Shown: piece by piece, positions 1 to 64,000 of the stretch | How the letters are laid out: the number at the start of each line of letters is the position of its first letter | Numbering within the stretch: the stretch's first letter is position 1 | Source of the DNA: an uncultured Verrucomicrobia subdivision 3 bacterium | GTDB lineage: Bacteria; Verrucomicrobiota; Verrucomicrobiia; Limisphaerales; UBA11358 | Reading direction: 5' to 3' | DNA: 64,000 nt | Assembly: GCA_903872345.1 (NCBI GenBank) | Contig: CAIQKM010000033.1 | Span: 16,109 to 80,108 of the forward strand | The notes under the pieces: model-generated | The model's database searches: none | Seen by the model: only the letters and a program-made list of their open reading frames with translations | Told to the model about the DNA's origin: nothing | Program-made: the position numbers and the translations under genes

Positions 1-13
1 TTAAAAGGTAGGT

Positions 14-334
14 ATGGCAAATGAGCGTGCGGCTGGTAAAAAACTGATTGGTGCGCAAGCCTCTGCCGCTATTTGGGCGGGGGTGGATGAATGGTTGCGC
101 CGCAATCCCCGCCAATCCGTATCTGATTTTGTGCTGGAAGCCTGCATGGAGAAGTTGGATGCCTGCAAAATCCCCTATGATCGCGCGGCGGCTATGATTG
201 ATGGCCGGCGGCGCCAGCCCGGCGCGGCGGAATATTCCGCCCATCGCCCTGATTTCATGATTATGAATGACAGCTCGGCTTCCATGGCCGCCAGCCAGGT
301 CAGGCTCAAGCAAAAAGCATTTACCAAACCATGA
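14..334 (+). CDS. Small phage-locus protein, possible ribbon-helix-helix fold
   Basis: A 106-residue protein opening the phage-type gene cluster. The part around residues 14-55 (tryptophan-rich helix, then SVSDFVLEACMEKL) resembles the helical half of ribbon-helix-helix or plasmid-type small DNA-binding proteins, but no clear strand motif is visible, so function is not assigned. The GGTAGGT stretch just before the ATG could serve as a ribosome binding site. Its stop overlaps the next start as ATGA, so it is translated together with the zinc-ribbon gene downstream. The region to the left is outside the window, so its operon start is unknown. Confidence 0.6.
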   Translation: MANERAAGKKLIGAQASAAIWAGVDEWLRRNPRQSVSDFVLEACMEKLDACKIPYDRAAAMIDGRRRQPGAAEYSAHRPDFMIMNDSSASMAASQVRLKQKAFTKP

Positions 335-711
335 GCGATCTCAAGATGTCCTGCCCGGCGTGCGCGGGCCATGTGCAATTTCCTGAAGAGGGGATGGGCA
401 TCACGATTGATTGCCCTCATTGCGGCGTGCCATTCCTTTTGGAATCTCCCGAATCCATACGGGCATGGATGCAAAAGCAAAAATGGCCGTTGGATCGCGC
501 CGCCGTCATTAAGACATCCGAAGCAAGGTTGAACGAGTTGCGGCTGGTAGGCATGAAATTTATTGGCGTGCTTGGCAGCAATACGCCTGGTGACTGTGAT
601 GCTTGCCGCAGTATTAAGGGCCAGAAATTTCCCATCGAAGAAGTTCCACCATTGCCTTTGCCAGATTGCCAAAAGGAATTTTGCAAATGCATCTATCTTG
701 CTCTGTCATGA
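331..711 (+). CDS. Zinc-ribbon protein
   Basis: A 126-residue protein with an N-terminal zinc ribbon (CPACAGH near residue 8, CPHCG near residue 28) and a second Cys-rich patch at the C-terminus (CDACRS, then CQKEFCKC). The C-terminal patch, with IKGQKFPIEEVPPLPLPDC, is similar in layout to the Cys/His ends of phage head-morphogenesis (SPP1 gp7/Mu F) proteins, but this is only a resemblance. It probably binds zinc; a nucleic-acid or protein partner is unknown. It is coupled by ATGA overlaps to the genes on both sides. Confidence 0.65.
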   Translation: MSDLKMSCPACAGHVQFPEEGMGITIDCPHCGVPFLLESPESIRAWMQKQKWPLDRAAVIKTSEARLNELRLVGMKFIGVLGSNTPGDCDACRSIKGQKFPIEEVPPLPLPDCQKEFCKCIYLALS

Positions 712-1010
712 ACGCCATTGCCAAATCTTACCCTTGTCCGCAGTGTGGCCAGCCCAATGGCGGCACGGAACTCCAGGTGCATCGCGGCTTGAAGTGTGGG
801 GGCTGCGGGCTGGGTTACATTCCCGTGCGCATTGAAACGCGCACACGCGGGCATGAAGAAGCTCCCGCCGCGCTCTGGTGGGTGCTGGGCGTGGTGGCCG
901 CGCTGCTGGTGGTGATCCTCGGCTGGGCGTTTGGCTGGGGCTGGGCGTTGTACCTCCTGCCCGTGCTCCTGCTGGCAGGCATCCTGGCGGCGGTGATCGT
1001 GAAGCGGTAA
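708..1010 (+). CDS. Small zinc-ribbon membrane protein
   Basis: I place the start at 708 (ATGA overlap with the preceding gene) rather than the longer in-frame start at 666, giving 100 residues. The N-terminal half has a zinc ribbon (CPQCGQ ... CGGCGLGY). The C-terminal half is very hydrophobic, with two probable membrane segments (ALWWVLGVVAALLVVILGW and the LYLLPVLLLAGILAAVIV tail). It is likely an inner-membrane protein with a cytoplasmic zinc-binding head. Function is unknown. It ends the first coupled trio and is followed by a strong terminator. Confidence 0.65.
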   Translation: MNAIAKSYPCPQCGQPNGGTELQVHRGLKCGGCGLGYIPVRIETRTRGHEEAPAALWWVLGVVAALLVVILGWAFGWGWALYLLPVLLLAGILAAVIVKR

Positions 1011-1092
1011 CTTCCCGCATCGTGCGGCGAAGTGACGCGCGCGCAGAATTAACTTGCCACGCGGCGGGGCCGCTGCTTTAGTTAAGGTTCAC

Positions 1093-1132
1093 GGAGGGCA
1101 GACCGGTGGCGGTCGCCCTCCCTTCTTTTTTC
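1093..1132 (+). terminator. Rho-independent terminator
   Basis: The stem GGAGGGC(A)GACC pairs with GGTCGCCCTCC around a GGTGGC loop, with one bulged A, and is followed by a T-rich run (CTTCTTTTTTCT). It sits about 80 bases after the zinc-ribbon membrane protein gene and separates that trio from the following lipoprotein gene. Confidence 0.8.
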
Positions 1133-1375
1133 TCCCCCCAAAAACTCGGTTGTGCGGCACAGTCACGCTGCGGGCGTGGCTGTGGTTTACTCGTGCCTGT
1201 GAACGGGCAAACCAGTAAACATCTTCTCTTTGGCACCACGCCAGCCGTTACCGGGTCGTTACGGTGCCGGCGGCTGGGTGCCTGCTGTCAGCCGGATGCT
1301 TCCGGTTTGCCCTCCGTGAACCCGGTTGGCAGCGAATTTTCCCTGCCCGCCGCCAACCTCAACCCTTGCCCTCCT

Positions 1376-1894
1376 ATGAATAAAATCCTGTCGCTCGTTC
1401 TTATTGCGGCGGCCGCGTGTGCGGCGGCCCTTGCCACCACCGGTTGCGCCCATGCGCGGGTGAAGTCTGGCACGGAACATGCCCTGACCCACCGCACGGT
1501 GGCCTTGCCGCCGGGTTGGACGTTGGCCGGCGTAAAAGTGGCCAATGGATCCACGGCCAATGCGTTTGACCCCTTGGCCCTGACCGCCCCTGGCGCGGCG
1601 CCGACCAGCTTCTGGGCCAGCCTGGTGGCACCCCGGCCCCGTGTCTTCACCGATTATCAAGAGACCTGGACGGATCGTTCCAGCGGCGGCGGCACGTTTG
1701 TGTTTACCGATCCGGCGGCGAGTGCCTTGGAGTTTGATCATACGAATCAATCTGCCCTGGGCGGCGGTCGCGTGACCAAGGCCGGCAGCATCACCAGCAC
1801 CATCACCACGAACGCGGTCAGCGCCATCACGGCCGGCGGCAGCGCGGTGGGCAATGTCATCGGCGCGGCGGCATCCGCTGCTGCTGGGAAGTAG
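1376..1894 (+). CDS. Putative lipoprotein in phage cluster
   Basis: The ORF track opens this frame at 1106, but the first 90 codons look like noncoding sequence downstream of the terminator. The in-frame ATG at 1376 begins MNKILSLVLIAAAACAAA, a typical secretion signal, and reaches a cysteine in LATTGCAH, so I call a 172-residue lipoprotein. The mature part is rich in Ala, Thr and Ser and ends in GGSAVGNVIGAAASAAA, a small-residue helix that could insert in a membrane. Position just upstream of a lipase and holin-like genes would suit a host-envelope role (exclusion or lysis), but that is inference. Confidence 0.6.
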   Translation: MNKILSLVLIAAAACAAALATTGCAHARVKSGTEHALTHRTVALPPGWTLAGVKVANGSTANAFDPLALTAPGAAPTSFWASLVAPRPRVFTDYQETWTDRSSGGGTFVFTDPAASALEFDHTNQSALGGGRVTKAGSITSTITTNAVSAITAGGSAVGNVIGAAASAAAGK

Positions 1895-2072
1895 TCACTG
1901 CGTGACGGCCACCATTTCTTATATTAACCAAAAGACCACATCCGGCGGTTTGCCAGTGTAATCCTGAAGTTGATCCGGCGCTGAACAAAATCAAAAGTCC
2001 GCGACACCAAAAAACTGGCTGCAATTTTTAACCACAGAAAACACAGAGAACACAAAGCAACCAATTAAAATT
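1895..2072 (+). repeat. Intergenic stretch with a 9-nt tandem repeat
   Basis: Noncoding interval. It contains three 9-base units (ACCACAGAA, AACACAGAG, AACACAAAG at 2031-2057) preceded by AATTTTTA. The reverse complement of this block matches the block in the sufB-sufC gap at 53485-53519 almost unit for unit, so it is a dispersed element. Confidence 0.7.
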
Positions 2073-2315
2073 ATGATGCGAGCCAAAATGAAAGTTGAAT
2101 CCGTGAAGTCTTTTGCTCATCCCCAGCAAGAAATCGTCATGCACCCGGTTTGCGGGAACAAGCCGTTCGGGCCGGCTGGCGAAAGCGAAGACAATACCTT
2201 CGCGCGTTATTCGCCCTCCGGCGAATTAAAACTCACCATCTCGAACCCTGATCTGATCGGCCAGATTTTGCCGGGTCAAACATTCTATCTGGATTTTACC
2301 GAACACGTCGCCTGA
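2073..2315 (+). CDS. Small phage protein of unknown function
   Basis: An 80-residue protein (or 75 residues if the later in-frame ATG, MKVESVKSF, is the start). It has short alternating polar and hydrophobic stretches and ends in GQTFYLDFTEHVA, consistent with a small beta-sheet protein. No motif is recognised. Its stop codon overlaps a block of four 7-base repeats that runs directly into the lipase start codon. Confidence 0.6.
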   Translation: MMRAKMKVESVKSFAHPQQEIVMHPVCGNKPFGPAGESEDNTFARYSPSGELKLTISNPDLIGQILPGQTFYLDFTEHVA

Positions 2316-2341
2316 ATCCCGAAATCCAAAACCCGAGACCC
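2314..2341 (+). repeat. Heptamer tandem repeat abutting lipase start
   Basis: Four 7-base units GAATCCC GAAATCC AAAACCC GAGACCC, ending at the base before the ATG at 2342. There is no Shine-Dalgarno-like purine run in the usual place. The same family precedes the genes at 15496 and 17254. Confidence 0.85.
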
Positions 2342-3097
2342 ATGCCCGAAACTTCCAACCACCCGAACGGCTTTAGCCTGGCGATTGCGCGCGACCTCGC
2401 CGGGTTCAGTGCCGTGGCCTATGAGCCCGTGATTCACGGTGCCGGCATCACGGTGCTGGATTGGCCGCCGCTGGATTTGCGGGCCGTGGTGGCCCGGTAT
2501 GATGACCATACCGAGATCGCGTTCCGGGGCACGGCCAGTATCGAGGATTGGATTCTGGATTTAGACGTGCGCAAAGCCGCGCTGGCCTACGGGGTAAAGG
2601 TTCATGCTGGTTTTCTGCGGGCGGCGGAGGCGTTGCTGCCGTTGTTGCTGGCGGAGTTGCTGCCACCGGCCTTGGATAAGGCGGCGGTCAAACCATTGTA
2701 CCTCACGGGCCACAGCCTGGGCGGGGCGCTGGCCAGCCTGGCCGCCTTGTTCTTGCATCGTGAAGGATTGCCCGTGGCGGCGGTGTACACCTTCGGCTCG
2801 CCGCGCGTGGGTAACCGCGAATGGCGGGTGATCTATTCCGAGGCGCTGGGTGAATGCTCCTACCGGGTGATTGCCGAGGGCGATCTGGTGCCGTATCTGC
2901 CCGGCCTGCTGGATGGCTTCCGGCATGTGGGGCAGGAGATCATGCTCACGCCGCACGGCATCTATGCGCGGCCGGCGCATTGGTGGGAGGTTGCGCACGG
3001 CTCCTGGCGCGTGCTCGGGGCCATCAACAAGTTGGATGCCCAGTTCAACACCCAGTTCCATTCCATCAACCAAGATTATTTGCCCCTGCTCAAATGA
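2342..3097 (+). CDS. Class 3 lipase/esterase
   Basis: A 251-residue alpha/beta-hydrolase of the lipase class 3 family. The nucleophile elbow GHSLGG places the catalytic serine at residue 125. FRGTASIEDWILDLDV is the typical oxyanion/lid region, FGSPRVGN follows the elbow, and D181 in EGDLVPYLPG is the expected acid; the histidine is probably one of those near HWWEVAHG. There is no signal peptide. The family hydrolyses acyl esters of glycerolipids. Lying just upstream of holin- or spanin-like genes, it could act on host membrane lipids at lysis, or be a cargo gene. It is coupled to the next gene by ATGA. Confidence 0.85.
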   Translation: MPETSNHPNGFSLAIARDLAGFSAVAYEPVIHGAGITVLDWPPLDLRAVVARYDDHTEIAFRGTASIEDWILDLDVRKAALAYGVKVHAGFLRAAEALLPLLLAELLPPALDKAAVKPLYLTGHSLGGALASLAALFLHREGLPVAAVYTFGSPRVGNREWRVIYSEALGECSYRVIAEGDLVPYLPGLLDGFRHVGQEIMLTPHGIYARPAHWWEVAHGSWRVLGAINKLDAQFNTQFHSINQDYLPLLK

Positions 3098-3288
3098 TTG
3101 AACCGACCAACATCGTCGCCAATCTGCCGGCCCCGGCCCAGGTGCAATCAACGCTGAATGCCTGGAACGTGGTGGCGCTGGGCGCGGGTGCGTTTGTCTC
3201 GCACGCCTATCACCTGATCGTCCAGGCCGGCGGCATCAAGCGCATCGCCAAGAATTTTTGGGATTCCACCCCCGCCACCAAACCATGA
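3094..3288 (+). CDS. Small membrane protein, holin-like candidate
   Basis: A 64-residue protein starting at the ATGA overlap with the lipase; the longer ORF from 2854 is a shadow of the lipase gene. One possible membrane segment (NVVALGAGAFVSHAYHLIV, residues 24-42) is followed by a basic tail (GGIKRIAKNFW). Size and place suit a holin or holin accessory, but the segment is only moderately hydrophobic. It is coupled to the next gene by ATGA. Confidence 0.5.
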   Translation: MIEPTNIVANLPAPAQVQSTLNAWNVVALGAGAFVSHAYHLIVQAGGIKRIAKNFWDSTPATKP

Positions 3289-3680
3289 TCAAACTTTTTT
3301 CACCGCTGCTGGCCCAAACCGATCTGCCCTCCGTGCCGGCGGAAACGCTCAAGTGGACGCTCATTATTCTGGTGGCGGTGCTGCTGATCGCGGCGGTGAT
3401 CGTGGGGATGGTGCGCGGGTCCCGGCCGGAGAAGGTGACGCTGAACGATGATCCGCCGCCGGAATTCCGCAAGGCGGCCAAGCGGTTCAACCATGATCTG
3501 GCCGAATCCCGCCATCACGAAGTGACCCGGCGCTTGGAAGGCCACGATGCGGAGATCGAACAACTTTGGACAACGATGCGCAGCGAGGATGCCGCCATCC
3601 GGCGGGAAATGGGCGCAAAATTTGACGCCATCCTCCTGAGCTTGGGCGAAATTAAAGGCGAATTGAAAAGGCACCAATGA
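3285..3680 (+). CDS. Membrane-anchored coiled-coil protein, spanin-like candidate
   Basis: A 131-residue protein from the ATG at 3285 (ATGA overlap); the track's start at 3258 is nine codons upstream inside the previous gene. A short N-terminus leads to a strong membrane helix (residues 24-43, WTLIILVAVLLIAAVIVGMV), then a charged helical tail (about 60-131) rich in Glu, Arg and Lys that looks like a coiled coil. The layout matches an inner-membrane spanin or a tail-assembly membrane protein. No sequence motif proves it. Confidence 0.5.
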   Translation: MIKLFSPLLAQTDLPSVPAETLKWTLIILVAVLLIAAVIVGMVRGSRPEKVTLNDDPPPEFRKAAKRFNHDLAESRHHEVTRRLEGHDAEIEQLWTTMRSEDAAIRREMGAKFDAILLSLGEIKGELKRHQ

Positions 3681-3940
3681 CCAGTCGCGAGATCAAAATT
3701 ATCAAAGCCGTGCTGGATTACCTGCACGCCCTGGATCAAGGCCAGGCTACCGAAGTGCAGATCCACGCCAATGCCTTTGGCGAGGCGTTTGGCACGCCCG
3801 CCCCCAGCGTGGCCGAACTGAGCGCCGCGCTGCGCGAATGCGATGCCCGCAAGTGGATCACCGGCATTCCGGCGCGGATCACCAACCGCATGAAATGGAA
3901 CCTCAACGACGCCGGCGAAGCCGCCCGTTTGGAATTTTAG
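3677..3940 (+). CDS. Small winged-helix-like phage protein
   Basis: An 87-residue protein coupled to its neighbours (ATGA start). IIKAVLDYLHALD followed by ELSAALRECDARKWITGIP and WNLNDAGEAARLEF has the helix-helix-helix-strand feel of a small winged-helix protein, a fold common in phage packaging and transcription accessories. Direct family assignment is not possible by eye. It lies immediately before the terminase genes. Confidence 0.55.
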   Translation: MTSREIKIIKAVLDYLHALDQGQATEVQIHANAFGEAFGTPAPSVAELSAALRECDARKWITGIPARITNRMKWNLNDAGEAARLEF

Positions 3941-4003
3941 CATGAATGAAACCAGCCACTGCCAATTCAATTGCCGCCCCCATGGTGGCCATGCCGCAGG
4001 CAT

Positions 4004-4567
4004 ATGAGCGCCCCAACCAAATTACGCGCGGGAACCAGCGAGCTAACCAAGCTCAAGGTGCTCTGGCGCGATACGCTGGCCGAATCCACGCAGGCTTATT
4101 GGCGCTCGCTCTTTGTCTCGGCGGATTCCACGCAAGCGCAAATCCGGCGGGAACTCCAGGCCAAGCTGAAGATCAAGCTGGATTACGATTCGCAGTTGAA
4201 CAGCTTCCGCGACTGGGTGGCGCAGCAGGATGCGATGAACCAGGAGGCCGAGGACGCGGCGGAATTCGAGCGGCGCATTCTGGCGGAGCATCCCGATTGG
4301 ACGAAGGATCAGGTGCGCGAGGAATTGATCAAACGGTTTTACCAGCGCGCCCTGGCCACCGGGGATGCGGATTTGGGCCTCAAAACCATTGTGCAGGATT
4401 TGAACGTACAGAAGGTGGAACTGGACAGCCGCAAGCTGGCGCTACTGGAGAAGAAGGCGGCGGCTTACGACCGGGCGCAGGCCGCGCTGGCGGAAGCGAA
4501 ACAATCCAAGGGCGGCATCACGCCGGAAACCATGTCCAAGATCGAAGCGGAATTGAAATTGCTGTGA
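4004..4567 (+). CDS. Phage terminase small subunit (putative)
   Basis: A 187-residue protein. I use the ATG at 4004 (MSAPTKL) rather than the track's 3971. It is mostly alpha-helical: an N-terminal helix-turn-helix-like part, central helices (EFERRILAEHPDWTKDQVREE), and a long C-terminal helix rich in Ala, Glu and Lys. Length, helical content and position directly before TerL fit a small terminase that recognises DNA and hands it to the motor. Its stop overlaps the GTG start of TerL (GTGA). The overlapping frame +1 is open through this gene and produces a false N-terminus for TerL in the ORF track. Confidence 0.65.
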   Translation: MSAPTKLRAGTSELTKLKVLWRDTLAESTQAYWRSLFVSADSTQAQIRRELQAKLKIKLDYDSQLNSFRDWVAQQDAMNQEAEDAAEFERRILAEHPDWTKDQVREELIKRFYQRALATGDADLGLKTIVQDLNVQKVELDSRKLALLEKKAAAYDRAQAALAEAKQSKGGITPETMSKIEAELKLL

Positions 4568-5931
4568 GCGAATCAACCACCATTACCAAAGCCAACGTGG
4601 CCGCAACGCAGTTGCCATACTTTATGCCGTATCAGGCGGCATGGATCAACGACACCGCCCATCTGCGCATTTGCGAGAAGGGCCGGCAGATCGGTCTGAG
4701 CTATGCCGATTCCTACGACAGCGTGCGCAAGGCCGCCATGAAGGGCGGCAAAGATGTTTGGGTGATGAGCCGGGATGAAGTGCAGGCCAAACAATATATC
4801 CTGTACTGCAAACGGTGGGCCAATGTCTTGAAATACGCCGCCGATGATTTGGGCGAACAGGTGTTCACCATGGACAACGGCAAAGCGGTCAAGATCCAGG
4901 TGCTCACGTTTGCCAGCGGTGCCAATATATATGCGCTGAGCTCCAACCCAGATGCCATCGTGGGCAAGACCGGCCATGTGAAGCTGGATGAATTTGCCCT
5001 GCACAAGGATCAGCGCCAGCTCTTCGCCGTGGCCAAGCCGGTCATTCAATGGGGTGGCACCCTGAGCATCATCAGCACCCATCGGGGCGCGCAGACCGTG
5101 TTCAACGGATTGGTTGAAGACGTGAAGGCGCGCGGCAACAAGATGGGCTGGAGCCTGCATACCATCCCCATCCAACGCGCCGTGGCCGATGGCATCGTGG
5201 AAAAGATCAATGCCGCCACCGGCAAGCACGAGACGCGCGAAGAGTGGCTCGCTCGCCAGCGCGCCGAGTGCATTGATGAGGAGCAATGGTTGCAGGAATA
5301 TTGCTGCATTCCGGCCGATGAATCCTCCGCCTTCATCACCTATGATTTGATTTCCGGTTGTGAAGATGACTCTGCGAAGCGCGATTTTGCCTACCTGAAA
5401 GATTGCAAAAACCCGCTTTATATTGGCTACGACGTCGCCCGCACCACCGACCTGAGCGTGATAGATGTTGAGGAAAAGGTGGGGGATGTCTATTGGGAAC
5501 GGTTGCGGATTGAGATGCGCGGCAAATCCTTTGGCGAACAGGAAGCCGAGCTTTACCAGCTCATGGCCCTGCCCCAAGTGCAACGGGTGTGCATTGACGC
5601 CACCGGGCTGGGGATGCAACTGGCGGAACGCGCCAACCAACGCTTTGGCTTTCGCGCCGAAGCCGTGCGGTTTACCAACACGGTCAAGGAGCAGCTCGCC
5701 TACCCGCTGCGCGCCGCCCATGAAGATCGCACCCTGCGCTACAACCGCGATGAAAAGCTGCGCGCCGATCTGCGCGGCATCAAAAAGGAATCCACCGCCA
5801 GCGGCAACATCCGGTTCATCGGCGAAGCGGCGGATAGCCATTGTGACCGGTTCTGGGCCAAGGCGCTGGCACTGCATGCCGGGCAGGTGGCCAAGTCCTG
5901 GGGCGGCGGACGCGGGAGCAATCTGATATGA
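4564..5931 (+). CDS. terL: Phage terminase large subunit
   Basis: A 455-residue ATP-driven DNA-packaging motor with nuclease. It starts at GTG 4564, overlapping the previous stop; the 661-residue ORF in the track includes about 206 residues of out-of-frame small-terminase DNA. Motor motifs are an atypical Walker A (GRQIGLS, 40-46), Walker B (KLDEF, D142/E143) and a coupling motif (STH, 171-173). The nuclease half has acidic residues D290 (GYDVARTTD) and D345 (CIDATGLG), as in RNase H-like Terminase_6 C-domains. The overall look is closest to Mu gp28-like or HK97-type large terminases. Coupled to the 49-aa gene by ATGA. Confidence 0.9.
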   Translation: MSESTTITKANVAATQLPYFMPYQAAWINDTAHLRICEKGRQIGLSYADSYDSVRKAAMKGGKDVWVMSRDEVQAKQYILYCKRWANVLKYAADDLGEQVFTMDNGKAVKIQVLTFASGANIYALSSNPDAIVGKTGHVKLDEFALHKDQRQLFAVAKPVIQWGGTLSIISTHRGAQTVFNGLVEDVKARGNKMGWSLHTIPIQRAVADGIVEKINAATGKHETREEWLARQRAECIDEEQWLQEYCCIPADESSAFITYDLISGCEDDSAKRDFAYLKDCKNPLYIGYDVARTTDLSVIDVEEKVGDVYWERLRIEMRGKSFGEQEAELYQLMALPQVQRVCIDATGLGMQLAERANQRFGFRAEAVRFTNTVKEQLAYPLRAAHEDRTLRYNRDEKLRADLRGIKKESTASGNIRFIGEAADSHCDRFWAKALALHAGQVAKSWGGGRGSNLI

Positions 5932-6077
5932 ACACCCTTTTTTATCCCATCCGCCCGGCCCTCCAGGAGGCCGCAGGAGCGTTTTGCGCCCCTTCGACCC
6001 GCCCCTGGGGTTTCCGACGCGGCATTCGGGCGTTTAAACGCCTCTTAAACGCATCGTGGTGGGAGGTCAAACCATGA
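5928..6077 (+). CDS. 49-residue coupled small ORF between terL and portal
   Basis: A 49-residue ORF too short for the track. It starts in an ATGA overlap with terL and ends in an ATGA overlap with the portal gene, so ribosomes finishing terL could read through this ORF to reach the portal start. The product is basic and Trp/Arg-rich (WGFRRGIRAFKRLL, then WWEV). No family is recognised. Its coupling on both sides is the best evidence that it is translated. Confidence 0.6.
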   Translation: MNTLFYPIRPALQEAAGAFCAPSTRPWGFRRGIRAFKRLLNASWWEVKP

Positions 6078-8374
6078 ATTATCGCTCTCCCGGCATCCCT
6101 TTGGCAGAAGCCGGCGGTCTGCCTCCCATCCGTGGGGCCGCCAGCCCGGCGGAAACCGTCGTTAAGCGGGATCCTTCCGATGCCTCCATTGGCACCGGTA
6201 ACTTTACCCAGGGCTTGCCGGCCTATTGGTTCGCGCGGGGCATTGGCGGGGAAGGGCGTGAAGGCATGAGCAGCCCCTACGCGCACTCCGCCTGGGTGCG
6301 TCGGGCCATCAAGTTTGTGTCCGGGCCGATCTCCTCGGTGGATTTGGTCTTTACCCAGCCGAAGGCCTCGGCGGCCATGCGCCGGCATCGGGGGCAGGGC
6401 CGGCGGCTGTTCACCAGCCGGGGCATTGTGGCCCGTAATCAGGCCGCCGAGGTGGATCTGCCCCAAATCCGCGAATGGCTCAGGGAGCCGATGGCGGGCC
6501 TAACCTATGAGGACTTCGTGGAAGCATCCCTGGGCTGGTACAAATTGCAGGAATGTTTCTGGGTACTGGCGGATCAGGACGCCCGCGTTCCGTTCCCGGA
6601 AGTGAAGGCCAATCCCTACGCGCCCATCATCGTGGCCCGGCCGGATCGGATGCGGCCCACCGTGGCAGCCGGCAAGATTACGGCGTGGAATTTTACCGAT
6701 GCCAGCGGCAAGGTCTGGGAGTTGGATCCCGAGCAGGTGGTGCGCCTCTTTGGCTGGAATCCCTATGATCCCCATCGCGGCCTGGGCGATTATGCCAGCG
6801 CGCACTTGGCGGCGGAATCGCATCACCTCGGCAGCAAGTTCAAGCGCAACCTCACGGCGGATAATGATACCGCCCCGATCATCAGCGCCAAAAACGGCAC
6901 CCCCAGCGATTTGCAGATTGAGCAAATCAAGATGAGCATCCTGGAACGTCGCCAGGCGCGGATGCGCGGCAACAGCAAGGCGCTCTTCCTGCCCGGCGAA
7001 GTGGACGTGCATGACCCCAAGATTCTCAGCGTGGACGCGGCGTTCATTGCCGGCATGTTGGAAGATCGCCACGAAATCTTCATCGCCTTCGGCGTGCCGC
7101 CCAGTTTGGCGGATGTGAAGGCCAGCTACAGCATCGGCCAGGCGAGCGATTGGTTTGCGCTTATCTTTAATACCTGCATTCCCGAGGGGAACAAATTCTG
7201 CGCGGCCCTGGAGCAATTGATCTTCCGCCTCAGCGGCGAGCGCGTGGAAGTGGGTTTGGATTGGGATGAGCACTACGTCATGCAACAGGTGCGCAGCGAA
7301 CGGATGAAAGATGCGGACAGCCTGTTCGGCAAGGGTGTGCCCATGAAGGTAATTAGCGAGTATCTGAATCTGGGCCTGCCCGAGTACGAGGAATGGAATC
7401 AAGGCTACATCCCCATCAACCTCACGCCCGTGAGCGGCGCGGCCAATGAAGCGGCCCAGACGGTGCCAGAACCGGCCGCCGATGATTTTAATGAGACGCC
7501 CGGCGCGGACAATGCCACGGGTGAGGCCAAGGCCGGCAGCGCCTTGATTCGCAATGCATTTTTGCAACGGTCCAATGGGGCACCGGCAACTTGCCGGAGG
7601 AAGCCGGCCAGCAAGAAACTGTGGGAGCAGCACATGAAGCTGCGCGGCGCGGCCATCAAACAATATCAGGCCAAGGTAAGCAAGCTGTTCATGGCTTACC
7701 GCGTAACGGCCCTGAAACATTTGGATGCCGTCTATGCCGGGAAAAGCGTGGCCACCAAATCCCTGGTGGAAGTGATTTTCTCCGCCACCGGGTTTAATCG
7801 CGATCTCAAAACGAACCTCAAACCGGTCACGCAATCCGTGCTGCAACGCGCGGGCGAAGAGTTGTTCGGCGAGATCGGCCGCCCGGAAGATGCCTGGACC
7901 ATGGCGCCGCCCAAGGCCGTGGCCTTTATCGAAACGCGCGACAAGCTGCTGGCCAGCGTGGGCGACACCGCGCAAAGCCAGTTGAACACCGCCTTGCAGG
8001 AAGGCATTGCCAATGGCGAGACCACCGCCGAATTGGCCGGCCGCGTGAAAGGCGTCTTTAACAATTTGCAGAACTTCGAGGCCCGCCGCATTGCCATGAC
8101 GGAGACGAGCGCCGCCTACGGCTTCGCCCGGCACGAAGCGATGAGCGATGCCGGCATTGAGTTCAAGAGCTGGCTTTCCAGCCACGGGCCGAACATGCGC
8201 GAGGCTCATGCCCAGGCGGAGTCGGATTATGCCGATGCGCCCATTCCCCTGGATGAACCCTTCATCGTGGATGGCGAAGAACTGATGTACCCCGGCGATG
8301 ATGCCGGTTCCCCGGGCAACGTGATTAACTGCCACTGCATTCAACTGGCCGTGGCCAAACCCAACGACGAATAA
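6074..8374 (+). CDS. Portal protein fused to Mu F/SPP1 gp7-type head protein
   Basis: A 766-residue protein (start 6074 by ATGA overlap). The N-terminal 430 or so residues look like a phage portal: SPYAHSAWVRRAIKFVSGPIS, a central VVRLFGWNPYDPHRGLG region, and LTADNDTAPIISA. A Pro/Ala-rich linker follows near 440-480. The C-terminal third is an F-like minor head domain, with TETSAAYGFARHEAM and the typical ending GSPGNVINCHC. Portal and F-like proteins are usually two adjacent genes; here they are one polypeptide. The portal ring is the DNA entry/exit channel; F-like proteins are minor capsid components. Confidence 0.85.
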   Translation: MNYRSPGIPLAEAGGLPPIRGAASPAETVVKRDPSDASIGTGNFTQGLPAYWFARGIGGEGREGMSSPYAHSAWVRRAIKFVSGPISSVDLVFTQPKASAAMRRHRGQGRRLFTSRGIVARNQAAEVDLPQIREWLREPMAGLTYEDFVEASLGWYKLQECFWVLADQDARVPFPEVKANPYAPIIVARPDRMRPTVAAGKITAWNFTDASGKVWELDPEQVVRLFGWNPYDPHRGLGDYASAHLAAESHHLGSKFKRNLTADNDTAPIISAKNGTPSDLQIEQIKMSILERRQARMRGNSKALFLPGEVDVHDPKILSVDAAFIAGMLEDRHEIFIAFGVPPSLADVKASYSIGQASDWFALIFNTCIPEGNKFCAALEQLIFRLSGERVEVGLDWDEHYVMQQVRSERMKDADSLFGKGVPMKVISEYLNLGLPEYEEWNQGYIPINLTPVSGAANEAAQTVPEPAADDFNETPGADNATGEAKAGSALIRNAFLQRSNGAPATCRRKPASKKLWEQHMKLRGAAIKQYQAKVSKLFMAYRVTALKHLDAVYAGKSVATKSLVEVIFSATGFNRDLKTNLKPVTQSVLQRAGEELFGEIGRPEDAWTMAPPKAVAFIETRDKLLASVGDTAQSQLNTALQEGIANGETTAELAGRVKGVFNNLQNFEARRIAMTETSAAYGFARHEAMSDAGIEFKSWLSSHGPNMREAHAQAESDYADAPIPLDEPFIVDGEELMYPGDDAGSPGNVINCHCIQLAVAKPNDE

Positions 8375-8377
8375 ACT

Positions 8378-8569
8378 ATGAGCCGACCCTCTTTTAAATC
8401 TGTCATTCGCCCGGATCTGAATGTCCGCCGCGTGGGCCGTCGCACCGAAGTGTCCAAGCGCGATGGCCTCGGCAGCCTCACCTATGTGACCGAGAAAGCG
8501 AATGCGCAGACCGCCGCCTTGCTTAATTCCAAATTTCCCATGGCGGTCATCGCCCCGCCTATTCGCTAA
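8378..8569 (+). CDS. Small basic phage protein
   Basis: A 63-residue protein starting 3 bases after the portal stop and ending one base before the protease ATG. It is basic at the N-terminus (RPDLNVRRVGRRTEVSKRDG) with no cysteine and no hydrophobic segment. Tight spacing and consistent frame argue that it is real; it may be a minor head or scaffold accessory. Function is unknown. Confidence 0.55.
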   Translation: MSRPSFKSVIRPDLNVRRVGRRTEVSKRDGLGSLTYVTEKANAQTAALLNSKFPMAVIAPPIR

Positions 8570-8570
8570 C

Positions 8571-9266
8571 ATGAAACCCAATACCATGCTCCGCCGCACG
8601 ATTCACCCGCAGATCCGGGTGCTGGATGAAGCCAAGGGCCTTGTTGAATACATCGCCACCGATGAATCCGTGGATAGCTACAATGAGATCGTGCGCGCGG
8701 GCGGCGCCGACTTCTCGCGCTTTGAAAAGAACGCGCCGTTTGTGGACAGCCATGATTATTCCCAAATAGACAAGTGCCTGGGCCGCGTGGTGGATTGGAA
8801 GATCACCGGCAACCGCGTGGTGGAGACCGTGCAATGGGCCATTGATGTGGCCGAAAACAAAATGGCCCAATACGGTTTTAGCATGACCAAGGCCGGCTAT
8901 CTCAAAGCGGTGAGCATTGGCTTCATGCCCACCGCCTACGCCACCAAGTGGGACAGCAACCCCACGCCGTTTCAGGATGCGCTGAAGGATATGAACCTGC
9001 CGGCCGGTACCAACGTCACCTGCGTTTACCTGGCCTGGCTGCAACTGGAACTCTCCGCGTGCGTCATCGGTGCCAACGGCAATGCCGTGGCCAAAGCCTA
9101 CAAGGCCGGCGTGGTGGATGATGCGTTCCTCGACTTAATTTCCGCGCAGCGCGCGCAGTCTGACACCGCCAACTTGACCGATGGTCCCGCTGCCGTCGAG
9201 TTGGCCCGGCAGCGGGCAAAAACGGCGTTTCTGGTGGAAATCCAAACCAAAATTAAAACGTTATGA
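8571..9266 (+). CDS. Prohead (capsid maturation) protease
   Basis: A 231-residue HK97-type prohead protease; I use the ATG at 8571, as the track's 8502 start overlaps the previous gene out of context. The catalytic histidine is H61 in FVDSHDY and the serine is S115 in LKAVSIGF, the usual spacing for this family. It would cleave the capsid scaffold (delta) domain during head maturation. It lies between the portal and major capsid genes, as in most HK97-like modules, and overlaps the capsid start. Confidence 0.85.
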   Translation: MKPNTMLRRTIHPQIRVLDEAKGLVEYIATDESVDSYNEIVRAGGADFSRFEKNAPFVDSHDYSQIDKCLGRVVDWKITGNRVVETVQWAIDVAENKMAQYGFSMTKAGYLKAVSIGFMPTAYATKWDSNPTPFQDALKDMNLPAGTNVTCVYLAWLQLELSACVIGANGNAVAKAYKAGVVDDAFLDLISAQRAQSDTANLTDGPAAVELARQRAKTAFLVEIQTKIKTL

Positions 9267-10645
9267 TGAAATTCCGTAATATCTTGCTCGCCCCGGATTC
9301 CGCCGCCGGCGTGCTCCCCGAAGCCGATTTCCAGCGCAAAGTGCTGGGTGGAGTCGAAACCCTGACCAAAGCTCAGGAAAAACAACAGACCGACCTCGCC
9401 AAGGTGATGGGCGATCTGGACCGCGCTGACAAAGAGGTGAAAGCCGCTTTAGAAGACCTCACCAAAGTCAAGAACCAGTCCAACGCCTCTTACGAGGACG
9501 TGCTGAAACGCATGGAGAAGGTGCAACGCCAGGTGACGTTGAACGCCAATTCCAGCTTCCGCAATCCCATCCAGCGGGCGCTGGCGGATGAAGAATTCCG
9601 CACGCGCATGAACGCCACGGCGCGCTACATGTTCGCCCTGCAAACCAAATCCAAGTGCGATCCGGCCTACATCAAGCTGGTCGAAGAGGGCAGCGCCCAA
9701 GCCAAAGCCATCACCGGCGTGGATTCCGGCCTCGGCCAGGCCACCGTGCCCACCGACACGTTCAATACGATCTATGATCTGTTGCTCGAATACGGCGATT
9801 ACTCCACGCTGGGCACCACCCGCGTGGGTGCGCGCACCAATGTGCTGCCCGTGGCCACGGCCCGCCCGCAGTTCTACTGGATTGGTTCGCAATCCACCCT
9901 GGCGGAAGGTTCCGCGATCACGGCCGGTGCCTTCGGTGGTTCGCAGGTGCTGCTCATCATCAACACCCTCGCGGTGCTGATGTATGCCGCGCGCGAATTG
10001 TTGCAGGATTCCACCATTGATCTCGCGCCGTACATCACGCGCCAGTTGGTGCAGAGCATCGCTTGGGGTATGGATACGGCCACCTTCATCGGCACCGGCA
10101 ACCAGGACACCACCAACGGCGGTTACGTGGGCATCTTCAATGCCGCGCTGGCCAATACCAACCTGGGCGTGAGCGCCGGGGCCGGTCGCACCCAGGTGAG
10201 CAAGTTGTTGGTGGATGACTTCGTCCAGGCGCAACTCACCGTGAGCGCGCAGGTGCTCCGCAAAAAGCCCATGTGGTGGGCGCACCCCCAGATGATGGCG
10301 CGCATCGCCCTCATCAAAGACGGTCTCGGCCGCCCGATCTTCCAGACGTGGCAGGAAGTGCCCAACCCCGGATCCATCGGCAGCATCCTCGGTTTCCCCG
10401 TGCATCCCACCGCCATCGCGCCGAACACGGATGGCAACAGCCAGCCCGTGATCGTCTTTGGCGACCCGGATGGGCAGGAAAACGGCATTCGCGTGGATCT
10501 GGAGCTCGCCACCAGCGAAGACATCGGTTTCCCGCAGAACTTGGTGGCTTACCGCGCCCTGCTGCGCGCGGGCTGTAAAATTCTCACCACGGCGGGTTCT
10601 ACCACCCTCAAACCCTTTGCCGTGCTCAGCACGGCCGCCGCCTAA
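9263..10645 (+). CDS. HK97-type major capsid protein
   Basis: A 460-residue capsid protein with an N-terminal helical scaffold/delta domain (about 20-105, rich in Lys, Glu and Asp) and a C-terminal HK97 fold. Recognisable parts are QATVPTDTFNTIYDLL, a SAITAGAF loop, the membrane-like AVLMYAARELLQDSTIDL helix, and PVIVFGDPDG near the end. A second ATG lies three bases after the first. The first residues (ILLAPDSAAGVLPE) closely resemble the start of the tail-region protein at 14803. The preceding gene is the protease expected to remove the delta domain. Confidence 0.9.
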   Translation: MMKFRNILLAPDSAAGVLPEADFQRKVLGGVETLTKAQEKQQTDLAKVMGDLDRADKEVKAALEDLTKVKNQSNASYEDVLKRMEKVQRQVTLNANSSFRNPIQRALADEEFRTRMNATARYMFALQTKSKCDPAYIKLVEEGSAQAKAITGVDSGLGQATVPTDTFNTIYDLLLEYGDYSTLGTTRVGARTNVLPVATARPQFYWIGSQSTLAEGSAITAGAFGGSQVLLIINTLAVLMYAARELLQDSTIDLAPYITRQLVQSIAWGMDTATFIGTGNQDTTNGGYVGIFNAALANTNLGVSAGAGRTQVSKLLVDDFVQAQLTVSAQVLRKKPMWWAHPQMMARIALIKDGLGRPIFQTWQEVPNPGSIGSILGFPVHPTAIAPNTDGNSQPVIVFGDPDGQENGIRVDLELATSEDIGFPQNLVAYRALLRAGCKILTTAGSTTLKPFAVLSTAAA

Positions 10646-10713
10646 GCAACTGGCGGTGTGGCCCTGCGCTGCGCCGCCAACTTTTTAAAAACAACCATTA
10701 ACCAAACGTTAAA

Positions 10714-11604
10714 ATGAAATCTGAAAACGAAATCAAAGCTCTCCCGCTGGAGGATCTCCAGAAATTCGTGATTGAACTGCGCGCGGTGCCCACCGGCGAC
10801 AAGTTCTACCCCACCGCCAAAGTGTTGATCGCCTTTGCGACCGGCCTGAAAAAGTACAAGGAACCGGAGCTCGTGGAAGTGACCAACGAGGCGGATCATC
10901 CCGTGCCCGTGGACGGCAAGGAAATCGCCGCCGGTGCCACCGGCAAGGTGTACCCCTGGCAAGCTGCCGCCCTTTCCCGCTGGCTCACGCCCGTGGGCAA
11001 AGTGGCCAGCCTGCTGCTGTTTCTGTTTGCCCTGGCGTTTACGGCCGGCGCACAGGTTCAGCCGTATGTGCTGGGCAGTGCCAGCCAGTACAACGTGGTG
11101 GCCGTAAATGGTTTTTATGCCACCACGAATCTGAACGGCCCCACCTTCACCAACGCCACCGGCGGCGGCACGGTCTATTACACGGCCACCGTCACCAACG
11201 CCACGGCCATCTACACCAATGCCAATTGGGCTTTTAACGCCTCCGGCATTTGGACGAACACGCCCACCTACAGCACCAACAACCTGATCAATCAGCCGGG
11301 CGTGGTGGGTTTGGTGAATTATGACACGGCGAATATCCAGTTCGGCGGCGCGCTCACGGCCGCCGGCACGGGCACCAATGCCCTGGCAAATTGGGATTTT
11401 TCCAATGACGCCGTGAATTGGCAGACCAACGCCCTCGTGCAAACGCTGATCCTGAACGGCACCCAGTTTGTGACCACCAACAGCACGCTCACGCTGTTCG
11501 GTCCGGGGTACATACGTCTGAACTCCATCAGCATCTCCAACGGCGTGCCGTTCACCAATATCTTGGTGACCGTCAGCCGCAAACCCAGCCGTACTGGCCC
11601 TTGA
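10714..11604 (+). CDS. Phage-cluster protein with internal signal-like segment
   Basis: A 296-residue protein in two parts. Residues 1-95 are a charged soluble domain. Residues 97-113 (VASLLLFLFALAFTAGA) then form a membrane/signal segment ending AGAQ, followed by a beta-rich, Thr/Asn/Gly-rich region (TNLNGPTFTNATGGG) resembling fibre or adhesin repeats. A GTG at 10993 just before the segment could start a separate exported protein, so this could be two genes in one frame. It stands where a head decoration or joining protein is often found. Function unknown. Confidence 0.6.
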   Translation: MKSENEIKALPLEDLQKFVIELRAVPTGDKFYPTAKVLIAFATGLKKYKEPELVEVTNEADHPVPVDGKEIAAGATGKVYPWQAAALSRWLTPVGKVASLLLFLFALAFTAGAQVQPYVLGSASQYNVVAVNGFYATTNLNGPTFTNATGGGTVYYTATVTNATAIYTNANWAFNASGIWTNTPTYSTNNLINQPGVVGLVNYDTANIQFGGALTAAGTGTNALANWDFSNDAVNWQTNALVQTLILNGTQFVTTNSTLTLFGPGYIRLNSISISNGVPFTNILVTVSRKPSRTGP

Positions 11605-11630
11605 ACGCCGGTCTAACCCACGTTTAAGCC

Positions 11631-11813
11631 ATGTTAAATCAACCGCCCCAGGATCGAATGGTACGTGCCGTACAGGCCATTACCAGGTCCGTGCCTGCGC
11701 CCGTTCGGTCTGGGGCGGTTTTCTCCCCCGAAACGCCTGGCTACGAAGAATGGTTGCGCCGCCAGGCCCAGCCGGTTCGTAAATCGGCAATCGTCAATCG
11801 TAAATCCCCATGA
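11631..11813 (+). CDS. Small ORF whose 3' end is a heptamer repeat
   Basis: A 60-residue ORF between the previous gene and the head-tail connector. The N-terminal 45 residues are unremarkable (Pro/Arg-rich); the last residues (KSAIVNRKSP) are encoded by 7-base repeats AATCGGC AATCGTC AATCGTA AATCCCC, which end at the next ATG. The reading frame may be real, or may be fortuitous spacer carrying the repeat. Confidence 0.4.
   Translation: MLNQPPQDRMVRAVQAITRSVPAPVRSGAVFSPETPGYEEWLRRQAQPVRKSAIVNRKSP
11782..11809 (+). repeat. Heptamer tandem repeat abutting connector start
   Basis: Four units AATCGGC AATCGTC AATCGTA AATCCCC directly followed by the ATG at 11810. It is the same arrangement as at 2314-2341 but with a different heptamer. 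Confidence 0.85.
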
Positions 11814-12484
11814 ACGCTGGCTTCTCCAATCTCGATTACCTGAAACGCCAGTTGCTGGCCCCGGCCTTGCGCGCCACGGTTACGTACGATGACCAGATTC
11901 TCGCGCTGGGCCAGGGCGTGGTGGGCATGTTCCAGAATTTGTGCAACCGCGAGTTCGGTTACCAAGCCGGCATTCAGGAGATTGCCCTGGGCGACCGCTC
12001 CTTCTGGTTTGCGCGCCGGATCCCGGTAACGCAATTCACCGGCGTGAACCTGCGTTTTTTTAAGTCCGACGATTGGGTGAGCATTCAGAACCAGCCCCTG
12101 CAGGCGGATGAAGAAAAGGGCCTCATCCATTTCGGCTACACCCTCGGCCGCTCGCCCATTCAATTCCAATTGATTTACAACGGCGGCTATTGGTGGGAGC
12201 AGTTGGAGCCGGATGACGCCGCTTTCCCCAGCGCGATCCCCGCCGACATCACCAACAACGCCGCCGGGATTGATCCCAAGAAATTTTTGCTCCCGCCCGA
12301 TCTCCTGCTGGCCTGGGTACTGCAATGTAAGCATATGTGGCAAACGATTGATCCCCGCGGCACCAAGATCGTGGCGGAAGAAAAACTGGCCCGTGCCGTG
12401 CCGCAGCAAGTGTTCGGCGATATGGACCTGGTTCCGCAAGTGGCGAACCTGCTGAAACAATATTACCGCTATCAAATCACCTAG
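11810..12484 (+). CDS. Head-tail connector/adaptor protein (putative)
   Basis: A 224-residue protein. An N-terminal helix bundle (NLDYLKRQLLAPALR ... GQGVVGMFQNLCNREF) and late helices (LLLAWVLQCKHMWQ, VANLLKQYY) match the alpha-helical gp6-type adaptors that stack under the portal, with a beta insertion in between. The start lies directly after a heptamer repeat. It is immediately followed (no gap) by the tail-completion gene. Confidence 0.65.
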   Translation: MNAGFSNLDYLKRQLLAPALRATVTYDDQILALGQGVVGMFQNLCNREFGYQAGIQEIALGDRSFWFARRIPVTQFTGVNLRFFKSDDWVSIQNQPLQADEEKGLIHFGYTLGRSPIQFQLIYNGGYWWEQLEPDDAAFPSAIPADITNNAAGIDPKKFLLPPDLLLAWVLQCKHMWQTIDPRGTKIVAEEKLARAVPQQVFGDMDLVPQVANLLKQYYRYQIT

Positions 12485-13045
12485 ATGAGCCAAGCCTTTG
12501 ACATCCAAATCTCCGGCGACCTCGTGGCGCAAATCCCGCGCCTCAAGGATCCCGCCGGGCACAGCCGTGCGATCGCGCGGGAGATGGATTACCAAAATCA
12601 ACTCACCGTGGCCCGCATTCAGGCCGGGCACTTGTCCGGCCCCACCAGCGACAGCAGCCTGAGCGTGCGCACCAATCGGCTGCGCAGTTCGGCCAATGCC
12701 AGCAAGGCGGTCATGGCGGGTGCCACCGTGGTGAGCACCATTGGCAGCAACGTGGTTTATGCGGCGGTGCACGAATTTGGCGCGGTGATCCAGCGCACGG
12801 TCAAAGCCGGATCCGTGAAGCTCCGCACCAACAAGCAGGGCAATCTGCTGCGCCGAGGCAACCTCGCCACCTTTGCCGGCCGCAATCACAAATCCTTTAA
12901 GACGGTGCAATTCAAAGGCGGCAAAAGCTACACCATCACCATCCCGGCGCGCGCGCCCTTCGCCCATGGCATTGCCGACCGCCTGCCGGAATACACCGCC
13001 GCGTTTGAAGCCGTGACCGCCGAATACCTGGGAGGGGCTAACTAA
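12485..13045 (+). CDS. Tail-completion protein (HK97 gp10/Mu virion morphogenesis-like)
   Basis: A 186-residue protein with the hallmarks of gp10-like or Mu G-like tail completion proteins. These are a helical N-terminus, then VRTNRLRSSANAS, STIGSNVVYAAVHEFGAVIQ, and a C-terminal ITIPARAPFAHGI box, where VYAAVHEFG and the PARAPF region are characteristic. It would help join tail to head. The stop overlaps the next ATG (TAATG), and a clear GGAGGGG ribosome binding site precedes that next start. Confidence 0.75.
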   Translation: MSQAFDIQISGDLVAQIPRLKDPAGHSRAIAREMDYQNQLTVARIQAGHLSGPTSDSSLSVRTNRLRSSANASKAVMAGATVVSTIGSNVVYAAVHEFGAVIQRTVKAGSVKLRTNKQGNLLRRGNLATFAGRNHKSFKTVQFKGGKSYTITIPARAPFAHGIADRLPEYTAAFEAVTAEYLGGAN

Positions 13046-13782
13046 TGCTCACCGATTTCAAACAGCTCCAGCGCGATGCCGCCTTCGCTTTTGCCAGCGA
13101 CAGTCGGTTGCAGACGGTGAACATCATCACGCGCGAGCAGTTGCTGGCGGATCAATCCCGCCTGCCCGATGCCACGCTCAGTGCCGAGGTGCTCGTGTAT
13201 ATCACGCCGCGCAACGGCAAGATGGGCGTGGGCGTGATTGTGGAGAAGCCGCGCTTTGAAGTGCTGAATCCACAGGCACCGGGGCCGCAAGGCGACATCG
13301 TGATTGAATCCCTGGTGCTGGAAGATCAGCTCACTAACATGGATCCCGCCGAGGGCACCTTGCTGGCCGCGGACTATGTCGCGCAAATCCTGTTGGAAAT
13401 CGGCCACGGCTGGAATTTGAATTTCCAATCCGATTTCACGGCGGACCGCCAGGCGATGGTGGAAGCCAAGGAATGGCAGCCGCTGCGCGCCTACAAGGTT
13501 AGCCACCGCATGATCCTCAGCCGCGCCCAGACCGCGCGTGTGACCACGCCCGCCATCACCAACGATGGCACCAACATCACGCTCACGAACGATCCCAGCA
13601 CGCCGTCCGCCGCCATCTATTACACGCTCAATAGCGATTCCCCGGCCCCGGACAATGCCCAAGCCACCCTTTACACTGGCCCGTTTGCCGCGCCCGCTGG
13701 CACCACCACCTTGCGCTGGGCGGCCTACCAGCCTGGCTGGCTCAATTCTGCGTTCGCCCAAGTAACCATCAACAATAATTAA
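13045..13782 (+). CDS. Tail terminator-like protein with chitobiase-type C-terminal domain
   Basis: A 245-residue protein. Residues 1-160 or so look like a tail terminator/minor tail protein (LVYITPRNGKMGVGVIVEKPRFEV). Residues about 160-245 look like a beta-sandwich of the chitobiase/beta-hexosaminidase C-terminal type: AIYYTLNSDSPAPD, LYTGPF, TTLRWAAYQPGWLNS. Such appended domains on virions usually bind carbohydrate or cell surfaces. The start is well supported by GGAGGGG eight bases upstream. Confidence 0.65.
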   Translation: MLTDFKQLQRDAAFAFASDSRLQTVNIITREQLLADQSRLPDATLSAEVLVYITPRNGKMGVGVIVEKPRFEVLNPQAPGPQGDIVIESLVLEDQLTNMDPAEGTLLAADYVAQILLEIGHGWNLNFQSDFTADRQAMVEAKEWQPLRAYKVSHRMILSRAQTARVTTPAITNDGTNITLTNDPSTPSAAIYYTLNSDSPAPDNAQATLYTGPFAAPAGTTTLRWAAYQPGWLNSAFAQVTINNN

Positions 13783-13794
13783 TCCCCAAAACCT

Positions 13795-14742
13795 ATGAGT
13801 CTATCCATCTCTCGCGCGAACCTGCCTGGCAGCGGCGCACCCAAGATCACCTACAAAGGCGCGACCCTCTGGACGCGCGCCGATTTGATGATTCCCCTGA
13901 AGCAATCGCTGAAGGAACAAAAAAGCAGCATGTACGGCCTTGTTACGTGGACGCGCGATGGCCGTAGCATTGAATTCGAGATCCCGATCTACGGGTTCTG
14001 GCAATCGCTTTCCGTGCTGTTTCCCAGCTACATTCTCAACGGCATCTACGGATCCCGCATCTTTGGTCTCACCGACACGCCCTTGACCATTGTGGCCCGC
14101 AATGGCGATCAGATTGTGCTCAACAACGTGCAGCTCGTGGGCATCACCAACCTCAAGCTGAAGGCCAATGAACAGATTTTCTCCGGCAACGCCAAGTTTG
14201 TGGCACTGATCGGCAACAACCTGTCGCCGAATACGCCCAATTCGTATTACACCATTACCACCGGCGCGGCGTATGTGGATGCCGGCTTTGCCCAGGCGAA
14301 CTTCAAAGCCCTGGCGTGGACGGGCGCGTGGGGCGCGCGCAGCGGGTTCACCAACATCCTCACCCAAGATGGCTGGGATATTGACTGGCAGGTGAAATTC
14401 CTGAGCCCGGATGATTTGATTGATGGCATCGGCCCCGTGGATAAGTTCTTTGATTCCTGCCTGCCCAAGATTTCCGCCATCGTCGTGGGCCCCAGCCTGG
14501 CGCAGTTGGATGCCGCCGTGGATTTCCAGGGCAACAACGCCACCGTGGGCGCGGACATCGCCGCCGATTCGGATCCGCTCGTGCTCACCGATGGCACCAG
14601 CACCATCACGCTGGCCGTGAGCAGCGTGATTGAAACCGGCCTCGTCTTTGCGCCCGGTAAAAAACGCATCGCCAAAACCACCTGGCAGGGAACGCTCGGC
14701 TTCTCCGCCGGCGTGCCCAACGCCATCGCCGCCGTGTCGTGA
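13795..14742 (+). CDS. Major tail (tube) protein candidate
   Basis: A 315-residue mainly beta protein between the tail terminator-like gene and the tape-measure region, the usual place for the tail tube. It begins with SISRANLPGSGAPKITYKGATLW, has a middle part resembling tube-protein sheets, and ends with a possible extra beta domain (about 235-315). There is no signal peptide and no membrane segment. Assignment rests mainly on position and predicted beta content. Confidence 0.55.
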   Translation: MSLSISRANLPGSGAPKITYKGATLWTRADLMIPLKQSLKEQKSSMYGLVTWTRDGRSIEFEIPIYGFWQSLSVLFPSYILNGIYGSRIFGLTDTPLTIVARNGDQIVLNNVQLVGITNLKLKANEQIFSGNAKFVALIGNNLSPNTPNSYYTITTGAAYVDAGFAQANFKALAWTGAWGARSGFTNILTQDGWDIDWQVKFLSPDDLIDGIGPVDKFFDSCLPKISAIVVGPSLAQLDAAVDFQGNNATVGADIAADSDPLVLTDGTSTITLAVSSVIETGLVFAPGKKRIAKTTWQGTLGFSAGVPNAIAAVS

Positions 14743-14802
14743 GGCCACGACGGGCCATTATTAAAAATGTCTGACCACCCTTAACCAAAAAATAAAACAC
14801 CT

Positions 14803-15456
14803 ATGAAAAAAATCCTGCTCATCGCTGATTCCGCCGCCGGCATTCCGGCTGATGTGGAAGCCAAACTCGAAACCGAAGTCGCCACCGCGCCCGCGCCCGT
14901 GCCCGCGCTGGATACCAAGCCCATCATTGCCGATGTGGAACACGCCATCGCCGCGCTGGCCGCGCAGCCCAACTTGCATCCGCTGCTCGGCTTCGCCCTC
15001 ACCAACTTGCGCGGCGCGCACAACGCCCTCAAAGGCCACCTCAAGGGCTTGTCCGCCCTGCTGGTGCTGCTCGCCGTGCTGCTGGCGTTTGCCAGCCCGG
15101 CCCGCGCGCAAATCTTCTACGGCGGCGTGTCCGTGACCAACAGCGCGTTTGCGCCCGTGCAATCCTCGTTTGTGCTGCTCACCAATGTGGCCTCCTCCAC
15201 GCTCCCCGCGCGCACGTTGCAAGTGCTGAACATCCAAACGAATCAACCCATTACCGTGTGGTACGCCTACGCCTTCGCCGGGTCCACCAACTTGTTCCTG
15301 GTGAATTCCAACATCTACACCTTCCCCGCCAGCAATGGCTGGGTGAATGGCGCGACGTTCACCACCAACGTGGCCAGCGTCTTTAACAGCGTGCCGATCC
15401 AGCCCTACGGCCTGATCAACCTCGGCGGCTATACCAACACCGTCCTCTTTCAGTGA
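14803..15456 (+). CDS. Tail-region protein with internal secretion-like segment
   Basis: A 217-residue protein. It begins ILLIADSAAGIPAD, a near match to the first residues of the capsid protein. A soluble Ala/Pro-rich part follows to about residue 78, then a strong signal-like segment (KGLSALLVLLAVLLAFASPARAQ, ending near residue 103) and a beta-rich Thr/Asn/Ser-rich domain. The A-R-A-Q site looks like a signal peptidase I site, although it lies deep in the protein. Position fits a tail assembly chaperone slot, but the sequence does not support that role. Confidence 0.6.
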   Translation: MKKILLIADSAAGIPADVEAKLETEVATAPAPVPALDTKPIIADVEHAIAALAAQPNLHPLLGFALTNLRGAHNALKGHLKGLSALLVLLAVLLAFASPARAQIFYGGVSVTNSAFAPVQSSFVLLTNVASSTLPARTLQVLNIQTNQPITVWYAYAFAGSTNLFLVNSNIYTFPASNGWVNGATFTTNVASVFNSVPIQPYGLINLGGYTNTVLFQ

Positions 15457-15468
15457 GGCCGCTGCCCC

Positions 15469-15489
15469 GAGACCCGAAATCCGAAACCC
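15469..15489 (+). repeat. Heptamer tandem repeat upstream of GTG start
   Basis: GAGACCC GAAATCC GAAACCC, followed by GTTCCC and then the GTG start codon at 15496. This is the same GAAATCC/GAAACCC family as at 2314 and 17219. Confidence 0.85.
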
Positions 15490-15495
15490 GTTCCC

Positions 15496-15888
15496 GTGAA
15501 ACTGACTTGGACTCCACCAACCGGCGGTGCCGTGGTGCTTGGCGATGATTCGGTGAAATCCACCATCATCGTCGAGCAACTTGATGCCCCGGCGCTCGTT
15601 CAGAAACTGCTGTTCTTTCGCGGGGTCACCGCCCAACTGGTGGCGCGCGGCGGGGATGAAGGCACGTTTGTGTGCGTCATCCAGCCCGCCCTGGCCAATG
15701 CCGATGCCGCCAGCGCGTATCTCAAAACGGAGCTGGCCCGGTCCGGTCAGGCGGGCAGTCTCGCCTGGGGCCGCGTTTCCGCCATCTTCACGTTCAACGG
15801 TGCCGTGCTGCGCCGGGTGACCGTGGCGGAATTGAACGGCGCGCGGCTGCGGCTGCGCTACTCCTTCGGCTTCGCCTCCCTCACCTGA
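15496..15888 (+). CDS. Small tail-assembly protein of unknown function
   Basis: A 130-residue beta-rich protein with a GTG start directly after the heptamer block. It reads like a small minor tail protein (TWTPPTGGAVVLGDDSVKSTI ... LRLRYSFGFASL). No family motif is recognised. Its own stop codon lies within the next heptamer block. Confidence 0.55.
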   Translation: MKLTWTPPTGGAVVLGDDSVKSTIIVEQLDAPALVQKLLFFRGVTAQLVARGGDEGTFVCVIQPALANADAASAYLKTELARSGQAGSLAWGRVSAIFTFNGAVLRRVTVAELNGARLRLRYSFGFASLT

Positions 15889-15914
15889 TTTCCAATTGCC
15901 AATTGCCAATCTCC
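15887..15914 (+). repeat. Heptamer tandem repeat upstream of 15921 start
   Basis: GATTTCC AATTGCC AATTGCC AATCTCC, then six bases (AAAATT) to the ATG at 15921. The previous gene's stop codon (TGA, 15886-15888) overlaps the first unit. Confidence 0.85.
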
Positions 15915-15920
15915 AAAATT

Positions 15921-17207
15921 ATGAGCAAAACCCTGTTTAAAGCCTCTTTAAAGGCCCTGAGCGCCTTTGCCGCCCTCGGCGTGTTTGCCATCCTCGGTTC
16001 CTTTCTACTGGCCCTGTTTTTGCGCTTGGTAACCCTGGCCTGGCACTGGGGCTGGCGGCTGTTCGCCTTGTTGGCCATTTGCCATCTGCCATTGGCCATC
16101 TCCGCCCGCGCCCAGACCACGGCGGTCTTTTTTTCAATGCAGAACCTGACTGGCGGCGTGAACAACCGGACGATTAACCTTTTGCCGGACACCGCCAATG
16201 CGCCGGTTTTTGTGGGCACCAATTTGCTCCAACTCGGGCCAATCCAGCTTCAACCGGTGGGCGGCCAAGTGACAACCAACCTGGTGCCGTGGGGCTACTC
16301 GCTCTATGTCCAGGGCTGGCCGCGCCCGGTTCATATTGTGGTGCCCAGCAGCACCAACACGCTCAATGTGGTGGGCATGATTAACACCAATCTCTACTGG
16401 CCGCTGACGATTTACCAAATGACGGCCACCGGCACCAACGGCATTAATGTTACGCAAACCAACAACCAGGTAATCATTGACGGCAGCGGGCTGGATGCCG
16501 CCGGCACCGCGTGGGCGACATTTTCCTTTAATGCCACCAACGGCATCTATGCCTTTAATCTCGCCTCCAGCTATGGCCTGCCCGCCGCCGGCGTGGTGGG
16601 ATTGGGATCGGCGGCGTTGGTAAGCACCAACACGTTTTACAGTCAGGGCGTTTCGGGTTACTTGGATATCCTGTACAACCTCGCGCAAGGCCAGGTGGGC
16701 TGGCTGGTCGTGAGCAACTTGTCTTCCATTCAGGCCGTGCCGCCATTGTTGGATTACTTGTGGACCGCCGGAAACAATACGGCCTCGCTCGCCACGTTTG
16801 CCGCCGTGAGCACCAATCAAATCACGGTTTACGGCGCGGGCACGGCCAGCGCCAACGGCACCTACACCTTCAACGCGGCCGCCGGTGTTTGGACGAATGC
16901 CGCCACGGCCGATACGATCACCAACAGCGGTGCCTACCTCATCATTGCCACCGGGGCCACCAAACTCTACAAATCGTCCAATGCCCTGGCCTATCCGGCC
17001 GGCAGCGGCGCATGGTTCAATGGCAGCGGTTACAGTGGCAGTTCGCCCATGCCCTACAATGCGTTTCTGCGGGTAACGGATTATTCGCTCAATAATGTTG
17101 CGCCCACCAACATTCCCGGCAAAGCCCTGACCGGCCTTGCCACCAACACAGTCGTGCCGATCTCCGCGCATGTGACCAATGGCGTTGTTACGTGGACCAG
17201 CCCGTAA
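15921..17207 (+). CDS. Exported-type beta-rich protein in tail region
   Basis: A 428-residue protein from ATG 15921; the track's 511-residue ORF adds 83 codons that are a shadow of the previous gene. The N-terminus has two hydrophobic stretches (about 13-38 and 46-60), the second ending SARAQ as a signal peptidase-like site. The DNA for this second segment is itself three heptamer-like units (ATTTGCC ATCTGCC ATTGGCC). The remainder is Thr/Asn/Gly-rich, with phage-fibre-like repeats such as ASANGTYTFNAAAGVWTN. It is probably a surface-exposed or fibre-like protein; virion or cell-envelope location cannot be decided. Confidence 0.6.
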   Translation: MSKTLFKASLKALSAFAALGVFAILGSFLLALFLRLVTLAWHWGWRLFALLAICHLPLAISARAQTTAVFFSMQNLTGGVNNRTINLLPDTANAPVFVGTNLLQLGPIQLQPVGGQVTTNLVPWGYSLYVQGWPRPVHIVVPSSTNTLNVVGMINTNLYWPLTIYQMTATGTNGINVTQTNNQVIIDGSGLDAAGTAWATFSFNATNGIYAFNLASSYGLPAAGVVGLGSAALVSTNTFYSQGVSGYLDILYNLAQGQVGWLVVSNLSSIQAVPPLLDYLWTAGNNTASLATFAAVSTNQITVYGAGTASANGTYTFNAAAGVWTNAATADTITNSGAYLIIATGATKLYKSSNALAYPAGSGAWFNGSGYSGSSPMPYNAFLRVTDYSLNNVAPTNIPGKALTGLATNTVVPISAHVTNGVVTWTSP

Positions 17208-17253
17208 CCCCTAACCCCGAAATCCGAGACCCGAAACCCGTTTCCGAGCTGCC
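17204..17253 (+). repeat. Heptamer tandem repeat abutting tape-measure start
   Basis: GTAACCC CTAACCC (C) GAAATCC GAGACCC GAAACCC GTTTCCG AGCTGCC, ending at the base before ATG 17254. This is the longest copy in the window. The first unit overlaps the stop of the previous gene. Confidence 0.85.
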
Positions 17254-18780
17254 ATGAACCTGGAATATAAAATCACCACCACGGCCGAACTGGCCGGCGC
17301 CGAGGCGGCGGCGGACGCCCTGGAACGCCAGATCGGCAAGGCCAAGGCGCTTAAACAGGATTATTCCGGGCTGGAAGCGCAGCTCAAAACGATGCGCGGC
17401 AGTATTGATGAGTACAAGACCGCCACCGCCGCGCAGACCGCCGCCGCCGAGGAAGAGAAGCGCGCCAATGAGCAGTTGGCCGATTCGTATCATGAGGTTT
17501 CCCGTTCCGAAGCGGAGATGGCGGAAAAAGGGGAGAAGGCCGAACTCAGTCACCGGCAGATGTTCCGCGTGGCCGGCGAGCTGAATCGCATTCTGCCCGG
17601 GCTGGGCGAATTAATGATGGTGGCATTTGAACCCGTCATCGCACCGCTGATTATTTTGGCCGGTTTGTTTGCTGGCCTGGTCGAACACATTAAATCGGTT
17701 CGCGAAGAAATGGCCAAGATGGCGGAAGCCAACATTGACGTGAGTCGCATCACCGATGGCACCGAAGCCATGGAAGCTCAGTTGGACGTAATGCGCGAGA
17801 GCGTGGGGAAAGCCGATGAATTTGCCACAGCCACCGACCATGTGGCGGATGCCCAAAAACGCGTGACCGATGAAACGAACCACGCGTTGGATGCCCTGCG
17901 CACCCAGGCGCAGTTTGAGGAGGAGGAAGCCAAGGCCCGCGAAAAGCTGGCGCTGGATCAGGTGCGCCAGAAAGTGGCCACGGGCCAGCTTACGCCCGCG
18001 CAAGGCGAGGCGGCGGAGATCGACATCACCTCGCGCAATGCCCGTGAAGCCGACCGCCGCAAATCCGCTTTGGAAGCGGCGGAAATCGCCGCCCGCGAAA
18101 AGGAACAGGCTGAATTAAAGGCCCAGCAATTTGACCTGAGCCAAAAGAAAATCAAGGAAGCCGGGTCGCCCGAGGCCGCGCAAACCTCGGCGGAAGAGGC
18201 CAAAAAACTGGCCGATAAATATCAGAAGGATGCCGATGCCCAGGTCAAATATCTCCAGGACTTTGGCAAGGACATGTCGCCCCAGGAGTTCACCCAGCAA
18301 CTGGCCAAGCTTTCCCAGCTCCAGCAACTGGCGGATCAGCAGGCGGTGGTGGCCGGGGAAGCGGCGGAAAAAGCCAAGGCCGTAAAGGAAGAGTGGGAGA
18401 AAACCGTGGGCGCGCTGAAAAAGGTTAATGACCGCTTGGCGGAACTGGGCGAGCAGATTCCCCAGCTCGAATCCTCGCACAAATCAGCCGACAAACACCG
18501 CGCCACCATGCGCGGGATTGAAGATCAATCCACGGCCATTAACCGGGTAACGGGTGATATTGACCGCGCCAACAAAGACGTGGCCACGATCAACGAGATC
18601 AGCGGCCACGCCACCCAAACGCAGGCGGATGCCAAGCGCGTGGCCGATGCTCTCAAGGATGCCCACGCGGCCGTGGCCGATGCCGCCGCCACCATTGGCA
18701 AACTCGGCGACATGGGCGCGGATGTGGAGAATCTCAAAAAGCAGGTCGCGCAATTGCGCATGGCCGTTGACCACCACTGA
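17254..18780 (+). CDS. Tape-measure-like coiled-coil protein
   Basis: A 508-residue, overwhelmingly helical protein: long charged coiled coils (residues about 10-110 and 170-500) around one hydrophobic stretch (about 120-150, GELMMVAFEPVIAPLIILAGLFAGL). This is the layout of phage tape-measure proteins, which set tail length and help DNA cross the membrane; at this length the tail would be short. It is placed between tail tube candidates and the hub/fibre genes, as expected. Confidence 0.7.
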   Translation: MNLEYKITTTAELAGAEAAADALERQIGKAKALKQDYSGLEAQLKTMRGSIDEYKTATAAQTAAAEEEKRANEQLADSYHEVSRSEAEMAEKGEKAELSHRQMFRVAGELNRILPGLGELMMVAFEPVIAPLIILAGLFAGLVEHIKSVREEMAKMAEANIDVSRITDGTEAMEAQLDVMRESVGKADEFATATDHVADAQKRVTDETNHALDALRTQAQFEEEEAKAREKLALDQVRQKVATGQLTPAQGEAAEIDITSRNAREADRRKSALEAAEIAAREKEQAELKAQQFDLSQKKIKEAGSPEAAQTSAEEAKKLADKYQKDADAQVKYLQDFGKDMSPQEFTQQLAKLSQLQQLADQQAVVAGEAAEKAKAVKEEWEKTVGALKKVNDRLAELGEQIPQLESSHKSADKHRATMRGIEDQSTAINRVTGDIDRANKDVATINEISGHATQTQADAKRVADALKDAHAAVADAAATIGKLGDMGADVENLKKQVAQLRMAVDHH

Positions 18781-18782
18781 TT

Positions 18783-21449
18783 ATGGCCCTCGCCGCGTTC
18801 ACTCTCTTCTACAACGGCGTGGAGAAGTCTTTGGCCGATTGGGGCCTGGACGATCTGCAATTCTCGGACAACGATCTTGCGCCTGCCGTGGTGGAATTCA
18901 CCGCTGCCGGCCGGGCCGTGGATGCCGCCGATCTCTTCGCTTACGGTGCCCGCGTGATCATTTACCAGAACCGCGCCAGCGCGGGCACGGCTTGGAGCGG
19001 GGGCACCTGTTGGTTCGATGGCCGCGTGGAACCGTGGGAACGCAGCGGCGCACCGGGCATGGAAGATTGCATTGGCCGGCTGGTCAACGCCTGGTGGTAT
19101 TTCGAGCGCATCCAATACAAGATGCAATTCACGCGCGCCACCAGCGCCAGCACCACGGCCGTGTACACCACCAACCGCGTGGTGCTGGGCGTGGGTTACA
19201 GCGGCGTGGGTTCGGCGTGGACGACGCTGAACACGGGCCAGCAGATCGCGGCGGCCGTCAATTGGGCGATCAGCCAGGGTGCGCCGGTGGCCTTGGGTAA
19301 TGTCGCGCCGTGGGCACCGGTCATCAGCGATTTTCAGAAGTGCATCAAGGTTTCGCAGGTGATCCAGAAGATGTGGCAGATCGAATCTGACTTCATCGTG
19401 GTCTGGGATTATTCCACCGTGGGCACCAATCCCAGCGCGCCGGGCGTGCCCACCATCCACTTCTTAAAAGGCTCGCAAACAAACCTTAACCCGGCCTTAA
19501 GCGCAGGGGTTAAGGCCGGCTTGCTACTCACGCCCCTCACCATCAACCTGGATGCCGGCAACTGGCTGGGCAAGGTAAAGCTCAAGCCGCGCCCGGATTG
19601 GGTTAAGAGTTATGTAGCCATCAATTACGATCAGGTGGCCAGCTTCGGCAGCAATCAATATTTGTCCATCGGTTCGGATCAATACCCCGCCGTGCTGCCG
19701 GCGGATACGGAGAGCAAATTCAACGGCGTGGATCTGTACTACGATCTGGCCGGGGCCAAAGTGGCCGTGCAAAACCAAAGCGGCAATCTCACGACCGCGC
19801 CGTTTGACATCACCAGCCTGGCGCAATGGCAGCAATGGAAAGCGGAACTCACCGCGCCCACGGTGGTGAGCGCCGTCATCCTCACCGCCGGCACCACGCC
19901 GGCCACCACGGCCAATCATCCCGCGCCCGCCCTGGTCACCAAGGAAGTGGACAATACCGGGGCCACCGTGGCCTACAACGCCGCTAATGCCTACGAGCTG
20001 CTGGATGGGGCGTATTGCGATTGGATGGCCGATGCCACGCTCATGCCGGCCAACGGGTATCCGGTGATCACCGCGCAAAAGGTCAAGGCCACCGCGTGGG
20101 TGTATCTCACCTTCAGCAACGGCACCAAAACCTACAAACAGCTTACGCGCGAGTTCACGGCCATCAGCTATAACACCTTCAACGTGGCCACGGTGCTCAA
20201 TGTGGCCACGCAAACGGTCACGTCCTATGCCGAACCGCAGCCGGTGGGGCTGGCGCAGATCATGTACAACGCCTGGCGTTCGCTGGCGGTGGAAGGCAGC
20301 TTTACCACCACGGAAACCGAGCTGGGGGCCAGCGGCATCCAACTCAGCCGGGCGAACTGCCTGAACTTCACCAGCGCGGCCGTGGCGGCCCATGCCGGCG
20401 ATGGCAGCATATTGGATTGGTCCGCCGTCAACGCGCCGATCCGCCGGCTCAGCGGCAGCGCGGTGAAGGGCACCACCACCGTGGAATTTGGCGCGCCGCT
20501 GCATCTCACGGCCAACGCGCTGGTGGATCTCGTGCGCAACAGCCGCGTGCGGGTGACCAGCATTGATCTCAACTATATCTTCGGCGGCCGGCTTGCCAAC
20601 GGCGGGGGCACCGTAAAGCACGCGCGCAAAACCCACGCGCACCATGCCGAACACGGGGCCGATGAACCGCAGGTGCATGTGGTGACCGGCCCGGATGCGT
20701 TAGACTCCACGCGCACCCAGGTAATGACGAGCGACAGCAGCACGGGCATTGTCACCGTTACCCAGCAGCCCACGGCGGGCGGCTCGGCCTACACCAGCGG
20801 CATCGTGGCCCCGGAGTTTTCCGGCGCGGGCGCGCCCGGCGCCGGCACGCTGGCGGCCAGCGCCAGCTATCTCACGGGCAATTATTATTGGGATACGACC
20901 AACTCCGTTTTGTACCGCTGCACGACCAGCGGCAGCAATTCGTCCTCGTTGTGGACGCCGGTGGGCGGCGGGGTCGGTGGCATGGTGCAATATTTTGCCA
21001 TCACCACCTTGTACCTGCTCGATTATGTTACCGCCCTGCCGATCCTCATATCTTTCCCCAGCGGGGTGTTGACCATTACTTTTGGTTCGCCCACGAGCAT
21101 TGCCAAGCCGAACCGAATGCGCCCATCCGTGGCCAGTGAATTGATTGACGGACTAACCATCACGTACAGCAACCACACCGATGAAAACACGCGCACGGCC
21201 AGCGATGGCACGAACACGGAATTTCAGGTGGTTTTTCCCCGGTACACCACCATGCACATTTTGGGTTTCGACAGCTATCTGACCACGCCGCCCACCGGCA
21301 CAGCGGCGCTGACCTTCCTGAATTCCTTGTGCGTGATTAAAGCGATGAAAATGCCCGGTGCCGGCACCGGGCTGGTGGATGCCATACCCAGCGCCATCCT
21401 TTACGAGGAAATCACCACCCGCGTTTGGGCGCGCCGCTACGCGCAATAA
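18783..21449 (+). CDS. Large tail hub/baseplate-like protein
   Basis: An 888-residue protein starting two bases after the tape-measure stop. The N-terminal ~400 residues resemble distal-tail/hub proteins (WSGGTCWFDGRVEPWERS, YFERIQYKMQF, WLGKVKLKPRPDW). The middle is Thr/Ala-rich, with a His-rich linker (KTHAHHAEHG), and a C-terminal part (about 690-888) could be a receptor-binding or trimerisation domain. Assignment rests on size, position and general composition; no single decisive motif was found. Confidence 0.6.
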   Translation: MALAAFTLFYNGVEKSLADWGLDDLQFSDNDLAPAVVEFTAAGRAVDAADLFAYGARVIIYQNRASAGTAWSGGTCWFDGRVEPWERSGAPGMEDCIGRLVNAWWYFERIQYKMQFTRATSASTTAVYTTNRVVLGVGYSGVGSAWTTLNTGQQIAAAVNWAISQGAPVALGNVAPWAPVISDFQKCIKVSQVIQKMWQIESDFIVVWDYSTVGTNPSAPGVPTIHFLKGSQTNLNPALSAGVKAGLLLTPLTINLDAGNWLGKVKLKPRPDWVKSYVAINYDQVASFGSNQYLSIGSDQYPAVLPADTESKFNGVDLYYDLAGAKVAVQNQSGNLTTAPFDITSLAQWQQWKAELTAPTVVSAVILTAGTTPATTANHPAPALVTKEVDNTGATVAYNAANAYELLDGAYCDWMADATLMPANGYPVITAQKVKATAWVYLTFSNGTKTYKQLTREFTAISYNTFNVATVLNVATQTVTSYAEPQPVGLAQIMYNAWRSLAVEGSFTTTETELGASGIQLSRANCLNFTSAAVAAHAGDGSILDWSAVNAPIRRLSGSAVKGTTTVEFGAPLHLTANALVDLVRNSRVRVTSIDLNYIFGGRLANGGGTVKHARKTHAHHAEHGADEPQVHVVTGPDALDSTRTQVMTSDSSTGIVTVTQQPTAGGSAYTSGIVAPEFSGAGAPGAGTLAASASYLTGNYYWDTTNSVLYRCTTSGSNSSSLWTPVGGGVGGMVQYFAITTLYLLDYVTALPILISFPSGVLTITFGSPTSIAKPNRMRPSVASELIDGLTITYSNHTDENTRTASDGTNTEFQVVFPRYTTMHILGFDSYLTTPPTGTAALTFLNSLCVIKAMKMPGAGTGLVDAIPSAILYEEITTRVWARRYAQ

Positions 21450-21451
21450 TT

Positions 21452-22741
21452 ATGGCCATCGGCTTAAAAGTCATGTGCTCCATCCAGAGCGGCAATGTTG
21501 GCGGCGGCTTGCGCGAATCGCCGGTAAAAGCCCTCAACGGAAATCAGCTTCGGCCCGTACTGCTCACGCGCATGGGGTATGCTTGCAAGGGGGTGAATGG
21601 AATTGCGGGCTACTATTCGGGGATGTATGACAACCAGGCGGTTTTGGTGGCTCCCGGCGTTTATGCCCCCTGGCCCTACGCAAAAAACGCCGTCGATGAT
21701 ATGAACCGGCAGTGGACGCTTTACTCCGGGTTGGTCATCAATTATTCGAATTCGCTGCCCGGAGCTTCCCCCGACAGTTTTACCTATACTTCATCGCTGG
21801 CGGGAACTGCCCCGCAGACGAGCTATGTGCAAACCAATCCGTCCCTTTCGGCCTCGGATCATGATTGGGGCAAATCCCCGTCCAACGGTAATTATCAATG
21901 CCAAATCACCTCGGACACCTCATGGGCGCAGCAACAATACGATCCCGTTATCCCGCCCCATGCGATCTTTGCCACCTGGAGTCTTTCGCTCAGCGGCGGG
22001 ATTGACGTGGCCGGCATTTATTCTGCCGTGCATGGCGACTTCTTTGGTGCCAGCTTTCCGAGTTTGTTTACGAGCGGTTTTCAGAACATTTATTACAAGG
22101 ATTTTCCCGCCACCATCAGCGGTGCGCAACTGGCGCCCTCGCTTATCAATCCGGCGGAGTGGGATGGCTCCATCACGCTGGGCAGTCCTTATACCGGCGG
22201 TCCTTATTACACCGGGGGATCGACCTACACCGCCTTTGCCGGCGCGGGCACCCTGCTTTCCGGCATCGCGGCCGCCAACGGTTGGCGGATCTCCGGTTCG
22301 GCCATCGGCGGCGGCGGCAACATTACCATTTTTCGGGGCCAGGCCACTTTGGACACCACCGTGGTACAGCCGGCCGTGCCCTTTTGGATCGGCCTTTACA
22401 CCGAGGCCACCTGGTCCCCGGTGAGCTTTTACGATGGCACCAAAAGCAGTCCGCAGCCGAAGGCAGCCCCGATAAAATCCATCAAACTATTTCGCATCGG
22501 CAAGCTGCCCACGGATGGCACCATCATTGCCTACGAATCATCGGGAATTTTCCAGCTTCCTTTTCCCGCGCAAACGCCCTTTCCCATTCAGGATTTTGCC
22601 GGTTTGGGCGTCGTGGCGCGCTATTATTTTGTCGTGGTGGGTCAAGATCCGGAAAGCTGGGCGAGCCAATATGGCTACGTCTTTGATTTGACCGCCGACA
22701 ACGCCAATGTCACCGCCGATAATACCACCGTAACCCTATGA
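21452..22741 (+). CDS. Tail-tip or fibre protein of unknown function
   Basis: A 429-residue protein from ATG 21452 (MAIGLKVMC); the track start at 21425 lies inside the previous gene. It is rich in Gly, Ser, Tyr and Thr, with beta-type repeats (LGSPYTGGPYYTGGSTYTAF), as in phage fibres or receptor-binding proteins. There is no signal peptide. It is coupled by ATGA to the exported-type fibre gene downstream. Confidence 0.55.
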   Translation: MAIGLKVMCSIQSGNVGGGLRESPVKALNGNQLRPVLLTRMGYACKGVNGIAGYYSGMYDNQAVLVAPGVYAPWPYAKNAVDDMNRQWTLYSGLVINYSNSLPGASPDSFTYTSSLAGTAPQTSYVQTNPSLSASDHDWGKSPSNGNYQCQITSDTSWAQQQYDPVIPPHAIFATWSLSLSGGIDVAGIYSAVHGDFFGASFPSLFTSGFQNIYYKDFPATISGAQLAPSLINPAEWDGSITLGSPYTGGPYYTGGSTYTAFAGAGTLLSGIAAANGWRISGSAIGGGGNITIFRGQATLDTTVVQPAVPFWIGLYTEATWSPVSFYDGTKSSPQPKAAPIKSIKLFRIGKLPTDGTIIAYESSGIFQLPFPAQTPFPIQDFAGLGVVARYYFVVVGQDPESWASQYGYVFDLTADNANVTADNTTVTL

Positions 22742-23919
22742 AAAAACTCCTTGCTTCCAGCCTCCTATTTTTGGCCTTGCTTGCGCCCGTTTCCGCGCCT
22801 GCGCAAATCACCAATGTCTTCATCGGCACCACCCCGAATGACGGCACCGGCGATACCCTCCCGGTGGCCTTCACCAAGCTCAACTACAACAATGCCTACT
22901 TCGCCGCCGCCCTTGCTTCCAACACGGCCGCCATCGTGAATTTGGCCTCCGTAACCAACTTGGTTTATCAATCGCATTTGTACCCGCTGTTGGCGCCGAA
23001 TCCCTTCACTTTTACCGGTTCAAATTACATCGGCCAATTCACCAACGTCATCATCTTCAATTCCGGGGGCATCGTCAGCGGGAGTGGCGGCGGATTATCG
23101 CCTGGCACCACGCTGATCACCACCAATGTCATGAGCACCAACGGGGGCACCACTTGGCAGCTCTGGCAGCCCACCGCAGGCGCGGTGCAGCTTGCCGTTT
23201 TGACCGTGGCCGGGGTGGGAGCCGTAAACGTCAACGGAACCGACCATCCCGAATTGATCGGCCGCACCAATTCCTTCTTCGGCCAGACGTGGCAATTTGC
23301 CAACCCAATCAACCCCACTGACGGGGCCAACAAAGCTTACGTGGACGCCCGCACCGGCTACCTGCCGGGCACCGTGATCCAGCTCGCGCCGGAATGGAAC
23401 ATGCAAGGTCAATTTACGACGACGAATTCCAGCCTGAATTTCTTTTTGAATCAGGCCGCTAGCAACGTGCTTTCCATGTCATTTGCCTACCAATCGGCCC
23501 CCATCGCATCCATTGCCTTGGATAGCACTGGCACCAATGTGATATTGGGTGTCACCAACAGCACTCCGGCCGGCTGGCAAATCTATGTGACCACCAACCT
23601 CCTTGGCCCCGTCTGGCTACCCTTGGCCACCAACGGCCTCACCTGGTCAACCAACAGCGGGATCATCAGTGAAACCTTCCCCATGCCTAACCAGAGCCAA
23701 GCGTTCTTCAAGGTGGCCATCCCCGGAGCGGCCAGCATCATCGCCAGCGTGCCCGTGGCAATGCCGTTCCTTAGCCTGGCTCCCTTTACCGTCACCCATT
23801 CCACCAACAGCACCATGGGCTACGGCGCGGGCCTAGTGGCCTGCGACCAGACCAATATCTACATCAGCATTGGCACCAACGCCTGGCGGCGCTTGGCCCT
23901 GGCCACAAACAGTTGGTAA
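22738..23919 (+). CDS. Tail-fibre-like protein with N-terminal signal peptide
   Basis: A 393-residue protein. Residues 1-23 form a classical signal peptide (KKLLASSLLFLALLAPVSAPAQ). It is followed directly by FIGTTPNDGTGDTLPVAF, the start of many phage fibre proteins, and later by NPINPTDGANKAYVDA, the common phage-fibre neck repeat. C-terminal residues about 270-340 look like a bacterial surface-protein beta domain. Fibres are normally made in the cytoplasm, so the signal peptide is unexpected. This is the last gene of the phage-type block. Confidence 0.75.
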   Translation: MKKLLASSLLFLALLAPVSAPAQITNVFIGTTPNDGTGDTLPVAFTKLNYNNAYFAAALASNTAAIVNLASVTNLVYQSHLYPLLAPNPFTFTGSNYIGQFTNVIIFNSGGIVSGSGGGLSPGTTLITTNVMSTNGGTTWQLWQPTAGAVQLAVLTVAGVGAVNVNGTDHPELIGRTNSFFGQTWQFANPINPTDGANKAYVDARTGYLPGTVIQLAPEWNMQGQFTTTNSSLNFFLNQAASNVLSMSFAYQSAPIASIALDSTGTNVILGVTNSTPAGWQIYVTTNLLGPVWLPLATNGLTWSTNSGIISETFPMPNQSQAFFKVAIPGAASIIASVPVAMPFLSLAPFTVTHSTNSTMGYGAGLVACDQTNIYISIGTNAWRRLALATNSW

Positions 23920-24045
23920 AGACCCTTTAAACGGACATTAAAGCCCTCGTGAAGACCGCCGCAGACTCCCGACTTCTCAAACCTTTTCAAAATCTTCTCA
24001 AACCGGGCGCGTTTTTACATTGCCATACGAGCAAACGGGAAAGTT

Positions 24046-24224
24046 AGAGCGTATTAAAAAATATTGCAGCCATTCGGTTGGAGCGAGCCGGGCAGCGGCC
24101 TTTTTGGGTTTGGGCTTCGTTTCGGCTCAGTTACAGGGTTCTTTAAACCTGCGCCTTCGCCGAAGCCTCGCCCAAACCCAAAAATCCTCGCTCCGAACGG
24201 CTACACTATTTTTTTAAACGCTCT
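24046..24224. repeat. 179-bp stem-loop repeat element, copy 1
   Basis: Terminal inverted repeats AGAGCGT...ACGCTCT extend through A/T-rich and GCAGCC-ATTCGG arms into a long imperfect hairpin. An internal perfect 15-bp stem is TTTTTGGGTTTGGGC (24101) with GCCCAAACCCAAAAA (24170). A copy of the same element, with a different but equally complementary inner stem, lies at 25101-25278. There is no ORF with recognisable transposase inside. Confidence 0.85.
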
Positions 24225-24235
24225 GGCCCCCACCT

Positions 24236-24390
24236 TTGTCCTCCCCCCAGGAGAGGATTTCACCTTGGCGCATTTTCTGAACATTTGTCCACCAGCCTGA
24301 CCAATCCAGCGGCTTGATTCGCGAAATAGGCGGCAACCGTGAAAAGCCCTCTCCTTGGGAAGAGGGTTGGGTGAGGGAGAGCTTTAAACA
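24236..24390. repeat. Intergenic palindromic repeat, CCTCTCC family, copy 1
   Basis: CTCCCCCCAGGAGAGG at one end and CCTCTCCTTGGGAAGAGG at the other surround GACCAATCCAGCGGCTTGATTCGCGAAA. The second copy is at 30127-30285, with the same central GACCAATCCAGCGGCTTG-TTCGCGAAA and G/C-rich inverted ends. No coding sequence seen. Confidence 0.7.
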
Positions 24391-24439
24391 TACTTTTCCC
24401 TGTCCGTCGATGCATTGGGCAAAAAGATGCAGTTAATGA

Positions 24440-24512
24440 CAAGGACTTGTGGCGGCTCCAAATAAATAAACGTTTCCAAAAATATTTGAGCCTTCTTACG
24501 TCGGCTGCTACC
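24440..24512. repeat. GAGCC...CGTCGGCTGCTACC palindromic repeat, degenerate copy
   Basis: The right arm GAGCCTTCTTACGTCGGCTGCTACC matches the copies at 26368-26447 and 33784-33864. The loop (AAATAAATAAACGTTTCC...) is similar too, but the left arm is decayed to roughly GGCGGCTCC. Confidence 0.65.
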
Positions 24513-24551
24513 CCTGAATAGACTCGATTCGCTGAACCAGCGTCACCGCGC

Positions 24552-25010
24552 TCACCACAGAAACGATTTCTGCTCGCCGATTTGCTCGGTGCCGGACCAG
24601 AGGGTCACGCGCCAGGCGACGAGGGAGCCGAAATTCTTGTAGTCATCGCCGGCGAGCGGGAGCGACGTCCAGGTGTGGAAGAAGCCGGGGGTGACGTTGG
24701 TTTCCAGCGTTTGCAGGTGCGGCGCGCCATTGGGGAGAACGCCCCGGAGTTCGGCGCGCAGGGTGAATTGGGTGCCCGCCGATTTCTTGGCGGTCCAGAG
24801 GACGTCAAAGCGGATGGCGGAAACGAGATTGGTTTGGGCGCGTAGGCGGGCCTGATAGGCATCGCGATCAAACAGACTGGGCGAGACGGCGTCGTGGCCC
24901 TTCAAGTCCAGGAGCAGCGGCAGGACCTTGATGACGCGGCCGGGGGCGTCCGCAGCGGAACCCACGGCGAGCGAGGCGAACAATACAATGGCAACAAGCA
25001 ACTGGCGCAT
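24552..25010 (-). CDS. Secreted protein of unknown function
   Basis: A 152-residue protein with a clear signal peptide (RQLLVAIVLFASLAVGSAA) followed by a beta-rich domain (IRFDVLWTAKKS, FTLRAELRG, VAWRVTLWSG). It is probably exported to the periplasm. It stands alone between two copies of the stem-loop element, and no motif indicates function. Confidence 0.65.
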   Translation of the reverse strand: MRQLLVAIVLFASLAVGSAADAPGRVIKVLPLLLDLKGHDAVSPSLFDRDAYQARLRAQTNLVSAIRFDVLWTAKKSAGTQFTLRAELRGVLPNGAPHLQTLETNVTPGFFHTWTSLPLAGDDYKNFGSLVAWRVTLWSGTEQIGEQKSFLW

Positions 25011-25100
25011 GGGGCAACGATACCGGGAGCAGGGACAAATTCAACTGGAAACGGAGGGGGAAAACATCCCTGGGCGCAGCTTGACACCGCCCCGACGGCT

Positions 25101-25278
25101 AGAGCATATCAAGAAATACTGTAGCCGTTCGGTCAGGTGGAAATGGCAGCGGTCTTTTTGCTGGCTGGCTTCGTTTCGGCTCAGTCACAGGTCCAAGTGG
25201 ACATGCTCCTTCGCCAAAGCCTTGCCAGCCAGCAAAAATCCTCGCTCCGAACGGCTACACTATTTCTTGAAATGCTCT
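25101..25278. repeat. 178-bp stem-loop repeat element, copy 2
   Basis: AGAGCATATCAAGAAATACTG at the left pairs with ...AGTATTTCTTGAAATGCTCT-type sequence at the right. The inner stem is TTTTTGCTGGCTGGC (25155) with GCCAGCCAGCAAAAA (25224), and a small hairpin GTCC-AAGT-GGAC lies at the apex. Compared with copy 1, at least six inner-stem positions differ and all keep pairing. Confidence 0.85.
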
Positions 25279-25557
25279 AAATAGCTCGGCACCACCTCAC
25301 CCCGGCCATCTCTCCCCCATTTATCAATGGCGGAGAGGGTGATAGGCCGTCGTGCGAACGGTTTGCGGCATGAACTCACGGCTTATGATTTGGGGCAGTG
25401 TCGGGATGCACCCAATATCCCACAACCAACCTCGAACGCCGAACATCCGGGTACGCCCTTTAGCCGGCACGATGGGGTTCAACCACGAATGAACAAGCCG
25501 TGGCCGCCGCGCTCGGGGGCGGGGGCGGCTTCACCGGTCGCTCGCATCCGTCGCCGC
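25279..25557. other. Intergenic region, nothing recognised
   Basis: About 280 bases between the stem-loop element and the NUDIX gene stop. I see no convincing ORF, terminator or repeat. Confidence 0.5.
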
Positions 25558-26112
25558 CTACTTCTTCAATCCGCGCTGCCAGAGTTCGAAATGGTACAGG
25601 GCGGCGACCACGAGCGGGTGCTTGATCTTTTCCGCCGCCACCAGCCGGGGAATGTCCGCCACGGGCACGAGCCGGGTGATGAGGTCTTCGCCCTGGTCGA
25701 ATTCCACGCCGTGCTGGAGCCGGCAGTTTTCCACGATCACGCTGTAGCAGTTGTTGCTAAAGATCGCAGGGTTGGCATGGACGGTCGCCAGCAGGCGCGC
25801 GCCCGCGCCGGCGTAGCCCGTTTCTTCGCGCAGTTCCCGCACGCCGCAGACCACCGGATCCGTTTCCTCCGGGTCCATCATGCCGCCGGGAATCTCCAGC
25901 TCCACCGTTTGGGAGCCGTGACGGAATTGCTCCACCATCACGAGTTGGTGCTCCGGCGTGAGGGCCAGCACATTCACCCAATGGACGCTGTCGGCGATGT
26001 AAAAGTCGTGTTCCTGACCGGTGCGGGGGTTGATGCTGGTGTCCTGCCGCAGTTTGAAAATGCGAAAGTCTCCGATGGGGGTGGAGCGAATTTTGACCCA
26101 GGGTTTGACCAT
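25558..26112 (-). CDS. NUDIX hydrolase, ADP-ribose pyrophosphatase type
   Basis: A 184-residue NUDIX enzyme. The Nudix box spans residues 76-98 (GGMMDPEE...RELREETG), matching GX5EX7REUXEEXGU with the conserved glutamates that bind Mg2+. VMVEQFRHGSQTVELEIPGG upstream is typical of the ADP-ribose pyrophosphatase (NudF-like) group, which hydrolyses ADP-ribose and similar nucleoside diphosphate-X compounds in the cytoplasm. The 67-aa gene lies 4 bases upstream on the same strand and is likely co-transcribed. Confidence 0.85.
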   Translation of the reverse strand: MVKPWVKIRSTPIGDFRIFKLRQDTSINPRTGQEHDFYIADSVHWVNVLALTPEHQLVMVEQFRHGSQTVELEIPGGMMDPEETDPVVCGVRELREETGYAGAGARLLATVHANPAIFSNNCYSVIVENCRLQHGVEFDQGEDLITRLVPVADIPRLVAAEKIKHPLVVAALYHFELWQRGLKK

Positions 26113-26116
26113 AAAA

Positions 26117-26320
26117 TTAAAAGCCCCGCTGCTTGGCGGCCCAGCCCTGTTTCATGAGGGTGAGCAGGTGGTGGAGCGCCTCGTCGTAGGGCTGATTGCG
26201 CTCGGCGGACAGTTGATGCGCGCGTTTGTCGAGTTGCGCGGCCATTTCCGGGGACTTCTCCGCCGGACAGCCGAGGGCGACCAGAATTTGTGTCAGTTGG
26301 GCGATTTCCACGCCCGTCAT
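26117..26320 (-). CDS. Small helical protein upstream of NUDIX gene
   Basis: A 67-residue, wholly helical, mildly basic protein (VEIAQLTQILVALGCP, MAAQLDKRAHQLSAER). Its stop is 4 bases before the NUDIX start, so it probably belongs to the same operon. No family is recognised. Confidence 0.55.
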   Translation of the reverse strand: MTGVEIAQLTQILVALGCPAEKSPEMAAQLDKRAHQLSAERNQPYDEALHHLLTLMKQGWAAKQRGF

Positions 26321-26367
26321 TTAACCAAAACCCCGGCGGATGACACGGATAAAAAAATTACTGATTT

Positions 26368-26447
26368 GGTAGCAGCCGACGTGAGGAGGCTCAAATACAT
26401 TTGAGAACGCTCTTTTATTTATGAGCCTCCTAACGTCGGCTGCTACC
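26368..26447. repeat. 80-bp palindromic repeat (GGTAGCAGCCGACG... family)
   Basis: Left arm GGTAGCAGCCGACGTGAGGAGGCTC and right arm GAGCCTCCTAACGTCGGCTGCTACC pair over 25 positions with one mismatch. The loop is about 30 bases and A/T-rich. It lies between the cyclophilin gene and the 67-aa gene and would form a strong hairpin in the transcript. Confidence 0.85.
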
Positions 26448-26470
26448 GGTCTGACAATTGCGCCCGCCGT

Positions 26471-26974
26471 TCAGCCTTCCACAATGGTCACGCTGACCAC
26501 GCCGATGCGCTTGTGCGGCTTGCTGGCTTCGCCGGAACCGCTCGAACCGACCGGGGTGCCGGAGATTTTCGCGAGCACGTCCTCACCTTTCGTGAGCTTG
26601 CCGAATGCCGTGTACTGGCGGTCCAGGAACGAGGCATTGCCGTCGCAAATGAAGAACTGCGAACCGGCGGAGTCGGGGTTCGAGCTGCGGGCCATGGAGA
26701 TCACGCCGCGCTGGTGCGAGCGGTCGTTGAACTCGGCCTTGATCTGGTAGCCGGGCCCGCCCGTGCCCCAGGCGCGTTCCTTGGAGGCATCCTTGGTCAG
26801 CGGATCGCCGCCCTGGACCATGAAGCCCTTGATGATGCGGTGGAAACAGGTGCCGTCGTAAAAGCCCTTTTTCGCGAGGGTTTTGAAGTTTTCGACCGTC
26901 TTGGGGGCGACGTCGGACCAGAATTCGAGGGTGAGGTCACCCTCGGTGGTTTTGATGATGGCTACTTCGCTCAT
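26471..26974 (-). CDS. Peptidyl-prolyl cis-trans isomerase, cyclophilin type (cytoplasmic)
   Basis: A 167-residue single-domain cyclophilin catalysing proline cis-trans isomerisation. Family motifs are FHRIIKGFMVQGGDP, FNDRSHQRGVISMAR, and SAGSQFFIC, with the catalytic arginine in FHRI. There is no signal peptide. The next gene upstream on the same strand encodes an exported cyclophilin, giving a cytoplasmic/periplasmic pair. Confidence 0.9.
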   Translation of the reverse strand: MSEVAIIKTTEGDLTLEFWSDVAPKTVENFKTLAKKGFYDGTCFHRIIKGFMVQGGDPLTKDASKERAWGTGGPGYQIKAEFNDRSHQRGVISMARSSNPDSAGSQFFICDGNASFLDRQYTAFGKLTKGEDVLAKISGTPVGSSGSGEASKPHKRIGVVSVTIVEG

Positions 26975-27011
26975 AAAATGTTGGTTAATGATGGAGGGAA
27001 AGGATTGCGGA

Positions 27012-27668
27012 TTACTTCAAATTCACGCTGTCGGCGGGAACAATGTGGATGCTCTCGATGTTCACGCGCGTGACCGGGCGGTCGGGGCCTTCGGTCGGGG
27101 TGGTGGCGATTTTGTCGAGCACGTCAAAGCCCTTGAGCAGATTGCCAAAGACGGTGTACTGGCCGTCCAGGCTGCCGGCATCGGCGTGGCAGATGAAGAA
27201 CTGGCTGCCGGCGGAGTCCGGGTCCGGCGTGCGGGCCATGGAGAGGATGCCGCGGGCGTGATGGCGGGAATTGAATTCGGCCTTGATGGTGTAGCCCGGA
27301 CCGCCCTGGCCCCAGCTATCCTTCTTGGTGTCATCCTTGGTGTTCGGATCGCCGCCCTGGATCATGAAACCGGGGATCACGCGGTGGAAGGCCTGGCCGT
27401 CATAGAACCCGCTCTTGGCGAGCTTCTTGAAGTTGGCCACGTGGTTGGGCGCGAGGTCGGGATAGAATTCCACGATCATGGTGCCGAGACTGGTCTTGAT
27501 TACACCAACTTCCTTCACCTCCGCCGCCGGGGCATTGGTGCCGGCGGTGGCCGTGACGGCGGCGGGCGCATTGGTGGCGGCCGCCGGGGTGTTGGTTTTG
27601 GAATCATCGGCCTGGCAACCGGCCACCAGGGCGAACAAACTGAGACAGATAAATTGAATTGCTTTCAT
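27012..27668 (-). CDS. Peptidyl-prolyl cis-trans isomerase, cyclophilin type (lipoprotein)
   Basis: I start at ATG 27668 (MKAIQFICLSLFALVAGC), ten codons inside the track ORF, because it gives a textbook lipoprotein signal with lipobox LVAGC. After an Ala/Thr/Asn-rich linker (to about residue 55), the cyclophilin domain follows with FHRVIPGFMIQGGDP and SAGSQFFICHAD. 218 residues. It probably acts in the periplasm on exported or outer-membrane proteins. Confidence 0.9.
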   Translation of the reverse strand: MKAIQFICLSLFALVAGCQADDSKTNTPAAATNAPAAVTATAGTNAPAAEVKEVGVIKTSLGTMIVEFYPDLAPNHVANFKKLAKSGFYDGQAFHRVIPGFMIQGGDPNTKDDTKKDSWGQGGPGYTIKAEFNSRHHARGILSMARTPDPDSAGSQFFICHADAGSLDGQYTVFGNLLKGFDVLDKIATTPTEGPDRPVTRVNIESIHIVPADSVNLK

Positions 27669-27705
27669 GGTCGCAACATTTTCCATACGGAAAGGCAAAA
27701 GCCAA

Positions 27706-27726
27706 GGCTAAATGCTGAAGCTTTCC
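27706..27726 (+). repeat. Short heptamer repeat (GGCTAAA family)
   Basis: GGCTAAA TGCTGAA GCTTTCC, just upstream (in transcription terms) of the exported cyclophilin gene. It belongs with the copies at 59362-59389 and 60558-60578. Confidence 0.55.
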
Positions 27727-27775
27727 GGGTTGCGATTGACGGCCAGCAACCGGAGGATGGTTTTCTCGAAGTCGC

Positions 27776-27985
27776 CTAGCGGCATAATTGGGCGGCAATC
27801 TGGAAGCCGCGCCGTCCGCCATCCGCGCGCAGCCGTTCGCAGAGGTAAGGTATTTCTTCCGCGACGATTTCTGCATCCCGCCGCATGAACCAGAAACAAC
27901 GGGCATGAAACTCCCGGTACGCCTGCTGCGCCAAGGCGAGTTTCTCCGCCGGAAAATCCGACGCCGTTGTTTTTATCGGAATCAC
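27776..27985 (-). CDS. Small conserved-looking protein of unknown function
   Basis: The track frame reaches 28189, but only the last 69 residues look like protein. A GTG at 27985 opens them: alternating helices with FHARCFWFMRRDAEI and LCERLRADGGRRGFQIAAQLCR. I recall similar short proteins with this CFW...GG-R-G pattern in related bacteria, but cannot name the family. The upstream part is low-complexity and probably noncoding. Confidence 0.5.
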   Translation of the reverse strand: MIPIKTTASDFPAEKLALAQQAYREFHARCFWFMRRDAEIVAEEIPYLCERLRADGGRRGFQIAAQLCR

Positions 27986-28222
27986 TTGTCGCAAATTAGC
28001 CCAAATTTGCCCGCGTATCAATCGTACTCTCTGGCTGCCTCCTCTGCCGTGAACCGCCGGGACGCCGGCGTGAGGGGCTTGCTGCGGAGCGGCGCATTCA
28101 TCCCGCTTCGGCATGCAAGGCGAAGGCGGTCTGGACGATACAAGCGTTTTGCCCGCTCGGACATTGAAACGCGCTGAAGCCCGCGCCACGGGGGAGACCG
28201 GCTTCGGCGCGGCGGCTGCCGG

Positions 28223-28624
28223 TCAGGGTTTGGCTGACTTGGGGTGGAAGGCGAAAGCGTAGTCGTGGGCGGTCACGCTGACGCCGGCGGCTTTCGCCAG
28301 ACGCTCCGAGGCCTCGGCCAAGGTCACGTTTTTGAGGGCGAGCGTGAGCTTGGGGCCGGGCTTTGGAATGCCCTGTTCGATCATAAAATTGACGCCTTTT
28401 TTGTCCGGGTCATACTGCCGGCCGGCCAGCGTCAATTGGCGGGCTGCCTCGAAAAAGGTGACGCCTTCCAACTTGAACTCAGGCAGCACGATGGCCTTGG
28501 CTTTTGTGACGATGGCGCGCTCGGGCACTTTGGTGTCCCCCGCAGTGGCGCTGGGTGGGGTGCTAATGTTTAAGACCAGTGCGAAGATCAGGGTGGCCAG
28601 GGTGGTTTGGAGCGGTTGTTTCAT
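28223..28624 (-). CDS. Secreted protein with STN-like (secretin/TonB short N-terminal) domain
   Basis: A 133-residue protein. Residues 1-28 are a signal peptide ending SATAG. Residues about 48-130 resemble the short N-terminal domain of secretins and TonB-dependent receptors: FKLEGVTFFEAARQLT, then LTLALKNVTLAEASERLAKAAGVS. On its own such a domain is seen in many small exported proteins of this phylum, possibly peptide- or pilus-system adaptors. Function is inferred only at the domain level. Confidence 0.65.
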   Translation of the reverse strand: MKQPLQTTLATLIFALVLNISTPPSATAGDTKVPERAIVTKAKAIVLPEFKLEGVTFFEAARQLTLAGRQYDPDKKGVNFMIEQGIPKPGPKLTLALKNVTLAEASERLAKAAGVSVTAHDYAFAFHPKSAKP

Positions 28625-28669
28625 GGGGGGGATGGTGGTGGATGTGGCAGCGATGGTGGCAATATCATA

Positions 28670-29014
28670 TCAACCAAGTGGATGATGAAAAAGCATTCCA
28701 AATGGCACGGGTAACAGATTAGTCAAAAAAACTACAGTTGGATAGCCCATCGGTAAATAGCCGTATCTTAAAAAACGGGGTAACTTGGCCGAACGAAAAA
28801 CGGCTGGGGTAAACCAAAAAAATGCAACCAAGGCAATCGCTTGAAATAGTGCAGCAACGATTCCATCGCCAAACATCGGGAAAATGTTGAATAAAGTATA
28901 AGGTTGCCAGAAAAATAATCTGCAAGGCATCACGCAGAAATAAGCGAGAAAAAACCAACCAGGAACCTCGCTGATATTTGCGAGGCAAATCGGGAAATGA
29001 CTCATGGGGTTCAT
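28670..29014 (-). CDS. Putative small membrane protein
   Basis: A 114-residue ORF with three hydrophobic segments (WFFLAYFCVMPCRLFFW, IVAALFQAIALVAFFWF, YPTVVFLTNLLPVPFGMLF) and a basic loop (RSAKLPRFLRYGY). The DNA is more A/T-rich than neighbouring genes. It is likely an inner-membrane protein. The overlapping frame from 29057 is rejected because it lacks this pattern. Confidence 0.5.
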   Translation of the reverse strand: MNPMSHFPICLANISEVPGWFFLAYFCVMPCRLFFWQPYTLFNIFPMFGDGIVAALFQAIALVAFFWFTPAVFRSAKLPRFLRYGYLPMGYPTVVFLTNLLPVPFGMLFHHPLG

Positions 29015-29170
29015 GCTGCCTAACAGTGCGGTGAGTCGTAATAGCGTAGTTTATCACGTTGCATGGAAACGGTTTTAGGCTTTTTTATCCGGCTTGTCCA
29101 GTGCCGTTTATCAGGGGTGGTCGCACATTTTGAGGGGCATTGCGGTCAATGGTTAGGTGCCTGGAAGGTG

Positions 29171-29272
29171 CCTCCCTTTCAGGGCGGGAGAAATGTTGGG
29201 GACGGATACCCAGGCCTGCGCTCGGGGACTCGCTTCAGCCTGGGCTATAACATTACGGGCCTTCAGCCCTAG
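29171..29272. repeat. Dispersed intergenic repeat (CAGGGC...CCTGGGCT family)
   Basis: CTTTCAGGGCGGG, GGGACGGATACCCAGG, CAGCCTGGGCTATAACATTACGGGCCTTCAGCCC. It contains nested inverted repeats (CCCAGG/CCTGGG, and AGGGC near the left end with GCCCT at the right end). It resembles parts of the 316-bp units at 60.8-61.8 kb. Confidence 0.55.
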
Positions 29273-29305
29273 GGGTGGTTTGATGTGCGTCCGAACTGCC
29301 GCCAC

Positions 29306-30073
29306 CTACTTGCTAATCCCCCGCTCACTGGCGCGGACGAAATCGACGAGGTGTTTGACCTCGGGGTTGGGCGGGAGTTCGGCTTCGATTTTCGCCAGGG
29401 CGTTGGAGATGGCGAGGTCTTCGCGGAACAGAATCCGATGGGCATGTTTCAAGGCTTCCCGGGATTCCTCGGAAAAGCCGCGCCGTTCGAGGCCGACTTT
29501 GTTGAGGGCGCGGGTTTCGCCGGGGTTGCCGTCCACGATCATGTAGGGGGGCACGTCCTGCACCACCTTGGTGCAGCCGCCCATCATGGAGTGGCAGCCG
29601 ATGCGGCAGAATTGGTGCACGGCCACGTAGCCGCCGAAAATGGCGTGATCTTCCACGACCACATGTCCGGCCAGGCCGGCGAATCCGGACATGATAATGT
29701 GGTTGCCCAGAATGCAGTCGTGCGCGACATGCACGTGGGTGAGAAACAGATTGTGGGAGCCGACCACGGTGGCGTCGCCTTCGTTGGTGGCGCTGTGGAC
29801 GGTCACGGCTTCGCGGAAAACGTTGTCGTTGCCAATCTCGAGGCGGGTGATGCCGCCCTTCCATTTCAGGTCCTGGGTTTTGAGGCCGAGGGCGGCGAAG
29901 GGAAAGATTTCGTTGCGGTCGCCCAGCTTGGTGTGGCCGTCGATGACCACGTGCGAATGCAGTTGGCACCGGTCGCCCAGGGTGACGTGCTCGCCGATGA
30001 CGCAGTAGGGTCCGATCTGGCAGCCGTCGCCGATTTTGGCGCCGGGATGGATAATGGCGGTGGGATGAATCAT
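29306..30073 (-). CDS. lpxA: UDP-N-acetylglucosamine acyltransferase (LpxA)
   Basis: A 255-residue left-handed beta-helix enzyme catalysing the first step of lipid A synthesis, transfer of a 3-hydroxyacyl chain from ACP to UDP-GlcNAc. Hexapeptide repeats run from residue 3 (IHPTAIIHPGAKIGDG) to about 180. The catalytic histidine lies in THVHVAHDCILGN, and the helical C-terminal cap contains RALNKVGLERRGFSEE, the LpxA signature. It lies downstream of lpxC/fabZ on the same strand with a 255-bp repeat-bearing gap. Confidence 0.95.
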   Translation of the reverse strand: MIHPTAIIHPGAKIGDGCQIGPYCVIGEHVTLGDRCQLHSHVVIDGHTKLGDRNEIFPFAALGLKTQDLKWKGGITRLEIGNDNVFREAVTVHSATNEGDATVVGSHNLFLTHVHVAHDCILGNHIIMSGFAGLAGHVVVEDHAIFGGYVAVHQFCRIGCHSMMGGCTKVVQDVPPYMIVDGNPGETRALNKVGLERRGFSEESREALKHAHRILFREDLAISNALAKIEAELPPNPEVKHLVDFVRASERGISK

Positions 30074-30126
30074 GTTACGGCGTAATGATACTATAAAATG
30101 GCAGGCGGAATCCAGTTTGTGGGTTG

Positions 30127-30285
30127 TCCGCCCTCACCCAACCCTCTCCCCCAGGAGAGGGCTTTCCCTTGGCACATTGGTTAACCTCCCGTTCACCGGT
30201 CCGACCAATCCAGCGGCTTGGTTCGCGAAAGACGCGGCAACCTGTTCTCCTTCTCCTGGGGGAGAAGGCCGGGATGAGGGCGGGC
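30127..30285. repeat. Intergenic palindromic repeat, CCTCTCC family, copy 2
   Basis: Ends CCGCCCTCACCCAACCCTCTCC and GGGGGAGAAGGCCGGGATGAGGGCGGG form an inverted repeat around GACCAATCCAGCGGCTTGGTTCGCGAAA. It separates lpxC/fabZ from lpxA and would form a large hairpin in a shared transcript. Confidence 0.75.
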
Positions 30286-30328
30286 GTCATACCTTCATAT
30301 TCCAATTTATGTCTTTAAAATATAGTCC

Positions 30329-31687
30329 TCAAATATCCCGGATCATGAAGGTGACTTCGGCTTCGCTGACGACGTCGTCGCCGACTTTGCAGACGCCTTT
30401 GGCGCGGCCGATCTTGCCGCGGACCTTGGTGAGTTCCACTTCGATGATGAGGGTGTCGCCGGGGCCGACGGGCTTGCGCCATTTGACATCCTCGGCGGAC
30501 ATGAAATAGGCGAGCTGGTTTTTGGCTTCGCCCTGCTTGATCAGCACGATGCCGGCGGCCTGTGCGATGGCCTCGAGTTGCAGCACGCCGGGCATGATGG
30601 GATGGCCGGGGAAGTGGCCCCGGAAAAAGTCTTCGTTCACGGTCACGTTTTTCAACGCGACAATCTTGGTGCCCTCGATTTTCAGGATGCGGTCCAGCAG
30701 GAGAAACGGCGGCCGGTGCGGCAGCAATTTCATGATCTCCTCGATGTTCATGGCCCCGGTGGCGGGGGCGGGCGGCGGCGGGGTGTCCTTGGCCGGCGGC
30801 GGGGAGAAGGTCTGGGCGGCGCGCAGGGGCTTGTTGATTTGTTCGAGCACCTTGCGGGCGAGTTCGCAGTTGCCGGCATGGCCGGGGCGCACGGCGATGA
30901 TATGGCCGCGCAGGGGCCGGCCAAGCAGCGAGAGGTCGCCGACGATGTCGAGCATCTTGTGGCGGACAAATTCCTCGGGATAGCGGAGCGGTTCGGTGGT
31001 GAGCACGGCGTCGTCGCGGATGACGACGGCGTTTTCCAGGCTGCCGCCCTTGATGAGTCCGTTCTTGATGAGAAATTCGATCTCCTCGAAAAAGCAAAAG
31101 GTGCGGGCGTGGGCGAGTTCCTTTTCCCAGGTGGCGGGGGTGACCTCGGTGGAATAAAACTGGGTGAAGCGGCCCTTGCGGTCGGCGCTGGTGCAGGTGA
31201 TCTTGAAATGTTCGTCGGGGAACAGCGTCATGCTCGTTTCGCCGAGGTGGATTTCAATGGGTTCCGTGATGGTGAGGTAATCCTTTTTTTCGGGCTGGGC
31301 GACGATGCCGGCGGCCTGGATAATCTTGCAAAATTCGCGGGAACTGCCGTCGGCAATGGGCGGTTCGTTGGCGTCCAGCTCGATGACGGCGTTATCAATG
31401 CCGTAGCCGGCCAGGGCGGCGAGGACGTGTTCCACGGTGTGGACCTTGACGTTGCCCTTGGCGAGCGTGGTGGAGCGGTTGGTCTCGGAAACGTTCTCCA
31501 CGCGGGCCTCGATTTCGGGTTTCCCCTCGAGGTCCACGCGACGGAACCGCACCCCGGAGTTGCCGGGCGCGGGCAGGATGGTCATGTTGACCCGGTTCCC
31601 GCTGTGCAATCCGATGCCGGAAAAGGTGGCGGGACGATTAAGAGTCTGCTGATTGAGCACGCCAGATTGAACAAAACGCAGGGGCAA
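30329..31687 (-). CDS. lpxC/fabZ: Bifunctional LpxC deacetylase-FabZ dehydratase
   Basis: A 452-residue fusion. Residues 1-285 or so are LpxC (UDP-3-O-acyl-GlcNAc deacetylase, zinc enzyme): FSGIGLHSGNRVNM, HTVEHVLAAL, and HKMLDIVGDLSLLG hold the expected zinc ligands. After a Pro/Ala linker, residues about 315-452 are FabZ: LLPHRPPFLLLDRI and GHFPGHPIMPGVLQLEA with the active-site histidine and glutamate. It joins lipid A commitment and fatty-acid dehydration in one chain, as in Bacteroidota and related phyla. Start is TTG at 31687; a GTG at 31660 is an alternative. Confidence 0.95.
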   Translation of the reverse strand: MPLRFVQSGVLNQQTLNRPATFSGIGLHSGNRVNMTILPAPGNSGVRFRRVDLEGKPEIEARVENVSETNRSTTLAKGNVKVHTVEHVLAALAGYGIDNAVIELDANEPPIADGSSREFCKIIQAAGIVAQPEKKDYLTITEPIEIHLGETSMTLFPDEHFKITCTSADRKGRFTQFYSTEVTPATWEKELAHARTFCFFEEIEFLIKNGLIKGGSLENAVVIRDDAVLTTEPLRYPEEFVRHKMLDIVGDLSLLGRPLRGHIIAVRPGHAGNCELARKVLEQINKPLRAAQTFSPPPAKDTPPPPAPATGAMNIEEIMKLLPHRPPFLLLDRILKIEGTKIVALKNVTVNEDFFRGHFPGHPIMPGVLQLEAIAQAAGIVLIKQGEAKNQLAYFMSAEDVKWRKPVGPGDTLIIEVELTKVRGKIGRAKGVCKVGDDVVSEAEVTFMIRDI

Positions 31688-31715
31688 ATGGCAAGTTTGC
31701 TTTCATGGGGAAATA

Positions 31716-31743
31716 ATTTCAAATTTCAAATTTCAAATTAGGA
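31716..31743 (+). repeat. Heptamer tandem repeat upstream of lpxC
   Basis: ATTTCAA ATTTCAA ATTTCAA ATTAGGA. It lies 28 bases upstream of the lpxC start codon (reverse orientation), between lpxC and the GH127 gene. Confidence 0.8.
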
Positions 31744-31790
31744 GCCAAATCCATCCTCCAGCCGCCATTTTCCATCCTCGCCGGCCGGCT

Positions 31791-33725
31791 TCACTGGCGG
31801 TGCAGCCAGACGGCCATTTCGGCGCGGCCGCGGTTGGCCCAGGCGTAGTAGGGGATGGCGGTAAAGTCCTGCTCCACCTTGTCGGCGTTCAGGACGCGGC
31901 CTTTGATGGTTTCCACGCCGTTCAACAGATTGGGGTCGAAGCTGGCGGTGAGCGGGGCGGTGTCGGCCAGGGTCAGGTTGCGGACCTTGCCGCCGGGATT
32001 GTCCGGGCCTTCGGCGCAGAACACGATGGGACCGCGTTCGAGGGCCACGCGGCCGGTGTCGGCCTTCACCAGTTCATTGGCCACCACGCGGCGGACGGGC
32101 ATGGGCAGGTGCAGGCGCAACACATCGCCCACGCGCCAGGTGCGGACGATCTTGACGTAGCCGTGGTCGGTCTGGATGGGCACGTTTTTGCCGTTGAGCG
32201 TGAGGGTCACCGGATCGCTGTTGGTATCGGCAAAGCGATACAGGTCGCTGGGCACCACGTTGCCCTGTGCCCAGCCGGGGATGCGGATAGCCAGGATGAA
32301 GCTGGTCTTTTTGATGGGTTCGAGGGTGATCTTCACATCGCCATCCCAGGGATACTGGGTTTCCTGGGTGACTTTGACCTTATGGTCGCCTTCGAGCACG
32401 ACGTCGGCGGTGCCGCCGGCGAAGAGATTCACGAACAGCGTGTTGTGGAGCTGGGCGTAGGCGTAGCCGGGCACGGAGGGGAGCAGGCGGGTGATATTGC
32501 CGGGACAGCAGGCGCAGCCGAACCAGAGGCTGCGTTCATAATGGCCGTCGGATTCGAGCGGGTTGGGATAAAAGTATTTGGTGCCGGTAAGCGAAACGCC
32601 GGAGAGCAGGCCGTTGTAGAGGCTGCGTTCGAGGACGTCGATGTACTTGGCATCGGCATGGAGCAGGAACAGGCGCTGGTTCCAATAGACATTGGCGACG
32701 GCGGCGCAGGTTTCGCAGTAGGCGGTGGCATTGGGCAGTTCGTAGTCGTTGCCGAAGGCTTCGCCGGCGGGGCGGGCGCCGATGCCGCCGGTGAGGTAAA
32801 GTTTCTTGCCCACGCAATTTTCCCAAATGGCGTCAATGGCTCGAATGTAAGTCTGGTCGCCAGTCAGGGCGGCGACATCGGCCATGCCGCTGTAGAGGTA
32901 GCCGGCGCGGACGGCGTGGCCTTCGGCGACAGTCTGGTCCACAGGCTTGAGATTGGCCTGGCTATAGGCTTCGCCGCCGGGGCCGCGGACATCGATGAAA
33001 TATTTGGCCAGCTTCAGGTAGCGTTCCTCGCCGGTGACGCGGTAGAGCTTGGCGAGGCCCATTTCGACGATTTCATGGCCGGGGGCGAGGTGAAGCTGGT
33101 TGGTGCCGGGACCGAAGGTCTGGCAGAGCAAATCGGCTTCACGGCGGGCGACGTTGAGGAAGTTGGTTTTGCCGGTGGCCTGGTAATGGGCGGTGGCGGC
33201 TTCAAAGAGATGGCCGGCGTCGTAGAGTTCGTGGCTCAGCTTGGGATCGTTCACCCAGCGTTCAGTGCCGGACCAGTCGTGCGGGTGCGCGGGGTTGATG
33301 GTGCGGGTGGTGTAGAGATAGCCGTCGGGTTCCTGGGCGGAGGCGATGAGGGAAATCAGGTTGTCCAGATAGGCGTCGAGCTTGGAGTCCGGCTGCACGG
33401 CGAGGGTGAAAGACGCGCCTTCAAGGACCTTGTAAGGATCGGTGTCGTCAAAAGGATAGCCGGGGGCCTTGAGGTTGGCGATTTTCTCGCCGCGCAGGAC
33501 GGCGTCGGCGCGGGCGAAGTTATCCATGCGGCCGGAGTCCTCGCATTTTTTGAAGGCGTCCGGGATGCTGGCGAGGCGGTTGGTTTCGAGGCGCGGCGCC
33601 CAGAAAGCGTCATTGAAATGCACGGCGGTAAAGGGCACGGGCATCATGGGAAAATCGTGGGTGGCGGCGGAAACGTGCGTGGCGGCGCCGGCCAGCAAGG
33701 CGAACAACAACCGGAAGGATTTCAT
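31791..33725 (-). CDS. GH127-type beta-L-arabinofuranosidase, secreted
   Basis: A 644-residue protein from ATG 33725 (MKSFRLLFALLAGAATHVSAA signal peptide); the track's extra 37 codons are upstream DNA. Family GH127 (DUF1680) has an (alpha/alpha)6 barrel with a Zn2+-bound cysteine nucleophile. Here AYCETCAAVANVYWNQRLF gives the Glu and Cys ligands, and CACCPGN the paired cysteines. Known members remove terminal beta-L-arabinofuranose from plant glycans. Export suggests degradation of plant polysaccharides outside the cytoplasm. Confidence 0.9.
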   Translation of the reverse strand: MKSFRLLFALLAGAATHVSAATHDFPMMPVPFTAVHFNDAFWAPRLETNRLASIPDAFKKCEDSGRMDNFARADAVLRGEKIANLKAPGYPFDDTDPYKVLEGASFTLAVQPDSKLDAYLDNLISLIASAQEPDGYLYTTRTINPAHPHDWSGTERWVNDPKLSHELYDAGHLFEAATAHYQATGKTNFLNVARREADLLCQTFGPGTNQLHLAPGHEIVEMGLAKLYRVTGEERYLKLAKYFIDVRGPGGEAYSQANLKPVDQTVAEGHAVRAGYLYSGMADVAALTGDQTYIRAIDAIWENCVGKKLYLTGGIGARPAGEAFGNDYELPNATAYCETCAAVANVYWNQRLFLLHADAKYIDVLERSLYNGLLSGVSLTGTKYFYPNPLESDGHYERSLWFGCACCPGNITRLLPSVPGYAYAQLHNTLFVNLFAGGTADVVLEGDHKVKVTQETQYPWDGDVKITLEPIKKTSFILAIRIPGWAQGNVVPSDLYRFADTNSDPVTLTLNGKNVPIQTDHGYVKIVRTWRVGDVLRLHLPMPVRRVVANELVKADTGRVALERGPIVFCAEGPDNPGGKVRNLTLADTAPLTASFDPNLLNGVETIKGRVLNADKVEQDFTAIPYYAWANRGRAEMAVWLHRQ

Positions 33726-33783
33726 CCGTTTAAAATGTCGTTTTGGGGGGCGAAAGGCAAACGGGAAAACCGGACTCTTTTGG

Positions 33784-33864
33784 GTAGGGGGAGCCGACGG
33801 GCGAAGGCTCAAAAATATAAGAACGTTTAGGAACATATTAGAGCCTCCTGACGTCGGCTCCTAC
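33784..33864. repeat. 81-bp palindromic repeat (GTAGG-GAGCCGACG family)
   Basis: Left arm GTAGGGGGAGCCGACGGGCGAAGGCTC and right arm GAGCCTCCTGACGTCGGCTCCTAC, with a 30-base A/T-rich loop (AAAAATATAAGAACGTTTAGG) similar to those of the other copies. Confidence 0.8.
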
Positions 33865-33879
33865 TTCATTAACGGGGTG

Positions 33880-34860
33880 CTAGAGCGGGTGCGCCGAGGC
33901 GGGGATGGCATTGGTGGTGCCGGCGGGAGAGGGGTCCGGTGTGGGATGCTCTTTTTCGGCGAGGGTGCGCACAAGGTTCTTTTTCAGGCCAGCATAGGTT
34001 GCGTTGGTGATGCGGCTCAGGTGGACGCGGGCTTCGTCAAACATGCCGGCGGCGATCTTGGTGCGGGCGAGGTGGACTTCCACGCCCTGGCGTTCGAGGT
34101 CGGTGTGGGCCACGTTCATGGCGTTGGTCCAGGCCAGGAGGGCATCGTTGGTGCGCAGGGGTTTGATGCCGTAGTAACTTTCGGCGTAATCGGTGGCGAG
34201 CACGAAGTTGTCCGGGGACAGCTTCATGGCCGACTGATAGAGGCCAAGCGCCTTGTCGAAGACCTGCTGCTCGCCAATGTTGTAAAACTCCTTCGCGTCC
34301 TTGCGGTACAGATAAACCGTGGTGGCGAAATTCTGGTAATAGACCGGTTCATCGGGCTTGAGCCGGATGGCTTCGGTGTAATAGGCGAAGGCGTTGGTGA
34401 TGGGGCTGTGCTCGCCGTAATAATTGGCCAGATTGTTCCAGACGGCCGGATTTTTCGGGTCGAGCTGACGGGAGTTTTCGTATTCCACCTGGGCGCCGTC
34501 CTCGTCGCCGGTGTCGTTCAGGAACGTGCCGTAGGCGAGGTAGCCGCGCGCGGAATCGGGGTGGTTGCGGAGAAAATGTTCGTAGCCCTGGCGCACCACG
34601 CCGAAGCGGTCCTTAATGCGCTGGTTCAGCGCCGCAATGGCGACGGTATTGGTGTGCGGGATGCTGTTGGTGTTGATCCACGACTCGACTTCATCCAAAG
34701 CGGCATCGTCGCCGAGCATGAGCTCGCGGAGTTCGCGCTCGACGGGATCGGCGGTCACATCCACGGCAATGCCGGTCTGTTGCTGGACCAGATTGCTGAC
34801 GGCCTGCGGCTGGTTGGTGGCCAGCAGCGCGCTCAAAAGTCCGATGGTGATATCACTCAC
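33880..34860 (-). CDS. Tetratricopeptide-repeat protein
   Basis: A 326-residue protein with TPR-like helical pairs from about residue 100: YLAYGTFLNDTGDEDGAQVEYENSRQLDPKNP, WNNLANYYGEHS..AFAYYTEAIRLKPDEP, and LYQSAMKLSPDN. The start is GTG 34860 (VSDITIGLL). A short hydrophobic N-terminus is not a clear signal peptide. TPR proteins act as scaffolds; the partner is unknown. purU follows 35 bases upstream on the same strand. Confidence 0.75.
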   Translation of the reverse strand: MSDITIGLLSALLATNQPQAVSNLVQQQTGIAVDVTADPVERELRELMLGDDAALDEVESWINTNSIPHTNTVAIAALNQRIKDRFGVVRQGYEHFLRNHPDSARGYLAYGTFLNDTGDEDGAQVEYENSRQLDPKNPAVWNNLANYYGEHSPITNAFAYYTEAIRLKPDEPVYYQNFATTVYLYRKDAKEFYNIGEQQVFDKALGLYQSAMKLSPDNFVLATDYAESYYGIKPLRTNDALLAWTNAMNVAHTDLERQGVEVHLARTKIAAGMFDEARVHLSRITNATYAGLKKNLVRTLAEKEHPTPDPSPAGTTNAIPASAHPL

Positions 34861-34895
34861 GCTCTTAGCTTAACACCGGAATGGACGGGCACAAA

Positions 34896-35729
34896 TCAAA
34901 CTTCCCGCACCACGCCCCAGAACACGTCCAGGTGTTTGCCGAGGTAGAGTTTGACGGCTTTCACGAGCGTCTTGGCCTCGGCCTGCTGACCGCGGGCGAC
35001 GATGTCCTTGAGCGTCATGCCGGGGCGGATTCCAAAGGCGCCTTGGGCGATGATCGGGCCTTCGTCGAGGCGCATGGAGACGAAATGAGCGGTGACGCCG
35101 GCGATCTTCACGCCGCTCTCATACGCCTGCCGGTAGGCTTGGGGTCCGGGGAAACTGGGCAGCAGGGAGGGGTGAATGTTGATGATTTTGTTTTTGTGGC
35201 GCCAGACGAAATTGGGGGAAAGGATCTTCATGAAGCGCGCGAGCACGATGAAGTCCACTTCGTATTCCTCGAGCACTTTCAGGGCTTCGGCCTCGGATTT
35301 GGCGCGGTCCACCCAGGGGAGGTGAACGTAGGGCAGCTTGTGTTTCTTGGCGAGGGCGGCGAATTCGGGGTAATTGCCGATGACGAGCACGGGGTCGGCG
35401 TTCAGCTTGGCGGCCAGGAGGGCGTCGAAGCAATGGGTTTCTTTGGTGACGAGAATGGCGAACCGCTGGCGGCGCTTGGGGTCGGTGAGCCGCATCTTGA
35501 TTTCCATGCCCAGGTCCTGGCCGAGGGCGGCGAGGCCGGTGGAGATGGCGTCGGGATTGCAATTGCCGGTTTTCCAAGAAGCCTGGAGGGTCATGCTGAA
35601 CTGGCCGCGGGTGACCTGTTCTTCGAGCGCCTCGATGTTGGCGTGCTGCTCGAAAAGGAAGTCGGTGACCCGGGCAATGACGCCGGTTTTGTCGCGGCCG
35701 ATGACCGTAATGGTGGCGAAATGTTTCAT
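34896..35729 (-). CDS. purU: Formyltetrahydrofolate deformylase (PurU)
   Basis: A 277-residue protein from ATG 35729 (MKHFATITVIG), which removes 47 spurious codons. Residues 1-85 are an ACT domain (GRDKTGVIARVTDFLFEQ) and 90-277 a formyltransferase-type domain with INIHPSLLPSFPG and the RLDEGPIIAQG loop. It hydrolyses 10-formyltetrahydrofolate to tetrahydrofolate and formate, balancing C1 pools and supplying formate to purine synthesis. The purN relative lacks the ACT domain, so PurU is preferred. Confidence 0.92.
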   Translation of the reverse strand: MKHFATITVIGRDKTGVIARVTDFLFEQHANIEALEEQVTRGQFSMTLQASWKTGNCNPDAISTGLAALGQDLGMEIKMRLTDPKRRQRFAILVTKETHCFDALLAAKLNADPVLVIGNYPEFAALAKKHKLPYVHLPWVDRAKSEAEALKVLEEYEVDFIVLARFMKILSPNFVWRHKNKIINIHPSLLPSFPGPQAYRQAYESGVKIAGVTAHFVSMRLDEGPIIAQGAFGIRPGMTLKDIVARGQQAEAKTLVKAVKLYLGKHLDVFWGVVREV

Positions 35730-36037
35730 CTGATAGGCACGAATAAACACGATTTTTGGCGGATTTAAAGCATTATAAACCGAAAAGGTGCGGGATGATT
35801 TTTTCCGGACGGTTGAAAGGTGCAACGGCTTCCCCCCAGCCGTTGGCAAATGCATTTCATAGACACTCAACTCCCCATCTCTAAGATTAGAGCCTGTTTA
35901 ACTGCTTCCCAGCCTCATTTATATTCCAGGATTTCTTATCAAAAACCGCCGGCTTGCGGCAAAAATTGCGATGGAAAGAGCAAAAAATGGGCTTCACACC
36001 AAAAGATTCACTGATAGTGTATGTCCAGTTTCCAGTC
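35730..36037. other. Divergent intergenic region between purU and pntAA
   Basis: About 308 bases with no ORF that looks coding. It must hold promoters for both purU and the transhydrogenase operon, but no pair of -35/-10 boxes stands out convincingly. Confidence 0.5.
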
Positions 36038-37171
36038 ATGAAAATCTCCGTTCCACGCGAGACACATCCGGGCGAAACCCGCGCGCCCCTGACGCCTGAC
36101 AGCGTCAGTAAACTGGTCAAGCTCGGCGCTCAAGTTGAGGTCGAAGCTGGCCTCGGCCTCACCGCCGGGTTTGTTGATGACGCCTACACCAAAGCTGGTG
36201 CGGCGATCACCACCGACCGCAAGGCCCTCATCAGCTCCGGGGACATCGTCCTCCGGTTGCGCAAGCCGCCGGGCGATGAAATCGCCTGGCTCAAACCCAA
36301 CGCCATTCACGCCAGCCTGCTGGACCCCTTCAATGAGAAGGACCTGGTCCAGAAGTTTGCCGAACGCGGCGTCAGCGCCGTCAGCATGGAATTCATTCCG
36401 CGCACCACCCGGGCGCAGAAGATGGACGTGCTGTCCTCCCAGGCCAACCTCGGCGGTTACGAAGCCGTGATTCTGGCCGCGCGCTATTCCAACAAGATTT
36501 TTCCCATGATGACCACGGCGGCCGGCACCATCCTGCCCGCCAAGGTGTTCATTATCGGCGTCGGCGTCGCCGGTTTGCAGGCGATTGCCACCGCCAAACG
36601 GCTCGGCGCCAAGGTCACCGCCTACGACACCCGTCCGGTGGTCGAGGAACAGGTGAAGTCCCTCGGCGCCCAGTTCCTGAAGATTGATATCGGCGAAACC
36701 GGCCAGACCAAGGACGGCTACGCCAAGGCGCTTACGGAAGAACAGATTCAGATGCAGCGCGATGCGATGAAGAAAACCTGCGGCGATTCCGATGTGGTCA
36801 TCTCCGCCGCCCAGGTATTCGGCCGCAAAGCTCCCATCCTCGTCACCGCCGCCATGCTGGATGCCATGAAGCCCGGCAGCGTGGTCGTGGATTTGGCCGT
36901 CGAAACCGGCGGCAACGTCGAAGGCGTCGTCTATGACAAAGTCACCGACCGCAACGGCGTCAAGATTGTCGGCATTGCGAATCTTCCCGGCCGCGTGCCG
37001 CTGCATGCCAGCCAGGTGTACGCCGCGAACCTTGTGAATCTCATCGAGGAATTCTGGGACAAGAAAGAAAAAACCTTTGTGCTCAAACTCGACGACGAAA
37101 TCATCAAGGGCTGCCTCGTGACCCATGGTGGCAAGGTCGTAAACGAAAAACTCCTGCCCAAACCCGCATAA
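36038..37171 (+). CDS. pntAA: NAD(P) transhydrogenase subunit alpha, soluble part
   Basis: A 377-residue protein (ATG 36038, MKISVPRETHPGE; the track's extra 28 codons lack coding character). It is domain I of proton-translocating transhydrogenase, binding NAD(H): alanine-dehydrogenase-like fold, with VFIIGVGVAGLQAIATAKRLGA as the Rossmann motif and VVEEQVKSLGAQFLKIDI after it. With pntAB and pntB it forms a three-gene enzyme that uses the proton gradient to make NADPH from NADH. Confidence 0.95.
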   Translation: MKISVPRETHPGETRAPLTPDSVSKLVKLGAQVEVEAGLGLTAGFVDDAYTKAGAAITTDRKALISSGDIVLRLRKPPGDEIAWLKPNAIHASLLDPFNEKDLVQKFAERGVSAVSMEFIPRTTRAQKMDVLSSQANLGGYEAVILAARYSNKIFPMMTTAAGTILPAKVFIIGVGVAGLQAIATAKRLGAKVTAYDTRPVVEEQVKSLGAQFLKIDIGETGQTKDGYAKALTEEQIQMQRDAMKKTCGDSDVVISAAQVFGRKAPILVTAAMLDAMKPGSVVVDLAVETGGNVEGVVYDKVTDRNGVKIVGIANLPGRVPLHASQVYAANLVNLIEEFWDKKEKTFVLKLDDEIIKGCLVTHGGKVVNEKLLPKPA

Positions 37172-37178
37172 TAATTTT

Positions 37179-37484
37179 ATGACTATCGAAAGCTTGCAAG
37201 CTTACAACCAGATTCTGGTGCTGTTCATCTTCGTCCTTGCGATTTTCGTGGGGTTTGAAGTCATTTCGAAAGTGCCGTCCATGCTGCACACGCCGCTGAT
37301 GTCCGGCACGAACGCCATTCACGGCATCATCCTGTTCGGCGGCATTCTGGTGCTGGCCGACGCCACCACGGTGTTGCAACAGGCGCTGGGTTTTGTCGCG
37401 GTGGTCTTCGGTTCCGCCAACGTTTTCGGCGGATTCATGGTCACGGACCGCATGTTGCAAATGTTTAAGAAAAAGAAAAAATGA
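37179..37484 (+). CDS. pntAB: NAD(P) transhydrogenase subunit alpha, membrane part
   Basis: A 101-residue membrane protein with about three helices (LVLFIFVLAIFVGFEVISKVP, AIHGIILFGGILVLAD, VAVVFGSANVFGGFMV) carrying the family segment SMLHTPLMSGTNAIHG. It forms part of the proton channel (domain II). It begins 8 bases after pntAA and overlaps pntB by ATGA. Confidence 0.95.
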   Translation: MTIESLQAYNQILVLFIFVLAIFVGFEVISKVPSMLHTPLMSGTNAIHGIILFGGILVLADATTVLQQALGFVAVVFGSANVFGGFMVTDRMLQMFKKKKK

Positions 37485-38929
37485 GCTCAACCATCGCATT
37501 AATTTTAATCGGCGTCGCGGTTCTATTCATCCTCGGCATCAAGTTCTTGAGTTCGCCGAAGACCGCGCGGCTCGGCAACCTCGTCGCGGCGGCGGGCATG
37601 CTCATCGGCCTGATGGTGCTGTGCAAACCGGCGGAAGCCGGTGGTGCCAACATCTGGACGCAAGGCTGGACCTTCAACTACACGCTCATCGTCATCGGCA
37701 CGGTGGTCGGTCTGATCATCGGCGCGCTCGGCGCGTATTCGGTGAAGATGACCGCGATGCCGCAAATGGTCGCGCTTTTCAACGGTCTCGGCGGCGGCGC
37801 GGCGGCGCTGGTCGCAAGTCTGGAATTTTTGAAAGACGCGCAGCCGGCGCCAATCGCCGCCGACGCCCTGCCGCACAGCGTGGGAGCCGCCATCACGGTC
37901 CCGATGCTGTTCGCCACGCTCATCGGCTCGCTGTCATTCGCCGGCAGCATTATCGCCTATCTGAAACTCGAAGGGAAATTCGAGAAGCCGATGACGTTCC
38001 CCGGTCAGAACATTCTGAACGGCCTGATTTTGCTGGTGATTGTCGGCTTGTGCGGCTGGCTCACGTTCAACGCCACCGGCCACAACGCCGTCGCCGCGTT
38101 CATCGTGATGTTCTCGCTGGCGCTGTTTTTCGGCATTGCGATGGTCATGCCCATCGGTGGCGCGGATATGCCGGTGGTGATTTCACTGCTCAACTCCTTC
38201 ACCGGTCTTGCCGTGGCGGCGGACGGTTTTGCCATCAACAACAACGCGATGATTGTCGCGGGCACGCTGGTCGGCTCCTCCGGCACGCTGCTCACCCTGC
38301 TCATGTGCAAGGCCATGAACCGCCCGGTGACGAATGTTCTTTTCGGCGCGTTCGGTTCCAGCGGCAGTGCGCAAGCGGGCGCGGCCGGGGTTGCCGGCAC
38401 CGTCAAGCCTATCCAAGCCGATGAAGTGGCGTTGCTGCTGGCCTACGCGCAGCGCGTCGTGGTGGTGCCCGGTTATGGCATGGCCGTGGCGCAGGCGCAA
38501 CATTCCGTGCGCGAACTGACCGAAGAACTTGGCAAACGCGGCATCGAAGTGCAGTTCGCCATCCATCCGGTTGCCGGCCGCATGCCTGGTCACATGAACG
38601 TGCTGCTTGCCGAGGCGAATGTTCCCTACGACCAGCTCATCGAAATGGAACACATCAATCCCTCGATGGATCGCGTGGACGTGTGTCTCGTCATCGGTGC
38701 GAACGACGTGGTGAACCCCGCCGCCCGTGAGGAAAAGACCAGCCCTATTTACGGCATGCCCATCATTGACGCCGACCATTGCAAGACGGTGATTGTGATG
38801 AAGCGCTCCATGGCCGCCGGTTTTGCCGGCATTGAGAACCACCTGTTCTACAAGGACAACACCCGCATGTTGTTCGGCGATGCGAAGAATTCGCTGCAAG
38901 CCCTCGTAGCCGCCGTGAAGGCGAGCTAA
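37481..38929 (+). CDS. pntB: NAD(P) transhydrogenase subunit beta
   Basis: A 482-residue protein with N-terminal membrane helices (to about 280) and a C-terminal NADP(H)-binding domain III: VVVVPGYGMAVAQAQHSVREL and INPSMDRVDVCLVIGANDVVNPAA are characteristic. It completes the PntAA-AB-B complex. A terminator follows 20 bases downstream. Confidence 0.95.
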   Translation: MSSTIALILIGVAVLFILGIKFLSSPKTARLGNLVAAAGMLIGLMVLCKPAEAGGANIWTQGWTFNYTLIVIGTVVGLIIGALGAYSVKMTAMPQMVALFNGLGGGAAALVASLEFLKDAQPAPIAADALPHSVGAAITVPMLFATLIGSLSFAGSIIAYLKLEGKFEKPMTFPGQNILNGLILLVIVGLCGWLTFNATGHNAVAAFIVMFSLALFFGIAMVMPIGGADMPVVISLLNSFTGLAVAADGFAINNNAMIVAGTLVGSSGTLLTLLMCKAMNRPVTNVLFGAFGSSGSAQAGAAGVAGTVKPIQADEVALLLAYAQRVVVVPGYGMAVAQAQHSVRELTEELGKRGIEVQFAIHPVAGRMPGHMNVLLAEANVPYDQLIEMEHINPSMDRVDVCLVIGANDVVNPAAREEKTSPIYGMPIIDADHCKTVIVMKRSMAAGFAGIENHLFYKDNTRMLFGDAKNSLQALVAAVKAS

Positions 38930-38949
38930 ACGATCCAATCTCCTCATCC

Positions 38950-38979
38950 AACCCTCTCCGTTTCGGGGAGGGTTTTTTT
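38950..38979 (+). terminator. Rho-independent terminator of pnt operon
   Basis: AACCCTCTCC-GTTTC-GGGGAGGGTT followed by T7. Ten stem pairs with one wobble. Fits the end of pntAA-pntAB-pntB. Confidence 0.9.
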
Positions 38980-39052
38980 CTGCCCGTGTAGGGAGAGCGT
39001 CACCACTAACTTTTCGGTTCCGCCATCCTCAATCCTCCACCTTCGCTATGCG

Positions 39053-39220
39053 TCAGCGCGACGGCGCACTGTTCGGCAGGGGCGCACCAAAATCACGCTG
39101 CTGTTCCACCTTCCGAGCCGCCAGCCACACCCACACCACCGCGAGCACTATGCCGAGCACCACCCCGGCCAGCACATACTTGGGCCAGCGATAGTGAGGT
39201 TTGTTGTCGTTTTCATTCAT
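39053..39220 (-). CDS. 55-residue single-pass membrane protein
   Basis: Below the track's length cut-off. It reads MNENDNKPHYRWPKYVLAG, then one hydrophobic helix (VVLGIVLAVVWVWLA), then AARKVEQQRDFGAPLPN. The short polar N-terminus, single helix and basic flank are typical of small inner-membrane proteins. It starts 19 bases after the CPBP protease gene on the same strand, so they are probably co-transcribed. Confidence 0.6.
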   Translation of the reverse strand: MNENDNKPHYRWPKYVLAGVVLGIVLAVVWVWLAARKVEQQRDFGAPLPNSAPSR

Positions 39221-39239
39221 GGTGGATTGGGTTAGCGGT

Positions 39240-39947
39240 TTACCAAAAATTCCAGGCCCCGCGCCACACCACCCAGATGCCCAGCAGGCAATTGGTAATG
39301 CCGTGGGCGGTCATGGCGTCGCCGAGGTGACCCTTGCGGATGGCCAGCCATTGATACGCCATCCCGCAAAGAATGCCTGCCAGCCATTCATTGTGGGAAA
39401 AGCCAAACACCAGCGCCGTTAGCACAAACGGCTTCGGCAAAAACCGGTTCAAGGGCACGGACATGAATTCCACCTTCGCAATGTAACGGTACAGGAAAGA
39501 ACGGTAAAACGCCTCCTCAATTGGCGGCACCACCAGGGACGAGCCGAGAATACGCACTGCAATCACGAACCACGCCAACGCCGAACCGGCGCCGAATTGT
39601 TCGAACGGATTCCACAGTTTTGGCGGGGTAGTTGGCGCATGGGAAAGACCGAGCTTCACCCAAAGGGTGTTTTGCGTGGTCCAGTCGCAGTTAACGCCCA
39701 CCCAGATTGCGGCAATGCCGATCCCCACGGCCGCCGCTTCCCAACTGAAACTCCAGCGGGCCTCGGTGACAAACGGCCGCATCTCGCAGACCAGCCAGAG
39801 GCCGACCACGGTTTTGGCCACGTAAAACCAGTAGGCCGCCGGCGTGCCGGGCTTGCCTTGCAGGCAGGTGAGAGCCAGAAAAATGACAAATGGCAGCGCC
39901 CGCGCCAGCAGCGGCGAGTCGCCAAAGGTTTTTTTGAGCAGATGCAC
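39240..39947 (-). CDS. CPBP-family intramembrane protease (CAAX-type, exosortase-associated look)
   Basis: A 235-residue multi-pass membrane protein. The glutamate-protease motifs are PPIEEAFYRSFLYR (catalytic Glu-Glu), FGFSHNEWLAG (His) and HGITN. This arrangement resembles the CAAX-related proteases that accompany exosortase/PEP-CTERM systems in Verrucomicrobia, though no exosortase is in this window. Substrate unknown. The 55-residue membrane protein follows immediately. Confidence 0.8.
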   Translation of the reverse strand: MHLLKKTFGDSPLLARALPFVIFLALTCLQGKPGTPAAYWFYVAKTVVGLWLVCEMRPFVTEARWSFSWEAAAVGIGIAAIWVGVNCDWTTQNTLWVKLGLSHAPTTPPKLWNPFEQFGAGSALAWFVIAVRILGSSLVVPPIEEAFYRSFLYRYIAKVEFMSVPLNRFLPKPFVLTALVFGFSHNEWLAGILCGMAYQWLAIRKGHLGDAMTAHGITNCLLGIWVVWRGAWNFW

Positions 39948-40192
39948 GCGCCGTGTTTAGCAGAATTGCCGGCAAAGGCCAATGGCCAATATTGAGGCTG
40001 GCCAATATCAAGACGTCAAAAAATGTTGCCACGCGGGTCGATTCCCCGTATCTTTTTGCCCGTCACGAATTCGACTGCTTCAACTGCGGTTTGACGGGCT
40101 GCATTTGGTTCGGTTGCTTTGGCTGGTTGGTCGGATTCATACGATTCATGACGGTGGTAAAAGCCTTTTGGCAAAGCCTTCCTTTAATGATT

Positions 40193-40267
40193 GCGCGGTT
40201 AGCTCAGTGGTAGAGCATTACCTTGACACGGTAGGGGTCACAGGTTCGAACCCTGTATCGCGCACCA
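40193..40267 (+). tRNA. tRNA-Val (GAC anticodon)
   Basis: A full cloverleaf: acceptor GCGCGGT/ATCGCGC with one G-U pair, D-arm AGCTCAGTGGTAGAGC, anticodon loop TTGACAC with GAC (valine) at 40225-40227, T-arm CAGGTTCGAACCCTG, and CCA encoded at the 3' end (40265-40267). The decamer repeat locus begins shortly downstream. Confidence 0.95.
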
Positions 40268-40750
40268 TCTTTTTGTTCGGTAGCTTGCATAGTCTTCTTC
40301 GCAAAGCTAACAATTAATCAAATAAGCGAACCGCGCATCCGCACTTGGGTGCCGGATGCCAGAGGTGTTGATTCTGGATTTATCTTGATTTTCGCGATTT
40401 TAAAGAGGTTTTTAATCAATTCTAAAGGCTAAAGTTTTCAGATCCCGTGAAAGGGCGGGGTGGGCGGGGAATATCGACCGCAAATAAACGGGAATGGGCA
40501 CAGATGGGAAATTTCCCAGGCAGGGGGTTGGTGGCGCAGCCTTGATAAGGTTTGAATTGGTTTGATTTACCCTGATCCTCTGGCTCGGGGGGTGGCGACC
40601 CGGGGCGGTGCAATAGTTGAGGGGGCCGGACGTACCCGCCAAGGGGTGGAGAGACAACCGGGCGCGAGTTTGGCCGTGACGGTGAGTTTACCATGTAAAC
40701 TTCCAACAGGGTAATATAGCACAGGTTTGCAGATGTCAAATATGGGGCGG
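40268..40750 (-). repeat. Promoter-led decamer repeat locus
   Basis: No convincing gene. On the - strand, TTGACA and TATATT (15-base spacer, 40739 to 40713) lead into GGAAGTTTACATGG, then a proline-rich frame, then decamers ATCAGGGTAA ATCAAACCAA TTCAAACCTT ATCAAGGCTG and, further on, AATCGCGAAA ATCAAGATAA ATCCAGAATC. The promoter part matches that at 62.0 kb, where it leads into the 316-bp array. Confidence 0.6.
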
Positions 40751-40827
40751 GTTTGGGGCGGCGCGTTGGGGGTGTCGCGCGGCGCCTTGGGGGTTGCAGT
40801 ACGGGGCGGGATACAATAGGTTGGGTT

Positions 40828-41722
40828 ATGCTTTTCGACCGCCAGCGGGTGTTGCTTGAGCTTCTGGATGCTTTGAACGAGCCGGTTGGTTCGACGGATT
40901 TTCAGAAGCTGCTGTTCCTTTATACTCGTGAAGGCGAACCCACCCCCAGCTATGATTTTGTGCCATACCGGTTCGGCTGTTTTTCATTCACGTCCTACGC
41001 CGACAAGCGCCGGTTGGTGGAGCAGGAACTGATCGAGGACGGCGAAACGTGGAAGCTGACGGACAAAGGCCGTCGCATCGCGCGTGGCTGTGTGCGGTCG
41101 CCGCTGCCGATGGCGCGGTTTGCAAAACAATACAAAGCCTTGCGCGGCAATGCGCTGGTGGCCGATGTTTACCAGCGTTACCCCTATTTCGCGACACGCA
41201 GCGAAATTGTGGAAAAAGTGCTGCCCAAGCCGGAGGATCGCGCCCGTGTGGAAGCCGCCCGTCCGGCCAGGCAGATGCCGGGTCTGGTCACGCTGGGTTA
41301 CGAAAGCAAAACGCTGGAGGCTTACCTAAACCAATTGCTGCAAGCTGGTGTGACCCTGCTGTGCGATGTCCGGCGCAACCCATTGAGCCGGAAATACGGT
41401 TTTTCCAAAAGCACGTTGAGCCATGCCTGCGAAGGTGTTGGCATCCGTTACGAACATCTCCCGGAACTGGGCATCCCCTCGGAGAAACGGCAGGATCTGG
41501 AAACGCAGACCGATTACGACAAACTATTCGCCACCTGCGAACGCACGACGCTGCCGAAGGAAACCCAAACGCTGGCCAAAATCGCGGGCTGGATTCAGGC
41601 GGAAGGCCAGCGGGTGGCCCCTGACCTGTTTCGAGTTGCTGCCGCACCAATGCCACCGGCACTGCGTTTCCGACGCCTTGCAAAAAACTTTCGGGCCGAG
41701 ACTGGCGGCCCATCACCTGTAA
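40828..41722 (+). pseudogene. DUF488-family protein, frameshifted
   Basis: ATG 40828 (MLFDRQRVLLELLDALNEP). The N-terminal part (about 1-135) resembles a Panacea/SocA-type domain (FQKLLFLYTRE, VPYRFGCFSF). The DUF488 domain begins at LVTLGYESKTLEAYLNQL and has LLCDVRRNPLSRKYGFSKSTL. After GWIQAEGQRVA the frame loses the family ending, while the neighbouring frame continues TCFELLPHQCHRHCVSDAL, the expected Cys/His end. One extra C in the run at 41618-41621 explains this. It may be a real mutation or a sequencing error. A TACAAT box lies 11 bases before the ATG. Confidence 0.8.
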
Positions 41723-41731
41723 ACTGGGATT

Positions 41732-41848
41732 ATGGGACGCGAAAAGGTACTCATTACCGTCAAGACGTACCCGACCCTTTCGCGCAAGCACGGTGAACTG
41801 GTATGCACCGCCGGAGTGCGCGAGGATGGCTCCTGGGTGCGGTTGTAA
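41732..41848 (+). pseudogene. 5' remnant of the usual DUF488 partner gene
   Basis: A 38-codon ORF: MGREKVLITVKTYPTLSRKHGE, then CTAGVREDGSWVRL and a stop. I recognise this as the N-terminus of a longer protein usually encoded right after such DUF488 genes; here it stops after WVRL, two bases before the opposing nuclease gene ends. The rest is missing, so it is a truncated remnant at the join with the methyltransferase module. Confidence 0.65.
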
Positions 41849-41849
41849 G

Positions 41850-42503
41850 TCAGCCGCAGTTAAGAAAAATGTGATAAATGCGGATGTTTACTCCGTTACT
41901 TCGCCTGTGAATACTTTGAAGTTCATGAAGTAACTCATCCAAAATGGAAACGCTTGAAAGGGTTTCATGGATTCCAAGGCGAGATGTTTCGGCCCTTTGA
42001 TCTTCGTCAAAAACTCGCGTTAACTCGCCATGCCAATATGCAACATCCTTGTTCTGAAACAGGGCGACCATCGCGGCTTCAGGATGCTCGGCTCCGTAAC
42101 GGCATTCGATGAAGTCTCCCATTCCGCCGTCACCAATATATTTGCCGACTGGAAAGCCGCCGGTGCGCAGCCGTTTGGCTTCAAATATAAAAGAGATGCG
42201 AGGTTTAATTCCGTTACGAATAATTGTAATGTCGAAGCGCAGCCGGGCGTTACCGAGTTCACCATTGGGGCTATGCGGCTCTTGGTCGCCCGGCCAATAA
42301 TGGTCATATTCATTGGGTGTATCAGGATGGTCAAGCCTCGTCTTCATTGCCCCCGCCAACAATCCGGTAATTGATGGTTCATCCATTTCTGCGTTGAGCT
42401 GATCTCGCACGTCAGCGTAAGCCCAAGCGAGTAGCTGATGAGAATGAAGGCAAAAAGCCTCGCCATAAATCTCCCACAGCTCGTTGATCGGGCCGTTACT
42501 CAT
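41850..42503 (-). CDS. PD-(D/E)XK nuclease-like protein of methyltransferase module
   Basis: A 217-residue protein. RFDITIIRNGIKPRISFIFEAKRL gives D91, E108 and K110 in the D...E-x-K pattern of the restriction-endonuclease fold. The N-terminal helices (INELWEIYGEAFCLHSHQLLAW) could bind DNA or the partner. It overlaps the methyltransferase gene by ATGA, so they are expressed together, and it would supply cutting in a restriction-type module. Nuclease activity is inferred from the motif only. Its 3' end abuts the DUF488-partner remnant. Confidence 0.65.
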   Translation of the reverse strand: MSNGPINELWEIYGEAFCLHSHQLLAWAYADVRDQLNAEMDEPSITGLLAGAMKTRLDHPDTPNEYDHYWPGDQEPHSPNGELGNARLRFDITIIRNGIKPRISFIFEAKRLRTGGFPVGKYIGDGGMGDFIECRYGAEHPEAAMVALFQNKDVAYWHGELTRVFDEDQRAETSRLGIHETLSSVSILDELLHELQSIHRRSNGVNIRIYHIFLNCG

Positions 42504-45500
42504 TTTTTTCTCCGACTGTGCTCCTCAATGGTTTCAGCGATAAAATCATCTGCGTCCAGCAAGGCGTTGGTCTCCGTCCATTCAAGGCGCCGTGGCGGTT
42601 TGATAATGTGAACGGTATCGCCGTCCTTCAGACGGACGCTCCGTTTTACATAGACCCATTGGCTAAACTTTGTTTCCGCAGCCTCCAACAGCGCTTTAAG
42701 CGTTGCAGCTTCCTTGCCTTCGGCGGCACGTACTTCTGGGACGATGACCTCGCGTTGTTTTGTCAGTGTGATGGAAACGCAGATTCCCATTGGAGAATGT
42801 AAAACTACGATTTTGTGATGGGCTTTCCCGCCAAGGAAGCCATCCAGTTCAGAACGGAGGCGCAATGCATAGGTCTTTAATTCTGTTTCATCTGGGCTGA
42901 CACGAAGGAATAATGGATTTTTGCCTTTATTTAATTGGTAACGAACGCGGAAAAACTCGCTTACAATTAGTGATGCCGAAGCAGGAAGCCGCAGAGCTGT
43001 CGCAACACGGCAATCAATCAATTCCTTTACCTCTGAAAGCTCGGCACCTTGAGACTCCAATAATGTGGCTTCTTCCCAAGCAGCGCATAATTTTTGCTCT
43101 CTTTCCTTTGTCAATTCAGGGAATGGTAGGTTTTTGGCGTCTCCTTTGTCTATAAGACTCCTGTCAATTCCCCATTCTGCGCTCATCAGGAATAGAAGGT
43201 AGCTGGCGTAACTGGAATTCCAAAGAGCCGCAACGGCTTTCATTTCAGATGCAGTACCGCCTGCCAATCCCATTTTGCGCTGCCGAATTATAAAATTATT
43301 ATCGCTATAGGCAGCAAAATCACTGACAAGGAGTAGATGTGGTCCTTTTATTATACGCATGCCAGCTAATCCCCCGTTGCGAACGAAACACCCAAAAGTA
43401 TTCGGCTTTACAAAAGTATCTGGAACAACCAGACGTTTGCCATCTCTTGTGAAGTTTTGGTGGTCGAGAACTTTAACGCCTTTCAATTGCTCGACCATTT
43501 CGCTTGGGTCATTTGGAGTACCTGCGTCTTTTCTGAGTTGTAGGCCTAATTCAAGATGCCAACCGCGAGATTTCACGATTGTTCCAAGTGTCGTTACGAA
43601 AATATTTTGAAGCTTCCGTAGCGTGCTCAAATCGCGCTGATTACACCATAATGCGAATTTCCAAGTCTTTGCACTTCCCGATTCAACATCTTGAGGTGGG
43701 ATAGCTTTAATTTCTGATTCAGAATATCCGATTACCCACGATTTCCTGCGGTGTTTAGATTGACTCTGCATTGACCACTGATTTGCAACAAAAGGGCCAA
43801 AATGTAGTACTGGTTTTGGATTTGCAGCAGAAATACGTCGAGTATAAACCAGAGTCATAGCGGGGGCATCCGCTGAAAAAATCACATAAGCAAGGTTCGC
43901 TAGGTTGGTCACTCGGTGCACTTGCAAACCGCCGAAAAACTTCCGTCGCCATTCTAATAGGTGGTCATTGGTCAGTGTCTTAGCATGCAAAATAAGTCCG
44001 ACAACGCCATCGATTTTAAGACAGTCCATTACACGCCAAGCAAAAGCTTCGCCCGTTCTATCTCTTGCAAGAGAATAAATTGTTTTGTGTTTATTATACC
44101 ATTCTTTGAAGTGGCGAGCTTTGGGATCATCCATGTTTGACTCCACCCAAGGCGGATTTCCGACAATACAATCAAAACGAAGACCTTTGCCTTCGTTTGA
44201 AATCAACAATTTCCAAAACTGTCCGTTTTCATCGAAGAAGTCTTCACGAAAGAGGTTGTTGCCGAATAATGTAGGAAACTTGATTTTACATTTATGTAAC
44301 TCAGGCGGATCCACATAGCTTAACATTGCCAGTATGAGACTGAATCCGGCAATCTGACAGGCGGTTCGATTACGCTCGACTCCATAGATACTGTTGATTA
44401 GTAACTTCTTTAGCTCGCCTGCATTAAGTGAAATACATTTCTGCCGATCACACTCCATCTCCACTAATCGGCGATAGGTAACAACCAAAAAGACGCCGGA
44501 CCCGCAGCAGCAATCCAAAATCTTCATCCCCAATTTAAGCGGATTGACGGAGTTGACTTCGGCAACTAGGTAGTCTGCTAACGACTCAGGTGTGTAATGG
44601 GCACCCCGCTTTTCGGGGTCGGAAGCGTCATCTTTTGCTGGTAGTGGGGCTGATTTATCTATCTCCTCCCCTTCACCATCTTCAGCGTGTAGAAACTGCT
44701 CATAGATTGATGATATGAACTCCACCGGGATAGAGGCAAAGTCATATGCCTTAAATGATAAGTGCATCTGTCCTTCCACATCCTCACCCGCAAATATTCG
44801 CGCCACGCTGCGAATAGCGTCTGCTCTTGGCGCATGGCGACTACCCCAGGCAATTGGAAATAATTTGCCATTAAATTTGTTTTCGACCGCTCGTACGAGT
44901 TTCCGAAAGCTTTCCAACGTAATATCAGCCGAAAAAACCTTCCCACTAAAAACGCTGGCAGGGTCAACCTTGGCTTCGCCTTTCAGCCATTCGTCCGAAA
45001 GAATATCACGTGCCCGCAAATACGACAGATAAACAAATTTGCCAATCAGCGCATGACTTGTATCCGGCGGGAGAATGTGGGGTTTTTTCTGAAGCACCTC
45101 CCCAAGTGATTTCAGGTTTTTTAACAGCGTCGTATCAACCCGTTGGTCTGTGCCCAAATGCTTGGACTCATTTTGCCAGATTACACCACGGTTGATGGCA
45201 TCCGCAGTAAAGGAAGAAAGTGCTTCGATTACACATGTCACACCTTCGTCCGTCCGTAAAGTTCCGGTTACTGCGCCGACATCTGGTTTATCTGGATCAA
45301 AGGCGAAGCCAGTAAAAACGCGAACTTGTGCCGGCATTACGACGATAAGGAAGGGGTTAACACCCTGGTTCCAAAGTTTGCGATGAATTGCTCTTGCTTC
45401 TTCAACCGAATTAGCTTCAGCAACGTGGACGGCGGCTCGGAGGGCCTTTGGATCCGGCGAAGTTCTGAAAAAAAAGGTTCCTTTCACTCCGGCTTCGCGC

Positions 45501-45613
45501 GCCGAACGAACCCAATGCCGATCTGACAACGCAAGAAGCCCTTGCCCCTCATCCTCGCAGAAAAGAGGCGAATTTCTGTACCCGAGTGCTGAAGTTAAAT
45601 CGTCGTAAAACAC
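42500..45613 (-). CDS. Large N6-adenine DNA methyltransferase (type IIG/BREX-like defence protein)
   Basis: A 1037-residue protein (GTG start 45613). The SAM motif ILDCCCGSGVFL and the catalytic NPPW (CIVGNPPWVES) identify an N6-adenine methyltransferase; RGAHYTPESLADYLV before motif I is typical of large Eco57I/PglX-like enzymes. Residues 1-250 and 700-1037 have no clear domain by eye; the C-terminal part is probably target recognition. DNA is visibly A/T-richer than both flanks, suggesting transfer. With the nuclease-like gene it forms a two-gene module that could be restriction-modification or anti-phage defence. Confidence 0.8.
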   Translation of the reverse strand: MFYDDLTSALGYRNSPLFCEDEGQGLLALSDRHWVRSAREAGVKGTFFFRTSPDPKALRAAVHVAEANSVEEARAIHRKLWNQGVNPFLIVVMPAQVRVFTGFAFDPDKPDVGAVTGTLRTDEGVTCVIEALSSFTADAINRGVIWQNESKHLGTDQRVDTTLLKNLKSLGEVLQKKPHILPPDTSHALIGKFVYLSYLRARDILSDEWLKGEAKVDPASVFSGKVFSADITLESFRKLVRAVENKFNGKLFPIAWGSRHAPRADAIRSVARIFAGEDVEGQMHLSFKAYDFASIPVEFISSIYEQFLHAEDGEGEEIDKSAPLPAKDDASDPEKRGAHYTPESLADYLVAEVNSVNPLKLGMKILDCCCGSGVFLVVTYRRLVEMECDRQKCISLNAGELKKLLINSIYGVERNRTACQIAGFSLILAMLSYVDPPELHKCKIKFPTLFGNNLFREDFFDENGQFWKLLISNEGKGLRFDCIVGNPPWVESNMDDPKARHFKEWYNKHKTIYSLARDRTGEAFAWRVMDCLKIDGVVGLILHAKTLTNDHLLEWRRKFFGGLQVHRVTNLANLAYVIFSADAPAMTLVYTRRISAANPKPVLHFGPFVANQWSMQSQSKHRRKSWVIGYSESEIKAIPPQDVESGSAKTWKFALWCNQRDLSTLRKLQNIFVTTLGTIVKSRGWHLELGLQLRKDAGTPNDPSEMVEQLKGVKVLDHQNFTRDGKRLVVPDTFVKPNTFGCFVRNGGLAGMRIIKGPHLLLVSDFAAYSDNNFIIRQRKMGLAGGTASEMKAVAALWNSSYASYLLFLMSAEWGIDRSLIDKGDAKNLPFPELTKEREQKLCAAWEEATLLESQGAELSEVKELIDCRVATALRLPASASLIVSEFFRVRYQLNKGKNPLFLRVSPDETELKTYALRLRSELDGFLGGKAHHKIVVLHSPMGICVSITLTKQREVIVPEVRAAEGKEAATLKALLEAAETKFSQWVYVKRSVRLKDGDTVHIIKPPRRLEWTETNALLDADDFIAETIEEHSRRKK

Positions 45614-45778
45614 TTTGCAAAGCCTATTTCGTTTGAATATTAAAATAGCAGACGAAGACTTGCAATAACGGGCGGGAAATAAAATATCGGGGAAGAAAAT
45701 AACGCTGTTTCATTTTGATTCGAGCAAATAGAGGCCGTCTTCGTTTGCTTAAGCCGCTTGGTTCGTTGCACCTTTTCG

Positions 45779-45811
45779 AAAAAAACGCCGCCCACGGTGA
45801 CGCGGGCGGCG
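45779..45811 (-). terminator. Rho-independent terminator of hpnH-hpnJ
   Basis: On the - strand, CGCCGCCC GCGTCACCGT GGGCGGCG is followed by TTTTTTT. It lies about 30 bases after the hpnJ stop, closing the hopanoid operon. Confidence 0.85.
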
Positions 45812-45840
45812 TGTTGAAACGTTCGGTTTTTGCCGGGCTT

Positions 45841-47301
45841 TTACAGCGAGGCGGCGGCGGCTTTGGCGGTGGCCATGTCTTGCTTGCGGTTTTTCAGGGT
45901 GGTGAAAAACTCGTAGCCTTCGCGGAGGCGGCGGACCATGACGCGCTTGTCTTCCAGCATGGTTTTAACAATGCGCAGGATGGGTTTCGGCCGGAAATAA
46001 TAGGTGCGGTAGAAACGGTCCACTTCTTCAAAGATGGCGTCCTTGTTCAGGCCGGGATATTCAATGGTGCTGTCCTGGTAGCCTTCGCCGCCGAGGAGAT
46101 CGGTCTTTTCCTTCTTGGCGAACCAGCCGTTGAGACGGGCCTGTTCGTAGAGTTCGGTGCCGGGGTACGGCGCGGCGAGACTGACCTGGATGCTGAACAC
46201 GTCCAGTTCCTTCGCAAAATCAATGGTCTGCTGGATGGTCTCGCGGGTTTCCACGGGCAACCCGAGGATGAACGTGCCGTGAATGAGCACGCCGGCCTTG
46301 TGACAGTCCTTGGTGAACCGGCGCATTTCGTCGGTGGTCACACCTTTCTTAATGCGGGTGAGGGTGTCGTCGTTGCCGCTTTCATAGCCGACGAGGAACA
46401 GGCGGAGGCCGTTATCCTTGAGCAGCTTGATGTTGTCGTAATCCAGGTTCGCGCGGCTGTTGCAGGACCAGGTGAGGCCCAGGGGCGAGATCTTCTTGGC
46501 GATTTCGCGGGCGCGCGGGAGGTTCGCGGTGAAGGTGTCGTCATCAAAGAAATATTCCACGACTTCGGGGAACAGTTTCTTGAGGTACGCCATTTCGTCG
46601 GCGACGTTTTGGGCGGAGCGGACGCGGTACTTGTGACCGCCGATGGTCTGGGGCCAGAGGCAGAACGTACACTGCGCGGGACAGCCGCGGCCGGTGTACA
46701 TGCTCATGTACGGATGGTTCAGATAGCCATTGAAGTACTTCTGAACATCCACATCGCGGCGATAGATGTCGCCCACCCACGGGAGGGTGTCGAGATTTTC
46801 GATCAGCGGACGCTCGGCGTTGTGCTTGATCTTGCCTTCCTTGTCCTTGTAGGACAGGCCGAGCACGGTGGCAAATTCGCGGCCTTCGGCGACTTCCTTG
46901 CAGGTGTAATCAAATTCCTTGCGGCCGACCCAGTCAATGGCCCAGGAGGCCTTGAGCGTTTCGGTAGGGAGCACGGCGGCATGGGCGCCGACGAAACCGA
47001 TGACGGTGCCGGGCTTCTGCTGCTTGATGGCTTCGGCCACCTTGCAGTCGTTCTTCAACGACGGCGTGCTGGTATGGATGATGACGTGATCGAAGTCCTT
47101 GGCGATGCGCAGGCATTCGTCCTTGCCGATATTATGCGGCGGGCAGTCGAGGAGCTTGGCGTTGGGCGTCAGCGCGGCGGGTTGCGCCAGCCAGGTGGGA
47201 TACCAATAGCTGGTCACTTCACGGACCGTCTGATAACGCGCACCGGCGCCGCCATCGAAACCGTCAAAGCTCGGGGGTGAAAGATACAGTGTTTTGCTCA
47301 T
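45841..47301 (-). CDS. hpnJ: Hopanoid-associated radical SAM protein HpnJ
   Basis: A 486-residue B12-binding-type radical SAM protein. The start SPPSFDGFDGGAGARYQ and WYPTWLAQPAALTP are the HpnJ signature; GRGCPAQCTFCLW holds the CxxxCxxC cluster cysteines; VSLAAPYPGTELYEQA is also family-typical. HpnJ is linked to ring formation (cyclitol ether) in composite hopanoid head groups. It lies downstream of hpnH in the same operon. No squalene-hopene cyclase gene is in the window. Confidence 0.92.
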   Translation of the reverse strand: MSKTLYLSPPSFDGFDGGAGARYQTVREVTSYWYPTWLAQPAALTPNAKLLDCPPHNIGKDECLRIAKDFDHVIIHTSTPSLKNDCKVAEAIKQQKPGTVIGFVGAHAAVLPTETLKASWAIDWVGRKEFDYTCKEVAEGREFATVLGLSYKDKEGKIKHNAERPLIENLDTLPWVGDIYRRDVDVQKYFNGYLNHPYMSMYTGRGCPAQCTFCLWPQTIGGHKYRVRSAQNVADEMAYLKKLFPEVVEYFFDDDTFTANLPRAREIAKKISPLGLTWSCNSRANLDYDNIKLLKDNGLRLFLVGYESGNDDTLTRIKKGVTTDEMRRFTKDCHKAGVLIHGTFILGLPVETRETIQQTIDFAKELDVFSIQVSLAAPYPGTELYEQARLNGWFAKKEKTDLLGGEGYQDSTIEYPGLNKDAIFEEVDRFYRTYYFRPKPILRIVKTMLEDKRVMVRRLREGYEFFTTLKNRKQDMATAKAAAASL

Positions 47302-47336
47302 GTGCTTGGCTTAAAATCTTCTTCAATCTGGCTGGC

Positions 47337-48713
47337 TTACTTGGTCTTGGCGGCGGATTCTTCCGTGCCGCAGGAGCCGGCTCCGGCATGTTCCTCTTCC
47401 TTGTGGGTGAAGGCGCCACGGGCGCCGGCGGCGGGGGATTTCAGGGCGGCCTTGGCTTCGGCCAGATGGCCCTTGCCGATGGTCACACCGTTGTAGGCGC
47501 GCTTGGTCAGGTCGGTCGAGGCCGGGAACGGCTTCGGCTTGGTGCCGAAGTTGTAGCGGAAATTCTTCCAGTTGTCGCCGCTCTTATAGTTGGTGCCCAG
47601 TGCTCCGCTCGGGTCGTAGCCGCAATGCACCATGCAGTTTTCGCAGCGGGGGTCACGGGCCTTGCCGTCCACGACGCCGTAATTTTCCCAGTTCACTTTC
47701 GTGAGCATTTCCTGATAGCCATTGTAATGGCCATCGGTCATGAGGTAGCAGGGAGCCTTCCAGCCTTTGACGTTGTAGGTCGGAATGGCCCACGCGGTGC
47801 AGGTGAGCTCGCGCTTGCCGGACAGGAATTCCTGATAAACAGGCGTGCCGAAAATGGTGAACAGCTTGCCCCATTCCTCGATCTTCGCGAATTTCTCGCG
47901 GGTCATTTCGCGGGTGAGGAAAAATTCCTTCGGATCGCGGCCGAGGCGCTTGGCCATGTCTTTCTTGGCGGCGTCGTAATCGTAGCCGGGGGAAATCGTA
48001 TGGCCGTCCACTTCGAGCGAGGAGAGGAACTTGAACATGTCGTCCAGTTCCGCCACGTCGGTTTCGCGATAAACGGTGGTGTTGGTGGCGACCTGATAGC
48101 CGACAATCTTGGCCATCTTGATGGCTTCGACGCATTCTTTGAAGACGCCTTCGCGTTCGACGATGAGATCGTGCGTGAATTCCAGACCGTCCACGTGGAC
48201 GTTCCAGTACATCCATTCGGAAGGACGGATGACGGTTTTCTTTTTGGCGGCGGCGTCGGCGGTGCGGATGGCCTCGGCTTCTTTTTCCGTGATCAGGTTG
48301 GCCGCCAGCAATTGCTTGAGCTTGGGCTCGACTTCGGGGGTGTAAATGGCGGCGAGGTAATCGCGCATTTTTTTGCGCATGAACACGCCGTTCGTGCAGA
48401 TGTAAATCACGCGGCCCTGCTCGCGCAGGCCGGCGACGAGTTCCTCGATCTTGGGATAGATCAGGGGTTCGCCGCCGCAAATGGAGACCATGGGCGCTTC
48501 GCATTCCATGGCGGCCGCGAGGCATTGTTCCAGCGGCACCATGTCCTTGAGGGACGTGGAATACTCGCGGATGCGGCCGCAGCCGGTACACGTGAGATTG
48601 CAGGTGTGCAGCGGTTCAAGCTGCAACACCATCGCAAACTTCGGCGTACGCTTCAGTTTATGCTTAATGATATGACCGGCAATCTTAGCCGTCAGGGCGA
48701 AGGGGAATCGCAT
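47337..48713 (-). CDS. hpnH: Hopanoid adenosylating radical SAM protein HpnH, with extra insertion
   Basis: A 458-residue HpnH, which adds the adenosyl side chain to diploptene as the first step of extended hopanoid synthesis. CNLTCTGCGRI is the radical SAM cluster site, SICGGEPLIYPKI follows, and ELTCTAWAIPTYNVKGWKAPCYLM with CENCMVHCGYDPSG are family landmarks. Compared with the usual length of about 330-390 residues, there is an insertion near 120-165 (YTPEVEPKLKQLLAANL region) and an Ala/Lys tail after about 420. It is the first large gene of the operon. Confidence 0.9.
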   Translation of the reverse strand: MRFPFALTAKIAGHIIKHKLKRTPKFAMVLQLEPLHTCNLTCTGCGRIREYSTSLKDMVPLEQCLAAAMECEAPMVSICGGEPLIYPKIEELVAGLREQGRVIYICTNGVFMRKKMRDYLAAIYTPEVEPKLKQLLAANLITEKEAEAIRTADAAAKKKTVIRPSEWMYWNVHVDGLEFTHDLIVEREGVFKECVEAIKMAKIVGYQVATNTTVYRETDVAELDDMFKFLSSLEVDGHTISPGYDYDAAKKDMAKRLGRDPKEFFLTREMTREKFAKIEEWGKLFTIFGTPVYQEFLSGKRELTCTAWAIPTYNVKGWKAPCYLMTDGHYNGYQEMLTKVNWENYGVVDGKARDPRCENCMVHCGYDPSGALGTNYKSGDNWKNFRYNFGTKPKPFPASTDLTKRAYNGVTIGKGHLAEAKAALKSPAAGARGAFTHKEEEHAGAGSCGTEESAAKTK

Positions 48714-48732
48714 AGTAAATTAACGGAAGAGA

Positions 48733-48915
48733 TTAACGGGAAATCGCAAACAAATTCGTGCATTCCGACGGCGGAGGCGACGCCTTCATGATGCCCGGCA
48801 GAAAGAAGCTTGCCGGAGACACCGTTTGGCTGGCGGAAACGCCTCCACAGCCGACCACAAGCAGCGGCAACGCCGCTACCAATGCCAGCCATCGGAAATT
48901 CCAAATTAATCTCAC
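48733..48915 (-). CDS. Small lipoprotein upstream of hpnH
   Basis: 60 residues from GTG 48915. WLALVAALPLLVVGCGGVSA is a lipoprotein signal, followed by SQTVSPASFFLPGIMKASPPP. Longer in-frame starts exist, but this one gives a clean signal peptide. The same small lipoprotein pattern (GCGG-ASxTVSPASF-LPG) is one I associate with these phyla; its job is unknown. It ends 19 bases before hpnH, so it heads the hopanoid operon. Confidence 0.6.
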   Translation of the reverse strand: MRLIWNFRWLALVAALPLLVVGCGGVSASQTVSPASFFLPGIMKASPPPSECTNLFAISR

Positions 48916-48941
48916 TTGCCGATTATACGCGACTTCGCCAC

Positions 48942-48978
48942 GATAGCAACTGCTAATTGACCGTATCATGTTGCTATC
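48942..48978. promoter_or_regulatory. Inverted repeat in divergent promoter region (possible operator)
   Basis: Perfect 9-bp arms GATAGCAAC and GTTGCTATC, 19 bases apart, lie between the start of the lipoprotein-hpnH-hpnJ operon and the divergent TPR gene; the right arm overlaps its start codon. It could be an operator controlling both directions. Confidence 0.45.
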
Positions 48979-49747
48979 AGCCCGTTCCCTGCCTTTTATT
49001 TTGGTGCTTGCCAGTTTTCTGGCGGGCACCCTCCCGACGTGGGCCCAGTCGGAAACCAACCCGGTATTCATTGCCCGGGCGGAAAAGGCTTTTCAGCTGG
49101 CACATGCCAATTATCTGGCAAATACAAACGATTTGGCGGGCGCCGCCCAATTTGCCAGTGCCTGTTTTGATCGTTCTGACTTCGCCACCAATGACAGCCA
49201 GCGCGCCATAATGGCTCAGTTGGGGGTTGATGCCTGCCGTCATTTGATCGCCCGCAACCCCAGGTCCGCCGCCGGTCATTATTACCTAGCCATGAACCTG
49301 GGAGAATTAGCTCAGGCCGAAGCACCCTCTATTGCCGCCTATAAACTGGTGCATGAGGTGGAACGCGAGTTCAAGGCGGCGGCCGAGCTGGATGTGTCCT
49401 TCGATTTTGCCGGTCCGGCGCGGAATTTGGGCGAACTTTATTTTCAGGCTCCCGGCTGGCCTTTGAGCGTCGGCAGCAAGCGCAAAGCCAAGGAATGGCT
49501 GGATCGGGCGGTAGTCGTGGCGCCGGGCTATCCCGAAAACCAATTGAATCTGCTGGAGGCCCATTTGAAATGGCGGCAGCGCGAGGAGGCGGAAAAGACT
49601 CTGAAAGCGCTGGATGCACTCTGGCCAGTCGCCCGCAAACAATTCACCGGGGAAGCGCGGGAGAAAGACTGGGTGGATTGGTCGGCCCGCCGGGAATTGC
49701 TGCGGGGCGAGTTTGAGCGGATTTATCCGGCGGCGGATGGGCGGTGA
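48968..49747 (+). CDS. Secreted tetratricopeptide-like protein
   Basis: A 259-residue protein with a signal peptide (PFILVLASFLAGTLPTWAQ) and helical repeat pairs from about residue 30 (AEKAFQLAHANYLANTNDLAGAA; YYLAMNLGELAQAEAP; AKEWLDRAVVVAPGYPENQLNLLEAH). It is probably periplasmic. It is divergent from the hopanoid operon; function unknown. Confidence 0.7.
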   Translation: MLLSARSLPFILVLASFLAGTLPTWAQSETNPVFIARAEKAFQLAHANYLANTNDLAGAAQFASACFDRSDFATNDSQRAIMAQLGVDACRHLIARNPRSAAGHYYLAMNLGELAQAEAPSIAAYKLVHEVEREFKAAAELDVSFDFAGPARNLGELYFQAPGWPLSVGSKRKAKEWLDRAVVVAPGYPENQLNLLEAHLKWRQREEAEKTLKALDALWPVARKQFTGEAREKDWVDWSARRELLRGEFERIYPAADGR

Positions 49748-49950
49748 CCGGTCACTTGGCCTGCAAGGTGTTCTTGGCGCATCCGCATACTTCGGAGCGT
49801 CGGTCTATGTCCGGCCTAAGACGATCCCGCTCCCGTTTGCGGCCGCTTTCTCAGTCGTTTCGGACATCCCTGGTTGGCTCATGTGTTAAACCGGTTGGAA
49901 GTCGGCACTCCATGTCGGCTAAAAACACCATTTCCCAAACACGGCGGGCC
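49748..49950. other. Intergenic region
   Basis: About 200 bases without a convincing ORF or repeat. It leads to the toxin-antitoxin promoter. Confidence 0.5.
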
Positions 49951-49959
49951 TGATATAAT
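49951..49959 (+). promoter_or_regulatory. Extended -10 promoter, antitoxin likely leaderless
   Basis: TGATATAAT (TG-n-TATAAT) ends six bases before the ATG at 49966, so transcription would begin at or next to the start codon. The -35 region (around TTTCCC, 49931) is weak, as is common with extended -10 promoters. Confidence 0.6.
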
Positions 49960-49965
49960 GTGGAC

Positions 49966-50172
49966 ATGACAAAGTTCGCGCAAATTCTGGACTCCGCCGA
50001 TGGGCTGGCATTGGAGGAACAGGAATCGCTCGTGGCGGTGCTCCAGCACCGGCTCGCGGAACATCGGCGGGTGGAACTGATTGAAGCCGTGAAATCCGCC
50101 CGGCGGGAATTTAAGGCGGGACGGTGTCGTCCGGCTACGTCGGCGCAAATTGTCAAACGCCTCTTCGCTTGA
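49966..50172 (+). CDS. RelE-type toxin-antitoxin antitoxin
   Basis: A 68-residue protein (ATG 49966) directly before a RelE-like toxin: a helical N-terminus (TKFAQILDSADGLALEEQESLVAVLQHRL) and a basic tail (REFKAGRCRPATSAQIVKRL). The type II antitoxin would bind and neutralise the toxin and repress its own promoter. Its TGA overlaps the toxin's TTG start. Confidence 0.75.
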   Translation: MTKFAQILDSADGLALEEQESLVAVLQHRLAEHRRVELIEAVKSARREFKAGRCRPATSAQIVKRLFA

Positions 50173-50450
50173 AACGGGTGCTCCTGCCTTCCCCGGCATT
50201 TCTCCGATCTGGCCGGCGGTTTGCCTGCAAACAACCGCAAGCGGCTGGAGAACTGCAAGCCATGCTGGAATTGCTTGCTCAGGATGCTTTTCATCCAAAA
50301 CTAAAGACTCACAAGCTTAAGGGGCAGCTCGCTGGCTCGTGGGCTTCCAGCGCAGGCTATGATTTGCGCGTGGTTTTCCAATTCGTCCAGCATCAGGGCG
50401 CGGAGGCCATCCTGCTGGAAAGCCTCGGCACGCACGACGAGGTCTATTAA
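50169..50450 (+). CDS. RelE/YafQ-type mRNA interferase toxin
   Basis: 93 residues from TTG 50169 overlapping the antitoxin stop; the track start at 50124 is inside the antitoxin. FHPKLKTHKLKGQLAGSWAS, AGYDLRVVFQFVQ and LESLGTHDEVY are the core strands and C-terminus of YafQ/RelE-like toxins, which cut mRNA at the ribosome. Coupling keeps toxin synthesis tied to antitoxin synthesis. Confidence 0.85.
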   Translation: MKRVLLPSPAFLRSGRRFACKQPQAAGELQAMLELLAQDAFHPKLKTHKLKGQLAGSWASSAGYDLRVVFQFVQHQGAEAILLESLGTHDEVY

Positions 50451-50555
50451 CTGTCCAAATTGGGCGGATATGCTTCCGGCTTTTTTGCCGCCTGAAAATA
50501 TCTGTGGCGCAACCTTGAACGAATGGATTAGAATCACGGTCAAATCAGCAGAGGC

Positions 50556-51140
50556 ATGGCACGAAAATTTATCGCGGCGCTGAGTGACTCATCGCTTTTC
50601 CTGCGCGAGTGGCTGGCTAATCCCCAGCACACCGGTGCGGTTGCGCCCAGTTCCCCCCATTTGACCGCTGCCATGGCCGACTGGCTGCCCTTGGATCGGG
50701 ATGCCTACGTGCTGGAACTGGGACCGGGTACGGGTGCCGTAACGGATGCCCTGCTGAAGCGTGGCTTGCGCGAAGACCGGTTGATCGCCATCGAGCATAA
50801 CCCAAATTTGGCCAAGCTGTTGCATAAACGTTTTCCCCGGGCGCACATTATCAATGGTGATGCCTGGCACTTGGATCAGTTGTTGCGTGACTGTCCCGAG
50901 TGCATCACGCAAGTGGGGGCGGTCATTTCCAGCCTGCCGTTGCTGAATTTTTCCCAGGAACAGGCCGATGCGCTGGGGCTTAAGATCCGCTCCATTCTTG
51001 ATTCCAAAGGTTCCTGGGTGCAATACAGTTATCAAATTGGCCGTCGCCGGTCCCGAGGCACCGGCGAGTTTCGGCTGGTTGCCTCCAAAATCGTCTGGTT
51101 CAACCTCCCGCCTGCGCGTGTCAGTGTTTATCAGAAGTAA
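50556..51140 (+). CDS. Phospholipid N-methyltransferase-like protein (PmtA-like)
   Basis: A 194-residue SAM-dependent methyltransferase with motif I VLELGPGTGAVTDAL (residues 52-66). The N-terminal FLREWLANPQHTGAVAPSSPHLTAAM is the start typical of bacterial PmtA-type enzymes that methylate phosphatidylethanolamine on the way to phosphatidylcholine. rRNA methyltransferases share the fold, but the PSS-containing start favours PmtA. Substrate is inferred. Confidence 0.7.
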   Translation: MARKFIAALSDSSLFLREWLANPQHTGAVAPSSPHLTAAMADWLPLDRDAYVLELGPGTGAVTDALLKRGLREDRLIAIEHNPNLAKLLHKRFPRAHIINGDAWHLDQLLRDCPECITQVGAVISSLPLLNFSQEQADALGLKIRSILDSKGSWVQYSYQIGRRRSRGTGEFRLVASKIVWFNLPPARVSVYQK

Positions 51141-51219
51141 ACGACCTGCGGTAGAGACTTCCGGCTCAACTGGCTGAAACAAACTTGCCAGAATTTCCCA
51201 GTAAACGTAGATTAAATCC

Positions 51220-51453
51220 ATGAGTAAAGTGGACATTCTGGCTTAACTATCCAATTTAAAATTGGAGGATCGCCGGGAAATTTTCGAGCGGATTGGCGAA
51301 TTGGAGGAGCATGATTTGCTTCACGGTGGTGAACCCATGGCCGAAGAAAAGGCTCTGCTTGACCGGGAATTGTCAGAATACCGCGCCCATCCCGAAGCCG
51401 GTTCGGGGTGGAACGAAGTCCAAGTCCGTATCCGCCAGGCATCTCGTCTGTGA
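51220..51453 (+). pseudogene. Addiction-module antitoxin-like gene with premature stop
   Basis: Reading from ATG 51220 gives MSKVDILA, stop (TAA 51244-51246), LSNLKLEDRREIFERI and on to the end at 51453. The whole would be a 77-residue antitoxin-like protein of the putative addiction module family (TIGR02574 type), matching its usual start if the stop codon replaced a Glu or Gln codon. Re-initiation at TTG 51262 could make a shorter product. No toxin gene follows; a Fur-family gene does. Confidence 0.65.
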
Positions 51454-51473
51454 GCTGTTCTGCCGGTTCTTAC

Positions 51474-51492
51474 ATTTAGAATTATTCTAAAT
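51474..51492. promoter_or_regulatory. PerR/Fur-type box
   Basis: ATTTAGAAT-T-ATTCTAAAT, a perfect 9-1-9 inverted repeat containing the TTAGAATTATTCTAA core, very close to the PerR box consensus. It lies just upstream of the -35 of the regulator gene, so autoregulation is likely. Confidence 0.8.
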
Positions 51493-51493
51493 C

Positions 51494-51521
51494 TTGACTC
51501 CCCGGCCGGCTGCGCTACATT
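51494..51521 (+). promoter_or_regulatory. Promoter of fur/perR-sufB-sufC
   Basis: TTGACT (51494) and TACATT (51516) with a 16-base spacer. The predicted transcription start is at about 51528, within a few bases of the TTG start codon at 51531, so the mRNA is nearly leaderless unless the GTG at 51546 is used. Confidence 0.65.
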
Positions 51522-51530
51522 GTCCTCACC

Positions 51531-51968
51531 TTGAAGGCCCGCAGCGTGCATACTGATGAGCAACACCTGACTGAACAGTTGGGGGCCACCGGTTTTCGCC
51601 TGACGCCGCAGCGCCAACAGGTGTATGATGTGCTCCGCCACAAGCGCGACCATCCCACGGCGGAGGAAGTATTCATCCGTGCCAAGCACGCCATGCCGGA
51701 AATTTCCATGGCCACGGTATATAATTGCCTGGATGCCCTGGTGAAGTGCGGGATGGCGCGGCAGGTGACGGTGGATCGCGGGGCGACGCGTTACTGCCCG
51801 AACATGCATGAGCATGGCCACTGCCATTGCGATGCCTGCGGGACGATTTTTGACGTGGATATTCCACATGAACTGGCCGGTCTGACGCTGCCGACGGGCT
51901 TTCTGGCCCGGCATTTTGACGTGGCCGTCCATGGCCTTTGCGCCGCCTGCGTCGCGAAGAAGAAATAA
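51531..51968 (+). CDS. Fur-family regulator (PerR-like)
   Basis: A 145-residue protein (TTG 51531; GTG 51546 possible). It has a winged-helix DNA-binding N-terminus ([29 protein letters not shown]) and a C-terminal dimer/metal domain ([13 protein letters not shown]). Structural zinc pairs are C100/C103 and C137/C140. Fur-family proteins repress iron or peroxide-stress genes; the PerR-like operator and the adjacent suf genes suggest control of Fe-S assembly by oxidative stress or iron. sufB starts 11 bases downstream. Confidence 0.85.
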
Positions 51969-51979
51969 ATTTTGAACCG

Positions 51980-53428
51980 ATGAGTACCGCCACCGAGACA
52001 ATTGAAGATCTGGTCAAACAGGAATACAAGTACGGCTTCGTCACGGACGTAGAATCCGAATCCGCGCCGCCCGGCCTGAACGAAGACATCGTCCGCCTGA
52101 TTTCCGCCAAGAAGGGCGAACCCGTCTGGCTTACCGACTGGCGGCTCAAAGCCTATCGCTACTGGTTGACGCTGAAGGAGCCGACCTGGCAGTTCGTCAA
52201 GCATCCGCCCATTGATTTTCAGGACATCACCTATTACAGCGCACCCAAGCAAAAGGGCGACGCCCCCAAGAGCCTCGACGACGTGGATCCCAAGCTGCTC
52301 GAGACCTACGAGAAGCTGGGCATTCCGCTGCGGGAACGCGCCCGGTTAGCCGGCGTAGCTGTGGACGCGGTGTTTGATTCCGTTTCCGTCGGCACCACCT
52401 ATCGCGAACAGCTCGCTGAAAAGGGCATTATTTTCTGCTCCTTCAGCGAAGCCGTGAAGGAGCATCCCGATCTGGTCAAAAAATATCTCGGCTCGGTGGT
52501 TCCCTATACGGATAACTACTATGCCGCGCTCAATTCCGCCGTGTTCAGCGACGGCTCCTTCTGTTACATCCCGAAGGGCGTGCGCTGTCCGATGGAATTG
52601 TCCACGTACTTCCGCATCAATGCCGCGAAGTCCGGCCAGTTCGAGCGCACGCTGATCGTGGCCGATGACGGCGCGAAGGTCAGCTACCTCGAGGGTTGCA
52701 CCGCGCCCATGCGTGATGAAAACCAGCTCCACGCCGCCGTGGTGGAACTCGTGGCGCTCGACGATGCCGAAATCAAATACAGCACCGTGCAAAACTGGTA
52801 TCCCGGCGATGCCAATGGCGTCGGCGGCATCTACAATTTCGTCACCAAGCGCGGTATCTGCAAGGGCCGGAACTCCCGCATCACCTGGACGCAGGTGGAG
52901 ACCGGGTCCGCGATCACCTGGAAATATCCGAGCTGTATTTTGCTCGGCGACAATTCCAAGGGCGAATTCTATTCCGTGGCCGTGGTGAACAACTGCCAGC
53001 AGGCGGACACCGGCACGAAGATGATTCACATTGGCAAGAACACGAAGAGCACTATTATTTCCAAGGGCATCTCCGCCGGTCGCGGCCAGAACAGTTATCG
53101 CGGCCTGGTGGAAATCCGGAAAAGCGCGGAAAATGCCCGTAATTTTTCGCAGTGCGATTCCATGCTGATCGGGCACAAGTGCGGCGCGCATACCTTTCCT
53201 TACATCGAGGTCAAAAACACAACCTCAAGCGTGGAGCATGAGGCATCAACGTCCAAGATTGGCGAAGACCAGATCTTTTATTGCAACCAACGCGGTCTGG
53301 CCACGCAGGACGCCGTGAACATGATTGTGAACGGCTTCTGCAAGGAAGTGTTCAAGGAACTGCCCATGGAATTTGCCGTGGAAGCCCAGAAACTCCTTGG
53401 CGTGAGCCTCGAAGGCAGTGTCGGCTGA
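51980..53428 (+). CDS. sufB: Fe-S cluster scaffold protein SufB
   Basis: A 482-residue protein (ATG 51980, [20 protein letters not shown]; the track's extra codons are upstream). Typical SufB sequence includes [45 protein letters not shown] and [22 protein letters not shown] near the C-terminus. SufB with SufC (and normally SufD) assembles Fe-S clusters under oxidative or iron stress. Confidence 0.95.
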
Positions 53429-53484
53429 TTTTTTTCGTGGTGGATGGATGCGGATTTGGACCCAAATAACCTCAGGATGCAGAA

Positions 53485-53550
53485 TCTTTGTGATCTCTGC
53501 GTTCTCTGCGGTTAAAAATTATCCGTGTTCATCCGTGTCCATCCGTGGTA
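53485..53550 (+). repeat. Nonamer plus decamer tandem repeats between sufB and sufC
   Basis: TCTTTGTGA TCTCTGCGT TCTCTGCGG TTAAAAATT, then ATCCGTGTTC ATCCGTGTCC ATCCGTGGTA. The nonamer part is the reverse-complement relative of 2023-2057. The block lies 18 bases before the sufC start. Confidence 0.8.
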
Positions 53551-53567
53551 AAAATATTTTTTAGAAA

Positions 53568-54329
53568 ATGAGCAAGCAACCAATTCTCGAAATCAAGAAC
53601 CTCCACGCCGGTGTGGAGAACAAACAGATTCTCAAAGGCTTCAGCCTCGCCATCTATCCCGGCGAGGTTCACGCCCTTATGGGTTTGAACGGTTCCGGCA
53701 AGAGCACGCTGGCGGCCATCCTGGCCGGTCGCGACGGCTATGAAGTCACCAGCGGCGAAGTCCTTTACTACGGCAAGGATCTCCTCGACCTCGACCCCGA
53801 GGAACGCGCCCGCGAAGGTGTCTTTCTCGCTTTCCAGTATCCGGTCGAAATCCCCGGCGTGAACAGCACCTATTTCCTCAAGGCCGCGCTGAATGAAATC
53901 CGCAAGTCCAAGGGTCTGCCGGAGTATGACGCCATTGAATTTCTCGAACTCGTGAAGGACAAAATCAAGTTGCTGGACCTGAACGAGGACCTGCTCCGCC
54001 GTTCCGTGAACGAAGGTTTCTCCGGCGGCGAAAAGAAGCGCGCTGAAATCTTCCAGATGGCCGTGCTCGAACCCAAGCTCGCCATCCTCGATGAAACCGA
54101 CTCCGGTCTGGACATTGACGCGCTCAAGATTGTTTCCAGCGGCGTGAACAAGCTAAAACGCCCCGATTCCGCGCAGCTCGTCATCACTCATTACCAGCGC
54201 CTGCTGAACTACATCATCCCTGATTTCGTGCATGTGATGGCCGACGGCCGCATCATCAAGTCCGGCGACAAGTCCCTGGCGCTCGAACTCGAAGCGAAGG
54301 GTTACGATTGGCTTATCAAGCATCAGTGA
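53568..54329 (+). CDS. sufC: Fe-S cluster assembly ATPase SufC
   Basis: A 253-residue ABC-type ATPase: Walker A GLNGSGKST, Q-loop FQYPVEIPG, signature FSGGEKKR, Walker B LAILDETDSGLD and the H-loop VITHYQ. It is soluble, working with SufB (and SufD). sufD is not the next gene; a protein of unknown function follows 13 bases later. Confidence 0.95.
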   Translation: MSKQPILEIKNLHAGVENKQILKGFSLAIYPGEVHALMGLNGSGKSTLAAILAGRDGYEVTSGEVLYYGKDLLDLDPEERAREGVFLAFQYPVEIPGVNSTYFLKAALNEIRKSKGLPEYDAIEFLELVKDKIKLLDLNEDLLRRSVNEGFSGGEKKRAEIFQMAVLEPKLAILDETDSGLDIDALKIVSSGVNKLKRPDSAQLVITHYQRLLNYIIPDFVHVMADGRIIKSGDKSLALELEAKGYDWLIKHQ

Positions 54330-54342
54330 TTATACTGCGGGC

Positions 54343-54828
54343 ATGAAATTGGATGACTCCCAGCGGCAGCGGGTATCAGCCTGGATCAACGAAGGCCTCA
54401 AGCTTTCGGAAATCCAGAGCCGGCTCGCCTCGGAATTTGGTTTGAAGCTCACCTACATGGAAGCCCGCTTCCTCGTAGATGACCTGAAGCTTGTGCCCAA
54501 AGACCCGGAACCGCCCAAGGTGCCGGAACCCCCGGTGGCCAAGCCGACCGCCGCCGCGCCCGGTGCGGCCGGTCTGCCGCCCGAAGATCCCGAAGTCCTC
54601 CCGCCCGGTGGCGGTGGCGTGGTTGTGCAGGTGGATCAGATTACCCGGCCCGGCGCCATCATTAGCGGCAAGGTTGCCTTCAGCGACGGCCAGACCGCCG
54701 ACTGGTACATTGATCAGACCGGCCGCCTCGGCCTCATCGCCAAGCAACCCGGGTACAAGCCCACGCAGGCGGATGCCCAGGAATTTCAACTGGCCCTGCA
54801 GCGCGAAGTGGCGCGTTTGGGATACTGA
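54343..54828 (+). CDS. Protein of unknown function downstream of sufC
   Basis: A 161-residue protein with three parts: an N-terminal helix-turn-helix-like region (WINEGLKLSEIQSRLASEFGLKLTYMEARFLVDDL), a Pro/Ala linker (about 55-90) and a C-terminal beta domain (ISGKVAFSDGQTADWYIDQTGRLGL). It lies 13 bases from sufC, so probably co-transcribed. It takes the place sufD often holds, but shows no SufD similarity. Confidence 0.65.
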   Translation: MKLDDSQRQRVSAWINEGLKLSEIQSRLASEFGLKLTYMEARFLVDDLKLVPKDPEPPKVPEPPVAKPTAAAPGAAGLPPEDPEVLPPGGGGVVVQVDQITRPGAIISGKVAFSDGQTADWYIDQTGRLGLIAKQPGYKPTQADAQEFQLALQREVARLGY

Positions 54829-54945
54829 GTTTGCCGGCGAATTCAGTAGGTGGAAGTTTCATCCGGCAGCGCAGCCTGAACCCGTGTCATTCACCAGAAG
54901 GCGCCACGACCGGTTTAGTTTCAGTTGTGGCGTCGCGCTTCCCTG

Positions 54946-55410
54946 TCATTTGAACAAGCGAGGATCAAAAAAGAAGTCGGTCGGCTTCTCAAACTTGATT
55001 TTGGCAAAATCAGGATGCCGGGGATTAATGAGATAATTGAGCTCCTTGGGGATAACGACGCTGGGCACTGCGAGAATGGCGGAGCTGCCGGAATTTACCC
55101 AGTCATCACCCAGCAGTTGCAAAGACCGTGGCGGTGGTTCCTGCATCCAGTCTTTGGGCAGCCCGCCGACCCGGAATGCGTCCATCAAACCGTCGTCGAA
55201 CTGGAAGGAGAAACATTTGTAGCCCCGGCGCATCGCGGTGCGGTCAATGTGAACCCGGATTTCCAAGGCGGCCAGTGATTGATGCTCGCTGGCATAAACC
55301 ATCGGCACGCCGACCGAGTTCCAGCGACCGCCATAAAGCCGGGCACCTTCACCGTCGAAGGCGGTGGTCGCCTGGTCTGCGAGCACGATGCGCCAGCCGG
55401 TGCGGATCAT
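54946..55410 (-). CDS. RES-domain toxin
   Basis: A 154-residue RES-family protein: RIVLADQATTAFDGEGARLYGGRWNSVG and MVYASEHQSLAALEIRVH contain the conserved Arg, Glu and Ser positions that name the family. Known RES toxins deplete NAD+. The antitoxin gene overlaps its start by ATGA. Confidence 0.9.
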   Translation of the reverse strand: MIRTGWRIVLADQATTAFDGEGARLYGGRWNSVGVPMVYASEHQSLAALEIRVHIDRTAMRRGYKCFSFQFDDGLMDAFRVGGLPKDWMQEPPPRSLQLLGDDWVNSGSSAILAVPSVVIPKELNYLINPRHPDFAKIKFEKPTDFFFDPRLFK

Positions 55411-55934
55411 GTATAGACCCCGTATGCGATGCGGCCCAGAAGGTTTTCCACCTCACGCACGCCAATTTCCGTTTTGGCGTAGTCCAACGGCAGGGCGCCG
55501 CCCAGGCCGAATTGGGGGGAGTTGAGCCACTGTTTGGCATCCTCCAGGCCGCCGAAGACTTTGACAGCCTGGCCCAAAAGCCTGGCGAAGCGCACCACGC
55601 GGTCGGACACGGCGGGATTCAGTTTGCTGCCCGCGCCTTTGCTGCGGTGGAAGGTGGCCTTGGAGATTCCCAGCATGGGCGCGAGCCGCTCCACCGGCAC
55701 GGCGAGACTCGCCTGCAATACCGTCAACTCCCTCACCGGCAATCCCACCTCCATCAGCTTGACCAGATTGGCGGCAGTAAAGGCGTGGTGAACGTTCTTT
55801 TTCAGCGGTCCGTGAATATAAAAATTAACCACGCCGCTGCCGGTGATTTCGGCGGGCACCGGCCGGCGGTGGAAGTGGGCGGCCGGAACAGCCCGAATCT
55901 TCCTTGGCCGGGCCTTTGTGAGTGTATCGCTCAT
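55407..55934 (-). CDS. Xre/MbcA/ParS-type antitoxin
   Basis: A 175-residue protein with an Xre-like helix-turn-helix (VERLAPMLGISKATFHRSKGAG) and the C-terminal MbcA/ParS/Xre toxin-binding domain (ARLLGQAVKVFGGLEDAKQWLNSPQFGLGGALP). It is the partner of the downstream RES toxin. The direct repeat TCATTTGA (55931 and 55953, 22 bp apart) overlaps its start and may be its operator. Confidence 0.88.
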   Translation of the reverse strand: MSDTLTKARPRKIRAVPAAHFHRRPVPAEITGSGVVNFYIHGPLKKNVHHAFTAANLVKLMEVGLPVRELTVLQASLAVPVERLAPMLGISKATFHRSKGAGSKLNPAVSDRVVRFARLLGQAVKVFGGLEDAKQWLNSPQFGLGGALPLDYAKTEIGVREVENLLGRIAYGVYT

Positions 55935-56199
55935 TTGATATGGTTAATAGTCTCATTTGAAACAGCCGTCAAGCGCCGTTTTAGTCAGGCTGTCCAGGGC
56001 CGCACGCCCTGGTGCGGAGTTTGGCAACCAAGGCACGTTCAAAACCTTCTCCCCGCGGGGCAGGTTGAGGGCGGGCATCCAAACCAATCAGGGAGTGCCC
56101 CGGGGCGCGGCGATCCTCCACCATCCATCCTCGCCCCGGGCGAACGCGCTGCGCGTTCATCTTGCTGCGGGGGCCTGTTCCGTGGCATATTGAACCCCA

Positions 56200-57375
56200 A
56201 TGCGTGAATACTTTCGTGCCTGGGCGGAAGCCTTGGAAAAGTTCTTCCTTGAAGTGGTTATCTTCGAGGAGCGCCATGATTTTCGCGCCAAACTGACCCG
56301 CACCGTTCTCTTCGGCGGCTCCAAGGTCTTTCAGGTGGCCATCAAATTGCGCCGCTGGCTGTATAACGTCCGCATTTTTCGCGACAAAACCCTGGGCGTG
56401 CAGGTGATTGCCATCGGCAACCTGACGCTCGGCGGCACGGGCAAGACGCCCGTGGTGGAAAAGTTTGCCCGGGCGCTGCGCGATGCCGGGCGCAACGTGG
56501 CCATTCTATCGCGCGGCTATCGGTCCAAGCCGGTGCCGTTGCACACAAAGATATTAAACAAGATTCTCCTGCGCGAGGACCAGACCCCGCCGCGTATTGT
56601 GTCCGATGGCAAATCCCTGCTGCTCGATTCCGAGATGGCCGGCGATGAACCGTACATGCTCGCCTCCAACCTCAAGGACGTGGTGGTGCTGGTGGACAAG
56701 GACCGCGTGAAGAGCGGGCGGTACGCCATCGAAAAATTCGGGTGCGACACCCTGTTGCTGGATGACGGGTTTCAGTACTGGGATTTGCAGGGTCGGCGGC
56801 ATGATGTGGTGCTCATTGACCGGCAGCAGCCGTTTGGCAACGAACATTTGCTGCCGCGCGGGACGTTGCGCGAACCGCCGTCCCACCTGGCGCGCGCGCA
56901 AACCATTTTCATCACCAAGAGCGATGGCAACACGGCCGAGCTGCGCAAGCGCATCAACAAGCTCAACCCCACCGCCGCCGTCATCGAATGCGTGCATCAT
57001 CCGCTTTACTTTGAGGATGTGTTCAGCGGCGAACGCGTGGGCTTGGATTTTCTGGCGGGCAAACGCGTGGCCTCCCTGAGCGGCATCGCCCAGCCGGAGA
57101 GCTTTGAGCAGAGCCTCGTGAAGCTCGGCGCGGAGCTGCTTTACTCCAAGCGTTTCACGGATCATCACCGCTTCACGCAGCAGGAAATCCTGAACGCCAT
57201 CAACCGCAGCAAAAAGCGGCAGGCGGAGATTATCGTCACCACGCAGAAGGACGCCGTGCGGTTTCCCAAGATCGACCGCCGGGACCTGCCGATTTACTTC
57301 ATGCGGGTGGAAATCCAAATCATGAACGGCGCGAACGATTTTCAGGATTGCGTCCGCAAAATCTGTTTCCGCTGA
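56200..57375 (+). CDS. lpxK: Tetraacyldisaccharide 4'-kinase (LpxK)
   Basis: A 391-residue membrane-associated kinase phosphorylating the 4' position of the lipid A disaccharide. Residues 73-84 ([12 protein letters not shown]) form the P-loop; [18 protein letters not shown] and [12 protein letters not shown] are LpxK landmarks. The N-terminal hydrophobic/basic region would touch the membrane. Its stop overlaps the next ATG (TGATG), making the lpxK-lpxL pair coupled. Confidence 0.95.
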
Positions 57376-58244
57376 TGAACTTTGTCGCCTACTGGTTCGG
57401 CCGCGCTTTCATCGCCTGCATCCAGTCCCTGCCGCTGCGGTGGGTGGCGCGGATCGGGCGGGGGGCGGGCGCGCTGGCGTGGCGGCTGGACGGGCGACAC
57501 CGGCGCATCGTGCTGGAGAATTTGACGCGCTGTTTCGGGACGGAAAAGTCGGCGCCGGAAATCCGGGCCATCGGCCGCGAAAATTTGCGGCGCATCGGCG
57601 AGAATTATCTTTCGGCCATCAAGACGGCTTCCATGAGCGCGCAGGAACTGGCGCCGCACATCGAGTTCACCGGCCTGGAACGGCTTCCGCAGCCCGCGCC
57701 CGGCATTGCCCTGCGCAACGTCGTGGTGGCGATCGGGCATTTTGGCAATTTCGAGTTGTACGCGCGTTTTCACGATGCCCGGCCGGACTACCGTTCCGCC
57801 ACCACTTATCGCGCGCTGAAACAGTCCGCCTTCAACCGCCTCATGCAGGAGCTGCGCAACCGCAGCGGCTGCCTTTACTTTGAGCGCCGCACGGAGGGCC
57901 AGGGTTTGCGCGAGGCGATGAACAAGGGCGGCATCGTCATTGGTTTGCTGGCGGACCAGAGTTCCCTCGGCGTGCGCGCGCCGTTTCTGGGGCATGACTG
58001 CAACACGGGGCTTGCGCCGGCCGTGCTGGCGCTGCGGTATGACTGCGATCTCTACACGGCCATCTGCTACCGGGTTTCGCTGGCCAAATGGCGGCTGGAA
58101 CTCGGCGCGCAAATCGCCACGCATGCCAACGGCAAGATGCGGCCCAGCGCGGACATTATCCGCGAAATGAACCTGGCGCTGGAAGCCGCCGTCCGGCGCG
58201 ATCCGGCGAACTGGTTTTGGGTGCATCGCCGCTGGAAAGACTGA
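57375..58244 (+). CDS. Lipid A late acyltransferase (LpxL/HtrB family)
   Basis: A 289-residue protein starting at the overlap. H122 and E127 in VVAIGHFGNFELYA form the HX4E catalytic motif; RALKQSAFNRLMQELRNRSG and LLADQSSLGVRAPFLG are also family-typical. It would add a secondary acyl chain to lipid A at the inner membrane. Chain specificity cannot be read from sequence. Confidence 0.9.
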   Translation: MNFVAYWFGRAFIACIQSLPLRWVARIGRGAGALAWRLDGRHRRIVLENLTRCFGTEKSAPEIRAIGRENLRRIGENYLSAIKTASMSAQELAPHIEFTGLERLPQPAPGIALRNVVVAIGHFGNFELYARFHDARPDYRSATTYRALKQSAFNRLMQELRNRSGCLYFERRTEGQGLREAMNKGGIVIGLLADQSSLGVRAPFLGHDCNTGLAPAVLALRYDCDLYTAICYRVSLAKWRLELGAQIATHANGKMRPSADIIREMNLALEAAVRRDPANWFWVHRRWKD

Positions 58245-58247
58245 GCC

Positions 58248-59381
58248 ATGAGCGTCGCCTTTCATCCTCCCCCCCGCCGCATCCTCGTGCGCGGTGTGAA
58301 CTGGCTGGGCGACGCCGTGATGACCACGCCGGCGCTGCTGCGGCTGCGTGAACATTTTCCCGCCGCGCACATCACGCTGCTGACGCCGGCGAAATTGCAG
58401 GAATTGTGGATTGGTCATCCCGCCGTGGATGACACGATTGCCTTTGCCGCCGGCGAAGGGCTCTGGGCCATCGCGCAAAAGCTGCGGGCCGGCCGGTTTG
58501 ATCTCGCGCTGGTGCTGCCCAATTCCCCGCGTTCCGCGCTGGAGACGTGGCTGGCGCGGATTCCCCGGCGCATCGGCTATGCGCGGCCTTGGCGGAATGC
58601 GCTGCTCACGCGCACGATTCCTTCGCGGCCTGACGCGGTCAAGATGCGCAAACGTACGCCGGAAGAAATCCGGGCGCTCACGGCTGTGTCCGGTTCCGTT
58701 GATGGCGGCCGGGTGCCGGTCATTCCGGCGGCTGCACACCAGCTTTACGAATACCTGCATCTCGTCGCCGCGCTGGGAGCCAGTGCGGAGCCGCTGGCGC
58801 CGCAACTGGCAGTGTCCCCGGCGGAGTTGTCGGCGGTGCGCGAGAAGTTCGGGTTGGTGACCGCGCCGACTCCGCTTGTGGGGCTTAATCCCGGGGCGGA
58901 GTATGGTCCGGCCAAACGCTGGCCGGCGGAACGGTTCATTGCGGCGGCGCTGGCGGTGTCCGCGCAGACGCCCTGCATGTGGGCGGTGTTCGGTGGCAAT
59001 AATGACCGCGCTACGGCGGAGTCAATTGAAACCGCCTTGCGGGCGGCGAAGCTGACGGTGGTGAATCTGGCGGGGCGCACCAACCTGCGCGAGCTCATGG
59101 CGGCGCTAAAATTGTGTCGCGTGTTGCTCACCAACGACACCGGTCCCATGCACGTCGCCGCCGCGCTGGGCACGCCGGTGGTGGTGCCGTTTGGCAGCAC
59201 TTCGCCGGAACTGACGGGGCCGGGTTTGCCGGGCGATCCGCGTCACCGTTTGCTGAAGTCGGATGCGGTTTGCTCGCCGTGTTTCCTGCGGGAGTGTCCG
59301 ATTGATTTTCGGTGTTTGTTGGGGATCGGTGCGGAGCGGGTGGCGGCGGCGGTGGTTGAAAGGCTGAAGGCTGAAGGCTAA
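58248..59381 (+). CDS. waaF: LPS heptosyltransferase (GT9)
   Basis: A 377-residue glycosyltransferase family 9 protein: ILVRGVNWLGDAVMTTPAL at the N-terminus, GLNPGAEYGPAKRWP in the middle, and LLTNDTGPMHVAAALGTPVVVPFG at the end, the heptosyltransferase II pattern. It adds heptose to the LPS core. The 3' end of the gene is built from 7-base repeats (LKAEG and on). It begins three bases after lpxL. Confidence 0.88.
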   Translation: MSVAFHPPPRRILVRGVNWLGDAVMTTPALLRLREHFPAAHITLLTPAKLQELWIGHPAVDDTIAFAAGEGLWAIAQKLRAGRFDLALVLPNSPRSALETWLARIPRRIGYARPWRNALLTRTIPSRPDAVKMRKRTPEEIRALTAVSGSVDGGRVPVIPAAAHQLYEYLHLVAALGASAEPLAPQLAVSPAELSAVREKFGLVTAPTPLVGLNPGAEYGPAKRWPAERFIAAALAVSAQTPCMWAVFGGNNDRATAESIETALRAAKLTVVNLAGRTNLRELMAALKLCRVLLTNDTGPMHVAAALGTPVVVPFGSTSPELTGPGLPGDPRHRLLKSDAVCSPCFLRECPIDFRCLLGIGAERVAAAVVERLKAEG

Positions 59382-59389
59382 ACGCTGAA
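59362..59389 (+). repeat. Heptamer tandem repeat over waaF 3' end
   Basis: GGCTGAA GGCTGAA GGCTAAA CGCTGAA, covering the last codons and stop of waaF, followed by GTTTTTT. Confidence 0.85.
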
Positions 59390-59406
59390 GTTTTTTGACC
59401 GCAGAC

Positions 59407-59429
59407 AGCAGGCATATTGCATGCCTGCT
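59407..59429. terminator. Hairpin after waaF, possible terminator
   Basis: AGCAGGCAT-ATTGC-ATGCCTGCT, a perfect 9-bp stem. No T-run follows, so it may be an attenuator or repeat rather than a classical terminator. Confidence 0.45.
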
Positions 59430-59504
59430 TACAGACGGGGTTCGGTCATTTGGTTTTCATTTTTGCCGATGCTGCCGGCAAGCCAATGACGGCCGGCGAC
59501 AATT

Positions 59505-60479
59505 TTACCGGCTCGTTTGAAATGCATGATCGCCCGAGGTTGCGCTTTGGCCGGACGGGTTGGCCGAGGCGGCGCGGAAATGATACCAGGTGCCGGGAGT
59601 CAGGCCATTCAGGGTAATAGTGTGCGAACGGGTCGGGGTCGGGGCGGATACCGTTGAGCCGTACGCCGAGGTGGGGCCGTAGGCGACCGTGGAGGTGGCG
59701 GGTTTGTCCGTGGTCCAGATAATCGTCGCCGTATCACTGGCGGAGGAAGCCGAGACGGAGGAAATGACGGGCGGGACTGACAATGATCCCAGAAATCCGG
59801 AGTGGGCGACACAATGGAACAGTCGCATATGGCCGGCATCATTCGGGTGGACGCCGTCACCGGAATTGTAGAGGCGATTGTCGGTGCCATCGGGATTGGC
59901 CAGGGCGGTCCAGAAGTTGATGGAGTTTTGGGGGTAGGTATGCTGGATCCATTGCATCGTTTTGGTCTGCAACTCGAGTTCCGGCCGGCCGCCGATGCCG
60001 ACCGGGACGGTGGTGGTAATCCAGATGGGAATGCCGGCGGCGGCGGCGGTGCTCATGATGGCAGTGAAGTTTGACTCGGTCACCGACAGGGGAATTTTCT
60101 GGCCGGCATCATTGGAGGTTAGGGACAGGAGAATGGCGTCCGGGTGGACGGCAATCGCGGCGGTGATGTTATGATGCGGGTCTTCCTGTCCAGTGCCGGC
60201 GGGCATCAGTTTGGGAGTGCTGTAACCGCCGACGGCCAGATTGATGACCGTGTTGCCGGGGTTTAACGATTTCAGATAATCCGCATACAAACCGGCCCAT
60301 GATTTGGAGCGGGTGGTGGCTCCGTAACCCCAGGCAATCGAGGAGCCGATGATGACGATCTTGCGCGGCGAGGAACTGCCGGGGCTGTCCGCCTTGGCGG
60401 GCGCCGGGGCCAGGCAGGCAAACAGGCAGGCGATGATGCCGACGGCGAGGCAGCGGCTAATAATGAGGCGATATAACAT
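59505..60479 (-). CDS. Secreted GDSL/SGNH hydrolase with fibronectin-like domain
   Basis: A 324-residue protein. Signal peptide (ISRCLAVGIIACLFACLAPAPAKA), then a SGNH hydrolase domain with IVIIGSSIAWG (serine near 46-47, GSS instead of the usual GDS) and GDGVHPNDAGH (Asp-His pair). A Thr/Ser-rich beta domain (about 235-324, WTTDKPATSTVAYGPTS) resembles fibronectin type III modules of purple acid phosphatases and glycan enzymes. It probably removes acyl groups from extracellular glycans. Confidence 0.8.
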   Translation of the reverse strand: MLYRLIISRCLAVGIIACLFACLAPAPAKADSPGSSSPRKIVIIGSSIAWGYGATTRSKSWAGLYADYLKSLNPGNTVINLAVGGYSTPKLMPAGTGQEDPHHNITAAIAVHPDAILLSLTSNDAGQKIPLSVTESNFTAIMSTAAAAGIPIWITTTVPVGIGGRPELELQTKTMQWIQHTYPQNSINFWTALANPDGTDNRLYNSGDGVHPNDAGHMRLFHCVAHSGFLGSLSVPPVISSVSASSASDTATIIWTTDKPATSTVAYGPTSAYGSTVSAPTPTRSHTITLNGLTPGTWYHFRAASANPSGQSATSGDHAFQTSR

Positions 60480-60557
60480 ACGTAACCTATTCGGAATTCA
60501 TGATTTTTGCGCTGGCGGCCGGGATTTGCAAGCGGTTTTGGCGGGAGTTGGAATCAA

Positions 60558-60578
60558 GGCTAAAGGCTGAAGGCTAAT
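60558..60578 (+). repeat. Heptamer repeat (GGCTAAA family)
   Basis: GGCTAAA GGCTGAA GGCTAAT. It lies upstream of the GDSL gene. Confidence 0.75.
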
Positions 60579-60715
60579 AAAGGGACGGTTAAGCGCGAAA
60601 GATGCGAAAGACGAGAAAAGGGGGGCGACAAGGCGGGGGGCCGGGTGGTGGACCGGGGCGAATGGGGTTATTCTAAAACAACCTTGATTTACTTTGATTT
60701 GGCTGGAATTACCTG

Positions 60716-60750
60716 GGGAATCGGATTTCGGATCGCGGGTTTCGGATTGC
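60716..60750 (-). repeat. Heptamer repeat, GAAATCC/GAAACCC family
   Basis: Read on the - strand: GCAATCC GAAACCC GCGATCC GAAATCC GATTCCC. It is the same family as the blocks before phage genes at 2342, 15496 and 17254, here in chromosomal intergenic DNA. Confidence 0.8.
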
Positions 60751-60852
60751 GGGGAGGCGTGCTGGCGGGAGGTGTTTGGCATGGCGATGCGGCTGGCAGG
60801 TTTGGCGGTTGCTGCGCCCGGGAACGGGCGCGCTCCGATAATTGGCGGTTCA

Positions 60853-61828
60853 CCTTGATATGCCTTGATTGTTTGGTTTTTAACGCAAAGGCGCAAAGTC
60901 GCGAAGGCGCAAAGGGCGGATTTATGGGAGGGGTGCCGGTTGCCGGATCTTGGATGTTGAGGGGCGTCATGGGGAGTTTTATCGGATGCTTTGATTTGCC
61001 TTGATGAGGCACGATTACAGGGGTTTTCTGCCTTGATGGTGCCTTGATGGGTCGCCCCTTCAGGGCTTGGGGCCATCCGGCGGATTGTTCCCAGGGCGTT
61101 GCCCTGGGCTGGTATGAGGCCGCGCCGTTGGCGCTTGGTTTGATGGCTTTGACTTTTTTCATTGGTTGCCTTGATATGCCTTGATTGTTGGGGTTTTAAC
61201 GCAAAGTCGCAAAGTCGCGAAGGCGCAAAGGGTGGATTTATGGGAGGGGTGCCGGTTGCCGGATCTTGGATGTTGAGGGGCGTCATGGGGAGTTTTATCG
61301 GATGCCTTGATTTGCCTTGATGAGGCACGATTACAGGGGTTTTCTGCCTTGATGGTGCCTTGATGGGCCGCCCCTTCAGGGCTTGGGGCCATCCGGCGGA
61401 TTGTTCCCAGGGCGTTGCCCTGGGCTGGTATGAGGCCGCGCCGTTGGCGCTTGGTTTGATGGCTTTGACTCTTTTCATCGGTTGCCTTGATTAGGCTTGA
61501 TTGTTGGGGTTTTAACGCAAAGGCGCAAAGTCGCGAAGGCGCAAAGGGCGGATTTATGGGAGGGGTTCCGGTTGCCGGATCTTGGATGTTGAGGGGCGTC
61601 ATGGGGAGTTTTATCGGATGCCTTGATTTGCCTTGATGAGGTACGATTACAGGGGTTTTCTGCCTTGATGGTGCCTTGATGGGCCGCCCCTTCAGGGCTT
61701 GGGCCCATCCGGCGGGTTGTTCCCAGGGCGTTGCCCTGGGCTGGTATGAGGCCGCGCCGTTGGCGCTTGGTTTGATGGCTTTGACTTTTTTCATTGGTTG
61801 CCTTGATATGCCTTGATGAGGCTTGATT
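60853..61828 (-). repeat. Array of exact-period 316-bp repeats
   Basis: Three full units (starts 60853, 61169, 61485) and a partial fourth (61801), each beginning CCTTGAT..., with exactly 316-base spacing. Each unit contains octamers (CGCAAAGG CGCAAAGT CGCGAAGG), decamers (CCTTGAT-type), and two inverted-repeat blocks (CCCCTTCAGGGC; CCCAGGGCGTTGCCCTGGG). 316 is not a multiple of three, so the long minus-strand ORFs across it shift frame in each unit and are not genes. Confidence 0.9.
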
Positions 61829-62331
61829 GCTTGGGAACCGGGGGAACATCCAACAGCGAATGCCCAACGCCCTACATCCAATGACGGAGGAGGCGGCGCG
61901 CGGTGAAGGTGATGGCGCGGGGCAAGGCGGGGGCGTCCGGGTCCGGGATTTCCGGGGGCCGGCGGGCGGGGCGCGCGGGTTACGGTGAACATATTAAGAT
62001 TACATTGTTACCTCCACGGGATTAATATAGCACGGTTTGGGAAAATGCAAGCGGCGGTTTGGAAAACAGGGGGGTGACACGAATTTCACGAAGGGGCACG
62101 AATTGGGGGCTTGGGCGGTACGGATGGTGGCGGCCGGGGAGAACCTTAAAATTGCCCGGGGCCCATGGTGAATAACCAGCCAATGGTGCTTGCGAAGCCA
62201 GTTCCGCCGGGCTGGAAGCGCCGGCTCTACGGCAGGCAAGATGCCCGCCGCTACGGGGGCGGTGGCAGATGCGCCCGCTGCCTGACGCTGAGTTGTCTTG
62301 CCCTTGACTTGGCCGGTACGGGTGTTTCAAT
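61829..62331 (-). promoter_or_regulatory. Leader and promoter of the 316-bp array
   Basis: On the - strand, TTGCAT-15 bases-TATATT (62050 to 62024) is followed by GGAGGTAACAATGTAA (a ribosome binding site with a start-stop AUG-UAA), then about 190 bases of proline-coding frame, then decamers leading into the array. To the right (62150-62280) is another G/C-rich repeat (GGCAGGCAAGATGCCCGCC). No gene seen. Confidence 0.6.
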
Positions 62332-63063
62332 ATGAATTTTATGAGAAGTGTTTTGGTGATAATTGCTTCGGTGTTTTTGCTGGGGTGCAATAAAGTACCG
62401 CCCCAAGCCCGTTCGATTCCCGAAGCTGTTAAGGCCACCCAAAACTATTCCAAGGACGAATTGCAGAGGCAGATTGTTATCGGGATGAGCATGGCGGAGG
62501 TTACCAACAAATTCGGCGCGCCCGGCTCGTTAATCAAAGCGGACGAAAGCCGGTTTTTAATGCAGTATTACTTTCCGCTTACTTTGAATCGGCATGAAGG
62601 GTTGGCTGGTTTCAGCATCGACATCAAAGATGGGGCGGTGCAGCGGTGGTCGCCGATCGAATCGGTGGGAGGAGGTTCGGAGCTGACGGATGATGATGTG
62701 ATATCACCACTGGGGGAACGATTGTTCCAAATTTATATCATTCCGAAAGACAAAACAAATATGGACAAAATTGTCAGCAAGGATGGGGTGATACAATTTG
62801 ATGATCTCAAGCTGGCTTGCAATCTGGCTTTCAACGCCAAAGTGTATGTAGGAAACAAAGACAAGGAGGGATGGCAAAGCGTCCATTTATTTTTAGGCGA
62901 ACAGGATTCGTTGAAGTTGGGAAGCTTGACGGAAACAAACATAGACAAGCAATTGCTGATCATGTGTCGGGACCAAAAGGTGGTTTTTACGAGGATATCA
63001 ATGGCGCTTTCAGCACCTTCATTCGAGTTTCGGGTTAAGGACATTTCGTCGTTAACCGATTGA
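62332..63063 (+). CDS. Lipoprotein of unknown function (SmpA-like start)
   Basis: A 243-residue protein with a lipoprotein signal (RSVLVIIASVFLLGC, cysteine at 19). IVIGMSMAEVTNKFGAPGS resembles the SmpA/OmlA-type motif of outer-membrane lipoproteins. The rest is unrecognised. Composition is more A/T-rich than the neighbours, which suggests recent arrival. Confidence 0.6.
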   Translation: MNFMRSVLVIIASVFLLGCNKVPPQARSIPEAVKATQNYSKDELQRQIVIGMSMAEVTNKFGAPGSLIKADESRFLMQYYFPLTLNRHEGLAGFSIDIKDGAVQRWSPIESVGGGSELTDDDVISPLGERLFQIYIIPKDKTNMDKIVSKDGVIQFDDLKLACNLAFNAKVYVGNKDKEGWQSVHLFLGEQDSLKLGSLTETNIDKQLLIMCRDQKVVFTRISMALSAPSFEFRVKDISSLTD

Positions 63064-63243
63064 ATTGGGCTCTGCCTGAATTGCGGGCCGGGTAGGTTCC
63101 GACTCTTCTTGGGCTATCCTTGCCGTGTCCGGCGTGACTCGCACCTTTGCTGGTTGGTCGCGTTGCGACCGGTCTTCGACACCGTCTTCCGCCAAGTTGG
63201 CGTTAGCGGGCGGCGTTAAGATGCGCGCCCCCCCCCCCGCCGG

Positions 63244-63672
63244 TCAGGCCTTGCCGCCATCCACCGGTTTCCCGGGCCCTTTTTTGGCGCGGCGGGAGTC
63301 CACATAAAGCACGGCAGAATAGTAGATGAGGCTGACGATGTTCACCGGCAGCAGCAGCCCCCAGCCGGCCCAGTAGTCTTTGTTGCCCTGGCGCCAGGAC
63401 AGATAAACCAGTCCCGCCACGCCAACCGACCAGAACAGTTGGAGGCCGAAGCCGATGAGCATGAGCCGTTGGGCGGAGCCTTTGAAGCGCATGGCCAGCA
63501 TGTACAACACTGGGATGAACATCGCCCCGAAATTCAGAAACATGCCAACTAGTACCATAGAATATAAGTCATATTGACCGCCGTTTACTTGAACAGGTTG
63601 GGCGGGCGAAGTCAACCGCGAAGGCGGGCGGGGTTTGTCCCAATCCCCAAGTTGCGCGGGTGCGATCAACAT
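63244..63672 (-). CDS. Small multi-pass membrane protein
   Basis: A 142-residue ORF with three hydrophobic segments (MVLVGMFLNFGAMFIPVLYML, LIGFGLQLFWSVGVAGLVYLS, GLLLPVNIVSLIYYSAVLYV) and a basic C-terminus. An internal start at 63558 would give just the membrane part. Family unknown. Confidence 0.5.
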   Translation of the reverse strand: MLIAPAQLGDWDKPRPPSRLTSPAQPVQVNGGQYDLYSMVLVGMFLNFGAMFIPVLYMLAMRFKGSAQRLMLIGFGLQLFWSVGVAGLVYLSWRQGNKDYWAGWGLLLPVNIVSLIYYSAVLYVDSRRAKKGPGKPVDGGKA

Positions 63673-64000
63673 TGGGAAGTGTAAGGCCGCTTCCAGTTTG
63701 AAATGGTATATGACGCTCCTACGGAGCTGAGAATTTTGGGGACGTGGTTGCTACAAATATGGCGCTCCGATGGAGCTTGGGGAGCGCGACGCTGGGGGGG
63801 AGCGCGGCTGCCCTTGGGGGCAGCCGTGGCCAGGCGAGGGGGCGGCGTGTCGGCCTTACAGAGGGTGTTGGAAAATTGATTTTTCCAAATGCGAAAAACA
63901 AGGGGTTTTTGAAGTTTTTCTTAATTTGTGTTTTTTTCAGCGCTAGTGTTTTTAGGGCAGATCAAAAGCCATTTGCCGGGGCGTTAATTCGTAAAGCGGC
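63673..64000. repeat. Intergenic region with palindromic repeat
   Basis: GCTCCTACGGAGC at 63715 and GCGCTCCGATGGAGC at 63762, separated by TGAGAATTTTGGGGACGTGGTTGCTACAAATAT, form a pair of short palindromes typical of dispersed intergenic repeats. No gene is seen to the window end. Confidence 0.55.

Follow-up and report, generated by a model that had tools for sequence, protein, structure and literature searches.

The window analysed here is a stretch of 64,000 nucleotides from the draft genome of an uncultured Verrucomicrobia subdivision 3 bacterium (in NCBI taxonomy, subdivision 3 is the order Limisphaerales). Between a GDSL hydrolase gene on the minus strand (start at 60479) and a lipoprotein-like gene on the plus strand (start at 62332), nearly the whole intergenic region is filled by a composite of repeats of about 1.5 kb (~60570-62050), which is more than first stated. 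Within it, TRF detects at 60853-61817 a tandem repeat with a period of 316 bp, 3.1 copies, 96% matches and 0 indels, in agreement with the initial annotation, which had described three and a part units of this length. The features of the composite are as follows.

60574..60852, plus strand: older repeat material on the gene side, of the same cassette types as at other sites, including GGCTAAAGGCTGAAGGCTAA and GCGAAAGATGCGAAAGACG, a decamer remnant (60682-60703), CGGATTTCGG repeats (60722-60753) and the palindrome GCGCCCGGGAACGGGCGC (60814-60831)
60853..61168, plus strand: 316-bp unit 1, from TRF and direct unit comparison
60853..60869, plus strand: short joint of decamers (A-type) at the start of unit 1, recurring at 61169 and 61485
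60884..60915, plus strand: module B octamers CGCAAAGG CGCAAAGT CGCGAAGG CGCAAAGG; copies at 61200-61231 and 61516-61547
60989..61050, plus strand: full joint A of unit 1, CTTTGATTTG CCTTGATGAG GCACGATTAC AGGGGTTTTCTG CCTTGATGGTGCCTTGATGG; copies at 61305-61366 and 61621-61682
61054..61066, plus strand: module C hairpin 1, GCCC-CTTCA-GGGC; copies at +316 and +632
61090..61108, plus strand: module C hairpin 2, CCCAGGGC-GTT-GCCCTGGG; copies at +316 and +632
61122..61134, plus strand: module C hairpin 3, GCGCC-GTT-GGCGC; copies at +316 and +632
61169..61484, plus strand: 316-bp unit 2, 97.5% identical to unit 1
61485..61800, plus strand: 316-bp unit 3, 96.5% identical to units 1 and 2
61801..61830, plus strand: start of a fourth unit, the decamers CCTTGATATG CCTTGATGAG GCTTGATTGC, then unrelated sequence
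62010..62050, minus strand: variant of the P block (see below), TTGCAT-N15-TATATT and then GGAGG, pointing into the array

The three units differ from one another at 8, 11 and 11 positions (identity 96-97.5%), and the match at lag 316 is 0.97, compared with a maximum of 0.36 in shuffled sequence (lags 100-400, 200 shuffles). Each unit has the order A, octamers (B), A, module C, so that A-B-A-C is present three times. The 8-mers and 10-mers previously noted in each unit are there, but its two palindromes turn out to be three hairpins. Since the units differ, their duplication by the assembly is unlikely; their number at this locus is as assembled in the 204-contig draft. An Rfam scan of the window returned only a tRNA-Val above the gathering score, and the array corresponds to no known Rfam RNA. 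An imperfect short-period repeat, CACGAATTTCACGAAGGGGCACGAATT, lies at 62077-62110, directly outside the P block.

A BLAST search of one 316-bp unit against its own genome gave 91 matches. The full-length unit occurs only as the three copies in the window; its pieces are found elsewhere in other combinations, and every one of its modules is dispersed through the genome. The description of the locus as a tandem repeat is thus correct for the local array but too narrow, as the modules are dispersed and directional and the cassettes turn over. We used pattern searches for genome-wide counts and fetched loci for the work on cassettes. The constant element of these arrays, joint A (~50-75 bp, from ~50 loci), has the form TTTTnnnCGTTTG-(CCTTGATnng)1-5-GCACGATTaCAGGGGTTTTTG-CCTTGATTGG, that is, ten-base-periodic CCTTGATnng decamers with a terminal GCACGATTaCAGGGGTTTTTGCCTTGATTGG. 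Its strict pattern occurs at least 71 times in the assembly, as against 0 for the reversed-pattern control, and the A copies of any one site share a single orientation. A is a direct decamer array, in which terminal inverted repeats and an inverted-repeat core are absent, and on neither strand does it fold better than its shuffles (z 0.23 and -0.12). At one site (L125, contig C68, ~124.0 kb), the decamer CCTTGATTTG is repeated perfectly about ten times in a row, as a decamer microsatellite adjoining a P-bearing array; this run shows slippage.

Between the A elements lie cassettes of at least nine families, with a median length of 147 bp (range ~90-250 bp) and, in pooled counts that include orthologous and hence not independent loci, 3-31 members per family over 2-27 sites, in varying order. 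Some are octamer cassettes whose tail is conserved, some are GGCTAAAGGCT cassettes and some consist of the three-hairpin module C; several more types are palindromic or made of CGGATTTCGG. Contigs C62, C81, C84, C89, C118, C148, C153 and others end inside or beside arrays; the arrays therefore break the assembly, where some copy numbers may be collapsed, and array copy numbers from this 204-contig draft are lower bounds. Draft assemblies in general can be expected to break, and may collapse, at such arrays.

Module C appears to be maintained as a set of structures, judging from compensatory changes in its stems. Hairpin 1 is found elsewhere in the versions GCAC/GTGC and GGGC/GCCC; hairpin 2, the central 8-bp stem, keeps 8/8 pairs in 25/25 copies from the two array-bearing genomes, with stems of the types CCCAGGGC, CCCAGAGC, CCTGGGGC and CCTAGGCC; and hairpin 3 has a GGGCC/GGCCC version in the congener G012. 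Rare copies of module C are present in G012 and in a further congener, G020. Outside the A arrays, moreover, a Y1_Tnp gene (L038, contig C68, 74.4-76.9 kb) lies among module C copies of both orientations; this is one locus only, the four other Y1_Tnp loci having no module C. The octamers are genus-wide, being present in most congeners; tracts of the form ACGCAAAGnCGCnAAGnCGCAAAG (L116-L121) occur in most of them and also in two further families of the order. Because B is so widespread and C occurs in G012 and G020 and at the Y1_Tnp gene, we conclude that both are older repeat types captured by the arrays, and that A is new.

The distribution of A is indeed narrow. It was found in two of the 59 genomes searched, its own genome and that of the congener G008, and a looser decamer search returned the same two. 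Among the 84,980 species of GTDB, A is present in one other species, the match being the record set of Verrucomicrobia subdivision 3 isolate Umea2p1_bin-1422, which agrees with G008 in its contig numbers and positions. Searches of IMG/VR, phages and plasmids gave no match to A, on which ground a phage or plasmid origin was rejected. At the FabG locus, the upstream region of relatives has neither decamers nor P; the upstream gene differs there, so the comparison establishes absence rather than insertion.

Comparison of orthologous arrays in the two sister species, with flanks 85-99% identical, indicates rapid turnover. Of 27 cassettes in G008, only about 8 could be paired with one in the other species (our own count, over 13 locus pairs), and some of these differences may be due to rapid divergence or to assembly loss, the latter because many contigs end inside arrays. 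One locus pair, the only clean case of presence and absence of a unit, differs by exactly one 243-bp unit of A plus cassette (L078 versus L058): the single A of L058 corresponds on its left to one A of L078 and on its right to the other, and changes over near the core GCACGATT, which by sequence comparison places the exchange inside A. Furthermore, sequence variants are less and less tightly linked to the left cassette the further along A they lie (z 7.5, 3.0, 2.2, 0.9 and -0.5; 40-111 elements, orthologues included, in coarse classes), as expected if exchange occurs inside A. Tandemly repeated units are also found at several other sites, with periods of 195 and 243. The G008 counterpart of the window locus (L093, ~82-90% identity) has one short decamer element, which is turned the other way with respect to the GDSL gene, and no 316-bp unit. 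The triplication is therefore recent and private to the lineage of the window, and the recent amplification proposed in the initial annotation is supported both by this locus and by the 8-11 differences per 316 positions.

Taken together, we consider it probable that the window array is a lineage-specific, noncoding intergenic mosaic, whose cassettes are reshuffled at the A joints and whose triplication arose by recent unequal exchange. A constant directional joint A would alternate with cassettes from a limited set of families; cassettes would be gained, lost, duplicated and swapped between loci by recombination of directly oriented A copies; the number of decamers would change by slippage; and at the window locus the two-cassette unit A-B-A-C would have been triplicated by recent unequal exchange. 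We infer that ordinary recombination, homologous or slipped-strand, drives these changes, and not a dedicated recombinase. Against this explanation counts the fact that A copies are short and only imperfectly alike, and so are poor RecA substrates between distant loci.

In architecture, the nearest known system is the NIME arrays of Neisseria, and less so the pneumococcal BOX elements; the arrays described here belong to neither, because the sequence and symmetry of the joint differ. In NIMEs, a short constant repeat alternates with variable elements of 30-160 bp in arrays of 200-2700 bp, and recombination at the constant repeat has been proposed (PMC3898611). Our arrays share with them the intergenic setting and the alternation of a constant repeat with several families of variable elements. 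However, the constant repeat of NIMEs, dRS3, is a 20-bp inverted repeat, ATTCCC(N8)GGGAAT, and a target of phage integration (PMC3898611), whereas joint A lacks such 6-bp terminal inverted repeats, is longer, consists of direct decamers in fixed orientation and has no phage match, and the arrays carry a promoter-like block at one end. BOX, too, is composite and intergenic; the number of its internal modules varies, it carries open frames, and its length differs from strain to strain (PMC3049150). It resembles our arrays in these composite, variable and open-frame respects; its order is boxA-(boxB)n-boxC, while here one joint A stands between unrelated cassettes and no paired ends are seen. In REPtrons, a RAYT (Y1_Tnp) transposase gene is surrounded by copies of a palindromic repeat (PMC3733652). 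Module C is similar in its multiple hairpins, its compensatory stems and, at the one locus on C68, its copies flanking Y1_Tnp; unlike REP, BIME and REPtron sequences, it is in the arrays one cassette type among others, and A forms no hairpin. We thus find what seems an independent counterpart of Neisseria NIMEs in a distant phylum. The absence of the system from the other congeners searched makes its origin datable, and intermediate stages (single joints, two-cassette arrays, tandem triplications and decamer microsatellites) are available together with orthologous arrays in a sister species, so that the origin of such mosaics, and the choice between a recombinase and ordinary recombination, can be tested by strain comparison.

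Directionality and localised exchange would also fit a dedicated enzyme. A site-specific recombinase or phage integrase acting on A, with arrays of cassettes like those of integrons or of dRS3 and the Nf1 integrase, would account for the constant directional joint, the modular cassettes, their fast turnover and the exchange near a conserved core; integrons too have directional joints between exchangeable cassettes. We nevertheless regard this as unlikely. A has no inverted-repeat core and, unlike attC, which folds as a single-stranded hairpin, shows no such folding (z about 0); nothing matches it among viral contigs, phages and plasmids; the array cassettes contain no recognisable genes; and no integrase or platform was seen beside the arrays, nor any recombinase identified, in an inspection that did not include a search by recombinase family. 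We give a similarly small chance to an undescribed cassette system of these two sister species, in which a decamer-binding protein, of recombinase or nucleoid type, would acquire noncoding cassettes of hairpins and short repeats downstream of P and reshuffle them. A nucleoid-type binder comes into consideration because the decamers show a roughly 10-bp helical phasing. We found no description of a decamer-joint array system in open-access papers.

The P block is a repeated sequence, TTGACATTTC.AAACCYGTGCTATATTA...GGAGGTTTACnTGGTAAACTCACCGTCACGG, on one side of many arrays, and is restricted to the genome of the window and G008. It contains a TTGACA-like element, TATATT, GGAGG and the palindrome GTTTACnTGGTAAAC, and points into the array in 27/27 assignable cases with decamers near. 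In its strict form P accompanies 25 of 53 assignable arrays; others, the window included, have variants, that of the window being without the palindrome. Our guess, from its elements, is that P may be a promoter. The spacing of its hexamers, 15, is short, and a scan with the sigma-70 consensus did not detect the window variant. At several loci (L009:2786, L043:400 and others) the palindrome GTTTACnTGGTAAAC contains GGAGG and a start-like codon (ATG, TTG or CTG), and the P classes at L016, L038 and L053 lack the palindrome and still have a GGAGG-like stretch and ATGGTT; a suggested reading of GGAGG with its start-like codon is a translation start or an operator. The window holds a second P block (40540-40740, minus strand), with GTTTACATGGTAAAC and few decamers only, a few hundred bp from the tRNA-Val (40193-40267), which is a small or decayed array.

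The constant direction of P, and a next gene past the array that is co-directional in 45/67 cases (gene calls around arrays are from a simple hexamer model), would suit arrays that are transcribed from P as leaders or noncoding RNAs regulating the gene beyond. This is improbable on several counts: downstream genes are opposed in 22/67 cases, strict P is absent from about half of the arrays, the GDSL gene appears to be preceded by a promoter-like sequence of its own, as at L093, and the hexamers are closely spaced and missed by the consensus scan. A long 5' leader of the downstream gene was rejected as a general rule on the opposed genes, and is also contradicted by the opposite orientation of the element near the GDSL gene in the sister species. 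That an ordinary intergenic region was simply duplicated in tandem at this locus, the other repeats being unrelated clutter, would explain three near-identical units and an orthologous locus without the triplication; it is very unlikely, as every piece of the unit turns up again at dozens of sites, differently combined but with a fixed joint, and such dispersed A-cassette arrays contradict it.

Four minus-strand open reading frames cross the array, in line with the earlier report of frames of over 100 codons, and all are judged artefacts.

60498-61478, minus strand: 326-codon open reading frame
60689-61162, minus strand: 157-codon open reading frame
61159..61992, minus strand: 277-codon open reading frame through the array
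61475-61867, minus strand: 130-codon open reading frame

That arrays code for repetitive proteins on the minus strand, for which these frames and the Shine-Dalgarno-like GGAGG plus ATG of many P blocks might speak, is scarcely credible and was rejected: the two longest frames match no Pfam family, 316 is not a multiple of 3 and no frame is kept from unit to unit, and stops on the frame-bearing strand of 51 arrays are about as frequent as in dinucleotide shuffles (519 versus 551 +/- 17), a depletion that is small and composition-like. The view that the repeats have no coding sense therefore stands. The open frames are a consequence of composition, because the decamer ATCAAGGCnn and the octamer CTTTGCGn rarely yield a stop, and the opposite strand is stop-rich, because CTTGAT contains TGA; long open reading frames called inside such arrays are thus artefacts of which annotation should beware.
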